Assembly: GCA_023666265.1 (NCBI GenBank)
Contig: JAMPCH010000012.1
Span: 1 to 55,580 of the forward strand
Length of the DNA stretch: 55,580 nt
Direction: 5' to 3'
From: Roseburia sp.
Lineage (GTDB): Bacteria > Bacillota > Clostridia > Oscillospirales > Ruminococcaceae
Shown in pieces: positions 1 through 55,580 of the stretch (the first letter of the stretch is position 1; every line of letters starts with the position of its first letter). The position numbers and the translations under genes are program-made. Under the pieces are notes generated by a model. That model was not told where the DNA came from, searched no databases, and saw nothing but the letters and a program-made list of their open reading frames with translations.

Positions 1-54
1 ATATGGCTGTCAATCGGGCGGCAAAGCCGCAGGCGGTAATTGTGCGGTGTTGCC
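1..54. repeat. Right end of dispersed palindromic repeat R1 (copy A, cut by window edge)
   Basis: These bases match the right arm of two longer elements at 10439-10610 and 35529-35752, including ggctgtcaatcgg and the terminal gcggtgttgcc. The rest of the copy lies outside the window. It sits just ahead of the promoter of the first gene. Confidence 0.85.
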
Positions 55-100
55 TATAGTATAACATACTTTTTATCGAAAGTCAATCCTTTCTCCCGGC

Positions 101-129
101 TTGACAAACCTTTCCCCATTCGCTATAAT
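101..129 (+). promoter_or_regulatory. Sigma-A-type promoter of the DMT-like gene
   Basis: TTGACA at 101-106 and TATAAT at 124-129 are separated by 17 bases, a perfect consensus match. The first gene starts about 38 bases downstream of the -10 element. Confidence 0.9.
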
Positions 130-167
130 AAAGGCGGTATCATCAAAAAAGTGAATGGGGCGATCTT

Positions 168-1001
168 ATGGAAATGATCCTGTTGGCGGCGGGCTGTTAT
201 ACGGTCTGTTCGCTCGCGGATAAATACGCGGCGAGTACCGCGAAGCTGAGCGGGATAAGGATCACGTTTATTATGGCGGCGGCGACGGCGGTCTTTATGA
301 CGGCGCTCCTCCCGATCCTCGGGGTCTCGTTTTCGCCTTTTTCGTGGCAGCTGGCGATCTTCGTGGGGCTGATCGCGGCGAATAAGCTTTTCGAGTTTTT
401 GCTCGGTACGGCGATCTTGACCGAGATGAGTGCTTTCGAGCTGAAGGCGTGGCTCGGGGCGGTCTTGTTTCTCTCCTATTTTACGGACGCCTTTGTCTAC
501 GGCGGCGGCTTTCGCGTCTCGGGGCTGATTTTTATCGCCGTGACGGCGGTCGGGCTGATCCTGATCGCGCGGAGCAACCGTAAGGCGGTGCGGTATCAAA
601 AGATCGCGCTCCCGCTTGTCTTTTACATAGCCGTTAAATTCGGGTACGCGCTGATCATGCGCTACGCCGCGCCTTACGGCGACAGCACCCAGATCCTTTA
701 TTTCGCGCTGATCCTCCTCGCGGTCGTCCTCGCGCCGAAGGCGCATATCCTCCAAGCCGCGCGGGAAAAGAAAAAGGGCGTCTTGATCACGGCGGTGACA
801 AAGCTCCCGAACGCGGTCGGGCTTTACGCCGAGAACGCGGCGCTCTCGGTGAGCCTTACGGGCTATTCGATGATCCAGCCGCTGATCTTGGTCGCGCTGT
901 TTCTGATCGGCTGTTTTCGCGGGGAATACGGCTCAAAGCTGAGCGTAGCGGGGGCGCTGATCGCGGTGGGCGGCGTGATCGGCTTTCAGCTCATGAAATA
1001 A
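168..1001 (+). CDS. DMT/EamA-like multi-pass membrane protein
   Basis: The 277-residue product is almost wholly hydrophobic, with about nine or ten predicted membrane segments broken by short basic loops (for example RSNRKAVRYQK near the middle). The size and two-half layout fit the drug/metabolite transporter superfamily, whose members export or import small metabolites. No substrate can be read from the sequence. The ATG is the only reasonable start downstream of the promoter at 101-129. It appears monocistronic, because a short hairpin follows the stop. Family assignment is by general resemblance only. Confidence 0.6.
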   Translation: MEMILLAAGCYTVCSLADKYAASTAKLSGIRITFIMAAATAVFMTALLPILGVSFSPFSWQLAIFVGLIAANKLFEFLLGTAILTEMSAFELKAWLGAVLFLSYFTDAFVYGGGFRVSGLIFIAVTAVGLILIARSNRKAVRYQKIALPLVFYIAVKFGYALIMRYAAPYGDSTQILYFALILLAVVLAPKAHILQAAREKKKGVLITAVTKLPNAVGLYAENAALSVSLTGYSMIQPLILVALFLIGCFRGEYGSKLSVAGALIAVGGVIGFQLMK

Positions 1002-1003
1002 CA

Positions 1004-1045
1004 GACCACCTCGGAAGTTCCCGAGGCGATCCGATTTAAAAAAAT
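1004..1045. terminator. Hairpin after the DMT-like gene, possible relic of repeat R2
   Basis: CCTCGG at 1009-1014 pairs with CCGAGG at 1021-1026, and A-rich sequence follows. The outer bases (gaccacctcggaa, then gttcccgagg) resemble the two ends of the element at 16177-16337 joined without its interior, so this may be a deleted copy acting as a terminator. Confidence 0.45.
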
Positions 1046-1177
1046 TTAGGGAAATTTTGTCCCTTTTCGCCCCTTTGCTTCGTTCTTATTTTATGAAGCA
1101 GGTCAAAGCGGGGCTTTGATACGAGAGGAAAGGAGTACTGCCGCGATCCGAACGGTACGCGAAGGCTTAGGCGAAAG

Positions 1178-1205
1178 AGCCGAAAACGGCTTTTTACGCT
1201 TTTTT
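1178..1205 (+). terminator. Terminator-like hairpin just upstream of the sigma-factor gene
   Basis: AGCCG (1178-1182), AAAA, CGGCT (1187-1191), then ttttacgcttttttcg. It lies only about 35 bases before the sigma gene and could attenuate read-through. The stem is short, so confidence is low. Confidence 0.35.
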
Positions 1206-1240
1206 CGTCCGTCGCTCGTGATCTCGGTACAAGAACGGCA

Positions 1241-1792
1241 ATGATTGCGTTTTTTATAGCGATGATCGACGAGCCGGAGGAAAAGGCGGATTTCGAGTCG
1301 CTTTACCGAACCTATAAGGATCGGCTTTTTTCGCTTGCGTTTCGTATTTTGGGTAATCATCACGACGCGGAGGAGGCGGTAAGTCAGGCGTTTTTTACCG
1401 TCGCGCGGAGCTTTTCAAAAATTTCTCCTCTCGGGACGACGGAGCGGGAGGCGTATTTAAAGATCGTGATCCGAAACGCGGCGATCGACCTTTATCGGCG
1501 TGAGAAAAAAGACCCCTCCTTCGCGCTCGATGAAATGGACGAGCTCGGCGCGGTCTCCGAGGACGTCTCGGACGAGGTCTTATCTAAGCTCGGCTATGAG
1601 CGTGTCGTCGAGGCGATCCGCGCCCTCCCCGAGCGGTACGCCGAGCCGCTGTATCTGTTTCATGTCCGCGAGCTGAATGTCAAAGAGATCGCGGCGATCC
1701 TCGCCGAACAGGAGGAAACGGTCAAGAAACAGCTCCAGCGTGCGCGGAAAAAGCTCCGCGTCCTTTTAGAGGAGGATGGGATCATATCGTAA
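1241..1792 (+). CDS. ECF-type RNA polymerase sigma factor
   Basis: The 183-residue product has the sigma-70 region 2 signature (FESLYRTYKDRLFSLAFRIL near residues 19-38, then HHDAEEAVSQAF). It also has a region 4 helix-turn-helix (LPERYAEPLYLF, LNVKEIAAILAEQEETVKKQLQRARKKLR). Region 3 is absent, as in extracytoplasmic-function sigma factors. It should direct RNA polymerase to a small regulon in response to an envelope or other outside signal. No clear ribosome-binding site precedes the ATG at 1241 or the in-frame ATG at 1262, so the exact start is uncertain. The next gene has the layout of a membrane-anchored anti-sigma partner. Confidence 0.9.
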   Translation: MIAFFIAMIDEPEEKADFESLYRTYKDRLFSLAFRILGNHHDAEEAVSQAFFTVARSFSKISPLGTTEREAYLKIVIRNAAIDLYRREKKDPSFALDEMDELGAVSEDVSDEVLSKLGYERVVEAIRALPERYAEPLYLFHVRELNVKEIAAILAEQEETVKKQLQRARKKLRVLLEEDGIIS

Positions 1793-1852
1793 TGCCGTGA
1801 GATCCATTGAAGAAATGACATAAGATAAAATTCGGAAAGGATCGGTCATTTT

Positions 1853-3985
1853 ATGCACGAAATATTAAAGCGGGCGCTCAACGAGGCGCTTACCGTCCCA
1901 TACGCGAGAGAGCTTTTCGTCGAGCCGACGGAGCATGTTTTTTCGGCGGCGTTTGAGAAGGAGATGCGCGCCCTGATCCGTAAGACGGATCGCGTGGCTC
2001 AAAAATATATACGGATCATGGCGGTCGCCGCCTGCGCCGCGATCGCGGTGGGGTGCGCGGTCTTACTCCCTCGGATCATGGACGCCTCGATCGACGTTCA
2101 TCCCATAGAGACGGAGGAGACGACCTCGGCGACCACGCCGGGTCGCGACAGCGGAGCGGATCTCGAAATGGCGGATACCGAGGACGAGATCGCCGAGGAT
2201 ACGACGGATCAAGACGAGGAGACCATTTTGGAAGAGCCGACCGAAGATGAAGAGCCCGAGGAGACGAGCGACCTTCCCGACGACAACACGACCTCCGGGG
2301 GAGCGTCTCCTTCCCCAACAACGACCGCTTTTGAAGCCTCCGGGGCAGAGGACGCGCCCGCCGAAGGCTCGGAGGTCTCGGGGAACGCGTCCGATGCGAC
2401 CGTACCGACGGATACGGAGGCGCTCCCCCCGACGGGAGACGGCGACGATGTCGACAATGATGATGTCGACGACGATGATGATATTGATGACGACGACGCG
2501 CCTCTTGCGGGCGGCGATACGGACGTTGAGGTCTTGGACGAAGCGGACATGGACGACGCGGATACGGACGCCGAGGACGATGACGAGTGGTATGACGACG
2601 ACGCGGAGGAGGTAACGTCCGACGACTCGGACGACGACGACGCGTCTTTTGACAACGACGAGGATACGGTGGTCGATAACGAGCAGGACGAAAATCCGAA
2701 TATGGGCGTCCCCGCGATCCCGAGTGAGGCTACGCTCGGCGAAGAGGTTCGGGCGCTGATCGGGTGCGGGATCTCGGATAGCTTTTTACAGAGCGGCTAT
2801 TGCCTGATCGACGGAGAGCGTTACGAGCTTCCGATCGCGGAGGGCTTCGCCGAGGAGATCTATCGCGACCAAGAGATCGCGAAGCTCTTAGAGGCGGCGG
2901 AGCGGACGGAGCGACCGACGGCGATAGGGGAGGAGCTTTTATACGTTCGGCTGATAGCGACCCCGCCGACGATCCCCGCGATAAACGAATTTGATTTCTC
3001 TCCCCGTAAGGATTACGGCTCTCTCTTTGGCGGCGGCGATCCCGAGGACGAGGAGGATCTTGACGTCGACGTTGAGGACGACGCGGAGGTATGCCGGCTT
3101 AGGGTCTATACGGACGGGATCGTCGCGGTCGACGGCGAGAGCTATTCGGGGGCGGAGTATTATCGGCTCGGCGAAGAAGCGCTCGAACGGCTTACCGAGC
3201 GCCTGAGATCACGCTATCGTTCGTTTGAGCCAAAGAAGGTCGGCGATCTTTCGGCGCTGATCGGCTCACGGGAGAACTACGCGCGGATCGCCGTTCGGAT
3301 CGGGAATTATTACGATTGTCTGATGAGCGGACAGGTCGCGGACGGCGCGTTTTTGGAGAAGCTGTTGAAAAAGTACGATAAGACCAAGCTTATCCCCGTG
3401 ACCGCGCGCGATCATACGCCGGTGATCACCGTTTCGCTTACCTCTAAAAAAGCGCTTCGCCGCGTCTCCTTTGAATTTTGCGCGGACGGGACGGTTTACT
3501 TCGGCGGATACGGTTTTACGATCAAAGAGGCTGAGGTACGCGCGATCCTGACGGAGTACTGTAAGCAGAAGGAGCTCGCGACGCCCGTATTCTATAACAC
3601 GCTCGACGAATATCTGATCGATAAGAATTTTAACGAGATCGGCGGCGCGGAGCTTTCCGAACCGGGCGCGTTAAAGAGCTATGAGTTAAGCGACGAAAAA
3701 ACGCTCGATAAGCTCAAAAGATCGATCCTCGACGGGGCGGGGGAGAGCGCGTACCTTCCCGGGGGCGTTACGGCTTCGTCGGCGGATACGGGATATATCC
3801 GCCTTTATCCAAAGGGCTGGAGCGCCTCGATCACGATCGATAATGATACGATCCATATTGTCGGTACGCCGGATCGCTTTAAGACCCCCGAGGGGCTGTA
3901 TGATAAGCTTTGTGAATTGATCCGAAGGAACGGGATCGCGAGCGATATTCGGGTCGCCGAGGAGGAGGTTCTGATAGACGATTGA
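1853..3985 (+). CDS. Membrane-anchored acidic protein, probable anti-sigma partner
   Basis: The 710-residue product has a short cytoplasmic N-terminus (about residues 1-52) and one membrane segment (about 53-74, MAVAACAAIAVGCAVLLP). A linker of about 200 residues (86-283) follows that is extremely rich in Asp, Glu, Ser and Thr, with runs such as DDDDDIDDDD. The last ~420 residues look folded and extracytoplasmic, and I do not recognise them. Its position 60 bases after an ECF sigma gene, and the small N-terminal cytoplasmic part, suggest an anti-sigma or sensor role. That is inference from layout. The Asp-rich stretch is encoded by GAC/GAT repeats, which also open long shadow frames. Confidence 0.65.
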   Translation: MHEILKRALNEALTVPYARELFVEPTEHVFSAAFEKEMRALIRKTDRVAQKYIRIMAVAACAAIAVGCAVLLPRIMDASIDVHPIETEETTSATTPGRDSGADLEMADTEDEIAEDTTDQDEETILEEPTEDEEPEETSDLPDDNTTSGGASPSPTTTAFEASGAEDAPAEGSEVSGNASDATVPTDTEALPPTGDGDDVDNDDVDDDDDIDDDDAPLAGGDTDVEVLDEADMDDADTDAEDDDEWYDDDAEEVTSDDSDDDDASFDNDEDTVVDNEQDENPNMGVPAIPSEATLGEEVRALIGCGISDSFLQSGYCLIDGERYELPIAEGFAEEIYRDQEIAKLLEAAERTERPTAIGEELLYVRLIATPPTIPAINEFDFSPRKDYGSLFGGGDPEDEEDLDVDVEDDAEVCRLRVYTDGIVAVDGESYSGAEYYRLGEEALERLTERLRSRYRSFEPKKVGDLSALIGSRENYARIAVRIGNYYDCLMSGQVADGAFLEKLLKKYDKTKLIPVTARDHTPVITVSLTSKKALRRVSFEFCADGTVYFGGYGFTIKEAEVRAILTEYCKQKELATPVFYNTLDEYLIDKNFNEIGGAELSEPGALKSYELSDEKTLDKLKRSILDGAGESAYLPGGVTASSADTGYIRLYPKGWSASITIDNDTIHIVGTPDRFKTPEGLYDKLCELIRRNGIASDIRVAEEEVLIDD

Positions 3986-3999
3986 GGTTTCAATATAAA

Positions 4000-4032
4000 G
4001 ACCCCCACACGGGAAAAGCCCGTGCGGGGGTC
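4000..4032. terminator. Bidirectional terminator between convergent genes
   Basis: The 14-base arms (GACCCCCACACGGG and CCCGTGCGGGGGTC) are nearly perfectly complementary around AAAAG. The hairpin sits between the plus-strand acidic protein and the minus-strand GNAT gene and can serve both. Confidence 0.85.
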
Positions 4033-4039
4033 ATCGTTG

Positions 4040-4474
4040 TTAAAGCCATTGAATAAAAGCGGTCTTATCCTCGCTGTTATAGCCCGCTTTTCGGTAAAAA
4101 TTGAGGGTGCTTTTCTCCTTCGACCCCGTTAAAAGCATGAGCTTATAACAGTTCGCCTTTTGGGCGAACTCCTTCGCGCGGTCGAGACAGGCGGTCGCGA
4201 GCCCGCGCTTTCGGTATCGCGTGTCCGTTACGACGTTTTCGATCAAGGCGTAAGGACGCAGACCGTGGGTGAGGTTCGGGACAATGACGCAAACGCAGGA
4301 GGAAACGATCGCCCCGTCCTCCTCGGCGACGATGATGTGATGATTTTTGTCGCCGAGAACGGCGTTCCAGAGCGCGGTCAGCGCTTCGCTCTTTTCGGGG
4401 ATCTCCTTTTCGTGGAGGTGGGTATAAAGCCGTAAAAGACCGTATAGGTCGTCCGCGTTTACTTCTCGGATCAT
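4040..4474 (-). CDS. GNAT family N-acetyltransferase
   Basis: This 144-residue protein has the GNAT fold signature. Motif A is VVTDTRYRKRGLATACLDRA (about residues 83-102), where the RKRGLA loop binds the acetyl-CoA pyrophosphate. A C-terminal NFYRKAGYN motif follows. It transfers an acetyl group from acetyl-CoA to an amine whose identity cannot be read here. The gene lies 20 bases after a TIGR04076-like gene, so the two are probably co-transcribed. Length is normal for a single-domain GNAT. Confidence 0.9.
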   Translation of the reverse strand: MIREVNADDLYGLLRLYTHLHEKEIPEKSEALTALWNAVLGDKNHHIIVAEEDGAIVSSCVCVIVPNLTHGLRPYALIENVVTDTRYRKRGLATACLDRAKEFAQKANCYKLMLLTGSKEKSTLNFYRKAGYNSEDKTAFIQWL

Positions 4475-4493
4475 GATAAGCTCCTTTCTCGAC

Positions 4494-4874
4494 TCACTCG
4501 CGATAAAATCCGCCCGTGTGATAGTTTTCGCCGCCCGTCTTTTTCGCCGTTAAACGATAGGTGATGACCCCGTCGGGACAGAGAAATTCCTTTTGAAGCG
4601 GCGAGTCGGGCGTGTTCCCCGTCGGGGAGAAGCCGCCGATCCTCCGTAGGTCGCCGCCGCCGCGAACGGTCTCAAGCATTGGAAAAAGCAGGAGTATGGA
4701 CTTTGAGCAAAAGCCGCGCCCCCGCTCGTTTACGGGGCAGTCGTAGGTACAGCGGTAAACGTCCCCGACCTCGTCCCCGTTGCGGCAATGGTTTTCGGTT
4801 CTCCCGTCGTGAGAGACCGAAACGACCTCGATCAAAAATTCATAGTCCTCGTCATACCACTTTTTCATTTTCAC
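4494..4874 (-). CDS. TIGR04076-like small cysteine-containing protein
   Basis: This 126-residue soluble protein has scattered cysteines (residues near 31, 42, 46, 56) and the order 'basic start, NGDEVGD, CPVNERGRGFCSKSILLLFPML, GG'. That resembles the TIGR04076 family of uncharacterised proteins. No catalytic motif is recognised and the function is unknown. It begins just after the serA terminator and leads into the GNAT gene, so it may form a two-gene unit with it. Confidence 0.55.
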   Translation of the reverse strand: MKMKKWYDEDYEFLIEVVSVSHDGRTENHCRNGDEVGDVYRCTYDCPVNERGRGFCSKSILLLFPMLETVRGGGDLRRIGGFSPTGNTPDSPLQKEFLCPDGVITYRLTAKKTGGENYHTGGFYRE

Positions 4875-4897
4875 TCTCCTTCTCTCCGAAGAAAAAA

Positions 4898-4927
4898 GGG
4901 AGAAGAACCGCTCCCGATCCTTCTCCC
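4898..4927 (-). terminator. Intrinsic terminator of the serine operon
   Basis: On the minus strand GGGAGAAG and CTTCTCCC flank a 14-base loop, followed by TTTTTT (plus-strand A run at 4892-4897). It lies 17 bases past the serA stop codon. Confidence 0.85.
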
Positions 4928-4943
4928 TTCGTTTTTGTTTTGC

Positions 4944-6107
4944 TTACTTTACGACCCGAACGCCGATCACGTTCGCTACCGCCTTGATCTTTTCGGAAAC
5001 GCCGTCGGCGTTCCCCTTTACGTCGAGAACCGTATACGCGATCTCCTTCTTTGAGCGGCTCGCCATGTTTTCGATATTGAGTCCGCTTTCGGAAACTTGG
5101 GCGGTGATCTTTGAGATCAGCCCTTCCTCATTCTTGTGGATCACGCAGATCTTCGCGTCGCCCGTCGCGGCGAGTGTTACGCTCGGGAGGTTGACGCTGT
5201 TGACGATGTCGCCCTTCTCGAGGTAGGCGATCAGCTCGTTGACCGCCATGACCGCGCAGTTATCCTCGCTCTCGGGCGTCGAAGCGCCGAGGTGCGGGAT
5301 CGCGATCACGCCCTCCGCGCCGATCATGTCGTCGGTCGGGAAGTCGGTCACATACGCCGCGATCCCGCCGTTCGCGAGCGCGTCGAGGATCGCCTTACCG
5401 TCGACTAAGTCGCCGCGCGCGAAGTTTAAGATACGGACGCTCTTTTTCATCGTCGCGATCGTTTCCGCGTTGATCATGCCCTTTGTGTCCGGAGTCGCGG
5501 GCGCGTGGAGCGTGATATAATCACAGGTCTCAAAGATCTCCTTGTTGGTCTTTACATAGTGGACGGTCGCGGGTAAGCGAAGCGCGCCGTCGACGGAGAG
5601 GAAGGGATCCGCGCCGTAGACCTCCATACCGAGCGCCGCCGCCGCGCCCGCGACGAGTGCGCCGATCGCGCCTAAGCCGATGATCCCGAGCTTTTTCCCC
5701 TTGATCTCGGGTCCCGCGAATTGGCTCTTTCCTTTTTCGACGAGCTTTCCGACCTCGTCGCCCTTCCCTTTAAGGCTCTTGATCCATTCCATCGAGGCGG
5801 GGATCTTACGGCTCGAGAGGAGAAGCCCCGCGATCACGAGCTCCTTTACCGCGTTCGCGTTCGCGCCGGGGGTATTAAAGACGACGATCCCTTTTTCGGT
5901 GCATTTGTCGATCGGGATATTGTTCGTTCCCGCGCCCGCTCTCGCGATCGCGAGGAGGCTATCGCCAAGCTCCATGTCGTGCATGGAAGCCGAGCGGACT
6001 AAGATCGCGGCGGGGTCGGCGATCTCCTCGCCGAAGGTATACTTTTCCTTATCAAATAGATCCGTGCCACAGGCGGCGATCTTATTCAGCGTTTGGATAT
6101 TGTACAT
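4944..6107 (-). CDS. serA: D-3-phosphoglycerate dehydrogenase
   Basis: The 387-residue enzyme oxidises 3-phosphoglycerate to 3-phosphohydroxypyruvate with NAD, the first step of serine synthesis. The NAD-binding Rossmann motif is LGIIGLGAIGALVA (about residues 139-152). The substrate-side pattern RAGAGTNNIPID is present, and the His of PHLGASTPESE marks the catalytic segment. A C-terminal ACT domain (from about residue 318, ICVIHKNEEGLISKI) is the usual site of serine feedback. Length fits the short ACT type. It is last in the serC - DUF6440 - serA operon and is followed by a strong terminator. Confidence 0.95.
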   Translation of the reverse strand: MYNIQTLNKIAACGTDLFDKEKYTFGEEIADPAAILVRSASMHDMELGDSLLAIARAGAGTNNIPIDKCTEKGIVVFNTPGANANAVKELVIAGLLLSSRKIPASMEWIKSLKGKGDEVGKLVEKGKSQFAGPEIKGKKLGIIGLGAIGALVAGAAAALGMEVYGADPFLSVDGALRLPATVHYVKTNKEIFETCDYITLHAPATPDTKGMINAETIATMKKSVRILNFARGDLVDGKAILDALANGGIAAYVTDFPTDDMIGAEGVIAIPHLGASTPESEDNCAVMAVNELIAYLEKGDIVNSVNLPSVTLAATGDAKICVIHKNEEGLISKITAQVSESGLNIENMASRSKKEIAYTVLDVKGNADGVSEKIKAVANVIGVRVVK

Positions 6108-6125
6108 TTTGATACCTGCTTTCTG

Positions 6126-6317
6126 TTATTGATTTTGCTCGGGCGTAAGCGGGGTCACGATCGGCTTCCCGTCCTTGTCGAGGAGCGGGGTGAGCCCGCC
6201 GGAATAGCCTATCTGTCGATACAGGTAATTCACGCCCGTAACGGTATCGACGAGAACCTCGACCTTCCCGGAGGTAAGCGTATTCCCTTGGTTATACGTT
6301 TTTACGAATCGTTCCAT
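6126..6317 (-). CDS. Small DUF6440-family protein
   Basis: This 63-residue protein contains the sequence NTLTSGKVEVLVDTVTGVNYLY followed by GGLTPLLDKDGKPIV. I recognise that as the DUF6440 family, whose members are small, mostly beta-strand proteins of unknown function. It lies between serC and serA with gaps of about 20 bases on each side, so it is translated from the serine operon. A role in serine synthesis or its control is possible but not shown. Confidence 0.75.
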   Translation of the reverse strand: MERFVKTYNQGNTLTSGKVEVLVDTVTGVNYLYRQIGYSGGLTPLLDKDGKPIVTPLTPEQNQ

Positions 6318-6337
6318 CGTGTCGTCCTTTCTCGGGA

Positions 6338-7420
6338 TCAGCCGTTTTCCGCTTCAAACTTCTTCATAAATTCTACAAGCTTTTCACAGCCCTCGATCGG
6401 CATCGCGTTATAGATCGACGCGCGCATACCGCCCACGCTCCGATGTCCCTTGAGGTTGACGAAGCCCGCCTTCTTCGCCTCCGCGACGAATTTCGCGTCC
6501 AACTCGTCGTTCCCGGTCACGAACGGAATGTTCATGAGCGAGCGGGAGCTGCCCTGAACGGTCGCCTTAAACATCTTCGACCCGTCAAGGAAGTCGTAGA
6601 TCAGCTTCGCCTTCTTTTCGTTGCGCTCCTTCATGGCGCTCAGTCCGCCGTTCTTCTCGATCCACTCGAGGACAAGCTTTAGGATATAGATCCCGTAGGT
6701 CGGCGGGGTGTTAAACATCGAGCCGTTGTCGGCGTGGGTCTTATACTGGAGCATGGTCGGGACTTTTGAGTCCTCGGGAAATTCGGGGATCAGATCCTCG
6801 CGAATGATCACGACGGTAAGCCCCGCGGATCCCATGTTCTTCTGCGCGCCCGCGTAGATCAGACCGAACTTCGATACGTCGACTGGCTCGGAGAGGATAC
6901 AGGAGGACAGGTCGGCGACGAGCGGAACGTTCCCCGTCTCGGGAAGGGTCGGGAACTTCGTCCCGTAGATCGTATTGTTCAAGCAGATATGGAAATAATC
7001 CGCGTCGGGGTCAAACTTTGAGGAGTCGAGCTCGGGGATATACGAGAAGGTCTTATCCTTTGAGGACGCGACCATATTCGCCGTCCCAAAGCGTTGAGCC
7101 TCCTTATACGCCTTGGTCGCCCACTGACCGGTCACGACGAAATCCGCCTTGCCCTTTTTCATAAGGTTGAGCGGAACCATCGCGAACTGCATAGACGCGC
7201 CGCCCTGTAAAAAAAGCGCCTTATAGTTGTCGGGGATCGCCATGATCTTACGGAGCTTCGCTTCGCATTCCTCGATGATCGCGCCGTATTCCTTCGAGCG
7301 ATGCGACATCTCCATGACGGACTGACCGCTCGTGCCGTATTCGAGCATTTCCTCCGCCGCCGTTTTCAGAACCTCCTCCGGCAGCATCGCCGGACCTGCG
7401 CTGAAATTATAAACTCTCAT
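6338..7420 (-). CDS. serC: Phosphoserine aminotransferase
   Basis: The 360-residue PLP enzyme converts 3-phosphohydroxypyruvate and glutamate to phosphoserine and 2-oxoglutarate. It has the family start VYNFSAGPAMLPEEVL, the phosphate-binding LFLQGGASMQFAMVP region, and the PLP-lysine segment YAGAQKNMGSAG with Lys in QKN. The C-terminal GHRSVGGMRASIYNAMP substrate-binding motif is also present. Length is standard. It is first in the serine operon, with an AGGAGG site before its ATG. No serB lies in the window. Confidence 0.96.
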   Translation of the reverse strand: MRVYNFSAGPAMLPEEVLKTAAEEMLEYGTSGQSVMEMSHRSKEYGAIIEECEAKLRKIMAIPDNYKALFLQGGASMQFAMVPLNLMKKGKADFVVTGQWATKAYKEAQRFGTANMVASSKDKTFSYIPELDSSKFDPDADYFHICLNNTIYGTKFPTLPETGNVPLVADLSSCILSEPVDVSKFGLIYAGAQKNMGSAGLTVVIIREDLIPEFPEDSKVPTMLQYKTHADNGSMFNTPPTYGIYILKLVLEWIEKNGGLSAMKERNEKKAKLIYDFLDGSKMFKATVQGSSRSLMNIPFVTGNDELDAKFVAEAKKAGFVNLKGHRSVGGMRASIYNAMPIEGCEKLVEFMKKFEAENG

Positions 7421-7465
7421 ATTTTTGCCTCCTGTATAATATAAAATAAATTTTTAGCTTTATCT

Positions 7466-7494
7466 ATTATAGAAGATTCGCCTTGCGTTGTCAA
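7466..7494 (-). promoter_or_regulatory. Promoter of the serC operon
   Basis: Reading the minus strand, TTGACA (7494-7489), a 17-base spacer and TATAAT (7471-7466) form a consensus promoter. It is about 46 bases upstream of the serC start, and the space between is AT-rich. Confidence 0.9.
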
Positions 7495-7556
7495 GAGAAA
7501 TCACGCTGTTTTTGTTAAATTTTGTTTATTTTTTTGGGGAAGGCGCGGCTGTCGCC

Positions 7557-9839
7557 TTATTCGCGCTCCTGTCCTTGCTCCCTGCGGATTCGTTTGATTC
7601 GCTCGCGCATGATGGTATGCTCGTTTTCGGAGCGCCCGCATTTCGGACAGCGGTCGCCGATGATCCCCGTATAACAGCAGACGGGGTCGCGGTCGACGGG
7701 GTGGTTGATCGAGCCGTAGCCGATCCCCTCCTCCTTCATACAGCGTATGATCTGCTCGAAAGCGTCGAGATTTCCGAGCGGGTCGCCGTCAAGCTCGACA
7801 TAGCTGATATGTCCCGCGTTCGTGAGCGCGTGATAGGGCGCCTCGAGATGGATCTTTTCAAACGCCGAAATGTGGTAGTAGACGGGGATATGAAAGGAGT
7901 TGGTATAATACTCGCGGTCGGTGATCCCCTTGATCTCGCCGTATTTTTCGCGGTCGATCCGAACGAACCTCCCCGAGAGTCCCTCGGCGGGCGTCGCGAG
8001 GAGAGAGAAGTTCATGCCCGTTTTCGCCGATTCCTCGTCCATTCTCGCGCGCATACGGCTGATGATCTTATAGCCGAGCTCCTGCGCGCGCGCGCTTTGT
8101 CCGTGATGCTCGCCGATGAGGGCGACGAGACATTCCGCCAAGCCGATAAACCCGACGGAGAGCGTACCGTGCTTTAAGATCTCCCCGACGCAGTCGTTCG
8201 GACCGAGCTTGTCCGAGTCGATCCAGATCCCCTGTCCCATGAGGAAGGGATAATTCTTGACCCGCTTTTGCGACTGGATCTTATAGCGATACATGAGCTG
8301 GTCGATCACGAGATCCATCTCGTCCTCGAGCATCTCAAAAAAGCGGACAATATCCTTCTCCGCGCGGATCCCGAGGCGGGGGAGGTTGATCGAGGTAAAG
8401 CTTAAATTCCCGCGCCCGGTCACGATCTCGCGCGAGGGGTCATATACGTTCCCGATCACGCGCGTGCGACAGCCCATGTACGCGATCTCGGTGTTATAGT
8501 CGCCTTCCTTATAATAAGGGAGATTAAACGGCGCGTCGATGAAGGAAAAATTGGGGAAGAGCCGCTTCGCCGATACGCGGCAGGCGAGCTTGAATAAGTG
8601 ATAATTCGGCTCGCCGGGGTTATAGTTGATCCCGTCTTTAACCTTAAAAATATGGATCGGGAAGATCGGGGTCTCGCCGTTCCCGAGACCCTTTTCGGTC
8701 GCGAGGAGGACGTTCTCGATCACCATTTGTCCCTCGGGGGAGGTATCCGTCCCATAGTTGATGGAGGAGAAGGGGATCTGTGCGCCCGCGCGGCTGTTCA
8801 TCGTATTGAGATTATGAACGAGCGCTTCCATCGCCTGATAGGTCGCGCGGTTCGTTTCCTTTTTGGTGAGGTTGACGGCGAAGGACTGGATCTCCTTGGC
8901 GATCTTTTCGTCCCCGACGATCTCGATGAGCGCTTCGCGCTCCGCCTCGGCGTAGCCGCTGTCGTTCGCGAGGGAGGGAACGAGTTCTTGTTCCTGCTTT
9001 AGCTGTTTCATGTACGCCTCGACCTTTTCCTCGACGGCGAGATCGTTCTCCGTATCCGTTTTTAACATAACGGCGCGGACGATATTCTTTTTATAAAGCT
9101 GTTCATACGATTTCCTTACGCCGTCCGCCATCGCGTAGTCAAAGTTCGGGATCGACTGACCGCCGTGCTGATCGTTTTGGTTGGACTGGATCGCGATACA
9201 GGCGAGCGCGGAATAGCTCCCGATGTTGTTCGGCTCGCGGAGATAGCCATGCCCGGTCGAAAAACCGTTTTTAAACAGCTTTTTTATGTCGATCTGACAA
9301 CAGGTCGTCGTCAGCGTCAAAAAATCGAGGTCGTGGATATGGATATCGCCTTCGATATGCGCCTTTGAGTGGACAGGGTCGAGGACGTACATCTCGTTGA
9401 ATTGCTTCGCGCCCTCCGAGCCGTATTTCAGCATGGTTCCCATGGCGGTATCGCCGTCGATGTTGGCGTTCTCGCGCTTGATGTCACAATCCCGCGCCGC
9501 CTTAAAGGTGAGATCCTCATAGGTCTTCATCAGCGTCGTATTCATCTCGCGGATCCGGGTACGATTCGCGCGATAGAGGATATACGCCTTCGCGGTCTTG
9601 GCGTGACCGCGCTCGACAAGGACTTTTTCGACCGCATCCTGGACTTCTTCTACCGTCGGGATCGTTTCGGTCTGTTCCGAGTTTTTTTCCAAGATCCGAC
9701 AAACCTCTTCGGCGAGCTCCATCGCGGAGTCATAGTCCTTCCCGCCGACGGCGGTCGCCGCCTTAAAGATCGCGTCCGCGATCTTTTGAAGATTGAACGG
9801 CATCTCTCTGCCGTCGCGTTTCTGAATTTTAGTGATCAT
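7557..9839 (-). CDS. nrdD: Anaerobic (class III) ribonucleoside-triphosphate reductase, C-terminus apparently truncated
   Basis: The start is set at 9839, where MITKIQKRDGREMPFN opens the N-terminal ATP-cone (about residues 1-95), giving 760 residues. The catalytic barrel follows, with TTTCCQID, NIGSYSALACIAIQS and the finger-loop cysteine in YMGCRTRV. The enzyme makes dNTPs from NTPs using formate and a glycyl radical. The C-terminal zinc region is present (VCCYTGIIGDRCPKCGR), but the protein stops at RERIKRIRREQGQERE. Relatives continue there with a TGYL-type glycyl-radical loop. No nrdG activase follows. The upstream NrdR-like palindrome shows it is placed under dNTP-pool control. Activity of this copy is doubtful unless the radical domain is supplied separately. 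Confidence 0.9.
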   Translation of the reverse strand: MITKIQKRDGREMPFNLQKIADAIFKAATAVGGKDYDSAMELAEEVCRILEKNSEQTETIPTVEEVQDAVEKVLVERGHAKTAKAYILYRANRTRIREMNTTLMKTYEDLTFKAARDCDIKRENANIDGDTAMGTMLKYGSEGAKQFNEMYVLDPVHSKAHIEGDIHIHDLDFLTLTTTCCQIDIKKLFKNGFSTGHGYLREPNNIGSYSALACIAIQSNQNDQHGGQSIPNFDYAMADGVRKSYEQLYKKNIVRAVMLKTDTENDLAVEEKVEAYMKQLKQEQELVPSLANDSGYAEAEREALIEIVGDEKIAKEIQSFAVNLTKKETNRATYQAMEALVHNLNTMNSRAGAQIPFSSINYGTDTSPEGQMVIENVLLATEKGLGNGETPIFPIHIFKVKDGINYNPGEPNYHLFKLACRVSAKRLFPNFSFIDAPFNLPYYKEGDYNTEIAYMGCRTRVIGNVYDPSREIVTGRGNLSFTSINLPRLGIRAEKDIVRFFEMLEDEMDLVIDQLMYRYKIQSQKRVKNYPFLMGQGIWIDSDKLGPNDCVGEILKHGTLSVGFIGLAECLVALIGEHHGQSARAQELGYKIISRMRARMDEESAKTGMNFSLLATPAEGLSGRFVRIDREKYGEIKGITDREYYTNSFHIPVYYHISAFEKIHLEAPYHALTNAGHISYVELDGDPLGNLDAFEQIIRCMKEEGIGYGSINHPVDRDPVCCYTGIIGDRCPKCGRSENEHTIMRERIKRIRREQGQERE

Positions 9840-9877
9840 TGTGTTGGAACCCCTTTTACCTGATACTGAAACGGCTC

Positions 9878-9897
9878 GACCACAATATATTGTGGTC
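9878..9897 (-). promoter_or_regulatory. NrdR-box-like palindrome upstream of nrdD
   Basis: GACCACAATATATTGTGGTC is a perfect 20-base palindrome whose core ACAATATATTGT closely matches the known NrdR box. It lies about 40 bases upstream of the nrdD start. NrdR represses ribonucleotide reductase genes when dATP is high. Confidence 0.85.
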
Positions 9898-9912
9898 GGT
9901 CGCCGTGAAGTG

Positions 9913-9933
9913 TGCAATATACATTATATTGCA
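9913..9933 (-). promoter_or_regulatory. Second inverted repeat upstream of nrdD, possible partner NrdR site
   Basis: TGCAATAT and ATATTGCA flank ACATT. NrdR boxes usually occur in pairs on one face of the helix. The centre-to-centre distance to the first box is about 36 bases, so this is a plausible but imperfect second site. Confidence 0.5.
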
Positions 9934-10021
9934 GGATCTCTGTTTTGTCAATATGAACAGCGAAAAAATTTTAAATTTACCGAAATCTTTACGCTATGTA
10001 CATTTTAAACGGACAAAATAA

Positions 10022-10051
10022 AACAGACAAACCTCGTTGGATTTGTCTGTT
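10022..10051 (-). terminator. Intrinsic terminator of rpsT
   Basis: AACAGACAAA (10022-10031) pairs perfectly with TTTGTCTGTT (10042-10051). Minus-strand transcripts then run into TTTATTTTG. It begins 27 bases past the rpsT stop. Confidence 0.85.
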
Positions 10052-10077
10052 CCGTTTCGATTTTGTCGTTTTAAGGC

Positions 10078-10317
10078 TTACGCGTTCGCCTTCTTGGCGA
10101 GACGGGATTTAAGTCTGGCCGCCTTGTTCTTATGGATCAAGCCTTTTCCCGCAGCCTTGTCGAGCTTTATAACAGCGGTCTTTACCGTCTGTGCGTCGGC
10201 GGATTCCGCTCTGGCTTTTTTCAGAACCGTTTTTAACTCGGTCTTTGCCGCCTTGTTGCGCGCGTTTCTGACGTTCGCGACTAAGACTCTTTTCTTCGCG
10301 GATTTAATATTCGGCAC
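10078..10317 (-). CDS. rpsT: 30S ribosomal protein S20
   Basis: This 79-residue, Lys/Arg/Ala-rich helical protein starts PNIKSAKKRVLVANVRNARNKA and ends RLKSRLAKKANA, typical of S20, which binds 16S rRNA in the small subunit. The start codon is GTG at 10317, preceded by an AAGGGGGT site about eight bases upstream. The gene is monocistronic with its own promoter and terminator. Confidence 0.96.
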   Translation of the reverse strand: MPNIKSAKKRVLVANVRNARNKAAKTELKTVLKKARAESADAQTVKTAVIKLDKAAGKGLIHKNKAARLKSRLAKKANA

Positions 10318-10375
10318 CTTTTTTGCACCCCCTTATCCCAAATCTGTATAATCCTGCTTTTTTTCAGTACAATGT

Positions 10376-10404
10376 ATTATATCACATTTTTTTTGAAATT
10401 GCAA
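10376..10404 (-). promoter_or_regulatory. Promoter of rpsT
   Basis: On the minus strand TTGCAA (10404-10399), 17 bases, TATAAT (10381-10376). It reads toward rpsT and leaves a leader of about 55 bases. The gap 10318-10636 otherwise holds only repeat R1 copy B. Confidence 0.8.
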
Positions 10405-10438
10405 GTCTTTTTTTTGATTTTTTTCATTTATTTCATAT

Positions 10439-10610
10439 GGCTACACCGCACAATGATTGTCGTTCGAGTGGCAGTCAGATTTTTTGTCAGATTGTACGGA
10501 ATTTTTGCAGGAAGGCTGACGCCTTTCAAAAAAAATTCTGTGCAATATGGCGGAAAATATGGCTGTCAATCGGACGGCAAAGGCGTAGCCGTTCATTGCG
10601 CGGTGTTGCC
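10439..10610. repeat. Dispersed palindromic repeat R1 (copy B), MITE-like
   Basis: This 172-bp element is one long imperfect palindrome. The ends GGCTACACCGCACAATGA and TCATTGCGCGGTGTTGCC are complementary at 16 of 18 positions. Inner blocks also pair (cgttcgagtggcagtcag with the complement of tggctgtcaatcggacg; gattgtacggaattttt with aaaattctgtgcaat). It encodes nothing. TA occurs at or within one base of both borders, as expected for IS630/Tc1-type non-autonomous elements. It ends 26 bases before gpr. Confidence 0.85.
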
Positions 10611-10636
10611 ATAAGAAGGGGAGGAGTATCCGATCT

Positions 10637-11419
10637 ATGAAGCGAAGCGACCTGATCTGTGAAAACGCGAGCCTCGACCCGAGGAGCGATCGCGGCTTTA
10701 TCCGAAACTATGAGATCTCGGGCATAAAATGCACCGAGGTCACGATCGACGCCGAACGGGAAAAACGGCTCGGTCGGTCGGCGGGGCGTTATTTTACGCT
10801 TTTCGTCGAGGAGGAGGACTGCGGCGAGGCGATCCTTCGCCTCCTATCGCGCCTCCTCCCGCGTGAGGGGAGCGTCCTCGTCGTCGGGCTCGGGAACGAG
10901 CGGATCAGCGCGGACAGCCTCGGAGCGAAAAGTCTTCGCCATATCCCCGCCACGGCGCATTTATCGGAGCACGAGGATTTTTCGGCGCTCGGTCTGCGTA
11001 AGGTATATGTACTCGGGACGGGCGTGACCGGTCAGACCGGTATCGAGAGCGCCCGTCAGGTGCGCTTGGTCGCGGACGGGGTCGACGCGGCGTATATCGT
11101 GGCGGTGGACGCGCTCGCCTGCGCCGAGCGCGATCGCCTCTGTCGGACGATCCAAGTCACCGATACCGGGATCGAGCCGGGCGCGGGCGTCGGGAACAGC
11201 CGACGGGCGCTGAACGAAAAGACCGTCGGGCGAAGAGTCTACGCGATCGGCGTTCCTACTGTGATAGATTATGAACAGCCGAACAAAGAGCCTTTTATGG
11301 TCACGCCTCGGAATATCGATCGGATCACGGATCGCTACGCCCGCCTGATCGGGTCGGCGCTGAGCCGCGCGTTAAATCCCGTCCTAACCGAGGACGAGCT
11401 TTCCGCGCTTCTCCTATGA
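10637..11419 (+). CDS. gpr: GPR endopeptidase (germination protease), short form
   Basis: GPR degrades the small acid-soluble spore proteins at germination, releasing DNA and amino acids. The 260-residue product has the family's VLVVGLGNERISADSLGAKSL core, the HLSEHEDFSALGLRKVYVLGTGVTGQTGIES region, and GIEPGAGVGNSRRALNEKTVG-type sequence before AIGVPTVID. It is clearly shorter than the ~370-residue Bacillus enzyme. The segment between GVPTVID and FMVTPRNID is almost absent, as if an internal loop were deleted. A GGGGAGGAG site precedes the ATG. It lies directly upstream of spoIIP, the order known from Bacillus. Confidence 0.93.
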   Translation: MKRSDLICENASLDPRSDRGFIRNYEISGIKCTEVTIDAEREKRLGRSAGRYFTLFVEEEDCGEAILRLLSRLLPREGSVLVVGLGNERISADSLGAKSLRHIPATAHLSEHEDFSALGLRKVYVLGTGVTGQTGIESARQVRLVADGVDAAYIVAVDALACAERDRLCRTIQVTDTGIEPGAGVGNSRRALNEKTVGRRVYAIGVPTVIDYEQPNKEPFMVTPRNIDRITDRYARLIGSALSRALNPVLTEDELSALLL

Positions 11420-11423
11420 GCGA

Positions 11424-11452
11424 GCATATCCCGTCCCTTCCGCGCATACATT
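11424..11452 (+). promoter_or_regulatory. Sigma-E-type sporulation promoter of spoIIP
   Basis: GCATATC (11424-11430), 14 bases, CATACATT (11445-11452) closely matches the mother-cell sigma-E consensus (-35 near ATATT, -10 CATACA.T). spoIIP is a sigma-E gene in Bacillus, so position and function agree. Confidence 0.75.
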
Positions 11453-11465
11453 GATACTAATAACC

Positions 11466-11533
11466 GTTTGAGCCGCGGATATGATCCGCAGATCAAACGC
11501 TTCGGCGTAGCCGAAAGGACGCCGCTCGGCGTC
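11466..11533 (+). other. Structured leader of spoIIP with three consecutive hairpins
   Basis: Three stems follow each other: GTTTGA...TCAAAC (11466-11498, with inner CGGAT/ATCCG), TTCGGC-GTA-GCCGAA (11501-11515) and GACGCCG-CT-CGGCGTC (11518-11533). They lie between the sigma-E-like promoter and spoIIP. They may end gpr transcripts, protect the message, or regulate it. No U-run follows the last stem. Confidence 0.55.
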
Positions 11534-11583
11534 GGGTTATGTTGTACAATATCAACGGACAGGAAAGGGAATGACGAAGAACG

Positions 11584-12786
11584 ATGAGAATTATAAAAAC
11601 GGTCGTAAAAAAGAGCGGGCTTCGGGGACTGTTGGCGGGCGGCGTACTGACGCTCGCGCCGATCCTGTCGATCCTCGCGTCGGAGGTCATGCCCGACGCG
11701 GTTCGGTTTATGACGGAGGCGGCGCGCTTCTCGGTCTATCCGTTGAGCGATCCCCGCGACGTCAATAACGGCAGTCTCATTTTGTACAAGCCCCTCCCCG
11801 CCGAGGAAAGCGCCCCTGAGGAGGCGAAGGAGGTCGAGCGCTCCGCGCCTTCCACAGAAAAAAAGGAGGCGGCTTTTTTATCCCGCAACATCTCCGACAC
11901 GGACGAGGATCTCTCCGTTTTTTCGGAGCATAGCGGGCTGATCCGCGAGACGACCTTTACCGCGAACGGCGGGACGGATTTTATTGACCTCCCGGAGGGC
12001 GGGCAGATACGGAACTGTACCGAGCTGTCCGCCGAGACGGTCTATCGCGAGGCGACAAGCCCTCACGGGATCAGTCTCGAGCTTTACAGCGACGAGCCGC
12101 AGGTACTGATCCTTCACACGCACACGAACGAGAGCTATGAGCCGAGCGAAAAAGGCTATTACGACGAAAGCTATACCTGTCGCTCCGAAGATCCCGAAAA
12201 CAGCGTCGTCTCGGTGGGGACAGCGATCGCGGAGGAGCTGGCTTCGGCGGGGATCGCGGTGCTCCACGACGGGACGATCCACGACGACCGATATACGGGC
12301 GCGTATACGCGGAGCTATGAGACGACCGTCCGCCTCTTAAACGAGTTCCCGTCGATCAAGATCATTCTTGACGTTCACCGCGACGCGGTCGAGGAGGAGG
12401 ACGGTACGCGCGTGAGCGCCGTAACGGAGATCGACGGGAAAAAGGCGGCGCAGTTTATGATCATTTCGGCGGCGGACGACGGGAGCTACGATATTCCGAA
12501 TTATTTGGAGAACCTTCGCTTCGCGAGCGCGCTCCAACAGGCGGTGGAGGCGCGTTATCCGACCCTTAGCCGTCCGATCCTGTTTCAATATTGTCAGTAT
12601 AATCAACAGCTCTCGGTCGGCTCGCTCCTGATTGAGGTCGGCTCTCACGGTAATTCGATCGATCAGGCGGTCTATACCGGGCGGCTGATCGGGCGCTCGC
12701 TCGCGGCGATGTTCGCGGGGGATGAGATCCCCGTTTCGACGGAGCGCGAGACCGTCCCGCGTTTCTTTATCGACCTGCTCCGATGA
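11584..12786 (+). CDS. spoIIP: Stage II sporulation protein P
   Basis: SpoIIP is a membrane-anchored amidase/endopeptidase that, with SpoIID and SpoIIM, thins septal peptidoglycan so that the mother cell can engulf the forespore. The 400-residue product has an N-terminal membrane anchor (about residues 12-32). A linker follows, then the catalytic domain with VLILHTHTNESYEP (about 175-188) and LDVHRDAV (about 260-267), whose His residues bind zinc. A final strand-rich part contains EVGSHGNSIDQA. It follows gpr by 164 bases but has its own sporulation-type promoter. The start is supported by the signal anchor, although the ribosome site is weak. Confidence 0.95.
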   Translation: MRIIKTVVKKSGLRGLLAGGVLTLAPILSILASEVMPDAVRFMTEAARFSVYPLSDPRDVNNGSLILYKPLPAEESAPEEAKEVERSAPSTEKKEAAFLSRNISDTDEDLSVFSEHSGLIRETTFTANGGTDFIDLPEGGQIRNCTELSAETVYREATSPHGISLELYSDEPQVLILHTHTNESYEPSEKGYYDESYTCRSEDPENSVVSVGTAIAEELASAGIAVLHDGTIHDDRYTGAYTRSYETTVRLLNEFPSIKIILDVHRDAVEEEDGTRVSAVTEIDGKKAAQFMIISAADDGSYDIPNYLENLRFASALQQAVEARYPTLSRPILFQYCQYNQQLSVGSLLIEVGSHGNSIDQAVYTGRLIGRSLAAMFAGDEIPVSTERETVPRFFIDLLR

Positions 12787-12847
12787 TACATAGTCTTTAT
12801 TTTTTTGGGAACGCCTTCGGCGGCTTTTTCGGCGACCCTTCGGCGGC

Positions 12848-12876
12848 TTGACAAGCTCGCGAAAAGCTGATATAAT
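12848..12876 (+). promoter_or_regulatory. Promoter of the MATE transporter gene
   Basis: TTGACA (12848-12853), 17 bases, TATAAT (12871-12876): a full consensus promoter 37 bases upstream of the ATG at 12913. Confidence 0.92.
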
Positions 12877-12912
12877 GAGGAATTGTAAAATTCCCCGGAA
12901 GGAAGTAAAAAA

Positions 12913-14289
12913 ATGAAAAACCGCGAAGAAAGGCTCTACCGTCGCGAAACGCTCCGAACGCTCCTGCGGCTCTCCGTCCCGACCGTGATCGAACAGCTTT
13001 TATCTACGCTTTTACAATACGTCGATACCGCGATGGTCGGGCGGCTCGGCGAGGACGCGACCGCCGCCGTCAATGTGACGACGACCGTCTCGTGGCTCAT
13101 CAACAGCGTCCCCTCCGCCGTCTCCGTCGCGGTACTCGCGATGATCGCGAAGGCGGTCGGGAGCGGCGATCACGAAAAGATCCGCCGCGTCTCCCAACAG
13201 ACGCTTTTATCCGTCCCCGCGATCGGGCTGATCCTCGGCGGACTTTCCGCCGCGCTAAGCCCGATGATCCCCGCGTGGATGGGCGCCGAGCCGTCGATCC
13301 GCGAGACGGCGTCGGCGTATTTTTTGATCATTAGCCTCCCGATGATCTTTCGCTGTTCGGGGATCGTTTTCGCCGCCGCGCTTCGGGCGACGGCGAATAT
13401 GAGAACGCCGATGCTGATCAATTTTGGCTCAAACGCGCTGAACGCCGTTTTAAACTACCTCCTGATCTATCGGGCGGGGCTCGGGGTCGTCGGCGCGGCT
13501 TTGGCGACGGCGATCTCATATACCCTCTCGGGGATCTTGATGTTCGCGGCGTATCGGCGAAATCGTCTTTTACGCTGGGGGTGGAAAAGCTTTCGGATCG
13601 ACCGCGCGAGCCTTTCCGAAATGGTTCGGATCAGCTTTCCCGTTCTCGGGACGGGTATGGCGTCCTGCTTGGGCTATGTGGTGTTCGCGAGCCTCGTGAC
13701 GGGAATGGGGAATACCGTTTTTGCCGCCCATTCCGTCGCGGTGACGGTCGAGACGATCTTTTACATATCGGGCTATGGGCTTAGGACGGCGACCTCGACG
13801 ATGATCGGTATGGCGCTCGGCGAGGGCGACCAAAGGCGGTTTGAGGCGGTCTGTCGGCTGAGCGCGGTCTTAATGCTATGTATGATGGTCGTGAGCGGGG
13901 CGGTCTTATATTTTACCTCGCTCCCGCTGATGCGGCTTTTTATCGACTCCGGGGAGGCGGCGGCTCTGGGCGCGGAGATGTTAAGGATCGTCGCGCTCTC
14001 CGAGCCGTTTTACGGGCTTATGATCGTAACGGAGGGCGTTTTTTACGGACTGGGGAAAACGCGGTACGCGTTCCTGGTCGAAACGCTTTGTATGTGGGGT
14101 ATCCGTATTTTGTTGAGCTTCTTTTGTGTGCGATTCTGGGGCTTCGGACTGCGCGAGGTATGGTACTGTATGATCGCCGACAATATCGGGAAGGCTCTGC
14201 TTTTCGCGATCCCCGTCGCCTCAAAAAAGGGGAGGAAAAGGCTCTTCCTCGGTAGCTCGACGGAGGCGTTACCCGGATCGGTCGAATAA
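12913..14289 (+). CDS. MATE family efflux transporter
   Basis: The 458-residue protein has twelve predicted membrane segments in two similar halves. Its opening is typical of the family: LRLSVPTVIEQLLSTLLQYVDTAMVGRLGEDATAAVN. MATE proteins expel cationic drugs or metabolites in exchange for sodium ions or protons. The substrate is not predictable here. A GGAAGGA site precedes the start. It is a single-gene unit with a consensus promoter and a strong terminator. Confidence 0.93.
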   Translation: MKNREERLYRRETLRTLLRLSVPTVIEQLLSTLLQYVDTAMVGRLGEDATAAVNVTTTVSWLINSVPSAVSVAVLAMIAKAVGSGDHEKIRRVSQQTLLSVPAIGLILGGLSAALSPMIPAWMGAEPSIRETASAYFLIISLPMIFRCSGIVFAAALRATANMRTPMLINFGSNALNAVLNYLLIYRAGLGVVGAALATAISYTLSGILMFAAYRRNRLLRWGWKSFRIDRASLSEMVRISFPVLGTGMASCLGYVVFASLVTGMGNTVFAAHSVAVTVETIFYISGYGLRTATSTMIGMALGEGDQRRFEAVCRLSAVLMLCMMVVSGAVLYFTSLPLMRLFIDSGEAAALGAEMLRIVALSEPFYGLMIVTEGVFYGLGKTRYAFLVETLCMWGIRILLSFFCVRFWGFGLREVWYCMIADNIGKALLFAIPVASKKGRKRLFLGSSTEALPGSVE

Positions 14290-14293
14290 AGAT

Positions 14294-14325
14294 CTCCCGA
14301 GGCGCTTTTTATTACGCCTCGGGAG
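14294..14325. terminator. Terminator of the MATE gene
   Basis: CTCCCGAGGCG and CGCCTCGGGAG form a perfect 11-bp stem with a 10-base loop, followed by TTTT on the plus strand. Confidence 0.92.
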
Positions 14326-14396
14326 TTTTCCGTTATTTTTTTGAAGGGATCGTGTCCTATCGCTCTCTGCGACCGCCGCGCTTTCCGCGTCTTTCG

Positions 14397-15233
14397 TCAC
14401 TCGGCGCAAAAATCCACCTTCCCCAAGTTTTGCGCGTGGTCGGTCACATATCTTAATCGACCGAAAAGCTCGTCATAGCGGATATTGTGCTTTTTCTCCG
14501 CGCCGAGACGGATCGCCCCCGCGCGTAGCGAAACGGGAAGCTCCCTCCCCTCGGCGAGGATCGTTTTCCCGTTTTGAGAGAGTACCTTCTCCGCCTCGGC
14601 TTCGACCGCTTCCTTTTCCGTAAGTCCCGTTACGATCGCGAATTCGTCTCCGCCGATCCGAAACACGATCATTTCCGCGCCCGCCGCCGCGTCTATTCGG
14701 CGAAAGGCTTCGAGGATCGCCGCGTCGCCCGTTTTCCTTCCTAAGGTCTTATTGACCTCGTCGAGCCCCACGACGTCGTAACAAAGCACGTAGCCCTCGC
14801 GCTTTTGTTGGAGCTCGTCGTATAACTCCGAAATATCAACTCTTCTGCTCATAGGTTTACCTCCTTGTTCTTGATCGACGGGGAGGATTCGGGGAAAGAT
14901 GCCCGTCGAGTGTCGTTCCGATCTGAATTTGGAGGGAGAAATTCCCCAAAGCTTCCGAAACGCCCGCGTAAAGACCTCGGGGGAGTTGTACCGATATTTC
15001 ATGGCGATCTCCGTAAGGGTATGATCCGTGTTCATGATCTCCTCGGCGCAACGCGTGAGCCTCCGTTTTGAGATATACTCCTTAAGGCTCGTGTGCGTAC
15101 AGTAACGCCATATTTTTTGAAGGGCGGAGAGGGAACAGCAGCAAGCCGCCGCGATCTCCTCCTACCTTAGATCGTTACAAAGATTTTCTTCGATATAGTC
15201 GACCGCGTCGGCGAAGATACAGAAGTTTTTCAT
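14397..15233 (-). pseudogene. AraC-type regulator fused to a GGDEF domain, interrupted by an in-frame TAG
   Basis: From ATG at 15233 the minus strand reads MKNFCIFADAVDYIEENLCNDLR, then TAG (15164-15162, codon 24), then continues in the same frame with EEIAAACCCSLSALQKIW. A complete AraC helix-turn-helix pair follows, then VTRIPILL-type linker sequence is absent and a GGDEF domain (FRIGGDEFAIVTG) runs to the stop at 14397, 278 sense-length codons in all. The stop falls where relatives have a hydrophobic residue at the start of the first HTH. A single base change (for example TTG to TAG) explains it. A shorter protein could still be made from the ATG at 15035, with half the DNA-binding unit plus GGDEF. 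Sequence error cannot be excluded. Confidence 0.8.
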
Positions 15234-15361
15234 ATTCTTCCTCCGTGATGAATAATACAGAAAAGCGCTTTTGTCTGTAATCTCATTGTACCATAACGGG
15301 CGGCTTTTGTCTTGACTTTTTGCGTAAATTTTTTGAGATCGGGCGAAAACGGAAATAAAAC

Positions 15362-15397
15362 GCGCCGCGCAAGGCTCTCTTACGGCTTGCGCGGCGC
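15362..15397. terminator. Terminator of the flavin reductase gene
   Basis: GCGCCGCGCAAG and CTTGCGCGGCGC pair perfectly over 12 bases around a 12-base loop. It lies 30 bases past the end of the minus-strand flavin reductase gene. The remainder of 15234-15426 shows no gene. Confidence 0.75.
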
Positions 15398-15426
15398 TGT
15401 TTCACGCTTAAAGCTAAAAATACGCT

Positions 15427-16071
15427 TTAAAGCTCGTCGTATTCGGCGAACTTTTGTATGATCCCGACGCAGGTACTCGCCGCCTTTCCCGTTTCGGGAT
15501 CGATCGGCGAATGGATATTATAGAGATAGCCCGTTTCGCCGTACCGACCCGCTTTCGCCTCGTTAAAGCGCTCCTCATCCATACAAACGCTTACGACCTT
15601 GACGCATAAAACGACATGATCCCCATTCGGGATAAGGTCTTTTTCCCACGCGTATTCACATTCGAGATTTAGGAAGCACTCCTTGACCCGGGGCGCGTTG
15701 ACCTTTAAGGCGGGCTCGGCGGTAAGCCCCGCGCGTGTGATCTCGTCCTCCTCATAGCCGTTATTCTCGATCGTCGACATACATTTCATAAAAACATCCT
15801 TTGAGAGGAAGTTTACGACGAGCTGTTTCGTGCGGCGGACGGATTCGTACATATGCGTATGCTTGTTTACGCTCGCGAAGACGCAGTAAAACCCGTTATC
15901 ACTCGTAAAGGTGAGCCAGGACTGCATGGTCGCGTTCTGCTTCCCGTTCGGCTTATAGCCCGTGACAAGCACGAGCGGCGAGGGAATCGCGAGGACGTTT
16001 TCCATCCACGAAAAGCCGTAAAGCTCCGCCTCGTTGATCGTCTCGGGACAGCAGTCAAATTCTTTTTTCAT
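15427..16071 (-). CDS. Flavin reductase-like FMN-binding protein
   Basis: The 214-residue protein belongs to the flavin reductase / DIM6-NTAB split-barrel family. It has the pattern SPLVLVTGYKPNGKQNATMQSWLTFTS near the N-terminus (FMN phosphate contacts) and HTHMYESVRRTKQLVVNFLS. These proteins bind FMN and often reduce it for a partner or act in flavin-linked redox chemistry. The partner is unknown. It is a single-gene unit flanked by a palindromic repeat upstream and a terminator downstream. Confidence 0.85.
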   Translation of the reverse strand: MKKEFDCCPETINEAELYGFSWMENVLAIPSPLVLVTGYKPNGKQNATMQSWLTFTSDNGFYCVFASVNKHTHMYESVRRTKQLVVNFLSKDVFMKCMSTIENNGYEEDEITRAGLTAEPALKVNAPRVKECFLNLECEYAWEKDLIPNGDHVVLCVKVVSVCMDEERFNEAKAGRYGETGYLYNIHSPIDPETGKAASTCVGIIQKFAEYDEL

Positions 16072-16176
16072 CGTTTTCGTTCCTTTCCTGTTACGCGGTC
16101 GTTCCGCTTTTTTTAATTATAACAGGGTTCCTTCGGAAAGTCTTGTAAAAATTCGACAATTTTTTGTTTTTCATTT

Positions 16177-16337
16177 GACCACCTCGGAAACTTCCGAAAT
16201 ACTGCCTGACTAGTCCTTTTTGTACTGTGCCTTGCCGTCTTTCCTTGAAATACATACAGTATTCCTGCGGAAACCCGACAAACCACAGCGCAAAAATTCC
16301 GTCGCCATTCACCATTCCGTAAGTTCCCGAGGAGGTC
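16177..16337. repeat. Palindromic element R2, MITE-like
   Basis: The ends GACCACCTCGGAAACTTCCG and CGTAAGTTCCCGAGGAGGTC are inverted and match at 17 of 20 positions. Inner blocks (tttttgtactgtgccttgccg and the complement of cgacaaaccacagcgcaaaaa) also pair. The right end abuts the stop codon of the MurL-MurD2 gene (the C of its TAG is base 16337). It fills most of the gap 16072-16336 and encodes nothing. A shortened relative may exist at 1004-1026. Confidence 0.7.
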
Positions 16338-18961
16338 TACTCCTCCGAACAAAGCTTACGGAAATGCTCGCCGCGCTCCTCAAAGTTTTTATAAAATCCA
16401 TAGCTCGCGGCGGCGGGGGAGAGGAGACAGCGGATCTTCGTCACCTTTTTCGCGTACCGTACCGCGTCCGCTAAGTCCTTCGCGATATAGATCGCGCGTT
16501 TTTGGGGGTCGAGCCGATCCGCGAGCTTATGACCGCTGTCGGGGAGGAGAACGACGTGTTCGATCGCGCTTTTGTTGATAAAATCGACCAGCTCACCATA
16601 ATCGATCCCGCGATCCATTCCTCCGATGATGAGAGTATCGACCCGATCAAAGGATCGTACCGCCGCGATCGTCGTACTCGGGCAGGTACTGATGCTGTCG
16701 TTGATATACTCCGCGCCGCCGAAAAAACCGACCGATTCGAGTCGGTGGGGCAGTCCGTAAAAGCTCGGGAGCGCCCGCTCCATTTCCTCCTCGGTACAGC
16801 CGAATGCCGCCGCCGCGCGCATGGCGATCCCGATGTTATAGTAATTATGCCGCCCGATGAGGCGGGTCGGGAGCGCGGAGAAGGGGATCGACTTCCCGAG
16901 ATAAAAAAGTCCGTTCTCCGTGAGGGAAATATCCGCTTTTTCGCTTAAGCTCGCGGACACGACCCGCGAACCGATCGCGGGGTCGATCAGCGCCTTCTCC
17001 GCGATCAAAAGATCGTCCGCGCTTTGATATTTCCAGATATTTTCCTTCGCCCGTGCATAGTCCGCGAAGCTGTTATAGTGATCGAGGTGTTCCTCAAAGA
17101 GATTGAGATAAACGCCGACCCTCGGCGAGGCATGGACGTATTCGAGCTGGTGACAGGACATCTCACAGACGACGATCGTATTTTCGCGGAGCGAGCCGAG
17201 ACATTCGAGCGGCGGGACGCCGATATTCCCGACGAGGAGCGCGTCCTTCCCCGCGTTTTTTAGAAAGTGAAAGATCAGCGAGGAGGTGGTCGATTTTCCC
17301 TTCGTCCCCGTGATCCCGACGATCGGGTTCGGACAAAAACGGAGGAGGAGGTCGGTCTGACCCGTGATCTTTTTTTTGATCTCCTCGGGGATCTCGCCGA
17401 GGAGGGGGACTCCCGGCGACTTCATAATGATGTCATAGTCCGCCATCGCGTCGAGGTAGTTTTCGCCTCCGTGGAGGGCGAGATCCTTGATCTCGTCCGT
17501 GACCGCGAGGTTTTTGTCGGCGATCCCGACCGTACAGTCGATATTTCGGAGAAGTCCGAGCGTCGATCGCCCCTCGCGCCCGAACCCGAGAATAAGCACC
17601 TTCTTCCCGCAAAAAAAACGCTCGATCGCGCGGAAGGCTTTTTCCCCGTTCGTCGAGAGGAGGGGTAAAAGGGCGGGCGGGACAAAGTTTTCTTTGTCAA
17701 AATAATCGTCGAGAGCCTCCGGCTCTTCCGGGTTCTTATCTAAATATTTTTTGAGAAGGCGCGGGAGCTTCCCGTTTTTTCTGCGCTGTCCCGCCCGATA
17801 AAGCGCAAGGCGGATCTCGTTTCGCGTCCCGACACATTCAAAGGGTTTATCGCGATCCGCGTAGACCAACCCGTCAAAAAGCTCGGAGAACCGCTCCTCG
17901 CCGAGCATATTCGAGCCGAAAATTTTCACGAGCCGTTCGTCGTCGAGAAACGCCGAAAGCATAATAAAAACGTAAAGACATTTCGCGCATTCGCCGCACC
18001 AAGTGTCCGTTTTAGAGCCGACGTTACAGCTTTGGAAGACATCGAGGTATTTATCGTAAGAAACGAATTTTTTGGTAATCTGCCATTCGCTCCACGGGCG
18101 GAGGAGACTGAAATATTCGGGGGAGGGGAGGAGGAATTTTTGACAGTATTTGCGAAAGTCGCGCTCAAATTCGGTGCTTTTACTGTACTGGTGGTTGACG
18201 GTCGTTCCGTCGACGTTCGCCTCGTTTGCGCTGCTCTCGTTCGAGAGGGCGATATAGCGCCGCCCCGTGAGGAACGCCGCGAGGTATGAGGAAAAAGCGA
18301 CGATCGCCGAGAACGGCGTATGCCCGTTGAGCCAGCCTTCGGCGTTCCGCTGTAAAAGCGTCTTGTCGATCCTTCGCCTCGGGATCAGGATTTGACTCTC
18401 GCCATATCCCGCGAGCCGGGCGCAATCCGAGGAGGCGCGGCGCGGATTGATAAAATAACAAAGATTATCCTTTTTTGTCCCGCTTAAAAGCTCGAGCGTG
18501 ACGACGCTGTCCTTCCCGCCGCCGACGGGGATCAGCGCCCCCTTTCGATTTGGGGAAGGATCGAGAAGCGGTGGGCTTTGTTCATAGTCGGCGATGATCT
18601 CCATAAAGTCGTCGAAATTCGCCGAAATACCGTTTCGGTAAAAAAATTCGCCCAATCCGTTAAAATACAGCTTTTTCCACCAGCGGATCCGCTCGTCGTT
18701 CAGCGCCCCGCATTTGACCCGTACCGTCGGCGGACAGGCGCATTTCCAATAGCTGACGAGCTCCGCCATACCGAGCGAAAAAACGAGCGTTTCGAGCGTG
18801 TTCCGCTCGACGTTCGCCTCAAGCAGCCCGCTCCATTCCCATTCGGGGTAAAAATGGGTCTCGTCGATCGAGAAGTGATACGAGAAGCCCCGATCTGTGA
18901 TGTCAAAGCCGTGATAAATAAATTCGGGATGTTCGTAGCGAAGCCGTAAGTATTTTTCCAA
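16337..18961 (-). CDS. Fused MurL-like glutamyl epimerase and MurD2-like UDP-MurNAc-L-Ala--L-Glu ligase
   Basis: The 874-residue protein joins two peptidoglycan enzymes. The first ~430 residues resemble MurL, which epimerises the terminal L-Glu of UDP-MurNAc-L-Ala-L-Glu with ATP: PVGGGKDS at 145-152, SNESSANEANV at 240-250, VNHQYSKSTEFERDF at 255-269, CGECAKC at 322-328. From about residue 452 it is a Mur ligase of MurD type: LGFGREGRS at 458-466, ATP loop GTKGKST at 552-558, NLFEEHLDHYNS and GLPHRLE. In Xanthomonas the two enzymes are separate neighbours that replace glutamate racemase plus MurD. The start is TTG (18961) behind GGAAAGGAAG. The rare start and single chain suggest coordinated synthesis. 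Confidence 0.88.
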   Translation of the reverse strand: MEKYLRLRYEHPEFIYHGFDITDRGFSYHFSIDETHFYPEWEWSGLLEANVERNTLETLVFSLGMAELVSYWKCACPPTVRVKCGALNDERIRWWKKLYFNGLGEFFYRNGISANFDDFMEIIADYEQSPPLLDPSPNRKGALIPVGGGKDSVVTLELLSGTKKDNLCYFINPRRASSDCARLAGYGESQILIPRRRIDKTLLQRNAEGWLNGHTPFSAIVAFSSYLAAFLTGRRYIALSNESSANEANVDGTTVNHQYSKSTEFERDFRKYCQKFLLPSPEYFSLLRPWSEWQITKKFVSYDKYLDVFQSCNVGSKTDTWCGECAKCLYVFIMLSAFLDDERLVKIFGSNMLGEERFSELFDGLVYADRDKPFECVGTRNEIRLALYRAGQRRKNGKLPRLLKKYLDKNPEEPEALDDYFDKENFVPPALLPLLSTNGEKAFRAIERFFCGKKVLILGFGREGRSTLGLLRNIDCTVGIADKNLAVTDEIKDLALHGGENYLDAMADYDIIMKSPGVPLLGEIPEEIKKKITGQTDLLLRFCPNPIVGITGTKGKSTTSSLIFHFLKNAGKDALLVGNIGVPPLECLGSLRENTIVVCEMSCHQLEYVHASPRVGVYLNLFEEHLDHYNSFADYARAKENIWKYQSADDLLIAEKALIDPAIGSRVVSASLSEKADISLTENGLFYLGKSIPFSALPTRLIGRHNYYNIGIAMRAAAAFGCTEEEMERALPSFYGLPHRLESVGFFGGAEYINDSISTCPSTTIAAVRSFDRVDTLIIGGMDRGIDYGELVDFINKSAIEHVVLLPDSGHKLADRLDPQKRAIYIAKDLADAVRYAKKVTKIRCLLSPAAASYGFYKNFEERGEHFRKLCSEE

Positions 18962-18990
18962 AATCGTTCTTCCTTTCCGATTTGATGTTG

Positions 18991-19119
18991 TTATGCGGAT
19001 ACGATCGTATATTTCATCGGCGTATAGCGATCCGGCGCTTCAAATCCCATAAACACGTCGAGCGCGAGGGAGAGCGCCTCGTCGACCTCGTTTTCGTCGA
19101 TCCTTCGGATACGGTACAT
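18991..19119 (-). pseudogene. Truncated N-terminal fragment of a GNAT-like acetyltransferase
   Basis: A 42-residue reading frame starts at ATG 19119 behind a good GGAAGGAG site. It reads MYRIRRIDENEVDEALSLAL, then DVFMGFEAPDRYTP, and ends SA. The opening matches the first strand and helix of GNAT proteins of the type 'IRKxxxxDIxEALxLxxxVFxEFEAPDYS', after which the rest of the enzyme is missing. It lies between the SDR gene and the MurL-MurD2 gene and is probably a decayed gene. It could alternatively be a short translated leader. Confidence 0.55.
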
Positions 19120-19147
19120 TTTTTCTCCTTCCATTATATACCAAATG

Positions 19148-19175
19148 ACCGCAGAAACAAGTCGATTCCTGCGGT
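19148..19175 (-). terminator. Weak hairpin downstream of the SDR gene
   Basis: ACCGCAG and CTGCGGT form a 7-bp stem. On the minus strand it lies between the SDR stop and a TATAAT-like sequence before the GNAT remnant. It is a possible operon end, and the U-run is poor. Confidence 0.35.
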
Positions 19176-19191
19176 ATTTGTCTTAGAGCGC

Positions 19192-19884
19192 TTAACAAAA
19201 TCCCCCGTCTACGCCGAGGATCTGTCCCGTCGTAAAGGCGTTCTCAGCGAAAAATCGCGCCGCATGCGCGACCTCCTCGGGCGTTCCGAGGCGACCGAGC
19301 GGCGTTTCGTCGATGAGCGCGTCCCGTTCGCTTTCGTCGAGGTGACCGTTCATCGGGCTATCGATCACGCCCGGCGCGATACAGTTCACGCGGATCCCCG
19401 AGGGACCGAGCTCCTTCGCGAGAGCCTTCGTCATCCCGATCACGCCCGCCTTCGCCGCGGAATAATGCACCTCGCAGGACGCGCCGTATACGCCCCAGAC
19501 CGAGGAGATATTGATGATACAGCCCTCCTTGCGGCGGATCATATGCCTTACGGCGGCGCGGGAGAGATAAAACACGCCCGAGAGATCGACCCCGATCATT
19601 TTTTCCCAGTCCTCGTCGGTCAGCTCGCTAAAAAGCTTGATCTGCGCGATCCCCGCGTTATTGATGAGAAGGGTGCTGTTCGGCAGGAACGGTTCGAGCC
19701 GCGCGACCTGAGCGGGGTCGGAAAGATCGAGCCGTATCCCTTCCGCGCCATGCTTTTCCGCGAGCCGCCTCGCCTCCGTCTCGTTCTCGCGGTAGGTAAA
19801 GATCACGCTGTGATCTCTCGAAAATTCGGCGACGAGCGCCTTCCCGATCGCGCCCGTCCCGCCCGTGATGATCGCGGTCCTCAT
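19192..19884 (-). CDS. Short-chain dehydrogenase/reductase, FabG/YmfI-like
   Basis: The 230-residue NAD(P)H reductase shows the SDR hallmarks TGGTGAIG (about residues 7-14) and NNAG. The catalytic Ser-Tyr-Lys is in ISSVWGVYGASCEVHYSAAKAGVIG, and the C-terminal end is GQILGVDGGFC. The VWG...GASCEVHYSAAKAGVIG block is especially like the Firmicutes proteins annotated as elongation factor P 5-aminopentanone reductase (YmfI). A general 3-oxoacyl-ACP reductase role cannot be excluded. It follows the Clp ATPase gene by 35 bases on the same strand. Confidence 0.85.
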   Translation of the reverse strand: MRTAIITGGTGAIGKALVAEFSRDHSVIFTYRENETEARRLAEKHGAEGIRLDLSDPAQVARLEPFLPNSTLLINNAGIAQIKLFSELTDEDWEKMIGVDLSGVFYLSRAAVRHMIRRKEGCIINISSVWGVYGASCEVHYSAAKAGVIGMTKALAKELGPSGIRVNCIAPGVIDSPMNGHLDESERDALIDETPLGRLGTPEEVAHAARFFAENAFTTGQILGVDGGFC

Positions 19885-19919
19885 CGCGCCGATCCCTCCT
19901 TTTTCGTCGGAATTTCATC

Positions 19920-22244
19920 TCATTTTATCACAAGCTCGTCGTTCTTGTTTGTCTTTACGCCGATCTTTTTCGGCGGTTGATCGCCGCAGTCGATGATGAG
20001 GTTCGCGATCTTATCCTCGACCTCCTTTCGGATCACGCGACGAATATCGCGCCCGCCGTACTTCCCGCCGTGCGCCTTTTTGGCGATCCATTGATACGCG
20101 CCCTCGGAGACGGTGAGCTTGATCCCGTTTTCCTCCAGCGCTTCACTCATGTCCTTTAGCATAAGTTCGGCGATCCCGGCGTAGCTCTCGAGGCTCAGCG
20201 GCGCGAAGACGACCGTCTCGTCCACCCTTCCCAAAAACTCGGGTCTGAGGAAGTCGCGGAGCGCCTTCATCGCTTTTTCCTTCGAGAGGTCGCCCGTCGT
20301 TTTTCCGAAGCCCAGCCCCGACGAGCCGTCCGTCGATCCCGCATTCGAGGTCATACAGATGATGGTGTTTTCAAAGTTGACCGTCCTGCCGTGCGAGTCG
20401 TTGACCTTCCCCTCGTCGAGGATCTGGAGGAGGATATTCATCACGTCGGGGTGCGCTTTCTCGATCTCGTCAAAAAGAATGACCGAGTACGGGCGGCGTC
20501 TTACCTTTTCGGTGAGCTGACCCGCGTCGTCGAAGCCGACATATCCGGGCGGCGATCCGATGATCTTAGAGACGCTGTGTTTTTCCATATATTCCGACAT
20601 ATCGAGGCGGATCAGGGGGTCTACGCCGCTAAAAAGCTCCTCCGAGAGGACTTTTACGAGCTGGGTCTTTCCGACGCCCGTCGGTCCGACGAAGATAAAC
20701 GAGGCGGGGCGGCGCTTTGTCGAGAGCCGGACGCGCGTGCGCTTTACGGCGGCGGCGACCGTTTCACAGGCTTCGTCCTGTCCGATGATCTTTTCCTTTA
20801 AGACCGCCTCGAGCCGCGCGATCTTTTTAAACTCCGTCTCCATGATCTTTTGGGCGGGGATCCCCGTCCACATCTCGATCACGGTCGATAGGTCGGCGGA
20901 GGTAAGCTCGATCTCGCTCACGATCGGTTCGAGGCGCTTGATCTCCTCTTCGTTTTTCGCGCGCGTGGTCTTAAGCTCGGCGAGCTTTTCATAGTCGATC
21001 TCCGTCTCGCCCATCATCTCGCCTTCCTTACGGTCGAGCTCTTTATTTTCTTTTACGAGGCGTTCATATTCCGAGAGCTCCGCGCTTCGGATACTGGCGC
21101 AGGCGGAAGCCTCGTCGAGAAGGTCGATCGCCTTATCGGGGAGAAAGCGGTCGGTGATATACCGCTCGGAGAGAACGACGCAAGAGCGTAAAAGCGGCTC
21201 AGAGATACGGATCTTATGATGCTTCTCATAATAATCCTTGATCCCTCTTAAAAGCTCGACCGTCTCGTCCATGCTCGGCTCGAGAACGGTTACGGGCTGA
21301 AAGCGCCGCTCGAGCGCGCTGTCCTTTTCGATATGCTTTCGATATTCGTTAAAGGTCGTCGCGCCGATCACCTGCAGTTCTCCGCGAGATAGCGCGGGCT
21401 TAAACATATTCGCCGCGTTCATCGTCCCTTCGCTGTCACCCGTACCGACGAGGTTATGCACTTCGTCGATAAAAAGAATGATATTTCCCGCGTTTTTGAT
21501 GTCCTCGATGAGCGATTTTACGCGGCTCTCAAATTGACCGCGAAACTGCGTCCCCGCGACGAGCGCCGTTAGGTCGAGAAGGTAAAGCTCCTTATTCTGT
21601 AGGCGAAAGGGAACGTCCCCCTTTACGATCTTTTGGGCGATCCCTTCGGCGATCGCCGTTTTTCCGACCCCCGGTTCGCCGATGAGACAGGGATTGTTTT
21701 TTGAGCGACGCGAGAGGATCTGGATCACGCGCTCGATCTCCTTTTCCCGTCCGATGATCCGATCCATCGACCCGTTCCTGGCGCGGTCGGTGAGGTTGGT
21801 ACAAAAGGTATCGAGAAATTTCCGTTTTTTCGCGTCCTTGTTTCTGCCCTTTCCTTTTCCCTTATCTTTATTTTCGGAATTGGCTTTTTGCTCACCGGCG
21901 GGCTGACCGCTTATCGAGTTTTGTTCCGCGCGCGGGGCAAAAAAACGCTCCATAAAGGGCGGGAGGATCCCCGCGCCGCCCTTTTTAAAGGCGTCGACCG
22001 CCTCCTCGTCGTCCTCCTCGAGGTCGTCCTCGTCGGGGTCGTCTTCGTCGTTAAAGAGCATATTAAAGCCGCTTTCGAGGTCTTCGTCCGTGATCCCCAT
22101 TTTTTTGAGATATTCGTTTACCTGCGGGACGCCGAGCTCCTTCGCGCAATTTAAGCAATACCCCTTTTCAAATTTTTCCGTCCCGTTTAGCCCTGTCATA
22201 AAAACAACGGCGGGACGCTTATGACAGTTTGAACACATCATCAT
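19920..22244 (-). CDS. ClpC-like AAA+ unfoldase with an N-terminal zinc-finger domain
   Basis: The 774-residue protein has two AAA+ modules. Module 1 has Walker A GEPGVGKTAIAEG and Walker B IILFIDEVHNLVG, and module 2 has GPTGVGKTQLVKV and VILFDEIEKAHPDV. It is a Hsp100/Clp protein that unfolds substrates, normally for ClpP. Instead of the usual Clp_N repeats it starts with a short zinc finger, CSNCHKRPA to YCLNCAKELG (about residues 4-37), like that of McsA, then an Asp/Glu-rich and a Lys-rich linker. A middle coiled coil lies between the modules. The start is one of three consecutive ATGs, with AAAGGA upstream. It is co-directional with the CvpA and DUF5711 genes. Confidence 0.9.
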   Translation of the reverse strand: MMMCSNCHKRPAVVFMTGLNGTEKFEKGYCLNCAKELGVPQVNEYLKKMGITDEDLESGFNMLFNDEDDPDEDDLEEDDEEAVDAFKKGGAGILPPFMERFFAPRAEQNSISGQPAGEQKANSENKDKGKGKGRNKDAKKRKFLDTFCTNLTDRARNGSMDRIIGREKEIERVIQILSRRSKNNPCLIGEPGVGKTAIAEGIAQKIVKGDVPFRLQNKELYLLDLTALVAGTQFRGQFESRVKSLIEDIKNAGNIILFIDEVHNLVGTGDSEGTMNAANMFKPALSRGELQVIGATTFNEYRKHIEKDSALERRFQPVTVLEPSMDETVELLRGIKDYYEKHHKIRISEPLLRSCVVLSERYITDRFLPDKAIDLLDEASACASIRSAELSEYERLVKENKELDRKEGEMMGETEIDYEKLAELKTTRAKNEEEIKRLEPIVSEIELTSADLSTVIEMWTGIPAQKIMETEFKKIARLEAVLKEKIIGQDEACETVAAAVKRTRVRLSTKRRPASFIFVGPTGVGKTQLVKVLSEELFSGVDPLIRLDMSEYMEKHSVSKIIGSPPGYVGFDDAGQLTEKVRRRPYSVILFDEIEKAHPDVMNILLQILDEGKVNDSHGRTVNFENTIICMTSNAGSTDGSSGLGFGKTTGDLSKEKAMKALRDFLRPEFLGRVDETVVFAPLSLESYAGIAELMLKDMSEALEENGIKLTVSEGAYQWIAKKAHGGKYGGRDIRRVIRKEVEDKIANLIIDCGDQPPKKIGVKTNKNDELVIK

Positions 22245-22273
22245 ATTTCATTTTTCCTTTCTTCTTTCTTATG

Positions 22274-23320
22274 TTATAGATATGTTTCCAAAAAATCTAT
22301 AAAATCAAAATGATAGATATGCCGAAAGGCGAAAGTCCGATCGATCGTATAAGTATTTAAAAAGACGAGCGAATTTTCCGTCAGTGCGATCAGAAATTGT
22401 ACTCCGATACAGATCACAAAGAGGATCAAGATCGCCTTCACCAACCCGAGAAGCCCCCCGAGAAGCTCGTTGACCGAGGCGACGACGGGGATACGGTTGA
22501 TGATCTTTGAGGCGCTCGCGATCACATTCAAGATCAGCGTGATCAGCGTAAAAAGGATCAGGAATAACAGGACGCGGAGCGGGACTTTTACGATCGGGTC
22601 GATCATTTCTCTGAGGATTGACTCGCCGAAGCTCTCGCGGCTAAGGGCGGTGATCCCGAGGATCAGCGGATAGATCGCGCCGTTCGCGCCGTTTGAGATC
22701 TCGTCCCCGAGATCGCCGAAGGACAGCGGTAGCGTATGTGAGATCAGCTCTCCGACCTCCTCGAGCGACGTAAACACCGTACCCGTCATGGCGTTCGCGG
22801 TCAATATCCGCGCGAGGATCAATTCCTCGAGCGTATGATCGTTTAGCTCCCGCTCGGCGATCTCGATCGTCCCGAGCTTTACGAGCGAATAGTCAAAATC
22901 CTCGCCGATCCCAAAGATCGTCAGATCCGCATCTTCCATTCCCGTTTCCGTCAGGTCGACGTCCGAGAGGTCGAGGGTCATTTTTCCCGTCCGATCAAAG
23001 CTCGGCTCGATCGACCCGAGAAATTTCCCGTCGACGACCGCCTTTGACAGGTCGATCTTCCCGAGTTCGCTAAAAAGGTTGTCGCCGATCGCCTCGTCGA
23101 GCGAGTCGCTGATCGGGCGGATCAGCGGTTCGGCGATATATCGGTCATAGAGTCTCGCCGAGAGAAGGTCGCTCCCGAAAAAGGCGAGAAAAAAGGCGAC
23201 GACGACCGATACGGTTCCGATAATGACCGCGACCGCGCCCTTTTTCGCGCTTCTAAAGGTCACGCCGACCAAAACCGCGATCAGAACGACGTCATAAAAC
23301 CAAAAAAAGCTTGTTCCCAT
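22274..23320 (-). CDS. CvpA-family membrane protein
   Basis: The 348-residue protein has membrane segments near residues 7-45 (with the AVAVIIGTVSVVVAFFLAFFGSDLLS pattern of CvpA). A long soluble middle part follows (about 60-190), then further segments in the last third (VLLFLILFTLITLILNVI, GLVKAILILFVICIGVQFLI). CvpA-type proteins were first linked to colicin V production, and their general function is unresolved. It sits two bases after the DUF5711 gene, implying translational coupling, and is followed by the Clp gene. Confidence 0.75.
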   Translation of the reverse strand: MGTSFFWFYDVVLIAVLVGVTFRSAKKGAVAVIIGTVSVVVAFFLAFFGSDLLSARLYDRYIAEPLIRPISDSLDEAIGDNLFSELGKIDLSKAVVDGKFLGSIEPSFDRTGKMTLDLSDVDLTETGMEDADLTIFGIGEDFDYSLVKLGTIEIAERELNDHTLEELILARILTANAMTGTVFTSLEEVGELISHTLPLSFGDLGDEISNGANGAIYPLILGITALSRESFGESILREMIDPIVKVPLRVLLFLILFTLITLILNVIASASKIINRIPVVASVNELLGGLLGLVKAILILFVICIGVQFLIALTENSLVFLNTYTIDRTFAFRHIYHFDFIDFLETYL

Positions 23321-23322
23321 TT

Positions 23323-24534
23323 TTATTCGATCCTTTCTTCCGCGACCGCATCATATCCGAGGAGATAAACGCTGTCGTCGATCTTGATAAAGTCGGTATA
23401 GTCCTCGGTCAGGGAAATACTTCGCTGTCCCCCCTCGAGATCGGGAGCGAAAATTTTGAGCCTCGTCCCGTCTAAGACATAAAGCCGATCTCCCTCCGGG
23501 ATCAGCCGCCGAACCGCCGCGGTAACGCTGTATGACCCGGTGGGGAGGAGTTCTTCGTCGAGAAGGACGATGAGATTTCGGTTCGCGGAAACATCGTTAT
23601 AGTATATGGCGGTTCGGTTCGCGGTAATCTCAAAATCCCGAAGCTCGCCCTCAAAGCCGTATTCGCCGAGAAGCTCGCCGTTTGAGGTATCGAGCGAAAG
23701 AACGCGGTTGTCACAAACGGAGACGACCCGGTCGGAGTCGGCGTACATCCCGAAGGAGATCGTATTCCCCTTAAACGAATATTTCCATTCATACCCCTCC
23801 GTACTGCGGATCGAGAAGCAGTAATAGTTTGTAACGATCTCGCCGCTGTCTACGCTGACGGTGGATACGATCAGGCGGTCGTTCCCGGCGAAATCGACTT
23901 GCATAACGTTTTCGTCCGCGAGCTTTCGGGTGTATTTCCAGTTCCCGCCGCTGTCATAAACATAAATGATATTTGAGTAGCGCGGCGAATTGGTAACGAT
24001 CGCCGTCATATCGTTTTCGCCGATCGTCCCATAGACGATCTTGTCGTCTACCGTCTGTTCAAAAATAAGGCTCGTCTTATTATAGACGGCGAAGGAGTAC
24101 GCCGCTTTATCATAAAGGAGGATACAGCGGTCGCTCGTTTTTTGGGCGGGGTTACTGTACCCGTGGCGAAGGGCGTAGATCTGTCGCCCCGTCGTCTCAT
24201 AGGCGTAAAGATAGGTATCGGTAAGGAGCGAAAAATTTTCGCCGAAGCGCTCAAAGGAATAACTCGCGCTCCCGGGGAGGTCGATCGGAAAGCCGACCTC
24301 GTTTGAGGTTCTCGTTTCGATCTTTGAGGCGATCCCGCGCAGCGGTTCAAAGATCCGATCCGCGTTGAACCATACGTAAAGGAACACGGCGGCGAGGACG
24401 AGAAACAGCGCGAGCTTTAAAAGCCGCTTTGTTCGGTTTTTCTTTTTTCGGTATTTCGTGAGGTTGACGGTCTTGGCGGTGGTGCTTTTTTTGGTCTCCA
24501 TCTCCGTCGGTTTGATTTCACCGAGGATCTTCAT
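23323..24534 (-). CDS. DUF5711-family membrane-anchored beta-propeller-like protein
   Basis: The 403-residue protein has a basic cytoplasmic N-terminus (KYRKKKNRTKR) and one membrane segment (about residues 37-57). An outward domain follows, made of repeated beta-strand units (VVSVCDNRVLSLDTSNGELLGEYGFEG and similar), like a degenerate propeller. I assign it to DUF5711 by this layout. The function is unknown. It leads a minus-strand unit with the CvpA protein, which suggests a joint envelope role. AAGGAG precedes the ATG. Confidence 0.65.
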   Translation of the reverse strand: MKILGEIKPTEMETKKSTTAKTVNLTKYRKKKNRTKRLLKLALFLVLAAVFLYVWFNADRIFEPLRGIASKIETRTSNEVGFPIDLPGSASYSFERFGENFSLLTDTYLYAYETTGRQIYALRHGYSNPAQKTSDRCILLYDKAAYSFAVYNKTSLIFEQTVDDKIVYGTIGENDMTAIVTNSPRYSNIIYVYDSGGNWKYTRKLADENVMQVDFAGNDRLIVSTVSVDSGEIVTNYYCFSIRSTEGYEWKYSFKGNTISFGMYADSDRVVSVCDNRVLSLDTSNGELLGEYGFEGELRDFEITANRTAIYYNDVSANRNLIVLLDEELLPTGSYSVTAAVRRLIPEGDRLYVLDGTRLKIFAPDLEGGQRSISLTEDYTDFIKIDDSVYLLGYDAVAEERIE

Positions 24535-24570
24535 GCCGCTCTCCTTTCGTGTTATTTTTTACATTTTATT

Positions 24571-25311
24571 TTAATAGAATACTCTGTTTAAGTACAGTCC
24601 GCATGGGGAGATCGTTTTTCCCGCGTCGGCGCGTTCTCCCGTTTTAAGCGAACGGAGAAGGTCCGCCTCCGTCCGCTTTCCCTCATTGATATAAAGGAGT
24701 GTCCCGACCATGATCCGTACCATATTGTGGAGGAAGCCGCTCCCGCTGACGGTAAAGAGAACGTCGCTCCCGCTCCGCTCAACGGAGAAGTCATAGACCG
24801 TCCGAACGGTGGACTTTAGGTGCGCTTTCGCCTCCGCTTTACAAAACGCGGAAAAATCGTGTTCCCCGATAAAAAGCTTCGCCGCGCCGTCGAGCCGCCG
24901 CTCGTCCAGCTCTCTCGGATAATGGAGCGCGAGCTTTTGAGAAAAAACGTCTCGCTCGGGCGTGTTTTTTACGAGATAGATATATTCCTTCCCCTTCGCG
25001 TGATAGCGGGCGTGAAAATCCGCCGCCGCCTCCTCACAGGTAAGAATGACGATGTCCTCGGGTAAAAGCGCGTTCATACCCGCTTTTAGCCCGCCGAGGG
25101 GGATCGGCGACCCCGTTAAAAAGTTAAAGTAAAATTCCTTGGCGTGGACGCCGGTATCGGTTCGGGAACAGCCGATGATTCCGACCGTTTCGCCGAGGAT
25201 CCGCGCGAGCGCCTCCTCGAGCGTCTGTTGGATCGAGACGGCGTTATTCTGACGCTGAAAGCCATGATAAGCGCCGCCGTGATAGGCGATACATACCTTA
25301 ATATTTCGCAT
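24571..25311 (-). CDS. truA: tRNA pseudouridine(38-40) synthase
   Basis: TruA isomerises uridines 38-40 in the anticodon arm of tRNAs. The start at 25311 (MRNIKVCIAYHGGAYHGFQ) follows AAGGAGG and gives 246 residues, the normal size; the frame is open further upstream but unsupported. The catalytic Asp is in GCSRTDTGVHA. The FHARYHAKGKEYIY and GSGFLHNMVRIMVGTLL motifs are present. The start overlaps nothing but lies 25 bases from the ecfT stop; ecfA-ecfT-truA is a conserved Firmicutes order. Confidence 0.95.
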   Translation of the reverse strand: MRNIKVCIAYHGGAYHGFQRQNNAVSIQQTLEEALARILGETVGIIGCSRTDTGVHAKEFYFNFLTGSPIPLGGLKAGMNALLPEDIVILTCEEAAADFHARYHAKGKEYIYLVKNTPERDVFSQKLALHYPRELDERRLDGAAKLFIGEHDFSAFCKAEAKAHLKSTVRTVYDFSVERSGSDVLFTVSGSGFLHNMVRIMVGTLLYINEGKRTEADLLRSLKTGERADAGKTISPCGLYLNRVFY

Positions 25312-25336
25312 AGCCGCCTCCTTCTCAAAAAATCGA

Positions 25337-26146
25337 TCAGCCAAAGGCGATATTATTGACGATCACCATCCCGAGGACACAGAGCGTCAGCCCCGCCGCG
25401 AAAAAGTCGAGCTTCGTCGCTTTAAGACGGCGTAGTCTCGTCCGCCCCTCGCCGCCGCGATAACAGCGGCACTCCATCGCCGTCGCGAGCTCGCTCGCCC
25501 GTTTAAACGCGCTTACAAAAAGCGGGATCAGGATCGGGATCAGCGCCTTCGCGCGCTTTAACAGCCCCCCGGAATCAAGGTTCGCGCCCCGCGCCTTTTG
25601 AGCCATCATGATCTTATCCGTCTCCTCGATCAGCGTCGGGATAAACCGGAGCGCGATCGTCATCATCATCGACAGCTCATGGACGGGAAACCTCACCTTT
25701 TTAAGCGGGGAGAGGAGGCTCTCGATCGCGTCGGTCAAAACGATCGGCGAGGTCGTATAGGTCAATAGCGACATCCCCGTAATGAGGAGGACGATCCGTA
25801 TGATCATAAACGCCGAGGTCTCGATCCCCTCGCGATAGATCGTAATGATCCAAAAGTCGACGAGCGGCGCGTCCGCCCCTTTAATAAAAAACAGGTTTAA
25901 AACGGCGGTAAATAAGATGATCGGGAGGATCGGCTTTAAGCTTTTTAACATCATTTTAAACGGGATCTCGGACGCGGCGAAGACCATCACCAAAAACGCC
26001 GCCGAGGGGATCAGCCCGTAAAAATTAGAGGAGATAAAAAGCGTCACGACATAGACGATCTCGAGAACGATCTTAAAGCGACTGTCCATGCGGTGGATCA
26101 CGGAATTTCCGGGAAAAAACTGCCCAATCGTAATATCCTTGAGCAT
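25337..26146 (-). CDS. ecfT: Energy-coupling factor transporter transmembrane protein
   Basis: EcfT is the membrane scaffold that links the two ECF ATPases to interchangeable vitamin- or metal-binding S components. The 269-residue product has five or six membrane segments. It also has the cytoplasmic coupling helices with the Ala-Arg-Gly motif (MMAQKARGANLDSGG) and the later AMECRCYRGGEGRTR. I start it at 26146 (MLKDITIGQFFPGNSVIHRMD), the typical family opening. AGGAG is 13 bases away, and an in-frame TTG at 26170 is an alternative. No S-component gene is nearby. Confidence 0.93.
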   Translation of the reverse strand: MLKDITIGQFFPGNSVIHRMDSRFKIVLEIVYVVTLFISSNFYGLIPSAAFLVMVFAASEIPFKMMLKSLKPILPIILFTAVLNLFFIKGADAPLVDFWIITIYREGIETSAFMIIRIVLLITGMSLLTYTTSPIVLTDAIESLLSPLKKVRFPVHELSMMMTIALRFIPTLIEETDKIMMAQKARGANLDSGGLLKRAKALIPILIPLFVSAFKRASELATAMECRCYRGGEGRTRLRRLKATKLDFFAAGLTLCVLGMVIVNNIAFG

Positions 26147-26191
26147 AGGCGGGAATTTTCTCCTTTCCAAAAAATTTCGGCGGTGTCGCCT

Positions 26192-27937
26192 TTACTCCAA
26201 GAGCGCGAGAAGCCGTTCCTCGGCGTGCTCGACGGTATAAACGTCGTCGCCGAGAAGAATATCCCGCTCGGCGAGGAGGTGAGACAGCTTCGTGATCTGC
26301 GGGAGGTCGAGCCCGACCTGACGGATCTCTCGCGCGCGGCGAAATACCGCGTCCGTTTCCTCGAAACAAAACAGCCGCCCGCGGTTCATGACCAAGACCT
26401 TATCGGCGTATCGTACAATATCCTCCATCGAGTGGGAAACGAGGAGGATCGTCGTCCCCGACTCCTTATGATAGGAATAAATTTCGCTTAAAACGCGGTC
26501 GCGCCCCTTTGGGTCGAGACCGGCGGCGGGTTCGTCGAGGATCAGGAGACGGGGCTGCATCGCGATCACGCCCGCGAGCGCGGCGCGTCGCTTTTGACCG
26601 CCCGACAGATCAAAGGGAGAGCGGTTTAAAAGCTCGTCCGATAGCCCCATGCTTTTCGCCGCCGCGCGAACGCGCCGATCGATCTCCTCCTCCGATAGCC
26701 CCATATTCTTCGGTCCGTAGGCGATGTCCTTATAGACGGTCTCCTCAAAGAGCTGGTATTCCGAATATTGAAACACAAGTCCCGCGACAAATCTTACCGC
26801 GCGGATATCCGCGTTTTTTCCCCAGATATTTTCGCGGTCGATATAGATCTCGCCCTCGGTCGGCTTTAATAAGCCGTTTAGGTGTTGGATCAGCGTGGAT
26901 TTCCCGCTCCCCGTATGCCCGATCACGCCGATAAATTCACCTTTCGCGACGGTGAGGCTTACGTGATCGACCGCCGTCGCTTCAAAAGGCGTCCCGACGC
27001 TGTATTTATAGACGAGATCCCTGACCTCGGCGATCGGCTCGGCTTCGGCTTTTGAGATCGGTTTGACTGTCGGGGCGGGTCCTTTCCCTTTTTTTAAGGG
27101 CAGTTTTTCCAGCTCCCGGAGCGCCTCTTCCTCGTTTAAGACCTCCTTAGAGACCGAGATCCCCTTTTTGTGAAGGCGGTGCATCAATTCCGTGACCTGC
27201 GGTACGTCCAACGAGCGGGCGCGTAGCTCCTCCACACGGGAGAAGATCCGGCGCGGCTCGTCGTCCATTAAAATTTTCCCATGATCCATGACGACGACGC
27301 GCTCCGCCTGCGCTGCTTCTTCCATATAATGGGTGATCAGGACGATCGTGACCCCTTGGGAATGGAGAAGGCGAACGGTATTCATGACCTCGCGCCGCCC
27401 CTTTGGGTCGAGCATCGCGGTCGGCTCGTCGAGGACGATACAGTCGGGGCGCATCGCGAGTACTCCGGCGATCGCGACGCGCTGTTTTTGACCGCCCGAG
27501 AGCTGATGAGGCGAATGAGCGCGGTAATCGTACATACTGACGGTCTTTAGCGCCTCGTCCACCCTTCGGCGGATCTCCTCGGGGGGGACGCCGAGATTTT
27601 CGAGTGCGAAGGCGACGTCCTCCTCGACGACGGTCGCGACGAGCTGGTTATCCGGGTTTTGAAAAACCATACCGACCGTCTGACGCACGTCGAAAATACG
27701 TTCGTCGTCCGCCGTGTCGATCCCGTTGATCGTGACCCTTCCCGCCGTCCCGACGAGAATCCCGTTGAGATGCTTCGCGAGGGTGGATTTCCCACAGCCG
27801 TTATGTCCGAGTACCGCTAAAAACTGTCCCTTCGGGACGCTCAGCGTGATCCCGTCGAGCGCCTTTAGACTGCCGCTGACGTTTCCGTCGTCGTCATAGG
27901 TTCGGTATTCATATTCTAAATCCTTTATTTCGATCAT
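26192..27937 (-). CDS. Fused ECF transporter ATPases (EcfA1-EcfA2 in one chain)
   Basis: The 581-residue protein carries two complete ABC ATPases in tandem. Half one has Walker A GHNGCGKSTLAKHLNG, signature LSGGQKQRVAIAG and Walker B CIVLDEPTAMLDP. Half two begins near residue 310 with GHTGSGKSTLIQHLNG, LSGGQKRRAALAG and LLILDEPAAGLDP. In most bacteria these are two genes, ecfA1 and ecfA2, whose products pair to power ECF vitamin uptake. Here the heterodimer is covalently linked by a Lys/Pro-rich linker (about 270-305). The start MIEIKDLEYEY at 27937 is chosen by homology. EcfT follows 45 bases on. Confidence 0.93.
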   Translation of the reverse strand: MIEIKDLEYEYRTYDDDGNVSGSLKALDGITLSVPKGQFLAVLGHNGCGKSTLAKHLNGILVGTAGRVTINGIDTADDERIFDVRQTVGMVFQNPDNQLVATVVEEDVAFALENLGVPPEEIRRRVDEALKTVSMYDYRAHSPHQLSGGQKQRVAIAGVLAMRPDCIVLDEPTAMLDPKGRREVMNTVRLLHSQGVTIVLITHYMEEAAQAERVVVMDHGKILMDDEPRRIFSRVEELRARSLDVPQVTELMHRLHKKGISVSKEVLNEEEALRELEKLPLKKGKGPAPTVKPISKAEAEPIAEVRDLVYKYSVGTPFEATAVDHVSLTVAKGEFIGVIGHTGSGKSTLIQHLNGLLKPTEGEIYIDRENIWGKNADIRAVRFVAGLVFQYSEYQLFEETVYKDIAYGPKNMGLSEEEIDRRVRAAAKSMGLSDELLNRSPFDLSGGQKRRAALAGVIAMQPRLLILDEPAAGLDPKGRDRVLSEIYSYHKESGTTILLVSHSMEDIVRYADKVLVMNRGRLFCFEETDAVFRRAREIRQVGLDLPQITKLSHLLAERDILLGDDVYTVEHAEERLLALLE

Positions 27938-27965
27938 GCTATACCGTTCTTTCTTTTTGTCCGAA

Positions 27966-28832
27966 TTATCCGAAGGTGACCGCCGCAGTACTCCCACAGG
28001 GGATCGCGAGTCCCGTTTCCCTCACGGGAAGGGCGATCTCCTCGGCGTTCACGGAGATCTTATATTTTCGCCCGACCGTCATCTCGAGGAGATACGCCAT
28101 GACCGAGGGAGACAGCCCGGTCGTATAACTGTTTAAAAGGAGAAACAGCGGTCGGTCGGACAGGATCGCCGTACAGCGCTCCATCAGCTCGTATATACAG
28201 TCCTCAAGCTTCCACATTTCTCCGTTCGTCCCGCGCCCATAGCTCGGCGGGTCGAGAATGATCGCGTCGTAACGATTTCCTCGGCGGATCTCCCGCCCGA
28301 GGAATTTCATAGCGTCGTCAACGATCCAGCGGATCGGCGCATCGGACAGCCCGCTGAGCCGCGCGTTTTCTCTTGCCCAGTCCACCATACCCTTGACCGC
28401 GTCGAGGTGACAGACCTTCGCCCCCGCTTTCGCACAGGCGAGGGTAGCGCCCCCGGTATAGGCGAAAAGGTTCAGTACGCCGATCTCTCGCCGCGCCTCG
28501 CGGATCTGATCCGCACAGTAATCCCAGTTGACCGCCTGTTCGGGGAAAAGTCCCATATGCTTAAAGCCGGTCGGCTTGACGAGGAAGGTCAGCTCTTTAT
28601 AGCCGATCCGTCCGCTCTCGGGGAAGCGCTTACGATATTCCCAGCTCCCGCCGCCCGAGCGGGAGCGGTGATAGACCGCGTGCGCCGTTTTCCATTCCGG
28701 CGCGGGCGCGGGGTTTTTCCAGATGATCTGGGGGTCGGGGCGGATCAGGATCAGCTCTCCCCAGCGTTCGAGCCTTTCGCCGTCCGACGCGTCGATCAGG
28801 CAGTAGTCCCGCCATTCGTTTGAAATTCTCAT
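27966..28832 (-). CDS. Class I SAM-dependent methyltransferase, RlmI/RlmK-like
   Basis: The 288-residue protein has an N-terminal strand-rich part (WRDYCLIDASDGERLERWG). A Rossmann methyltransferase follows, with VLNLFAYTGGATLACAKAGAKVCHLDAVKGMVDWARENA (SAM loop and acidic ribose contact). The motif IV sequence is AIILDPPSYGRG, typical of rRNA base methyltransferases of the RlmI/RlmK group. The target is not known. MRISNEWRDY at 28832 fits relatives; ATG 28844 is an in-frame alternative. It lies 29 bases from the EcfA gene. Confidence 0.85.
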   Translation of the reverse strand: MRISNEWRDYCLIDASDGERLERWGELILIRPDPQIIWKNPAPAPEWKTAHAVYHRSRSGGGSWEYRKRFPESGRIGYKELTFLVKPTGFKHMGLFPEQAVNWDYCADQIREARREIGVLNLFAYTGGATLACAKAGAKVCHLDAVKGMVDWARENARLSGLSDAPIRWIVDDAMKFLGREIRRGNRYDAIILDPPSYGRGTNGEMWKLEDCIYELMERCTAILSDRPLFLLLNSYTTGLSPSVMAYLLEMTVGRKYKISVNAEEIALPVRETGLAIPCGSTAAVTFG

Positions 28833-28863
28833 ATTTATGATCATTCCCTTCCTCTGGAGGCAG

Positions 28864-28933
28864 TTTGTGCCGAGAGGATTTGCCGAGGCACAAACAACGG
28901 GTTTGAAAAATCTTCGATTTTTCAAACTTTTCC
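28864..28933 (-). other. Two strong hairpins between glmM and the methyltransferase gene
   Basis: TTTGTGCC/GGCACAAA forms one stem. GTTTGAAAAATC-TTC-GATTTTTCAAAC forms a perfect 12-bp stem. They lie within about 15 bases past the glmM stop and may end or process the transcript. No U-run is present, so a 3'-end or RNA-stability role is a guess. Confidence 0.5.
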
Positions 28934-28940
28934 GTTCCGG

Positions 28941-30296
28941 CTAAGCGAGCCGCGCCTTGATCTCGTCGGCGATCCGATTTGTCCATTTCGTGACGTCCGC
29001 CTCGTTTTTCCCTTCGATCATGACGCGGACGAGCGGCTCTGTCCCGCTCTCGCGGACGAGGATCCTTCCGTCCTCGCCGAGCGCTTGTTCCGCCTCACGG
29101 ATCGCCTCCGCGATCCTCTCGTCCTTTTGCCATTTTCCCTTGCTCTGTTCGGGGATACGGACGTTTAAGAGAAGCTGGGGGAAGTCCTCGATCTCGGCGG
29201 TAAGCGAGGAGAGGGGAGCGCCCGTCTCCGCGAGGAGGCGGATCAGCTGGACGGCGGTGAGCTGACCGTCGCCCGTCGTGGCGTGATCGAGGAAGATGAT
29301 GTGACCCGACTGTTCTCCGCCGATGTTATAGCCGTTTTTGAGCATTTCCTCCAAGACGTACCGATCGCCGACCGCCGTACAGACCGTACCGAGCCGATGT
29401 TTTTTCATATAGGTGTGAAAGCCGAGATTACTCATGACCGTCACGACGGCGGTATCGTTTTTGAGCGTACCGCGCTCCTTCATACGCTCCGACAGGATCG
29501 CGATGAGCTTATCGCCGTCGACCGCTTTTCCGTTTTCGTCGGCGGCGAGACAGCGATCCGCGTCGCCGTCGAACGCGATCCCGAGGTCGTACTTTCCTTT
29601 TTTTACGGCGTCACAGAGCCGATCGAGGTGGGTCGAGCCGCAGTTCTCGTTGATGTTACAGCCGTCCGGCTCGGCGCTCAATAGAGCGAAGTCAGTGCCG
29701 AGACCCCGAAACAGCTTTTCCGCCGTCGCCGAGGCGCTTCCGTTCGCGCAGTCGATCAGAACGCGCAGGTCTTTTTTCGCTTCTCCCGCCGTTTCGAGGA
29801 GGCGATCGACATAGTCGTCGACCGCCGTTTCGCGGCGGGCGATCCTCCCGACCGCCGTCCCGTCGCGAAGCGTGATCCTGTCGGGGTGGTCGAGGATCAG
29901 CGCCTCGATCTCGTTCTCCACCTCGTCGGGGAGCTTAAAGCCCGTTCCCGAAAAAAGCTTGATCCCGTTGTATTCGACGCTGTTATGCGACGCGGAGATC
30001 ATAACGCCCGCATCCGCGCCGTATCGCTTTACGAGATAGGCGACCGCCGGGGTCGGGACGATCCCGAGAAGCTCCGCGTCCGCGCCGACCGATAAGATCC
30101 CCGCCGCGAGCGCCGCCTCGAGGATATCCGAGGAAACACGTGTATCCTTCCCGATGAGGATCCTCGCGCGACCCTCGCCCTTCTTTTGTTTGGTCAGTAC
30201 GAGCGCCGCCGCCCGCCCGATCTGCATGGCGGTCTCACAGCTAAGCTCCGTAACAGCCACGCCGCGCGCGCCGTCTGTACCGAATAATCTTCCCAT
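28941..30296 (-). CDS. glmM: Phosphoglucosamine mutase
   Basis: GlmM interconverts glucosamine-6-phosphate and glucosamine-1-phosphate on the way to UDP-GlcNAc and peptidoglycan. The 451-residue protein has the opening GRLFGTDGARGVA, the phosphoserine loop MISASHNSVEYNG, the metal-binding loop AFDGDADRCLAAD, the sugar-binding loop GGEQSGHII and the phosphate-binding RESGTEPLVRVMIEG. All key residues are visible and length is standard. It lies in the long minus-strand block downstream of ruvB. Confidence 0.97.
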   Translation of the reverse strand: MGRLFGTDGARGVAVTELSCETAMQIGRAAALVLTKQKKGEGRARILIGKDTRVSSDILEAALAAGILSVGADAELLGIVPTPAVAYLVKRYGADAGVMISASHNSVEYNGIKLFSGTGFKLPDEVENEIEALILDHPDRITLRDGTAVGRIARRETAVDDYVDRLLETAGEAKKDLRVLIDCANGSASATAEKLFRGLGTDFALLSAEPDGCNINENCGSTHLDRLCDAVKKGKYDLGIAFDGDADRCLAADENGKAVDGDKLIAILSERMKERGTLKNDTAVVTVMSNLGFHTYMKKHRLGTVCTAVGDRYVLEEMLKNGYNIGGEQSGHIIFLDHATTGDGQLTAVQLIRLLAETGAPLSSLTAEIEDFPQLLLNVRIPEQSKGKWQKDERIAEAIREAEQALGEDGRILVRESGTEPLVRVMIEGKNEADVTKWTNRIADEIKARLA

Positions 30297-30376
30297 AAAA
30301 AATCTCCTCTCTTACTTTAGAAAGATATATTATTATATTATTATATTTTTAATCGCGAAAAGTGTTCCCGCGCGGA

Positions 30377-31426
30377 TCACTCAAAGGTCTGTTGTCCCCG
30401 CTGTTCCAGCCCGAGGTGGCGATAGGCGAGCGCGGTCACCATCCGCCCTCGGGGCGTTCGCGAGAGAAAGCCGAGCTGCATCAGAAACGGCTCGCATACG
30501 TCCTCGAGCGTGACCGATTCCTCTCCGAGCGCGGCGGCGAGCGTCTCCAAGCCGACGGGTCCGCCGTTATAGCCCTTTATGATCATGGTGAGCATTCGGC
30601 GGTCGAGGCTATCGAGACCGAGCTTATCGATCTCGAGGCGGTCGAGCGCGATGTCGGTCAGCTCTCTTGTGACCTTCCCGTCGCCCATGACCTCGGCGAA
30701 GTCCCGTACCCGCTTTAACATTCGGTTCGCGATACGCGGCGTTCCGCGCGAGCGGCGGGCGAGCTCTCTCGCGCCCTCCTTCTCGGTCGGGATCGAGAGG
30801 ATCACCGACGAGCGGAGGATAATGTCGCAAAGCTGATCCTCCGAGTAAAGCTCAAGCCGCTCGATCACGCCGAACCGATCGCGGAGCGGTCCGGTAAGCT
30901 GACCCGCGCGGGTCGTCGCGCCGATGAGGGTAAAATGGGGAAGGTCGATCCGAATGGACTGCGCCGAGGGACCTTTCCCGATGATAATATCGAGAACATA
31001 GTCCTCCATCGCGGGGTAGAGAACCTCCTCGACCTGTCGCGAAAGACGGTGGATCTCGTCGATAAAGAGGACGTCGCCGTCCTTTAGGTTCGTGAGGAGC
31101 GCCGCGAGGTCGCCCGGCTTCTCGATCGCGGGACCCGACGTAACGCGAAAGTTTACGCCCATTTCGTTCGCGATGATCCCCGCGAGGGTCGTCTTACCGA
31201 GCCCCGGCGGACCGTATAAAAGAACGTGATCCAAGCTGTCGCCGCGTGCCTTCGCCGCCTCGATATAGATCTTCATATTTTCCTTTACCTTATCCTGTCC
31301 GATGTATTCGGAGAGGGTCTTTGGGCGAAGGCTGTATTCGAGGTCGACGTCCTCGGACGTAAAATCCGGCTCGATGATCCGCTCGCGGCGCTCGCGAGGC
31401 TCGTTATTTCCGTTTGTTTCGATCAA
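30377..31426 (-). CDS. ruvB: Holliday junction branch migration ATPase RuvB
   Basis: RuvB is the hexameric motor that drives branch migration of Holliday junctions bound by RuvA. The 349-residue product has [19 protein letters not shown], Walker [13 protein letters not shown], Walker [11 protein letters not shown], sensor 1 [10 protein letters not shown] and the arginine-finger region [13 protein letters not shown] winged-helix C-terminal domain follows ([15 protein letters not shown] ... FLSRTPRGR). It lies 48 bases after ruvA on the same transcript. Confidence 0.97.
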
Positions 31427-31473
31427 AATTTATCATTCCTTCCTGTGAAGGGAGTTTCCTCTCCAAGATCCGT

Positions 31474-32079
31474 TTATGCGCGAGCACTCAGGCTTTTCAG
31501 AGCTTCTTTTACAAGCTCGGAAACGGGAAGCTCGGGCGAAAGCCGCGCGACCGCCTTTTGCGCTTCCGAGTTGGAAAAGCCGAGGACGACGAGCGCCGCG
31601 ATCGCCTCCGAAACGGCGTTTGAGGCGGTCGGAACAGCGCCCGTATCGGAGTAGGGAAGGGCGGTCGCACCCTCCGCCTGTTTCGCGAGTTTATCCTTTA
31701 ATTCGAGAATGATCCGATCGGCGATCTTTTTCCCGATCCCGGGCGCGCGGGTGAGCGCCTTACTGTCTCCGCCCGCGACGGAGAGGGCGAAGCCCTGAGG
31801 CGAGAGGTCGGAGAGGATCGAGAGCGCCGCCTTCGGCCCTACGCCGTTCACCGAGAGGAGCATTTTAAAACAATTCAGCTCCGCCTCGTCCCCAAAGCCG
31901 AAAAGCTCCGCCGCGTCCTCGCGGATATTTAAAAGGGTGAGGAGCGTCGCTTCCTTCCCGACGGTAAGCCCGGAGAGCGTGTACGCCGTCGTGCGACAGC
32001 CGTAGCCGACCCCCGCACATTCGACGACCGCCAAATTCTGTTCGATATGGACGACGATCCCGTGTACGCTGTAGATCAT
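31474..32079 (-). CDS. ruvA: Holliday junction-binding protein RuvA
   Basis: This 201-residue protein has the OB-fold start MIYSVHGIVVHIEQNLAVVECAGVGYGC. Two helix-hairpin-helix motifs follow (LLSVNGVGPKAALSILSDLS; LTRAPGIGKKIADRIILELKDKL), then the flexible linker and the C-terminal RuvB-binding three-helix domain. It clamps four-way junctions and recruits RuvB. It lies between a TPR-like membrane protein gene and ruvB. Confidence 0.96.
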   Translation of the reverse strand: MIYSVHGIVVHIEQNLAVVECAGVGYGCRTTAYTLSGLTVGKEATLLTLLNIREDAAELFGFGDEAELNCFKMLLSVNGVGPKAALSILSDLSPQGFALSVAGGDSKALTRAPGIGKKIADRIILELKDKLAKQAEGATALPYSDTGAVPTASNAVSEAIAALVVLGFSNSEAQKAVARLSPELPVSELVKEALKSLSARA

Positions 32080-32117
32080 AGATACTTCCTTTCTTTCGTG
32101 CCGCTTGTCCCGAGGGG

Positions 32118-33092
32118 CTATGAGGCGATCGAGCGGTACGCGCTGAGCGGCGCGGTCTCCCGCGCCTCGTCGCGCCGCGCGAGCTCTTCGGCGAGCTTTT
32201 CGACCTCGGGGTTGATCCCCTCGGTCTTGGCATGGAACATATATTCGACGATCTCGCGGATCGTTTCAAATTCTTCTTTATCATCCACCAGGGTGAGCGC
32301 GTGGACGGCGGCTTCCCGCGCCCCGTCAAAATCCCCGACACAGGCGCAGCAGAGCGCGAGGTTTACGAGGATACAATGGTTCAGCCCGTCCTTTCGGAGC
32401 AGGTCGATCCGACGAAAAAGCCCGATCGCCTCGGCGTATCTTTTTTCATACATTCGGATCAGTCCAAAGCGATAATACGCGAGCTCGCGACAATCCCGAA
32501 ACTGTTCACCCTCGAGTCCCATGACAAATTCAAACCATTTTTCCCCCTCGTCCCGATCCGCCGAGGAACAATATAAATAATAGGAAGAAACAACGCCGAT
32601 AAAGACCGTTTCGTTCGGAAATTCCTTCGTGGCTCGGATAAAATGGGGGATCAGGACGATGTAGTTATGGAGGTGGCGCGCCATATCGAGGTAACAAGCG
32701 CGGCGCATACGCGGATCGTTCGCGACGGCGAGACATCTTTCGTAATTTCGGATCGCTTCGTCGAAATCACCGTTGACGCGGTTAAAGATCGCGTCGAGGA
32801 AATAATACTTTCCCCTAAGCCGTCCTTCGAGGTGATATTCGCGGATGGCGTAGCTCGCGCTGAAGCCGTCCGGGCGGCGAAAGCTTTGATAAACGGAGAT
32901 CTTCACAAGGATCGGGGCGAGGAAAAAGGCGAGCGTAGATAAGGTCAACAGCGTTATGAGCGCGGCGAAGCTCCCGGGACTTTCATAGCTGTCGCGCCCG
33001 ATCGCGACCAAGACGCCGACTAAGACTAAGTTACAGAGAAACGCGATGATCGAGACGATCATCTCGAGCCTTGTATTCGGGCTTCGGTTCAT
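32118..33092 (-). CDS. Membrane-anchored TPR-like protein within the ruv cluster
   Basis: I start this gene at 33092 (MNRSPNTRLEMIVSIIAFLC) because AGGAGG lies just upstream; it gives 324 residues. Two membrane segments at about residues 10-30 and 43-62 are followed by helical pairs typical of tetratricopeptide-like repeats (DEAIRNYERCLAVAND, EAIGLFRRIDLLRKD, DGAREAAVHALTLVDD). No enzyme motif is seen. It lies between ruvC and ruvA, an unusual place, and is probably co-transcribed with them. Its function and any link to recombination are unknown. Confidence 0.75.
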   Translation of the reverse strand: MNRSPNTRLEMIVSIIAFLCNLVLVGVLVAIGRDSYESPGSFAALITLLTLSTLAFFLAPILVKISVYQSFRRPDGFSASYAIREYHLEGRLRGKYYFLDAIFNRVNGDFDEAIRNYERCLAVANDPRMRRACYLDMARHLHNYIVLIPHFIRATKEFPNETVFIGVVSSYYLYCSSADRDEGEKWFEFVMGLEGEQFRDCRELAYYRFGLIRMYEKRYAEAIGLFRRIDLLRKDGLNHCILVNLALCCACVGDFDGAREAAVHALTLVDDKEEFETIREIVEYMFHAKTEGINPEVEKLAEELARRDEARETAPLSAYRSIAS

Positions 33093-33153
33093 GCCGCTTT
33101 TCCTCCTTCCATAAAGAATAAGACCCAAAAGCTTATCCGCCCCGTCCCAAGGG

Positions 33154-33645
33154 CTAACGATAATTACTGAGCTGAGAATTATAGCTGTGGGCGTGACAGA
33201 TCGCGATCGCGAGCGCGTCGGCGGTATCATCGGGCTTTGGGATCTCGTCGAGCCTCAGGATACGCGTCGTCATCTCTTGAACCTGCTTTTTTACGGCTTT
33301 CCCATAGCCCGTGACCGATTGCTTAACTTGGAGCGGGGTATACTCAAAAATTTCGATGTTTCGCTGTTTCGCCGCGAGAAGGACGATCCCCCGCGCCTGA
33401 GCGACGTCGATCGCCGTTTTTTGATTTGTTGTGAAGTACAGGCGCTCGATCGAGAGAAACTGCGGCGTATATCGGTCGAGGATATAACAAAGGTCGTTAT
33501 AGATCTCGGAAAGGCGGGTGTAAAAATCCATTTCCGAGGGCGTAGTGACCGCCCCGTATTCGATCGTCCGAAACTTCGCTTTTTCATATTCGAGGATCCC
33601 AAAGCCGACGATCGCGTACCCGGGGTCGATCCCTATAATTCTCAA
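33154..33645 (-). CDS. ruvC: Holliday junction resolvase RuvC
   Basis: The 163-residue endonuclease cuts Holliday junctions symmetrically. The RNase-H-like catalytic acids are visible: Asp in RIIGIDPGYAIVGFG, Glu in FLSIERLYFTTN and Asp in PDDTADALAIAICHAH. The start is TTG at 33645 behind AAGGA with nine-base spacing. A promoter at 33678-33706 makes it the first gene of the ruv unit. Confidence 0.95.
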   Translation of the reverse strand: MRIIGIDPGYAIVGFGILEYEKAKFRTIEYGAVTTPSEMDFYTRLSEIYNDLCYILDRYTPQFLSIERLYFTTNQKTAIDVAQARGIVLLAAKQRNIEIFEYTPLQVKQSVTGYGKAVKKQVQEMTTRILRLDEIPKPDDTADALAIAICHAHSYNSQLSNYR

Positions 33646-33677
33646 AGCTATACCGTCCTTTCGGTGCTTAACAATTC

Positions 33678-33706
33678 ATTATACCATATTTTAAAGAAAA
33701 TTGCAA
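33678..33706 (-). promoter_or_regulatory. Promoter of the ruvC unit
   Basis: Minus strand TTGCAA (33706-33701), 17 bases, TATAAT (33683-33678), about 33 bases upstream of the TTG start of ruvC. Confidence 0.8.
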
Positions 33707-33715
33707 CTTTTTCCT

Positions 33716-34273
33716 TCAAATACATTTCAGTTCCTTTAAAAGGCGATAAAGCCGCCCGACGGGAAGCCCCATAACATTATAATAATCCCCCTCGATCCCG
33801 CGAACGAGGAGCGCTCCCGCGCCCTGTATCCCGTATGCGCCCGCCTTATCGAGCGGTTCTCCGCTCTCGGCGTAACGCCCGATCTCCTCGTCCGTGAGCG
33901 GGAAGAAGGTGACCCTTGTTTCCTCCGCGAAGGAATGTGCTTCTCCGTTTTTGATCACGGTCACGCCCGTAAAAACGCTGTGCGTTTTCCCGGAGAGGAG
34001 CGTCAGCATACGGATCGCGTCGGCGGTATCCCTCGGCTTCCCGAGAATTTCCTTCCCAAAAGCGACGACGGTATCCGCCCCGATCACAACGTCGTCCGGC
34101 GCGTCGGCGGAGATCTCCCGCGCCTTCGCCGCCGAGAGCTCCGTCACAAAGCGGGCGGGGGAGAGGCTCGGGTCGGCGATCTCATCTCCTTCGGCGGGGC
34201 GGACGGTGAATTGATCCGTAATGAGGGTCAAAAGCTCCCTCCTCCGAGGGGAGCGGCTGGCTAAGATCAGCAT
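33716..34273 (-). CDS. maf: Maf-like nucleoside triphosphate pyrophosphatase
   Basis: The start at 34273 gives MLILASRSPRRRELLTLI, the diagnostic Maf opening, and 185 residues. Further family signatures are VIGADTVVAFGKEILGKPRDTADAIRMLTLLSGKTHSVFTGV and DKAGAYGIQGAGALLV. Maf enzymes hydrolyse non-canonical or canonical NTPs (dTTP/UTP type) to monophosphates, cleaning the pool or slowing division. It has its own promoter and lies upstream of ruvC. Confidence 0.94.
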   Translation of the reverse strand: MLILASRSPRRRELLTLITDQFTVRPAEGDEIADPSLSPARFVTELSAAKAREISADAPDDVVIGADTVVAFGKEILGKPRDTADAIRMLTLLSGKTHSVFTGVTVIKNGEAHSFAEETRVTFFPLTDEEIGRYAESGEPLDKAGAYGIQGAGALLVRGIEGDYYNVMGLPVGRLYRLLKELKCI

Positions 34274-34307
34274 TTTTCCTTTTCCTTTCTTTCCGATATA
34301 ATTTATT

Positions 34308-34336
34308 ATTTTATCACAACCGAGCCTTTCTGTCAA
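34308..34336 (-). promoter_or_regulatory. Promoter of maf
   Basis: Minus strand TTGACA (34336-34331), 17 bases, TAAAAT (34313-34308), about 35 bases upstream of the maf ATG. Confidence 0.75.
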
Positions 34337-34362
34337 CCGTAACGAAGGATCGAAAAGGAGAA

Positions 34363-34388
34363 GGCAGTCCGAAATTTAACGGACTGCC
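34363..34388 (-). terminator. Terminator of the XRE regulator gene
   Basis: GGCAGTCCG and CGGACTGCC pair perfectly around an 8-base loop, 21 bases past the stop of the minus-strand regulator. Confidence 0.75.
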
Positions 34389-34408
34389 CAAAAAATTATA
34401 GAAATATT

Positions 34409-35506
34409 TTAAGAAGGTCGGAGCTCGCTCAGCCTTTTTTCGATCGCGTGAAATCTCGGCTCGTCGCGGATCGCATCGTATTTCTCCGACGCCAGATGCT
34501 GCAGCATTTCCTCGCTGTACGAGATCTTTAGGTTCGTTATCGTGTTTTTCGTATTATGCCTCATTCTGTTTACCGCGAGCGAGGTATAGGGCTTTTCGTC
34601 GGGGAGTAAGTCGTTCTCGATCGCGTAGTCGGCGGACTTTTCGAGGCTTTCCAGCGCTAATGCGCGATCTCCCTCCGATATGGCGATCATAGCGATCTGT
34701 CGATAAACATAAGATAGATTATGGGCGTAGAAATTGAGATCCCCTTTCTCAAAAATCAGGTCATAGACCGCGACGACTTTTTTCTTGATCCTGATCTTCT
34801 CCTCGGGGGTGTACGCGGGATTCCCCTCGAGCGACATCAGCGTGAGCGTCATGTACAGCAGTTCCGTGAGGCTCAGTATATTACTCTGCTGTAAATTTAG
34901 AAGCTCCTCGTCCTCGAGAATATTTTCGCCGACGATCTCATAGGTTTCCCATAGATTGGGGAGCTTTCTGACGGCTTCCAAAGCCTTTTCGTGCTGTCCC
35001 GCTCTCTGATAATAATAGCATAGTTTTGTTTGTGTGACATCGCGTATCGCCTTGTCGGTACATTCCGCGAGGATTCTTTCGGATATTGCGATAGCTTTCT
35101 GACAGTTTTGGCGGTATGGTTCGCCGTCTATGTCCCAGTTTACAAAGGTGAGCGAATCGGCGTATCTCTCGAGGATTTTGTAATGATTTGGGAAACGCTT
35201 CGCGGCGCTCTCGAGTAAAGCGATATTTTCCTCGATCAAGCCCTTCGACGCGTTTTCGTCCACCTGCGTCAATATTTTTTCAACGTCGGAGTCGTCGCGG
35301 ATCGCGTCCATTCCCATAAGCTCGTCCACGGTGATCCCGAAATAATTCGCGATCGTCGGGAGAAACTCTATATCGGGATAGCCCTCGTTCCTTTCCCATT
35401 TTGAGACGGACTGAAAGGATACGCCGAGGATCTGCGCGAGCTGTTCCTGCGTAAGCTCGCGGAGCTTTCGCTGTTTCTTGAGATTTTCGCCGATGTATAA
35501 TTTCAT
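34409..35506 (-). CDS. XRE-family transcriptional regulator with C-terminal TPR-like helices
   Basis: The first ~65 residues are a Cro/C1-type helix-turn-helix: IGENLKKQRKLRELTQEQLAQILGVSFQSVSKWERNEGYPDIEFLPTIANYFGITVDELMG in outline. The remaining ~300 residues are helical repeats that usually bind a peptide or a partner. It is 365 residues long. Its target genes are unknown. Its start lies 22 bases from repeat R1 copy C, which separates it from the divergent feo operon. Control of feo is possible, but the feo operators look DtxR-like rather than XRE-like. Confidence 0.9.
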   Translation of the reverse strand: MKLYIGENLKKQRKLRELTQEQLAQILGVSFQSVSKWERNEGYPDIEFLPTIANYFGITVDELMGMDAIRDDSDVEKILTQVDENASKGLIEENIALLESAAKRFPNHYKILERYADSLTFVNWDIDGEPYRQNCQKAIAISERILAECTDKAIRDVTQTKLCYYYQRAGQHEKALEAVRKLPNLWETYEIVGENILEDEELLNLQQSNILSLTELLYMTLTLMSLEGNPAYTPEEKIRIKKKVVAVYDLIFEKGDLNFYAHNLSYVYRQIAMIAISEGDRALALESLEKSADYAIENDLLPDEKPYTSLAVNRMRHNTKNTITNLKISYSEEMLQHLASEKYDAIRDEPRFHAIEKRLSELRPS

Positions 35507-35528
35507 ATCGATTCTCCTTACTTGTTAA

Positions 35529-35752
35529 GGCTATACCGCACAATGATTGTCGTTCGAGTGATAGTTGGATTTTTCGTCAGATTGTACAGAATTTTTGCAG
35601 GAAGGCTGATCTGTCGTCAGCCCCTCTGTCACTACGTGACACCTCCCCCGCCCGGGGGAGACCACCTTTCAAAAAAATTCTGTGCAATATGGCGGAAAAG
35701 ATGGCTGTCAATCGGACGGCAAAGCCGAAGGCGGTCATTGCGCGGTATTGCC
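35529..35752. repeat. Dispersed palindromic repeat R1 (copy C) with a nested ~52-bp insertion
   Basis: The outer parts match copy B (10439-10610). The ends GGCTATACCGCACAATGA and TCATTGCGCGGTATTGCC are inverted, 16 of 18. At the apex copy C holds about 52 extra bases (near 35611-35662) with cccctctgtcactacgtgac and a cctcccccgcccgggggag hairpin. TTAA borders both sides. The gap 35507-36007 consists of this element and the feo promoter region. Confidence 0.85.
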
Positions 35753-35891
35753 TTAAAATTACGTCTTCGTTTATGCTATATTATAAAGGGAAACAGGTCA
35801 AAAATCAATAACCGTAAACGCGAAAGGGCTTCAATTTTCGGTAGAATTTTTCGCGCCTCTCGGAAAAAGTCGAAAATTTTTTTAAAATCTC

Positions 35892-35920
35892 TTGACAAAT
35901 GTCGGGCGATATGGTAATAT
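35892..35920 (+). promoter_or_regulatory. Promoter of the feo operon
   Basis: TTGACA (35892-35897), 17 bases, TAATAT (35915-35920). The first GTTAG-N6-CTAAC site begins 8 bases past the -10 element, so it covers the likely transcription start. Confidence 0.85.
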
Positions 35921-35927
35921 ACATAGT

Positions 35928-35943
35928 GTTAGAAGTCGCTAAC
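35928..35943. promoter_or_regulatory. Putative metal-regulator operator 1 (GTTAG-N6-CTAAC)
   Basis: GTTAGAAGTCGCTAAC overlaps the expected start of feo transcription. The half-site GTTAG/CTAAC resembles that of DtxR/IdeR-type iron repressors. Confidence 0.7.
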
Positions 35944-35963
35944 GTTTTTATTTTGGGAAGTCA

Positions 35964-35979
35964 GTTAGCGAAGTCTAAC
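35964..35979. promoter_or_regulatory. Putative metal-regulator operator 2 (GTTAG-N6-CTAAC)
   Basis: GTTAGCGAAGTCTAAC, extended to CAGTTAG...CTAACTG, lies 36 bases (centre to centre) after operator 1 and before feoA. Confidence 0.7.
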
Positions 35980-36007
35980 TGAAACTTTGAATGGCAGGTG
36001 GCTATGT

Positions 36008-36220
36008 ATGATGCCGTTGATTTTAGCGGATCGGGAAGAGGAAAAGATCATCGTTAAGGTCGGTGGAAACCCCGAAACGCGGAAGTTCCTCGAAAATCTC
36101 GGCTTTGTTCCCGGGGCGCTCGTTACTGTCGTAAACGAGATCGGCGGTAATGTGATCGTAAACGTGAAGGAATCCCGGATCGCGGTGAGCCGTGAGCTGG
36201 CGGGGAAGATCATGGTCTAA
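36008..36220 (+). CDS. feoA: FeoA-domain protein 1
   Basis: This 70-residue protein has the SH3-like FeoA fold pattern: RKFLENLGFVPGALVTVVNEIGGNVIVNVKESRIAVSRELAGKIMV. FeoA is a small cytoplasmic partner of the FeoB ferrous-iron transporter. I choose ATG 36008 (MMPLILADREEEKI) because AGGTGG lies about six bases upstream; an in-frame ATG at 35987 overlaps the operator region. A second FeoA gene follows after 34 bases. Confidence 0.9.
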   Translation: MMPLILADREEEKIIVKVGGNPETRKFLENLGFVPGALVTVVNEIGGNVIVNVKESRIAVSRELAGKIMV

Positions 36221-36254
36221 ACAAAAAGTATATTTTAAGGAAGGAGGCAGAGAT

Positions 36255-36476
36255 ATGGCGACTTTAAAAGAAATAAAGGTCGGTCAGACCGTAACGGTCA
36301 AAAAGCTAAGCGGAGAGGGCGCGGTAAAGCGTCGGATCATGGATATGGGGATCACGAAGGGCGTCGAGGTATCCGTCCGTAAGGTCGCGCCGCTCGGCGA
36401 TCCGATCGAGGTCACGGTTCGCGGCTATGAGCTTTCGCTGAGGAAGTCGGACGCCGAAAAGATCGAGGTCGAGTAA
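36255..36476 (+). CDS. feoA: FeoA-domain protein 2
   Basis: The 73-residue protein starts at 36255 behind AAGGAAGGAGG and reads MATLKEIKVGQTVTVKKLSG. It continues with RRIMDMGITKGVEVSVRKVAPLGDPIEVTVRGYELSLRKSDAEKIEV, the classic FeoA sequence. It differs strongly from the first copy, which keeps the fold but not the GDPIEV loop. So the two are probably distinct subunits, not a recent duplicate. Confidence 0.95.
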   Translation: MATLKEIKVGQTVTVKKLSGEGAVKRRIMDMGITKGVEVSVRKVAPLGDPIEVTVRGYELSLRKSDAEKIEVE

Positions 36477-36525
36477 GACGTCGATCGATCAACGCTTTTA
36501 AGGCGAAGGAGTATTATGAAAATAT

Positions 36526-36541
36526 GTTAGAACGGTCTAAC
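36526..36541. promoter_or_regulatory. Putative metal-regulator operator 3, inside the feo operon
   Basis: GTTAGAACGGTCTAAC has the same spacing as the two upstream sites and lies 29 bases before feoB. It points to a separate control of feoB or of an internal promoter. Confidence 0.6.
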
Positions 36542-36569
36542 AAATATACGGAAAGGAACGGTCATAAAA

Positions 36570-38999
36570 ATGGAACTGAGAATTGCACTCGCGGGAAACC
36601 CGAACTGCGGTAAAACGACCCTGTTTAACGCGCTTACGGGTTCAAACCAGTTCGTCGGGAACTGGCCGGGCGTTACGGTCGAAAAAAAGGAGGGGAAGCT
36701 CAAAAACCATAAAGAGGTCACGATCACCGACCTCCCCGGGATCTATTCGCTCTCTCCCTACACGCTGGAGGAAACGGTCGCGCGCGGCTATCTCGTGAAT
36801 GAGCGCCCCGACGCAATCTTAAATATCGTAGACGGGACAAACCTCGAGAGAAATCTTTATCTCACGACCCAGCTCGTCGAGCTCGGGATCCCGGTCGTCG
36901 TCGCGGTCAATATGGCGGATCTCGTCAAGAAAAACGGTGATAAGCTGAACTTAACAAACTTAGCGAACGCGCTCGGATGTCGGGTCTGCGAGATCTCCGC
37001 TTTAAAGGGGACGGGGATCATGGAGGCAGCGGAGCTCGCCATTCAGGCGGCGCAGTCGAAGGAAAAAACCGTGCCGCGCCATAGCTTTTGCGGCTGTGTG
37101 GAACACGCCGTCGCGCATATCGAGGAGCTTTGTCTCCACGACATCCCCGAGGAGCAACAGCGCTGGTACGGGATCAAGCTCTTTGAGCGGGACGAACAGG
37201 CGGCGCAGATGCTCGGACTGTCCGACGATATTTTAAAGCATATCGAAAAGGACATCGCGGCGGCGGAAAAAGAAATGGACGACGACGCGGAGAGCATCAT
37301 CACGGGCGAGCGCTATAACTACATAGGGACGATCATCGGCGACTGTCTTAAAAAGAAAAAGAAGGGAAGCTTAACTTTATCGGATAAGATCGATAAGGTC
37401 GTCACAAATCGTATCTTAGCGTTACCGATCTTCGCGGCGGTCATGATCATCGTTTATTATGTTTCGGTCACGTCGGTCGGGACGATCTTTACCGACTGGA
37501 TGAACGGCGGCGTATTCGGCGACGGCTGGCACTTATTCGGGATCGGGACGGGCGAGTATGAGGAAGCGATGGACGAGTACGCGGCTGAAAATCTCTTTAC
37601 CGACGAGCTGATCGCTACGGCTCGGGCGGCGGCGGACGCGGGAGTTACCGGCGCGGAGGATATCCTCGGCGCGGCGGAGGAGGGCTCTTTCGCCGATTTT
37701 GACGAGGCTTACGGCTCTTTCGGCGATATGCTCGCGGAGGAGGGCTATGACCTCTCGGAAATGGTGGACGCGGCGCTCGACGAGGAAGCGAATGAGATCC
37801 CCGCCGCCGAGGAATACGGGGTCTGGATCCCCGGTATCCCCGCGTTCGCGGAAAGCGCATTGGACGCAATCAATTGCGCCGAATGGCTGAAAAGCTTGAT
37901 CTTAGACGGGATCATCGGCGGTGTCGGCGCGGTTCTCGGGTTTGTTCCCCAGATCTTGGTTCTGTTTATTTTCTTGGCGTTCCTTGAGAGCTGCGGTTAT
38001 ATGGCGCGGATCGCGTTCGTAATGGATCGGATCTTCCGTCGCTTCGGTCTTTCGGGTAAGTCGTTTATCCCAATGCTGATCGGCTCGGGTTGCGGTGTTC
38101 CCGGTATCATGGCTTCGCGGACGATCGAGAACGACCGCGACCGTAAAATGACGATCATTACGACGACGTTTATCCCTTGCGGCGCGAAGCTCCCGATCAT
38201 CGCGATGATCGCGGCGGCGCTTTTCGGCGGGGCTTGGTGGGTCGCGCCGAGCGCGTACCTGATCGGCGTAGCGGCGATCATTATCTCGGGTGTCATCTTA
38301 AAGAAGACCAAAATGTTTGCGGGCGACCCCGCTCCGTTCGTTATGGAGCTTCCCGCGTATCACCTCCCGACCGTTTCAAACGTTCTCCGCTCAATGTGGG
38401 AGCGCGGCTGGTCATTCATTAAAAAAGCGGGTACGATCATTCTCCTTTCCTCGATCGTGATCTGGGCGGGGAATAGCTTCGGTACGTTCCTTTCGGACGG
38501 CGTAAGTACCTTCGGCTTCCTTACCGAGGAGGCGGAGGGCGCGACCTCGATCCTCGATGTGATCGGCGGAGCGATCTGCTGGATCTTTGCGCCGCTCGGC
38601 TTCGGCGATCCGACCGCCGCCGTCGCGACGATCATGGGTCTTGTCGCGAAGGAAGAGGTCGTAAGCGTCTTCGGTATCCTCGACTTCGCGGGAATGGCGC
38701 CGCTCGCGGGCTACTCCTTCCTCGTCTTTAACCTGCTCTGTGCGCCCTGCTTCGCGGCGATCGGCGCGATCAAGCGCGAGATGAACAACGCGAAATGGAC
38801 GTGGTTCGCGATCGGTTACCAGTGCTTATTCGCCTACGCGATCTCGTTTATGATCTTCCAGATCGGTTCGATCTTTACCGGCGGTGTGAACGTGATCGGA
38901 CTGCTCGTAGCGCTGATCGTTCTCGCGGGGCTGATCTACCTTCTCGTCAGACCGTATAAAGAGAGCGTGAAGTATACGCTGAAAGTTCCGACGAAATGA
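36570..38999 (+). CDS. feoB: Ferrous iron transport protein B
   Basis: The 809-residue protein imports Fe(II). The N-terminal G domain has G1 GNPNCGKTTLFNALTG (about residues 9-24), the G3 DLPGIYSL and G4 NMAD motifs, and a GDI helical region (to about 270). The membrane part contains the Gate motifs (GCGVPGIMASRTIENDRDRKMTI and the later APCFAAIGAIKREM). An acidic loop of about 100 residues near 315-420 lies outside the membrane core, as in many Clostridia. It follows two feoA genes and precedes the Cys-rich partner. Confidence 0.97.
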   Translation: MELRIALAGNPNCGKTTLFNALTGSNQFVGNWPGVTVEKKEGKLKNHKEVTITDLPGIYSLSPYTLEETVARGYLVNERPDAILNIVDGTNLERNLYLTTQLVELGIPVVVAVNMADLVKKNGDKLNLTNLANALGCRVCEISALKGTGIMEAAELAIQAAQSKEKTVPRHSFCGCVEHAVAHIEELCLHDIPEEQQRWYGIKLFERDEQAAQMLGLSDDILKHIEKDIAAAEKEMDDDAESIITGERYNYIGTIIGDCLKKKKKGSLTLSDKIDKVVTNRILALPIFAAVMIIVYYVSVTSVGTIFTDWMNGGVFGDGWHLFGIGTGEYEEAMDEYAAENLFTDELIATARAAADAGVTGAEDILGAAEEGSFADFDEAYGSFGDMLAEEGYDLSEMVDAALDEEANEIPAAEEYGVWIPGIPAFAESALDAINCAEWLKSLILDGIIGGVGAVLGFVPQILVLFIFLAFLESCGYMARIAFVMDRIFRRFGLSGKSFIPMLIGSGCGVPGIMASRTIENDRDRKMTIITTTFIPCGAKLPIIAMIAAALFGGAWWVAPSAYLIGVAAIIISGVILKKTKMFAGDPAPFVMELPAYHLPTVSNVLRSMWERGWSFIKKAGTIILLSSIVIWAGNSFGTFLSDGVSTFGFLTEEAEGATSILDVIGGAICWIFAPLGFGDPTAAVATIMGLVAKEEVVSVFGILDFAGMAPLAGYSFLVFNLLCAPCFAAIGAIKREMNNAKWTWFAIGYQCLFAYAISFMIFQIGSIFTGGVNVIGLLVALIVLAGLIYLLVRPYKESVKYTLKVPTK

Positions 39000-39027
39000 G
39001 ACTTCATAAAATAAGGAGGAAAAGCTT

Positions 39028-39204
39028 ATGGCGGAGCTGATCTTGGATAATCTCGGTACGATCGTTGTCGGGCTGATCCTGCTCGCGGTCGTCGCGTTGA
39101 TCCTTTTCGGTATGAGAAGGGAGAAAAAGGCGGGAAAGCATAGCTGCGGCGGAGGCTGCGCGGGCTGTCCCGGGGCGTGCTTCTGTCATAAAGAGAAAGA
39201 ATAG
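39028..39204 (+). CDS. FeoB-associated Cys-rich membrane protein
   Basis: This 58-residue protein begins MAELILDNLGTIVVGLILLA. It has one membrane segment followed by a cytoplasmic tail with five cysteines (CGGGCAGCPGACFCHK). That is the pattern of the FeoB-associated Cys-rich family (often called FeoC-like in Firmicutes), thought to assist FeoB or handle iron. AAGGAGG precedes the ATG by a normal distance. It lies 28 bases after feoB and ends the operon. Confidence 0.93.
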   Translation: MAELILDNLGTIVVGLILLAVVALILFGMRREKKAGKHSCGGGCAGCPGACFCHKEKE

Positions 39205-39209
39205 CTTTA

Positions 39210-39234
39210 AGCGGCGTCCCGTCGGGACGTCGCT
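39210..39234 (+). terminator. Terminator of the feo operon
   Basis: AGCGGCGTCCC and GGGACGTCGCT form a stem with a three-base loop followed by TTTTTATT, directly after the Cys-rich gene. Confidence 0.9.
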
Positions 39235-39346
39235 TTTTATTAAAAATCGTGTACCCGATTTTTGTTGTTTTTGTTTATTTTTGGAAGGCATATTCATCAA
39301 CTTATTGTTAAAATAACAGAATTAAGGTTTTATATAACGGATATTC

Positions 39347-39375
39347 TTGACATTCCGTCGGGATACTCGTATAAT
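39347..39375 (+). promoter_or_regulatory. Promoter of the GAF-GGDEF gene
   Basis: TTGACA (39347-39352), 17 bases, TATAAT (39370-39375). The resulting leader to the ATG at 39494 is about 110 bases. It contains a GC-rich hairpin (CCCGCG/CGCGG near 39412-39428) of unknown role. It does not match the c-di-GMP riboswitch patterns I know. Confidence 0.9.
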
Positions 39376-39493
39376 AAAATACGGTATGATCCGCTATAGG
39401 TCGATCTATGCCCCGCGAAGGCGCGGAGCGGTCGGAGGCTATATCTGCTTTTGACGGTTTACGCTTTAATTTATTAAAATCAGGAGAGATGAA

Positions 39494-40516
39494 ATGGAAA
39501 CGCAGGTCTCTTACGAGGAAGAGTATAAACGAGCGATGAGAAGGCTCGAGATTGAGCAGTTTATTGTCGATCAGATCTCAAAATTCAGTATGACGGAGGA
39601 TTTTGAAGCGGCGATAAACGAGATCATGAAGGAATTCGGTCTTTTTATGAAGGCGGAGCGCGTCTATGTTTTTGAGGTCGGGAATACGCATATGTCGAAC
39701 ACCTATGAATGGTGTGCCGAGGGCGTTGTACCTCAAATGGATAATTTACAGTCGATCGATAATCATAACGTCCGCCATTGGCTCGCGGAGCTTAAAATCG
39801 GGAACTGTATTATGATCGATGATATCGAAATGATTTCCGAGACCATGCCCGAGGAGTATGCGATCCTAAAAATGCAGGAGATCCGAAGTTGTATCGTTGT
39901 ACCGATGATCTTATCAAATCACCTTCTCGGGTTTATCGGCGTTGATAACGCGCCGATCGAGACGACCCGAATGATCCGCCGCCTCTTGACCGTTGTCGCC
40001 TCGTTTATCGCGGTAAGCCTTAAAAACTGTGAGCGCAGGCGCGTACTCGAGGTCATGAGCTATACGGATAAAATGACGGGTTGCGCCAACCGTAACGCGT
40101 ATATCAGCCACATCGAGTCCCTCCGAAGAAACGGCTCTAACCTCCCGCTGGGCGTGGCGGTCTGTGACCTAAACGGATTAAAGACGATCAACGATACATA
40201 CGGTCACTCCGCCGGGGATCGCGCGATCTGTTCGCTCGCCGACGGGCTTATCTCACTCTTTTCCGCCGAATGTATTTTTCGCTTGGGCGGGGACGAATTT
40301 GTGATCCTAGTCTCGGACGTTTCGAGGGAGGAATTTTCGCGGAAGATCGAGGAAGTGACGCGGCTCGCCGCAGAAGAGTGGAAGGTCTCGGTCTCGATCG
40401 GGAGCGAATGGGCGGAAAATTGTCGCTCGCCGCAGGAGCTGGTGGATCGGGCGGACGAGATCATGTACGCCATGAAAAAGAAGCACTATGAAGAGGAACG
40501 CGCGTCGGTTTTATAG
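39494..40516 (+). CDS. GAF-domain diguanylate cyclase
   Basis: The 340-residue protein has an N-terminal GAF-like sensor (about residues 20-175, RVYVFEVGNTHMSNTYEW ... SCIVVPMILSNHLLGFIGVDN). A GGDEF domain follows (TDKMTGCANRNAYISHI ... CIFRLGGDEFVILVSD). It should make cyclic di-GMP from two GTP in response to a small ligand or redox signal. The RxxD inhibitory site that normally precedes GGDEF by five residues is not visible, so product inhibition may be missing. AGGAGAG precedes the ATG. It is monocistronic. Confidence 0.92.
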   Translation: METQVSYEEEYKRAMRRLEIEQFIVDQISKFSMTEDFEAAINEIMKEFGLFMKAERVYVFEVGNTHMSNTYEWCAEGVVPQMDNLQSIDNHNVRHWLAELKIGNCIMIDDIEMISETMPEEYAILKMQEIRSCIVVPMILSNHLLGFIGVDNAPIETTRMIRRLLTVVASFIAVSLKNCERRRVLEVMSYTDKMTGCANRNAYISHIESLRRNGSNLPLGVAVCDLNGLKTINDTYGHSAGDRAICSLADGLISLFSAECIFRLGGDEFVILVSDVSREEFSRKIEEVTRLAAEEWKVSVSIGSEWAENCRSPQELVDRADEIMYAMKKKHYEEERASVL

Positions 40517-40528
40517 TGATAAGCGATA

Positions 40529-40555
40529 AAAAAGCGCCCCCAAAAGGCGCTTTTT
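40529..40555. terminator. Bidirectional terminator between the cyclase and DUF5131 genes
   Basis: AAAAAGCGCC and GGCGCTTTTT pair perfectly around a 7-base loop, giving U-runs on both strands. It serves the plus-strand cyclase and the minus-strand exporter operon. Confidence 0.92.
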
Positions 40556-40590
40556 GTATTTACCGAAGGGATCACCCGGCGTTTTTTCGA

Positions 40591-41319
40591 TCAAAACACG
40601 CCCTCTCTGTAATTGATCCCCGCCTTTCGCGCCTGTTCGTGCTGGAGGCTACGTGGGATATGATAGACCCGCCCGTCCTTCCGAAAGAGCGCGCCCGTCT
40701 GTTGAAAGAAAAAGGGAACTTCGGCGGCGATACATTGCTCCCGAACGGAAAGTATCCACCCGTAGTCACAAAGCCGCGCGTTTTCGCCCGATTCGCCCGC
40801 ACAGGTCACCTCGCGGATCTGTCCGCTCGCGAGCGGCGCGGAAACATCGATCGCCTCGAGCATCGGCGAAAGCACGAGCATTTTATAACGGATTGGCATT
40901 TCGAGGAGAAGGGGCGCGCGGCGGTTGACCGCCTCCTGATCCTCACAGGAGAGACAAAGCGCCACATTTTCATATCCCTCGCCCCAGTCGTCGGGGAGCG
41001 CGTTATAAAACCGCTCGATCCGCTTTGTAAAAAGGACGAAGGTCAGCTCCGGGCGGCTGTGGATCATTCCCCAAGTCTCGCCGCGCCAGCCGTCCGCCTC
41101 CTCGATAAAGAAATCGGAGGTCATACAGGTATAGACGGGTTCGCCCCCGCCGAGCCGATAGCTCCCGTCCCGCTTTCGCTCGATCGGGAGGGAAAACGTC
41201 GCGTTCTTCCCGATCAAGTTACTGTCCCGCCCGTATTGCGCGTCGCGGCGAAACATATAACAATTTTTACAGCCCGTACTGTATTTGTGACAGCCGTGCC
41301 ACGGATTCCAGATCGCCAT
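40591..41319 (-). CDS. DUF5131 (phage Gp37/Gp68-like) three-Cys-motif protein
   Basis: The 242-residue protein opens MAIWNPWHGCHKYSTGCKNC, giving Cys at residues 10, 17 and 20 (C-x6-C-x2-C). That is the hallmark of the DUF5131/Gp37-Gp68 'three-Cys' family. The motif resembles the iron-sulfur site of radical-SAM enzymes, but the chemistry of the family is not established. Later motifs FVLFTKRIERFYNALP and VTCAGESGENARLCDYGWI also fit. It lies 24 bases after the nucleotidyltransferase gene with its own AAGGAG, so it is the last gene of the HEPN-PqqD-ABC operon. Confidence 0.85.
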   Translation of the reverse strand: MAIWNPWHGCHKYSTGCKNCYMFRRDAQYGRDSNLIGKNATFSLPIERKRDGSYRLGGGEPVYTCMTSDFFIEEADGWRGETWGMIHSRPELTFVLFTKRIERFYNALPDDWGEGYENVALCLSCEDQEAVNRRAPLLLEMPIRYKMLVLSPMLEAIDVSAPLASGQIREVTCAGESGENARLCDYGWILSVREQCIAAEVPFFFQQTGALFRKDGRVYHIPRSLQHEQARKAGINYREGVF

Positions 41320-41343
41320 ACGCCGCGCTCCTTTTCGTTCCCG

Positions 41344-42441
41344 CTATTTCGCTTTTAGGAATGTTTTCAGCTTTTCGAGATTTTCCTTCGGGAAGCGAAA
41401 CGGTCTCGTACAGATACGCGCGACCCAACAGAAGGGAAGGAGAACGGGCGCTTTATTTAAAACGGGGAAGTAATTTTTCATCATCTCGAGCGGCGGGAAG
41501 ATCAGGTATCTTAAATACGCCGCCTTACCGCCGTGTTTGATCCGATACTCCGTCCCGTTCATATACGAGCCGTAAGTCCCGCTCGATAAGACGAATTTCT
41601 CCATTTCGGCGAGCGAGCCGTCGTCCTCCGCCCCCGCGAACCAAAGCCGCGAAAGCCGCATACAGTCCTCCGCGAGACCCCGGATACGCGGCTCGCGAAA
41701 CAGCTCGAGCGCCTTCGCGGCGATCTCGGGCTTCCTTTTTTCATAAATATAAAAATCCATGAAAGAGCGGATCCCCGTCCCCGAATTTTCATAGTGCTTC
41801 ATGGCGTGAGCGAGGATATAGGCGAAAAAATAATCGTCGCGAAAGCGCTTCTCCGCGCCCGCGCCCTCGACCGTATAGCCCCACGGCGCGTCAAAAAGCC
41901 GCTGATATTCCTCGCTGAAGCCGCTCAGCATAAGCGAATAATGAAGCTCAACATTCATAACGGGGTCTTTATAATACGTATCCTCGACGTTATCCGAGTC
42001 CTCGCGGCGATACCCGAGCGAAAGCATGATCTCCCCGGCGACCTTACGTTTCTCCTCGTCGATAAGGATATCAAGGTCGGTCATAAGGCGAAGGTCGCTT
42101 TGGGGGTACTCCTGCTTTAAAAGAAGCCCCTTTAGCGGGACATATCGGATACCCGCCGCCGCGAAAGCTTCGCCGATCGCGGAAAATTCCTCCCGCTGAA
42201 TGAGATCCTTTACGATCGCGCGGTCGCGAACCTCGCTCCACCGCTTCATCAGTCCCGCCTCGGGCGGTTTTTTCAGCCGCTCGACCGCGTAAAAAGCGGT
42301 ATTCGCCACGTCGTGAAACTCCGCGAGGCGAAAGACCGTCTCGAGATCGACCCCCTCGGGCGCTTCCTCGGGCGTTTCGCCGTTTAGCGCCGCGCGAAGG
42401 AGCGAAAGGAGGTACGCTTCGTTCGTCCTGTCATTCTTCAT
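41344..42441 (-). CDS. NTP_transf_5 family nucleotidyltransferase (PadeN-like)
   Basis: The 365-residue protein has the diagnostic stretch GIRYVPLKGLLLKQEYPQ (about residues 93-110) followed by LRLMTDLDILIDEEKR, whose acidic pair should bind metal and nucleotide. It belongs to the PF14907-type family found in lasso-peptide clusters of Firmicutes (PadeN in paeninodin), where it is thought to modify the peptide. The precise reaction is unknown. Its ATG overlaps the end of the ABC gene by 11 bases, so translation is coupled. Confidence 0.88.
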   Translation of the reverse strand: MKNDRTNEAYLLSLLRAALNGETPEEAPEGVDLETVFRLAEFHDVANTAFYAVERLKKPPEAGLMKRWSEVRDRAIVKDLIQREEFSAIGEAFAAAGIRYVPLKGLLLKQEYPQSDLRLMTDLDILIDEEKRKVAGEIMLSLGYRREDSDNVEDTYYKDPVMNVELHYSLMLSGFSEEYQRLFDAPWGYTVEGAGAEKRFRDDYFFAYILAHAMKHYENSGTGIRSFMDFYIYEKRKPEIAAKALELFREPRIRGLAEDCMRLSRLWFAGAEDDGSLAEMEKFVLSSGTYGSYMNGTEYRIKHGGKAAYLRYLIFPPLEMMKNYFPVLNKAPVLLPFCWVARICTRPFRFPKENLEKLKTFLKAK

Positions 42442-44080
42442 AGATTTCCCCGTCCTTTATTTTAAAATGCCTTGTACAAATTTTTAAAGCGGCGGGTCTG
42501 TGTGTGACCGCGATAAGGGTACGGTCGCGAAATCCGCCGATATTCCCGATGAGCCGCGCCTCGGTCTCCTCGTCGAGGGCGCTCGTCGCCTCGTCGAGGA
42601 GGAGGATCGGCGCGCCGCTTAGGATCGCGCGGGCGACGGCGATCCGCTGAGCCTGTCCCTCGGAGATCCCGAAGCCGTTCTCGCCGATCCGCGTCTCAAA
42701 GCCGTCGGGGAGGCTCTCGATAAACTCGAGGGCGCATGCCGCCGCCGCCGCCTCGCGAACCTCGCCCGGGGTCGCGCCTTCCCTTAAAAAAGAAATATTA
42801 TCGGCGATCGTCCCCGAGAAGAGACACCCCCCTTGGGGAACATAGGCGAAAAGCCCGCGCGTCTCCTTCCCGGCGCGAAACACCTCATCGTCCGCCGCGT
42901 AAAATCGAACCGCCCCGCCCGTCGGTCGATACGCCCCGAGTAGGAGGAGAAAGAGCGTCGTTTTCCCGCCGCCCGAGATCCCCGTGATCGAGACGGACTC
43001 GCCGCGCCGTATCGCGAAGTCGGCGCTCGTGATGACCCGATTTTCCCCATAGGAAAAGGTCAAGCCCTCGACCGCGAGCCGCGCGAACCGCTCGGGCGGG
43101 AGCGTTTTATCCGCCTTCGGCTCGTCGGCTAGCTCCTCCAGTTCGATCAGCCGTTCCGCCGAGGCGATCGTCCCGTAATAGCGGGGGAGGAGGGAGGAAA
43201 GCCCCGCGAACGGGGACTGGATCTGATTGACGAGCTGTAACACGGCGGTAAGCGTCCCATAGCTCATCGTCCCGTCGAGGATACCAAAAGCCCCTCGGAT
43301 CATCGCGTAAAGATAGCCCGCCTGAAACACCAGTCCAAAGCCCGCGTTCGCCGCGATCGAGACGCTCCGCCGCTTTAAGCGCGAGCGATAATGAGCCTCT
43401 TGATTTTCGCGGTTGAGACGGAGCATTTTTTCCTCCGAGCCAAAGACCTTCACCGTTAAAAGCCCCTCGATCGTCTCCTGTAAAAACGAGCGGACGCGCC
43501 CCTCGCGCTCTTGTACCTCTTTATGTAGGCGCTTGATCCGTCCGCGAAAGAGCCGCGCCGTCAAAAAGAGAAAAAGCCCCGCCGCGAGGAAGAGCGCCGC
43601 GAAGCTCCCGTCGAGCGCGATCATCGCGGCGGCGGCGCAAACGAGCCGCGTCACGAGGCTCACGAGCGCGGGGAGAAGCCCCGTCACCCCGTCCGCCACG
43701 ACCGAAATATCGGAGAAGAGCCGATTTAAAAGCTCGCCGCTGTGATAGAGCGAGACGCGCTCATACTCCTTCCTTAAAAGAGAGGAAAAAATTTTTTCTC
43801 TTAATTTAATCTCGTACCGCGCGCGGGTGCTTTCGTCGATCCCGTTACAAAAAAGGCGGAGGAGGAATTGTAACGCGACGATCCCCGCGAGCCACGCGCC
43901 CGACCCGATCAGCCCCGCGCGGTCGCCCGCGACGGCGCAGTCAATCACCGCGCGACAGAGTAGGGCGAAGCCCACGCCGCTCACCGAAAAGACCGCGTTC
44001 CCGACGACGAGCGCCGCGATCCCGAGCCTTAGCCCCCTCGTCCCGCTAAAGAGCCACGCGAGCGGCTTTTGGCGGCTCAA
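42431..44080 (-). CDS. ABC transporter, fused permease and ATPase (peptide-export type)
   Basis: The 549-residue half-transporter has six membrane segments (about residues 15-300) and one ATPase: Walker A GISGGGKTTLFLLLLGAY, Walker B ILLLDEATSALDE, H-loop AVTHRP. The ABC signature reads GISEGQAQRIAVARA, a variant of LSGGQ. No N-terminal C39 leader peptidase is present, so any leader would be cut by another enzyme. The start is TTG at 44080, overlapping the pqqD stop in the sequence GATTGA. Neighbours suggest it exports the small peptide encoded at 46893-47063. Confidence 0.92.
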   Translation of the reverse strand: MSRQKPLAWLFSGTRGLRLGIAALVVGNAVFSVSGVGFALLCRAVIDCAVAGDRAGLIGSGAWLAGIVALQFLLRLFCNGIDESTRARYEIKLREKIFSSLLRKEYERVSLYHSGELLNRLFSDISVVADGVTGLLPALVSLVTRLVCAAAAMIALDGSFAALFLAAGLFLFLTARLFRGRIKRLHKEVQEREGRVRSFLQETIEGLLTVKVFGSEEKMLRLNRENQEAHYRSRLKRRSVSIAANAGFGLVFQAGYLYAMIRGAFGILDGTMSYGTLTAVLQLVNQIQSPFAGLSSLLPRYYGTIASAERLIELEELADEPKADKTLPPERFARLAVEGLTFSYGENRVITSADFAIRRGESVSITGISGGGKTTLFLLLLGAYRPTGGAVRFYAADDEVFRAGKETRGLFAYVPQGGCLFSGTIADNISFLREGATPGEVREAAAAACALEFIESLPDGFETRIGENGFGISEGQAQRIAVARAILSGAPILLLDEATSALDEETEARLIGNIGGFRDRTLIAVTHRPAALKICTRHFKIKDGEIYEE

Positions 44081-44340
44081 TCGAGTAAGCCCGCGCCGCT
44101 AAGCTCGGCGACGAAGGCGTTCACGTCCCGCGCCGCGTCCTCGTCCCCGACCTCATATTCGCGGGTGAGCGCCTCGACGAGCGCCTCTTTGGTCGTGTCG
44201 GTCTTTAGCTTTTCCCAAAGAAATCGCCCCGTCTCGTTGAGGCGGATAATGCCGTTAAATTCCTTCGCCGCCTTACCCGCCGCGAATACGATGTTCTGTT
44301 CCCCGACCGAGCGGAGTAAAAAGCCTTTTTTGATCTTCAT
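44077..44340 (-). CDS. PqqD-family RiPP recognition element
   Basis: The 87-residue protein has the PqqD winged-helix pattern: LLRSVGEQNIVFAAG at the start, then FNGIIRLNETGRFLWEKL, and a last helix region DVNAFVAELSGAGLLD. PqqD-like domains grip the leader of ribosomally made peptides and present them to tailoring enzymes. In lasso systems the stand-alone form is called B1. It overlaps the HEPN gene by four bases (ATGA) and the ABC gene by four, so the three are translated together. Confidence 0.93.
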   Translation of the reverse strand: MKIKKGFLLRSVGEQNIVFAAGKAAKEFNGIIRLNETGRFLWEKLKTDTTKEALVEALTREYEVGDEDAARDVNAFVAELSGAGLLD

Positions 44341-44780
44341 GCCGTCGTTTCCTTTTCGTGATTTTGATAAATGGGGGTGAGATAGCTTTCGATTTGGTGA
44401 AGGACTGCTTCCGCGTTGGCGATCTGCTCCTCGGCTTCCTCGGCGGAGACATAATAAAAATTCTTAAAAAGCGCGTCGCTCGATACCTTGTACGCACGTC
44501 TGATCTTTGGGCTCAACTCGCCGTTAAATTTCCCCCTGTTGATATAGTTTCGCTCAAAGCGATAGATAACGTTCGGGTGTCGCCGCGAGCGAAAGCCGTC
44601 TAAGACCATGACCGCGCTCATCGCGTGATAGATCGCGAAATAAGCGCGATCGACCGAGCAGTTATAACCGCTTGTACGACCGTAGCTCAACTTCGCCGTT
44701 TCGAGATCGTCCTTTGCGCTATCCAACATATATTTGGACTTCTTTTTTAAAATCCCCTCCGAATAGTCGGTCACTCTCAT
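44337..44780 (-). CDS. HEPN-domain protein
   Basis: I start this gene at 44780 (MRVTDYSEGILKKKSKYMLDS); it gives 147 residues. The helical bundle includes DDLETAKLSYGRTSGYNCSVDRAYFAIYHAMSAVMVLDGF, the classic HEPN pattern, with R-x6-H in RAYFAIYH and HPN further on. HEPN proteins are often RNases or partners of MNT nucleotidyltransferases in toxin-antitoxin and defence systems. Here it is the first gene of an export/maturation operon, with a TTGACT-N17-TATAAT promoter. Its partner may be the NTP_transf_5 protein, though that family differs from MNT. Confidence 0.88.
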   Translation of the reverse strand: MRVTDYSEGILKKKSKYMLDSAKDDLETAKLSYGRTSGYNCSVDRAYFAIYHAMSAVMVLDGFRSRRHPNVIYRFERNYINRGKFNGELSPKIRRAYKVSSDALFKNFYYVSAEEAEEQIANAEAVLHQIESYLTPIYQNHEKETTA

Positions 44781-44816
44781 AAAGTTCCCGCCCTCCCTTA
44801 CTTTAACTTTAACTAT

Positions 44817-44845
44817 ATTATAGTATAATCCCCCCAAAAAGTCAA
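44817..44845 (-). promoter_or_regulatory. Promoter of the HEPN-PqqD-ABC operon
   Basis: Minus strand TTGACT (44845-44840), 17 bases, TATAAT (44822-44817). It is 36 bases upstream of the HEPN start and divergent from the promoter at 44945-44973. Confidence 0.88.
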
Positions 44846-44876
44846 ACCCTTTCGTCCTATTTGTGCAAAGGTCACA

Positions 44877-44893
44877 TTTTTTTTTTTTTTTTT
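44877..44893. repeat. 17-base T homopolymer between divergent promoters, flanked by tttgtgcaa repeats
   Basis: A run of 17 T lies between the two divergent promoters. TTTGTGCAA occurs on both sides (about 44860-44868 and 44891-44899). Such tracts can slip during replication. Confidence 0.7.
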
Positions 44894-44944
44894 GTGCAAT
44901 TTTTCGGCGAAAACAGAGAATTTTGTTAAAAATGTATATTTCGG

Positions 44945-44973
44945 TTGACTTTGGTTGGATTTTATTATACAAT
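44945..44973 (+). promoter_or_regulatory. Promoter of the Big_2 protein / small peptide unit
   Basis: TTGACT (44945-44950), 17 bases, TACAAT (44968-44973), 38 bases upstream of the ATG at 45012, which has an AAAGGAGG site. Confidence 0.85.
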
Positions 44974-45011
44974 AATGATATACAAATTTAACCTTTAAAG
45001 GAGGAAATTCT

Positions 45012-46871
45012 ATGAAGTTTAAAAAGATATTGTCGGGCTTTTTAGCCGCGGCAATGGCGGTCACCTCTATGGTGACGGCGAGTGCGTTGGATGCTGAAAG
45101 CAAGACGACGACTCTTTATAAATTCGATGATAGTCAGATTGGCATCATTGATGCGGTAGAGTTTGATGCTTCTTCTGCGACCAGTAGTATTTCGATAAAT
45201 GTAACTGGTGAACAAACAGATGATGTTACACCTGATTCTGGCGCGGGCATTCAATTTCAGGAGTGTGCAAGTTGGAAATGTTGGGGTTGGGTGAATTTCG
45301 GTGATACCCTTACTGTTGACTCAACGAATGATAATTGGTCTAATCTAGTTTCTTCAGGCGGAAAAGTGCTTATAAGCAAAATCAAGGTAGAAAAGGTAAC
45401 TCTGACTATTGATAATGGTACAGCAACAACAATCTATGATAGTTCTACGGCGTCTAAAGGAATGGAATTTGCCGCAAGTGGTACAAATTATACTATTTCG
45501 GCAACTACTTTAGCGTCTGCTGGTGTTACGTCTGCTAACATTGCGGATGGTAAATTAATTGTGACGATTACGAAAGTGAATGAAACAAACTCTAGTCGTG
45601 ATTTAGCCGTTTTAGCAACTTCAAGTGATTGGGAGAATCAATTTACATGGCATGGTGCGTCTGACTTAGTTGTTGGTAGTTTAGAATTACCTTTAACAGG
45701 TAAGTCGGGAGACACGGATTTGGGTGCTACTCCTTTAACAACGGGTTTGCTGTTACATGCAAAAGACATTGTTGTGTCTCAGATTGATATTGTGGTTCCT
45801 GTGGTTGACGCTATTACCCACACCGTAACCATTGCCAATACGATCGCCAACGGTACTGTAACCACCGACAAAGCCACCGCCGCGAAGGACGAAAAGGTAA
45901 CTCTTACCGTTACTCCCGCGACGGGCTATGAACTCGATACTTTGACCGTAAAGGAAAAGACCTCGGGCGCGGCTGTGACCGTTGCGGCGGATAATACCTT
46001 TACGATGCCCGACGACGACGTGACCGTGACCGCGACCTTTGTAAAGGCGGAAGTACCGCTCACCGGGATCACGCTCGATAAGACGACCGCGAATATTGTT
46101 GTCGGAGCTACGACGACCCTCACCGCGACGAAAGCTCCCGCCGATACGACCGATGATACCGCGATCACTTGGACGACCTCCGACGCGACCGTGGCGACCG
46201 TAGCGGGCGGCGTTGTTACCGGCGTTAAGGCGGGTACGGCGACGATCACCGCGACTTGCGGCGAAAAGACCGCGACCTGTGCCGTTACCGTAAAGACGGA
46301 CGCTACGCCCTGCACGGCTGTGACCTTAAATAAGGAGACGGCGGAAGTAAAGAAGGGCGAGACCGTCACCTTAACGGCGACCGTTACCCCGACCGATACG
46401 ACCGACGAGCTTACTTGGACGACCTCCGACGCGACCGTCGCGACCGTCGCGAACGGTGTTATTACCGGCGTTGGACGCGGTACGGCGACGATCACCGCGA
46501 AGTGCGGCGATAAGACCGCGACTTGTGCGGTATCCGTGACCGAGGATAAGGTAAAGACCGAAGCTCTTGTAGCCGTAGGCGGTTCGACGTCCTATGATAC
46601 GTTATCGTCGGACGGGAAGTTAAAGACGATCGACGTGGTTTACGCGATCTCCGAAGCCGATCTCGCGTCGAAGGGCTACACCGTAACGATCACGAACGAA
46701 AAGAACAAGAAGAGTATCACCAAGGACATCACGACCGCTTATACAAAGGTGACCGTTCCGTCCACCGAGAAGCTCGGGAACGATACTTATACCGGCTATT
46801 ACCTCGTGGTTCGCGTGATCAACGTTCCGGCGGACGTAACGCTCGCGTACTTGTTCGCGCCGATCGCTTAA
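45012..46871 (+). CDS. Secreted protein with bacterial Ig-like (Big_2) domains
   Basis: The 619-residue product has a signal peptide (FKKILSGFLAAAMAVTSMVTASA, cleavage near residue 25). An unrecognised domain follows (about 26-265), then a beta-rich repeat of the HTVTIANTIANGTVTTDKATA type (about 269-345). Two Big_2 domains come next (about 348-430 and 436-515), each with WTTSDATVATV and GTATITA...CGEKTATCAVTV. A final ~100-residue beta domain closes the chain. It is probably exported and surface- or matrix-associated; no LPXTG or dockerin is seen. Bases 45110-45810 are clearly AT-richer than the rest, which suggests a mosaic gene. The 56-residue peptide gene follows after 21 bases. Confidence 0.88.
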   Translation: MKFKKILSGFLAAAMAVTSMVTASALDAESKTTTLYKFDDSQIGIIDAVEFDASSATSSISINVTGEQTDDVTPDSGAGIQFQECASWKCWGWVNFGDTLTVDSTNDNWSNLVSSGGKVLISKIKVEKVTLTIDNGTATTIYDSSTASKGMEFAASGTNYTISATTLASAGVTSANIADGKLIVTITKVNETNSSRDLAVLATSSDWENQFTWHGASDLVVGSLELPLTGKSGDTDLGATPLTTGLLLHAKDIVVSQIDIVVPVVDAITHTVTIANTIANGTVTTDKATAAKDEKVTLTVTPATGYELDTLTVKEKTSGAAVTVAADNTFTMPDDDVTVTATFVKAEVPLTGITLDKTTANIVVGATTTLTATKAPADTTDDTAITWTTSDATVATVAGGVVTGVKAGTATITATCGEKTATCAVTVKTDATPCTAVTLNKETAEVKKGETVTLTATVTPTDTTDELTWTTSDATVATVANGVITGVGRGTATITAKCGDKTATCAVSVTEDKVKTEALVAVGGSTSYDTLSSDGKLKTIDVVYAISEADLASKGYTVTITNEKNKKSITKDITTAYTKVTVPSTEKLGNDTYTGYYLVVRVINVPADVTLAYLFAPIA

Positions 46872-46892
46872 AGGAAGGAGAGATTTTAAACA

Positions 46893-47063
46893 ATGAAAAA
46901 GGATTATAAAAAGCCCGAAATGCTCGTGTCGCTCTTTGATACAAAGGACGTTATCACCGCGAGTAAGCAGATGACCAAGAACGAAGACCCGATGATGATC
47001 GGCGGCGCCGGTTCAGCCGGTAACCCCGACACGATCAACTTTATCGGCTCGGGATTAGAGTAA
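46893..47063 (+). CDS. 56-residue peptide with YxxP leader motif, candidate RiPP precursor
   Basis: An AAGGAAGGAGAG site precedes this ATG. The peptide begins MKKDYKKPEMLVSLFDTKDV and continues ITASKQMTKNEDPMM. It ends with a Gly-rich tail, IGGAGSAGNPDTINFIGSGLE without the last residue counted as essential. Y-K-K-P-E-M followed by hydrophobics and Phe closely resembles the Y-x2-P-x-L...F leader motif that stand-alone PqqD-like proteins bind in lasso-peptide systems. A pqqD, an exporter and a PadeN-like gene diverge upstream. No cysteine is present. Core and modification are unknown; it could instead be an unmodified exported peptide. Confidence 0.75.
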   Translation: MKKDYKKPEMLVSLFDTKDVITASKQMTKNEDPMMIGGAGSAGNPDTINFIGSGLE

Positions 47064-47079
47064 TAATTATCAAGTAAAA

Positions 47080-47116
47080 AAACGGCTTTCGGGTTTTCCG
47101 AAAGCTGTTTTTTATG
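47080..47116 (+). terminator. Terminator after the small peptide gene
   Basis: AAACGGCTTTCGG and CCGAAAGCTGTTT form a 13-base stem with one G-U pair and a five-base loop, followed by more T. It ends the Big_2/peptide unit. Confidence 0.9.
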
Positions 47117-47147
47117 TCCTCTAAAAGGGGAGGAGGGGGTTCGTTTA

Positions 47148-47197
47148 TGCCTCCCCTAAAAGGGGAGGTGTCGCGAAGCGAGGGAGGGGTTCTCTCT
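47148..47197. repeat. Short GC-rich repeat related to the insert in R1 copy C
   Basis: CCTCCCCTAAAAGGGGAGG is a hairpin followed by tgtcgcgaagcgagggagggg. The order 'cctcccc hairpin - ggtgtc-cg-gaag - gaggggt' resembles the complement of the nested insert at about 35618-35660. Confidence 0.55.
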
Positions 47198-47223
47198 TTC
47201 TTTTCTTTTTTCTCTCTAATCTC

Positions 47224-47252
47224 TTGACATTTTCTCCCGACGGGGGTATAAT
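47224..47252 (+). promoter_or_regulatory. Promoter of the lipoprotein gene
   Basis: TTGACA (47224-47229), 17 bases, TATAAT (47247-47252), 28 bases before the ATG at 47281. Confidence 0.9.
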
Positions 47253-47280
47253 GGATATAACGCGAAAGGAGTTGAACGAG

Positions 47281-47547
47281 ATGAAACGAAAGGGAATTGC
47301 GGTATTATTGCTTGGTTGTCTGCTCCTTTGCTCTTGTGGCGGGGAAAAAGAGGAAACGACGACCGTCGCCGAAACACCGAAATTTGAGACGACCTCAAAT
47401 ACGTCGACCGACCCGGAGGATAACGAACCGATCGAGCCGATCGAGGACGACACCGAGGATATTCCGACCGAGGGCGGCGGAATGACCGTCGCCAACGAAT
47501 ATATCATCGGCGAGGGCGTCGACGGCGTGATCGATTTTGATGAATAA
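47281..47547 (+). CDS. Small acidic lipoprotein
   Basis: The start at 47281 follows AAAGGAG and gives 88 residues. The signal peptide RKGIAVLLLGCLLLCSCGG contains a lipobox ending at Cys near residue 19. The mature part is rich in Glu, Asp and Thr (EETTTVAETPKFETTSNTST, then EPIEPIEDDTEDIPTEGGG) and is probably disordered at the membrane surface. No function can be assigned. It follows the candidate peptide system but has its own promoter. Confidence 0.8.
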   Translation: MKRKGIAVLLLGCLLLCSCGGEKEETTTVAETPKFETTSNTSTDPEDNEPIEPIEDDTEDIPTEGGGMTVANEYIIGEGVDGVIDFDE

Positions 47548-47602
47548 AATCTTTTAGAGAGATTTTAAGAGAAAATTTAAGAAAAGCAAAGTAAATGATT
47601 TA

Positions 47603-47918
47603 GGGCGGGGGCTTTGCCCCCGAAACCCCTACCAAGGGGAATGCTTCCCCTTGGAACCCCCTGTTCCCACGACAAGCCCTCCCGTTCTCGGGTCTGCGGC
47701 TGTCAGGTCGATAGACCTTCGTAAGTGGCTTTTTTCTAAAAGTATTTTATCAAAAAATTTCTCCCCCGGTATAACCGAGGGAGATTTTTTCGTCCATTTC
47801 ACAAGACTTACGACCTTACAGCCGCAGGGTTGAGATCGGTAAGTGTTGTAATGGGTTAAAAGGATTCCAAAGGAAATTATTTCCTTTGGTGGGGGTTTCG
47901 GGGGCAACGCCCCCGCCC
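47603..47918. repeat. Large palindromic element R3, MITE-like
   Basis: The 58-base ends (47603-47660 and 47861-47918) are inverted repeats starting GGGCGGGGGC.TTGCCCCCGA. A second inverted pair lies inside: TGCGGCTGTCAGGTCG (from 47695) and the complement of CGACCTTACAGCCGCA (to 47826). The centre holds a terminator-like hairpin, CTCCCCCGGT/ACCGAGGGAG followed by TTTTTT (about 47761-47790). No open frame fits it. It fills the gap 47548-47990. Confidence 0.75.
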
Positions 47919-47990
47919 GAATATATTGTTTCTCTTTAATTCTCTTAAATTTCTCTCAAAAAATCTCTTTCAAAATCTCTCAAACAAATC

Positions 47991-50981
47991 TTACTCCGTC
48001 CGTAAAGCGACAACGGGGTCTTTTTTCGCCGCCACGCCCGAGGGGAGCAGTCCTGCAATTAAAGTAAGGATCACACTAATAACAATTAAGATCAGCCCCG
48101 CGATCGGCGGGAGCGCCGACAGCCCCGAAATATCGGTGATCTCCTCGATAATGATATTGATCGGGATATTGAGGAGGACGGTCACGAGAATCCCGAGACA
48201 GCCCGAGACGAGCCCGACGATGATCGTCTCGGCGTTAAATACGCGCGAAATATCGCGTTTTGACGCGCCGATCGAGCGGAGGATACCGATCTCCTTCGTC
48301 CGCTCGAGTACGGAGATATAGGTGATGATCCCGATCATGATCGACGAAACGACGAGCGAGATCGCGACGAAGGCAATCAGGATATAGCTGATCGCGTTGA
48401 TGATGTCGGTGACCGACGACATCATCATCCCCACCACGTCGGTATAGGTGATGACCTTACTTTCCTCGCCGCCGTCCTCCATACGGCGGTTATAGTCGCC
48501 GATCATATCGGTGATATGCTCCTTCGCCTCAAAGTCGATCGGATAAATACTGATCGCGCTCGGCTCGTCGAGGCTGATGACCCCGAGCGTATTCATATTG
48601 TCGTAATAGGTCGAGCCCGAGACGACCCCCGCGCCCGCCGCCTGTTTCATATACATCTCAAAAAGCTGGGTACGCTCCTCCTCCGAGAGGGACATAAAAT
48701 ATTGCTGCTGCTCGGCGGTGAGCTGAGAGAGGTCGATCGACGAGAGGTCGAGGTTTCCGTCCGATACGGCGGCGTCGACCGCCTCCGACGGCGCGCCTTC
48801 GCCGAGCGAGGCGAGATAGGCTTCTTGTTCATCTTGGGGAAGGGATAGGAACGCCGCCCTCTGCTCCTCCGTGAGTAGGGATAAGTCGGGTTGGCTCTGT
48901 GGCTGGAGCGTGGCGAGGTACGCCGCGCGCTCCTCCTCGCTCATCGCCATGAGCGCCGCCTGTTGTTCCTCCGAGAGCGCCGAAGGATCAAAACCGCCCG
49001 CCGCCGCGCTTGCCGCGTTCTCTTGCGCCTGCGCCATTTGCTCCATGAGCCTTTCGGCTTCTTCGCGGCGCTCCTCGGCTTCGGCTTCCGCCTTTTCGAG
49101 CGCTTCGTCGCCCGCCGCCGTCCCGTCAAAGGGAAGTCCCGTGAATATGTCGTAGTCCTCGCGCTCGCGCTGTTCCTTTACGATCTCGCTGTCGTTGATC
49201 TGAGCGGAGATATACTCCATCAGCTCCTTTTTATAGCCGATCGTACCGCTGATCCCCGTCCCGGCTTCCTTCGCGCGGACGATCCCGACGATCTTCAGCG
49301 CGACGCTGTTCTCAAGTACGTCCTCCATGAACAAGCTGTCCTCGCGCATATCGACCCATACGCCGTCGTCGTCCTTTTCATAAAGCGCCGAATTGGGCGC
49401 GACGCGGAAGGTGATCCCGAGGATCTCGTCAAAGCTGTAGTTTCGCCCCTCCGAGAGCTCGCTGATCTCGTCCTCGTCCTTTTTCTGGATCATATCGCGG
49501 ACGGCATTTTTGAGCTCGGTCACGTCGCGAAGCCCTAATGTATATAAGGTATAGTCCGTGATCTCGTTATACTTGTCGATGATGAGGACGGCCTCGTCAT
49601 AGCTCTCGGGGAGCTTTCCCGCCGCGAGCTCGTATTTCGAGTTAAACATCTCCTCGCTCTCGGTCAGCTCCTCAAAAATATCGGCTCTCCCCGCCGTCGA
49701 GGAGGACATCTGAGACGCGAGCCCCATCATACCCGACATCGCGCCGAAGCCGATCTCGTCGAGGACGTTGCTCGGGTTGACCTGGCGGATCTCCTCGGTG
49801 TCGTCCGCGAAGACCTGTAGCGTGATCCCGTAGGAGTATTCGATGTTGGAACAATATTTCGACAGCTCCTCCTCCTCGCTCTCGAGAAATTCCTTAAAGC
49901 TCTTGAGGTCGTTACTGTTCGTCTCCTGATACATCATGGTGAACATATCGCCGAGGCGGTTGTTGGTATAGATCGTGTTCGGGTCGCGCTCCATGGAGCG
50001 GTTCTCCTGCTGCGCCGTGACCGAGGCGGACATAAACGACATCATATCCGTCGAGCTGTTGTCGATGACGAGCGGGTAAGAGGCGAGCGTTTCCGCCTGT
50101 ATATCGTCGATGTACTCCTGAACGCCGTTGGAGAGCGAGAGGATCAGCGCGATCCCGATGATCCCGATACTTCCCGCGAAGGCGGTAAGGATCGTCCGCC
50201 CCTTCTTGGTCATAAGGTTGTTTAAGCTGAGCGACATCGCTGTTAAGAAGGACATCGAGGTCTTACGAACCTTCTCCGGGGCGTTTTTTTGCGGCTTTTC
50301 GTTTGTGAAGGGGTTCGTGTCCCCGGTGATCTTCCCGTCAACGAGACGGATAATGCGGTTTGAGTATTGCTCGGCGAGCTCAGGGTTATGCGTCACCATG
50401 ATGATTAGCTTATCCCGCGAGATCTCGCGGAGGATCTCCATGATCTGGACGCTCGTCTCGCTGTCGAGCGCCCCGGTCGGTTCGTCCGCTAAGAGAATGT
50501 CCGGGTCGTTGATGAGCGCCCGCGCGATCGCGACGCGCTGCATTTGTCCGCCGGACATCTGATTCGGCTTCTTCCTGAGCTGATCGCCGAGCCCGACCCT
50601 TTGGAGGACCTCGACCGCGCGCTTTCTGCGCTCGGTTTTGGATACGCCCGAGAGCGTGAGCGCGAGCTCTACGTTCGCGAGTACCGTTTGGTGCGGGATC
50701 AGGTTATAGCTCTGAAAAACGAAGCCGATCTTGTGGTTTCGATAGGTGTCCCAGTCGCGGTCTTTATACTTTTTCGTCGATACGCCGTCGATGACGAGGT
50801 CGCCGTCCGTATAGCGGTCGAGACCGCCGATAATATTGAGCATGGTCGTTTTACCGCAGCCCGACTGACCGAGGATCGACACAAACTCGCTTTCGCGGAA
50901 GTCGACGCTGACGCCTTTGAGCGCGTGTACCGTCGAATCTCCCATCGTATAGTCCTTTTTGATATTTTTAAGACTTAACAA
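47991..50981 (-). CDS. MacB-like ABC transporter, fused ATPase and FtsX permease, with a repeat-bearing external domain
   Basis: The start is TTG at 50981, nine bases after AAAGGAGG, giving 996 residues. The ATPase comes first: Walker A LGQSGCGKTTMLNIIGG, signature MSGGQMQRVAIARALI, Walker B ILLADEPTGALDSETS. A MacB/FtsX-type permease follows with one membrane segment, a large external domain and three C-terminal segments (ending LLPSGVAAKKDPVVALRTE). The external domain contains a Glu/Ala-rich coiled coil and three ~27-residue repeats of the type LSEEQQAALMAMSEEERAAYL (nucleotides about 48650-48990). Such pumps export peptides or act mechanically on the envelope. It is monocistronic. Confidence 0.92.
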   Translation of the reverse strand: MLSLKNIKKDYTMGDSTVHALKGVSVDFRESEFVSILGQSGCGKTTMLNIIGGLDRYTDGDLVIDGVSTKKYKDRDWDTYRNHKIGFVFQSYNLIPHQTVLANVELALTLSGVSKTERRKRAVEVLQRVGLGDQLRKKPNQMSGGQMQRVAIARALINDPDILLADEPTGALDSETSVQIMEILREISRDKLIIMVTHNPELAEQYSNRIIRLVDGKITGDTNPFTNEKPQKNAPEKVRKTSMSFLTAMSLSLNNLMTKKGRTILTAFAGSIGIIGIALILSLSNGVQEYIDDIQAETLASYPLVIDNSSTDMMSFMSASVTAQQENRSMERDPNTIYTNNRLGDMFTMMYQETNSNDLKSFKEFLESEEEELSKYCSNIEYSYGITLQVFADDTEEIRQVNPSNVLDEIGFGAMSGMMGLASQMSSSTAGRADIFEELTESEEMFNSKYELAAGKLPESYDEAVLIIDKYNEITDYTLYTLGLRDVTELKNAVRDMIQKKDEDEISELSEGRNYSFDEILGITFRVAPNSALYEKDDDGVWVDMREDSLFMEDVLENSVALKIVGIVRAKEAGTGISGTIGYKKELMEYISAQINDSEIVKEQREREDYDIFTGLPFDGTAAGDEALEKAEAEAEERREEAERLMEQMAQAQENAASAAAGGFDPSALSEEQQAALMAMSEEERAAYLATLQPQSQPDLSLLTEEQRAAFLSLPQDEQEAYLASLGEGAPSEAVDAAVSDGNLDLSSIDLSQLTAEQQQYFMSLSEEERTQLFEMYMKQAAGAGVVSGSTYYDNMNTLGVISLDEPSAISIYPIDFEAKEHITDMIGDYNRRMEDGGEESKVITYTDVVGMMMSSVTDIINAISYILIAFVAISLVVSSIMIGIITYISVLERTKEIGILRSIGASKRDISRVFNAETIIVGLVSGCLGILVTVLLNIPINIIIEEITDISGLSALPPIAGLILIVISVILTLIAGLLPSGVAAKKDPVVALRTE

Positions 50982-51014
50982 AGCTTCTTTACCTCCTTTT
51001 ACCTCAATATGTAA

Positions 51015-51043
51015 ATTATAGAATACTTGAGAGGAAATGTCAA
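51015..51043 (-). promoter_or_regulatory. Promoter of the MacB-like transporter
   Basis: Minus strand TTGACA (51043-51038), 17 bases, TATAAT (51020-51015), 34 bases upstream of the TTG start. Confidence 0.9.
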
Positions 51044-51116
51044 GCCGAACGGCATAAACTTTCATATAAAATTCACGCTACCGCCTTATTTGCTCCTTCG
51101 TTTTCACCAAAAGCAC

Positions 51117-51145
51117 TTGCGAAAGAGATTTTTTTATGCTATAAT
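51117..51145 (+). promoter_or_regulatory. Promoter of the MoxR operon
   Basis: TTGCGA (51117-51122), 17 bases, TATAAT (51140-51145), divergent from the transporter promoter. Confidence 0.75.
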
Positions 51146-51208
51146 TTATTTTGGGAAGTATGATGACCCGGCGGGTCCTCGAAAAGACGGAAAGGAAGTT
51201 GTAAAAAA

Positions 51209-52135
51209 ATGAATGAAAAGGTAAAGCTTCTTACGGATAATATCGAAAAAGTCATTATCGGAAAGCGGAAGGTCATTATCAAGCTGATCGCCGCGCTTCT
51301 TTCCGGCGGGCATGTCCTGATCGAGGACGTCCCCGGGGTCGGGAAGACAAAGCTCGTTACGGCGCTTTCCGCGAGCGTAAACGGCGAATGTCGCAGGATA
51401 CAGTTCACACCCGATCTGATGCCGTCGGATATTACCGGGTTTACGATGATCAATCGCTCCACGGGCGAAAACGAATACCGAAGCGGCGCGGCGATGTGTA
51501 ACTTCCTTCTCGCCGACGAGATCAATCGCGCCTCGCCGAAGGCGCAGTCCGCGCTCCTCGAGATCATGGAGGAGCTTCAAGTCAGCGTCGACGGCGTTAC
51601 ATACCCTTTACCGAAGCCGTTTATGGCGATGGCGACCCAAAATCCCGTAGAGACTTACGGGACTTATCACCTTCCCGAGGCACAAATGGATCGCTTTTTG
51701 ATGAAGCTCTCGATCGGGTATCCCTCCCCCGAGGAGGAGACCGCGATCCTCGATCAAAAGGAGAAGGAGCGCGAGGCTTTGGACGCGGTCATCACCTTAG
51801 ACGACCTCCTCGCCCTTCGCGAAAAAACGGAAACGATCGAGGTTCACGATAGCGTTAAGCGTTATATCGTCGATCTCGTGAACGCCACTCGCGCCAGCGA
51901 GTTTACCGCGCTCGGCGCGAGCCCGCGTGGGAGTATCGGCTTATTCCGCGCCGCGCGCGCCGCCGCGCTGATCGACGGGCGGGATTACGCCGTCCCCGAC
52001 GACGTGAAACGGATCGCCTCCGAGGTGCTTTCCCACCGTCTGATCCTCTCCCCAAAGGGAAAGTCCGTTCACGGAAGCGCCGAAAGCGTGATGAAGGCGA
52101 TCCTCGCGGAGACCCCGATCCCGCCCGCCGTCTGA
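51209..52135 (+). CDS. MoxR-family AAA+ ATPase
   Basis: The 308-residue ATPase has Walker A DVPGVGKTKLVTALS (about residues 38-52), Walker B NFLLADEINRASPKAQSALLE and sensor MATQNPVETYGTYHLPEAQMDRF. MoxR proteins act as chaperones that mature or assemble other proteins, usually with DUF58 partners. Here the DUF58 gene follows after 23 bases, then a transglutaminase. GGAAAGGAAG precedes the ATG. Confidence 0.95.
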   Translation: MNEKVKLLTDNIEKVIIGKRKVIIKLIAALLSGGHVLIEDVPGVGKTKLVTALSASVNGECRRIQFTPDLMPSDITGFTMINRSTGENEYRSGAAMCNFLLADEINRASPKAQSALLEIMEELQVSVDGVTYPLPKPFMAMATQNPVETYGTYHLPEAQMDRFLMKLSIGYPSPEEETAILDQKEKEREALDAVITLDDLLALREKTETIEVHDSVKRYIVDLVNATRASEFTALGASPRGSIGLFRAARAAALIDGRDYAVPDDVKRIASEVLSHRLILSPKGKSVHGSAESVMKAILAETPIPPAV

Positions 52136-52158
52136 TCTCCCGAAAGGATCTTTTCGAT

Positions 52159-53292
52159 ATGAAAATAAAGCCTATTTTAGCGTACTTGGTCACGGTCGCG
52201 GTCTCGGTGTTGTTTATGCTCTATCTCGACGGTCCAGGCGGGAGCTATCTTTTGATCGTTTTACTCCTGTCGGCGGTCTTATCGGTCGCGCTTTGTCTTT
52301 ATACAAAGCGCTCCGTTTCCGTCAAGCTGAGCGTGAGCGAGGACGTATTAAATAAAGGGGACGTTCTCCTTCTGACGGTCTCGGTGAAAAAGCGCGGCTT
52401 TCTCCCTTCCGCCGTTTTTTGCGCGGAGCTTTTCGCGAGCGATCATCTCGCGCCGCGTTCGCCGCTGACGTTAAAGGCGGTCTGTCTCGGGCGAAACGAG
52501 TGTTTATTAAAGGCGGAGTTTTCCGCCCGCTATTTTGGGAAGGCGAAGCTCGGGCTCTCGGCGTTCACCGTTTCGGATTATCTCGGGCTGTGTACGTTTC
52601 ATATCCCCGTGCGGGGCGGTATGCTCGACGCGCGGATCTATCCCGATCTCCCCGAGATCCATCGTAAGGACGGCTTTGCCCGAAGTCTGACCGACGCCGC
52701 CGCCTTTGACGACAGCGAGGAGACGACGGAGTCTCTGTTCGCTTTTCAGGGTTCGCCGGGCTATGACCACCGCCTTTATGAGCCGGGGGATAGCCTAAAG
52801 CTCATTAACTGGAAGCTCTCGGCGAAGCGCGAGGAGCTGTATGTGCGCCGTATAGAGGGCGTGGGCGGCGCGGAGCAAATTTTTATCCTCGATAAGATGG
52901 GCGGAGATCGCGAGCGGGAACAGCTCGTCGCGGAATCGATGCTCGGGCTGATCGCCCAGTTCGCGCGGTCGGAGCTTCCCGTAAAGCTGTTGATCCGCTT
53001 TTCCGAAAGCTGGGAGGAGGTCGTCGTCGCGAATTACGCCGATCTGAACCAGCTTCGTTATACCTTGACGAATTTCGGATTTCTCTCCGAGGGCGTGAAC
53101 CGCTTTCCCACTTCGTTTTCGGGCGGACGAGCCGTGATCTTTTCAGTGAGCGGCGGAGTGGGGCTTCTTTCGTATATGGCGGAGCTTACCGCTCTTGGGA
53201 AGGACTGCTCCGCAGCGGTCGCGACGGAGACGGCGGGAAACCGCTTATGGAGGATCGAGCGCGAGGACGCGGTCGTTCGCTTTGTGGGATAG
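52159..53292 (+). CDS. DUF58-domain membrane protein
   Basis: The 377-residue protein has two N-terminal membrane segments (about residues 5-25 and 28-47) and an immunoglobulin-like middle part. The DUF58 core reads SPGYDHRLYEPGDSLKLINWKLSAKREELYVRRIEG (about 196-231), a von Willebrand A-like domain. DUF58 proteins partner with MoxR ATPases. The biochemical role is unresolved, though envelope assembly is often proposed. It is the second gene of the MoxR-DUF58-transglutaminase operon. Confidence 0.92.
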   Translation: MKIKPILAYLVTVAVSVLFMLYLDGPGGSYLLIVLLLSAVLSVALCLYTKRSVSVKLSVSEDVLNKGDVLLLTVSVKKRGFLPSAVFCAELFASDHLAPRSPLTLKAVCLGRNECLLKAEFSARYFGKAKLGLSAFTVSDYLGLCTFHIPVRGGMLDARIYPDLPEIHRKDGFARSLTDAAAFDDSEETTESLFAFQGSPGYDHRLYEPGDSLKLINWKLSAKREELYVRRIEGVGGAEQIFILDKMGGDREREQLVAESMLGLIAQFARSELPVKLLIRFSESWEEVVVANYADLNQLRYTLTNFGFLSEGVNRFPTSFSGGRAVIFSVSGGVGLLSYMAELTALGKDCSAAVATETAGNRLWRIEREDAVVRFVG

Positions 53293-53331
53293 CTGATTTT
53301 TCCCCGGGTCGCTCGGGGGAGGGAAGGAGTG

Positions 53332-55425
53332 ATGACCGTCTTGACGGATTTTTTTAAGAGAAATACGATCCCGATGCTCCTGTTTGTGTCGCTATGTAGC
53401 TCGGTCGTTTATATTTACGCCTCTTCCGATTTTTCGGTCGTCGCTTTATTTACCGTTGTGAGCGCGGTATACGCGACCTTACTTTTCGCCCTGTACGAAA
53501 AGCTGAAGGCGCTCGGGAAAACGGCGATCACGACGATCGCGGTCGCGGCGCTGATGATCTTATCGGTCGTGGCGGGAAGCCGCTTTTTTGAGACCGACTG
53601 GGCTCAGACGACCGAGTGGGTCTTAGAGCCTCAGAATATGCGACAGATCTACGCGGGGAATATCGCGGCGCTCCTCACGATCGGCGGCTTTATCCTCGGG
53701 AGCGCGCTCTATTATTTTACGTCGATCCGTTATCGGGCGGTCTTTGTCTTTTTGATCTGTATGTGCCCTTTCTCGCTCTTCGCTAAGACCTTTACCGAGA
53801 TCCCCGTGATCTATATTATCCTGATCGCGACGCTGTTTTTTATTCTTATGATCTTAAAGGCGAGCGGGGAATCCGCCTTTTTGGGGACAAAAAGCTATCT
53901 CGCCTTTGGGGCTTTTGTCGCGGCGGTCGTTTCGGCGGCGGCTTTTTTACCGAAACTCGAAAGTGCGCCGTACCGTGAGGATTTCGACGAGCTGATCACG
54001 GGGATAAGGATCGGCGGCGCGAGCGGAATGGATTTTAACGGTTTTTCGGATTCCTCCTCTTATTCCGGGTCGGACGACGACGAAACGGTTTTTTTCACGA
54101 TCTACGGCGATAACCCGATCCATATGAAGCGTCAATGCTTTAACCTTTATCGGCGTGAAACGGATCAATGGGAATATTACGGCGAATCCGACACCGGCTA
54201 TAACAATTTCGACGAATACATCAATTGGGAAGATCCCGCCGCCCTCTCGGCGGAGGTCGGGATCGAGACGGAGTCGGAGCTAAAGGGCGCTTGGATCCGC
54301 TCCGAGCGGGGGAAGCTCCGCGCCCTGTACACGACGGAGAATATGACGGTGATCGAGGTAGCGGACAGCTCGCCGCGCGAGCTTTATCGAACGCCGATGG
54401 ACGAATATTTTATCTCGTCGGGCAGTAACGACTATCGGTATTATCGGATCGAATGGTCCGACGCCCCGTACAGCGAGGAATTTTCGGAAAGCTATACCGA
54501 CGAAGCCGCGCGGGAGAACGCCGAAAACGATCACGGAGCGGGCTATTATAAAGCCTATACGGAGATGAAGGCGCTTTACGCGTACCTCCTTCGCGAGGAT
54601 ACACGGCGCGAGGCGTATAAAAGCGACGCGGATCACCAAAGGGTAAGAGAGCTCGCCGAGACGCTGACCGAGGGGCTTTTGACGGATCATCAAAAGGCGA
54701 AGGCAATCGAAGCCTATCTTTTAGGTCCCGAATTTGTTTATGACAATAGCTTCGCGCCCGCCGACGGGAGCGTCGAGAACTTCCTTTTTCGGACGCGGCG
54801 CGGCGCATGCGCGGATTACGCGACGGCGATGACGCTCCTTTGTCGCGAGGTCGGTCTGTACAGTCGGTATGTGGAGGGCTTTTTAGTCCAAAAAAAATCG
54901 GAGCGGGGAAATTATTATGTGACCGCCGCCGATTCTCACGCATACGTCCAGGTATGGATCAACGGGTACGGCTGGACGGATTTTGATCCGACGAGTAACA
55001 ATATCGACGGCGGTTATGTGGACTATACCTTCGCGATCTTTGGGGCGGTCGTCCTACTGGCGGCGCTGTCCGTCGGGTTGACGCTCCTGATCCGACCGGC
55101 GGTACGCGAGCGAATGTTTTTGAGCCGCGCGAAAAAGCTGAGCGGTAGGGAACAGATCCTAACGCTGTACCCGAGGCTGAGCCGATTCCTTCATTTAAAG
55201 CTCGGACAAAAAAAGGCGATCTATACGCCGCGCGAGCTAAAGGAGCGGGCGGCGCTCGTCTATGGGGTCGATCTCGCCCCACTCGCGGACAATTTTGAGC
55301 GGGCGGCATACGGCGGGAAAGAGGCGGACGCGCTCGATTATCCCAGCCTATACGGCTCGGCGATCCGCGCGGTCAAGGCGGCGGAGAAAGAGCGGCGAAA
55401 AAAGCCGCGCCTTCCTAAAAAATAA
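53332..55425 (+). CDS. Transglutaminase-like membrane protein (TgpA type)
   Basis: The 697-residue protein has five or six N-terminal membrane segments (about residues 10-210) and an external domain with the transglutaminase triad: Cys in RRGACADYATAMTLLC, His in AADSHAYVQVW and Asp in WTDFDPT. A last membrane segment (about 564-586) and a cytoplasmic tail follow. This is the TgpA layout; the enzyme is expected to cleave or crosslink proteins outside the membrane. ATG 53332 is preceded by GGAAGGA; GTG 53329 is an alternative. It ends the operon. Confidence 0.93.
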   Translation: MTVLTDFFKRNTIPMLLFVSLCSSVVYIYASSDFSVVALFTVVSAVYATLLFALYEKLKALGKTAITTIAVAALMILSVVAGSRFFETDWAQTTEWVLEPQNMRQIYAGNIAALLTIGGFILGSALYYFTSIRYRAVFVFLICMCPFSLFAKTFTEIPVIYIILIATLFFILMILKASGESAFLGTKSYLAFGAFVAAVVSAAAFLPKLESAPYREDFDELITGIRIGGASGMDFNGFSDSSSYSGSDDDETVFFTIYGDNPIHMKRQCFNLYRRETDQWEYYGESDTGYNNFDEYINWEDPAALSAEVGIETESELKGAWIRSERGKLRALYTTENMTVIEVADSSPRELYRTPMDEYFISSGSNDYRYYRIEWSDAPYSEEFSESYTDEAARENAENDHGAGYYKAYTEMKALYAYLLREDTRREAYKSDADHQRVRELAETLTEGLLTDHQKAKAIEAYLLGPEFVYDNSFAPADGSVENFLFRTRRGACADYATAMTLLCREVGLYSRYVEGFLVQKKSERGNYYVTAADSHAYVQVWINGYGWTDFDPTSNNIDGGYVDYTFAIFGAVVLLAALSVGLTLLIRPAVRERMFLSRAKKLSGREQILTLYPRLSRFLHLKLGQKKAIYTPRELKERAALVYGVDLAPLADNFERAAYGGKEADALDYPSLYGSAIRAVKAAEKERRKKPRLPKK

Positions 55426-55435
55426 AAAACGGATC

Positions 55436-55474
55436 TACGGCTTTGGGTCGATCGGTTCAAAGTCGTATTTTTTA
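55436..55474 (+). terminator. Terminator of the MoxR operon
   Basis: TACGGCTTTG (55436-55445) and CAAAGTCGTA (55458-55467) pair at 9 of 10 positions and are followed by TTTTTTATTT. Confidence 0.85.
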
Positions 55475-55503
55475 TTTAATTGTCACTTTTTTATTTAGGG
55501 AAG

Positions 55504-55532
55504 TTGACAAAATCGGCGGGTTGTGATAATAT
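55504..55532 (+). promoter_or_regulatory. Promoter of a gene beyond the window
   Basis: TTGACA (55504-55509), 17 bases, TAATAT (55527-55532). The gene it serves starts outside the window. Confidence 0.85.
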
Positions 55533-55536
55533 ATGA

Positions 55537-55555
55537 GTTGGAACGCAGTTCCAAC
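55537..55555. promoter_or_regulatory. Perfect palindrome downstream of the edge promoter, possible operator
   Basis: GTTGGAAC-GCA-GTTCCAAC lies four bases after the -10 box, over the expected transcription start. A dimeric repressor site is likely; the regulator is unknown. Confidence 0.6.
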
Positions 55556-55580
55556 AAGGCGGCATCGCCGCCACGCCGCG

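Follow-up and report, generated by a model that had tools for sequence, protein, structure and literature searches.

Which product is made by a run of minus-strand genes that joins a PqqD-like protein, an exporter and a nucleotidyltransferase, and that faces, on the opposite strand, a secreted protein followed by a 56-residue peptide? In the window (the whole analysed stretch of 55,580 nucleotides, lying on contig C3 of a 98-contig draft genome, hereafter G000) the original prediction had described five minus-strand and two plus-strand genes, and all seven were found in place, the first four minus-strand genes overlapping by 4 to 11 bases. We compared them with the RiPP pathway of the Linear Polyphosphorylated Peptides (LPP; Popov et al., May 2026, PMC13381572), whose core genes are given in its main text as LppB (RRE), LppK (HprK-like), LppS (SpI-like), LppD (MsbA-like) and LppN (NTP transferase), and whose clusters, as described there, lack a cyclase and include a YxxP precursor. 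The features are listed here by position (in what follows B stands for PqqD, D for the ABC exporter, N for NTP_transf_5, K for the kinase and S for the leader peptidase).

40591..41319, minus strand: DUF5131 protein (Pfam E = 6e-39), judged a bystander
41344..42441, minus strand: NTP_transf_5 protein, LppN-type nucleotidyltransferase (Pfam 6e-42)
42431..44080, minus strand: LppD-type MsbA-like ABC exporter (Pfam ABC_membrane and ABC_tran)
44077..44340, minus strand: PqqD protein, LppB-type discrete RiPP recognition element (Pfam PqqD, 4e-18)
44337..44780, minus strand: HEPN protein (Pfam HEPN, 5e-10 on the longest ORF), judged a neighbour outside the conserved system
44945..44973, plus strand: putative sigma-A-like promoter of the secreted protein/peptide operon (TTGACT, 17 bases, TACAAT), picked out by eye
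45012..46871, plus strand: large secreted Ig-like protein (signal-like N-terminus; Big_2, 5.9e-19, and Flg_new_2 domains)
46581..46868, plus strand: class A C-terminal domain of this secreted partner (profile A6, E <= 0.01)
46893..47063, plus strand: 56-aa LPP-type precursor peptide (leader profile 53 bits, E = 7.6e-14, the peptide being itself among the sequences of that profile)
46893-46943, plus strand: probable leader of the peptide, residues 1-17 (ends F-D-T; core from KDVITAS)

The overlaps amount to 4 (HEPN/PqqD), 4 (PqqD/ABC) and 11 bases (ABC/NTP_transf_5), a gap of 24 bases follows between NTP_transf_5 and DUF5131, and on the plus strand 21 bases separate the secreted protein from the peptide. 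For the HEPN gene the ATG at 44780 is, in our judgement, a more likely start than the TTG at 44972 that opens the longest ORF. At E <= 0.001 the genome has no PqqD match other than the one in the window.

Paeninodin-type lasso and LPP clusters share the RRE, the kinase, the NTP transferase and the exporter (main text of PMC13381572), whereas the window cluster differs from the lasso type by its want of a B2 peptidase or cyclase and by a leader with Tyr rather than Trp. As originally predicted, neither the transglutaminase-like B2 peptidase nor the macrolactam cyclase was present in the cluster (19 window proteins scanned with Pfam); a Transglut_core domain occurs 9 kb away, in a 698-aa protein (53329-55425) encoded behind a MoxR-like gene.

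Enzymes at two loci

Three LPP components have counterparts in the window: LppB in PqqD, LppD in the ABC exporter and LppN in the NTP_transf_5 protein. Among solved structures the best PDB match of the window PqqD was LppB (9x8z_B, E = 4.6e-5), with 6jx3 next (0.008), and, under a chain offset inferred by placing LppB L32-N33 on the LN pair of the window protein, LppB N33, Y60, E61, D70 and F74 fall on N35, Y62, E63, D72 and F76. In LppB, residues N33, D70 and F74 are reported to hold the leader Tyr and Pro (main text of PMC13381572); the window PqqD is likewise a discrete RRE, predicted to bind a YxxP leader. The exporter has NCBIfam MsbA_rel as its best match, yet below the cut-off of that model. 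An MsbA-like exporter and an NTP transferase, both LPP traits, occupy positions 41344-44080. Among the other fetched stretches the exporter shares a stretch with PqqD at L085, L086, L087, L090, L096, L098, L099, L100, L111 and L114, and NTP_transf_5 accompanies PqqD at 14 loci (L087, L088, L090, L091, L095, L096, L098, L099, L100, L101, L111, L113, L114 and L115).

GTDB contigs searched by way of PqqD yielded 17 loci, several of which carried a protein of about 240 aa before PqqD (a family with a P-loop visible in its alignment) and one of about 150 aa, weakly matching Peptidase_S24, after it. Profiles built from these neighbours (A3 for the kinase, A4 for the peptidase) found one copy each in G000, both on contig C55, in genes overlapping by 4 bases:

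G000:C55:31470-32174: HprK-like kinase K (profile A3, E = 1.5e-78)
G000:C55:32183-32626: putative SipW/archaeal-type leader peptidase S, 148 aa (profile A4)

The HprK-like identity of K rests on its motifs (the P-loop SGTGKST and NDDKP) together with weak profile matches: the HprK-related models TIGR04352, TIGR04355 and ScmC TIGR04249 are all matched far below their cut-offs, and K forms a separate subfamily (profile A3 reaches the solved HPr kinases at no better than E = 0.3). S resembles the archaeal-type signal peptidase I (SipW/TIGR02228) at E = 1.8e-7, below the family cut-off, and differs from that family in being short and in adjoining a kinase, profile A4 matching only the five K-bearing genomes of the genus sample. 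It keeps Ser26 and His65, 39 residues apart, as are S29 and H68 of LppS; at the position of LppS D93 it has, by eye, a Lys (no match could be made) and an invariant Asp upstream is kept. A kinase and a putative leader peptidase are thus present, apart from B-D-N, and the idea that the system lacks its leader protease was dropped.

In G000, then, B-D-N lie on C3, K-S on C55 and six YxxP peptides across five contigs, unlike the LPP clusters, in which genes and precursor go together; we stress that the separation of B-D-N from K-S is read from the 98-contig draft. Two relatives are split as well (G151, with K on C187 and B-S-D-N on C176; G187, with K on C156 and B-S-N on its own contig C3), and compact clusters that include the precursor occur in relatives (L095, L096, L098 and L099). 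The dispersal is not only a draft artefact, for two genomes assembled into one and two contigs each carry peptide and kinase a long way apart on a single contig (G117, peptide at 2,003,958 and kinase at 368,104; G113, 2,175,065 and 1,272,721).

Precursor peptides and their leader

The window peptide had been taken for the operon's own substrate; it is one of six YxxP peptides encoded in G000, the other five being on other contigs. Searched alone, it found four relatives besides itself, and a profile of such peptides matched 4,734 protein clusters (E <= 0.01), among which the 120 matches listed carried neither precomputed Pfam domains nor functional names. Recurrence of the leader at five further G000 loci and in these cluster matches shows that the peptide is no chance ORF. 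YxxP peptides also stand beside PqqD in relatives, as had been expected, either directly (L090, L113 and L114) or in the same cluster (L095, L096, L098 and L099).

Over 35 distinct peptides (at least 24 bits, from the fetched loci, identical sequences counted once and a weaker one at L011 dropped) the leader keeps Tyr in 33, Pro in 28, Phe in 31, Asp/Glu in 30 and Thr/Ser/Ala/Cys in 29, and the core start keeps Asp in 32, Ile in 31 and Ser in 31. The leader spacing is P-x6-F-[DE]-[TSAC], as against the P-x9-F-x-[T/A] reported for LPP (main text of PMC13381572). With a strict pattern that allowed spacings of 4-9, 104 of the 119 homologues listed matched and all 104 had x6, a listing that favours x6 because the profile has it. 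Behind the leader the core opens with DVIT[TA]S, its Ser near-invariant. According to the same main text, LppA is cut after F-E-T and phosphorylated at S3, and a mark of LPP cores is several phosphates on a single Ser; the F-x-[T/A] ahead of the predicted cut equals the LppA motif. By this likeness, cleavage would follow F-[DE]-[TSAC] and the Ser in DVIT[TA]S would carry the phosphate, at +7 rather than at the +3 of LppA.

Co-occurrence of kinase, peptidase and leader

Among 60 genomes of the genus, K was found in five (G000, G151, G179, G183 and G187), and S and the leader (E <= 1e-4) in exactly those five (Fisher 1.8e-7; the K and S profiles had drawn on G151 and G179, the leader profile on these two and on G000). 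From G183 and G187 none of the three profiles took a sequence, and on these two alone the Fisher value is 6e-4. Weaker leader matches occurred in two K-negative genomes (G202, 0.005; G190, 0.024). PqqD (PF05402) was matched in 8/60 genomes, including four of the five K-bearing ones; the search did not find it in G183, where K sits at a contig edge (start at base 350) and PqqD may lie beyond it.

In 148 genomes of the family PqqD was matched in 51, K in 25 and the leader (E <= 1e-4) in 14, all 14 having both K and PqqD (Fisher for K 3e-13, six of the 14 having given sequences to the leader profile). The remaining eight all carried K (Fisher 2e-8; two leader-profile rows came from named records that are possibly among the family genomes). 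No K-negative family genome reached a leader match of 1e-4, five giving partial matches of 0.0165 to 0.0825. Eleven of the 25 K-bearing genomes had no leader match at 1e-4; five of these gave only partial K matches and six have a full or nearly full K, five of the six being under 90% complete.

Pairing with large secreted proteins

In G000 all six YxxP peptides are encoded directly behind a large secreted protein gene, and this sixfold recurrence suggests that the two work together. For the 35 peptides we counted as a pair any same-strand upstream ORF of 300 aa or more that was signal-like (by a crude hydrophobicity rule) or cut by the contig edge and had at most one later hydrophobic segment. 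This rule took in 25/35 peptides against 56/295 background genes (19%; binomial 2e-11, a value that treats paralogues and relatives as independent, which they are not), and at least one pair was present in 16 of 19 genomes. Gaps within pairs were mostly short, 20 of the 25 measuring -1 to 48 bases, with the remaining five at 80 to 210. Ten peptides fell outside the rule, those of L012 (secreted ORF downstream), L090 (two), L096_10632 (behind a short lipoprotein gene), L113, L114, L213, L215, L216 (preceded by a DNA-ligase-like ORF) and L217 (gene interrupted by N), four of them adjoining B. A further peptide of G187, outside the set of 35, follows an ORF that is cut by the contig edge and ends in a class-B domain.

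The partners end in recurring C-terminal domains. The class-A domain (profile A6, E <= 0.01) has six copies in G000 and one in G151, with none in the 58 other genus genomes, and 7/7 copies are followed immediately by a YxxP peptide (the profile was built with five of them). It appears that the core type follows the partner-domain type: behind class-A or class-A-like domains the cores are longer and carry GG in eight of nine cases and AG in the ninth (mostly paralogues, with two of the nine assignments weak: L210, 3e-5, and L214, 0.05), and behind nine class-B domains they are mostly short and acidic (L095 has GG); L217 (assignment at 0.006, 11-residue core) breaks the trend. The class-B domain, exemplified at L099:3654-5843 (minus strand), has a recurring C-terminal end of about LvKALYxYxxAAxxY and is found in partners from several genera; the L099 partner protein itself had no Pfam match.

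Two of the six secreted-protein/peptide operons of G000 have 5' leaders (L120:6580-6808, plus strand, and L122:10408-10620, minus strand) in which a long hairpin is followed by a terminator-like one (z = -9.1 and -9.9, respectively). No Rfam family was matched there at the gathering threshold, and attenuator or riboswitch-like control is possible.

A proposed split LPP-type system and its alternatives

We read these data as a split LPP-type system in Clostridia, with B-D-N in the window and K-S on C55, that serves dispersed pairs of secreted protein and phosphopeptide, and we give this reading a probability of roughly 0.78. The genes, their co-occurrence, the pairing and the motif were observed here, and the chemistry is borrowed from the LPP paper by analogy: B would bind the Y-x-x-P leader, K would phosphorylate the core (the near-invariant Ser in DVIT[TA]S being the likeliest site), S would cut after F-[DE]-[T/S/A/C], D would export the core, and N may add a further group in a step that we leave unspecified. 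Since every G000 precursor gene comes second after one for a large secreted protein, the phosphopeptide, once exported, probably serves that surface protein as its dedicated companion. More speculatively, the clostridial system could be a genome-wide service in which one enzyme set handles many dispersed peptides, each co-produced with a large surface protein of its own, each phosphopeptide being a matched ligand, cross-linker or anchor for the C-terminal domain of its partner; this extension we regard as less likely than not.

The original prediction had placed the novelty elsewhere, in a self-contained five-gene operon with a new maturation chemistry, to which an iron-sulfur enzyme (DUF5131) and a HEPN protein had been added. 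Its RiPP-type, non-lasso-looking core stands, and the new chemistry does not, since PMC13381572 had already reported a pathway of this kind. In favour of the operon model, the gene overlaps suggest cotranscription, and DUF5131 has three N-terminal Cys and weakly resembles a radical-SAM mobile-pair model (E = 0.018, well short of its cut-off); the iron-sulfur function as such gained no support. Against membership, DUF5131 was matched in 39/60 genus genomes, of which 35 have no K, and gave no match in the K-bearing G179, whereas K, S and the leader keep to five; in G151 its copy lies on C44, away from the LPP genes. In 40 other fetched stretches, 25 of them with PqqD- or kinase-like genes, no label of DUF5131 or of HEPN appeared (the HEPN profile was built from a single sequence, and several of the stretches are short contigs). 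Both proteins look like bystanders and were rejected as parts of the system, and, with a kinase and peptidase of LPP kind elsewhere in G000, the self-contained operon is very improbable. More improbable still is that the HEPN and NTP_transf_5 genes, which share an operon-like run, form a unit like HEPN-MNT (a pairing of toxin-antitoxin kind) in which PqqD and the exporter were included by chance; we rejected this, given the 14 loci with NTP_transf_5 and PqqD but no HEPN label and the absence of PADLOC matches for HEPN or NTP_transf_5 at E <= 0.01. The DUF5131 protein (40591-41319) for its part matches the PADLOC candidate-defence models PDC-M41B and PDC-M30B at E of about 3e-26.

The two other alternatives concern the peptide. 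It might be an antimicrobial or signalling RiPP of LPP type, its secreted neighbours being unrelated passengers: LPP precursors lie inside clusters near capsule loci, the main text of PMC13381572 names no secreted partner for them (the word 'secreted' occurs there 0 times), and 10/35 of our peptides fall outside the pairing rule. We consider this unlikely in view of the pairs spread over most genomes, the one-to-one match of class-A domains and peptides, and the mostly short gaps within pairs. Slightly less probable still is an unprocessed small protein that helps the large protein preceding it to be secreted, folded or regulated. Such a helper would account for the tight pairing and for cores that tend to follow the partner domain, but the leader matches an RRE-binding and cleavage motif and co-occurs with K and S in the same 5/60 genomes.

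Relation to known systems

The split system thus preferred resembles LPP in its discrete RRE, HprK-like kinase, putative SpI-like (SipW/archaeal) peptidase, MsbA-like exporter and NTP transferase, and in a YxxP leader with F-x-[T/A]-like residues ahead of the core. It differs in that the enzymes are spread over two loci with six dispersed precursors, the leader is P-x6-F and not P-x9-F, the core starts with xDVIT[TA]S, and each G000 precursor stands behind a large secreted protein. The x6 spacing, the DVIT[TA]S core start, the dispersed precursors and the pairing are new relative to the main text of PMC13381572. In the open-licence literature (subscription journals were mostly outside its scope) no description of the pairing was found, and the strings DVITTS and DVITAS were absent; we regard the pairing as a new observation, and its function as probably one of companionship.

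The biological role of LPP peptides is stated as unknown in the main text of PMC13381572. Pairing with defined secreted proteins offers a concrete partner in each genome and moves the question to cell-surface biology. The leader family is a large one, and mining bound to clusters would miss dispersed precursors (in the LPP paper, according to its main text, precursors were searched up to 5 kb from the cluster).

The same text calls the LPP family restricted to Bacillota; K-B-S genes of LPP kind occur at L020:9243-10707 and L024:9267-10710, in two MAGs titled Paludibacteraceae (binning errors are possible). G134 has five PqqD matches, and its kinase matches span only about positions 70-234 of the profile; one of its contig stretches (L085) carries two groups of PqqD, kinase and peptidase, one of them with an exporter, and may be a lasso or mixed locus.
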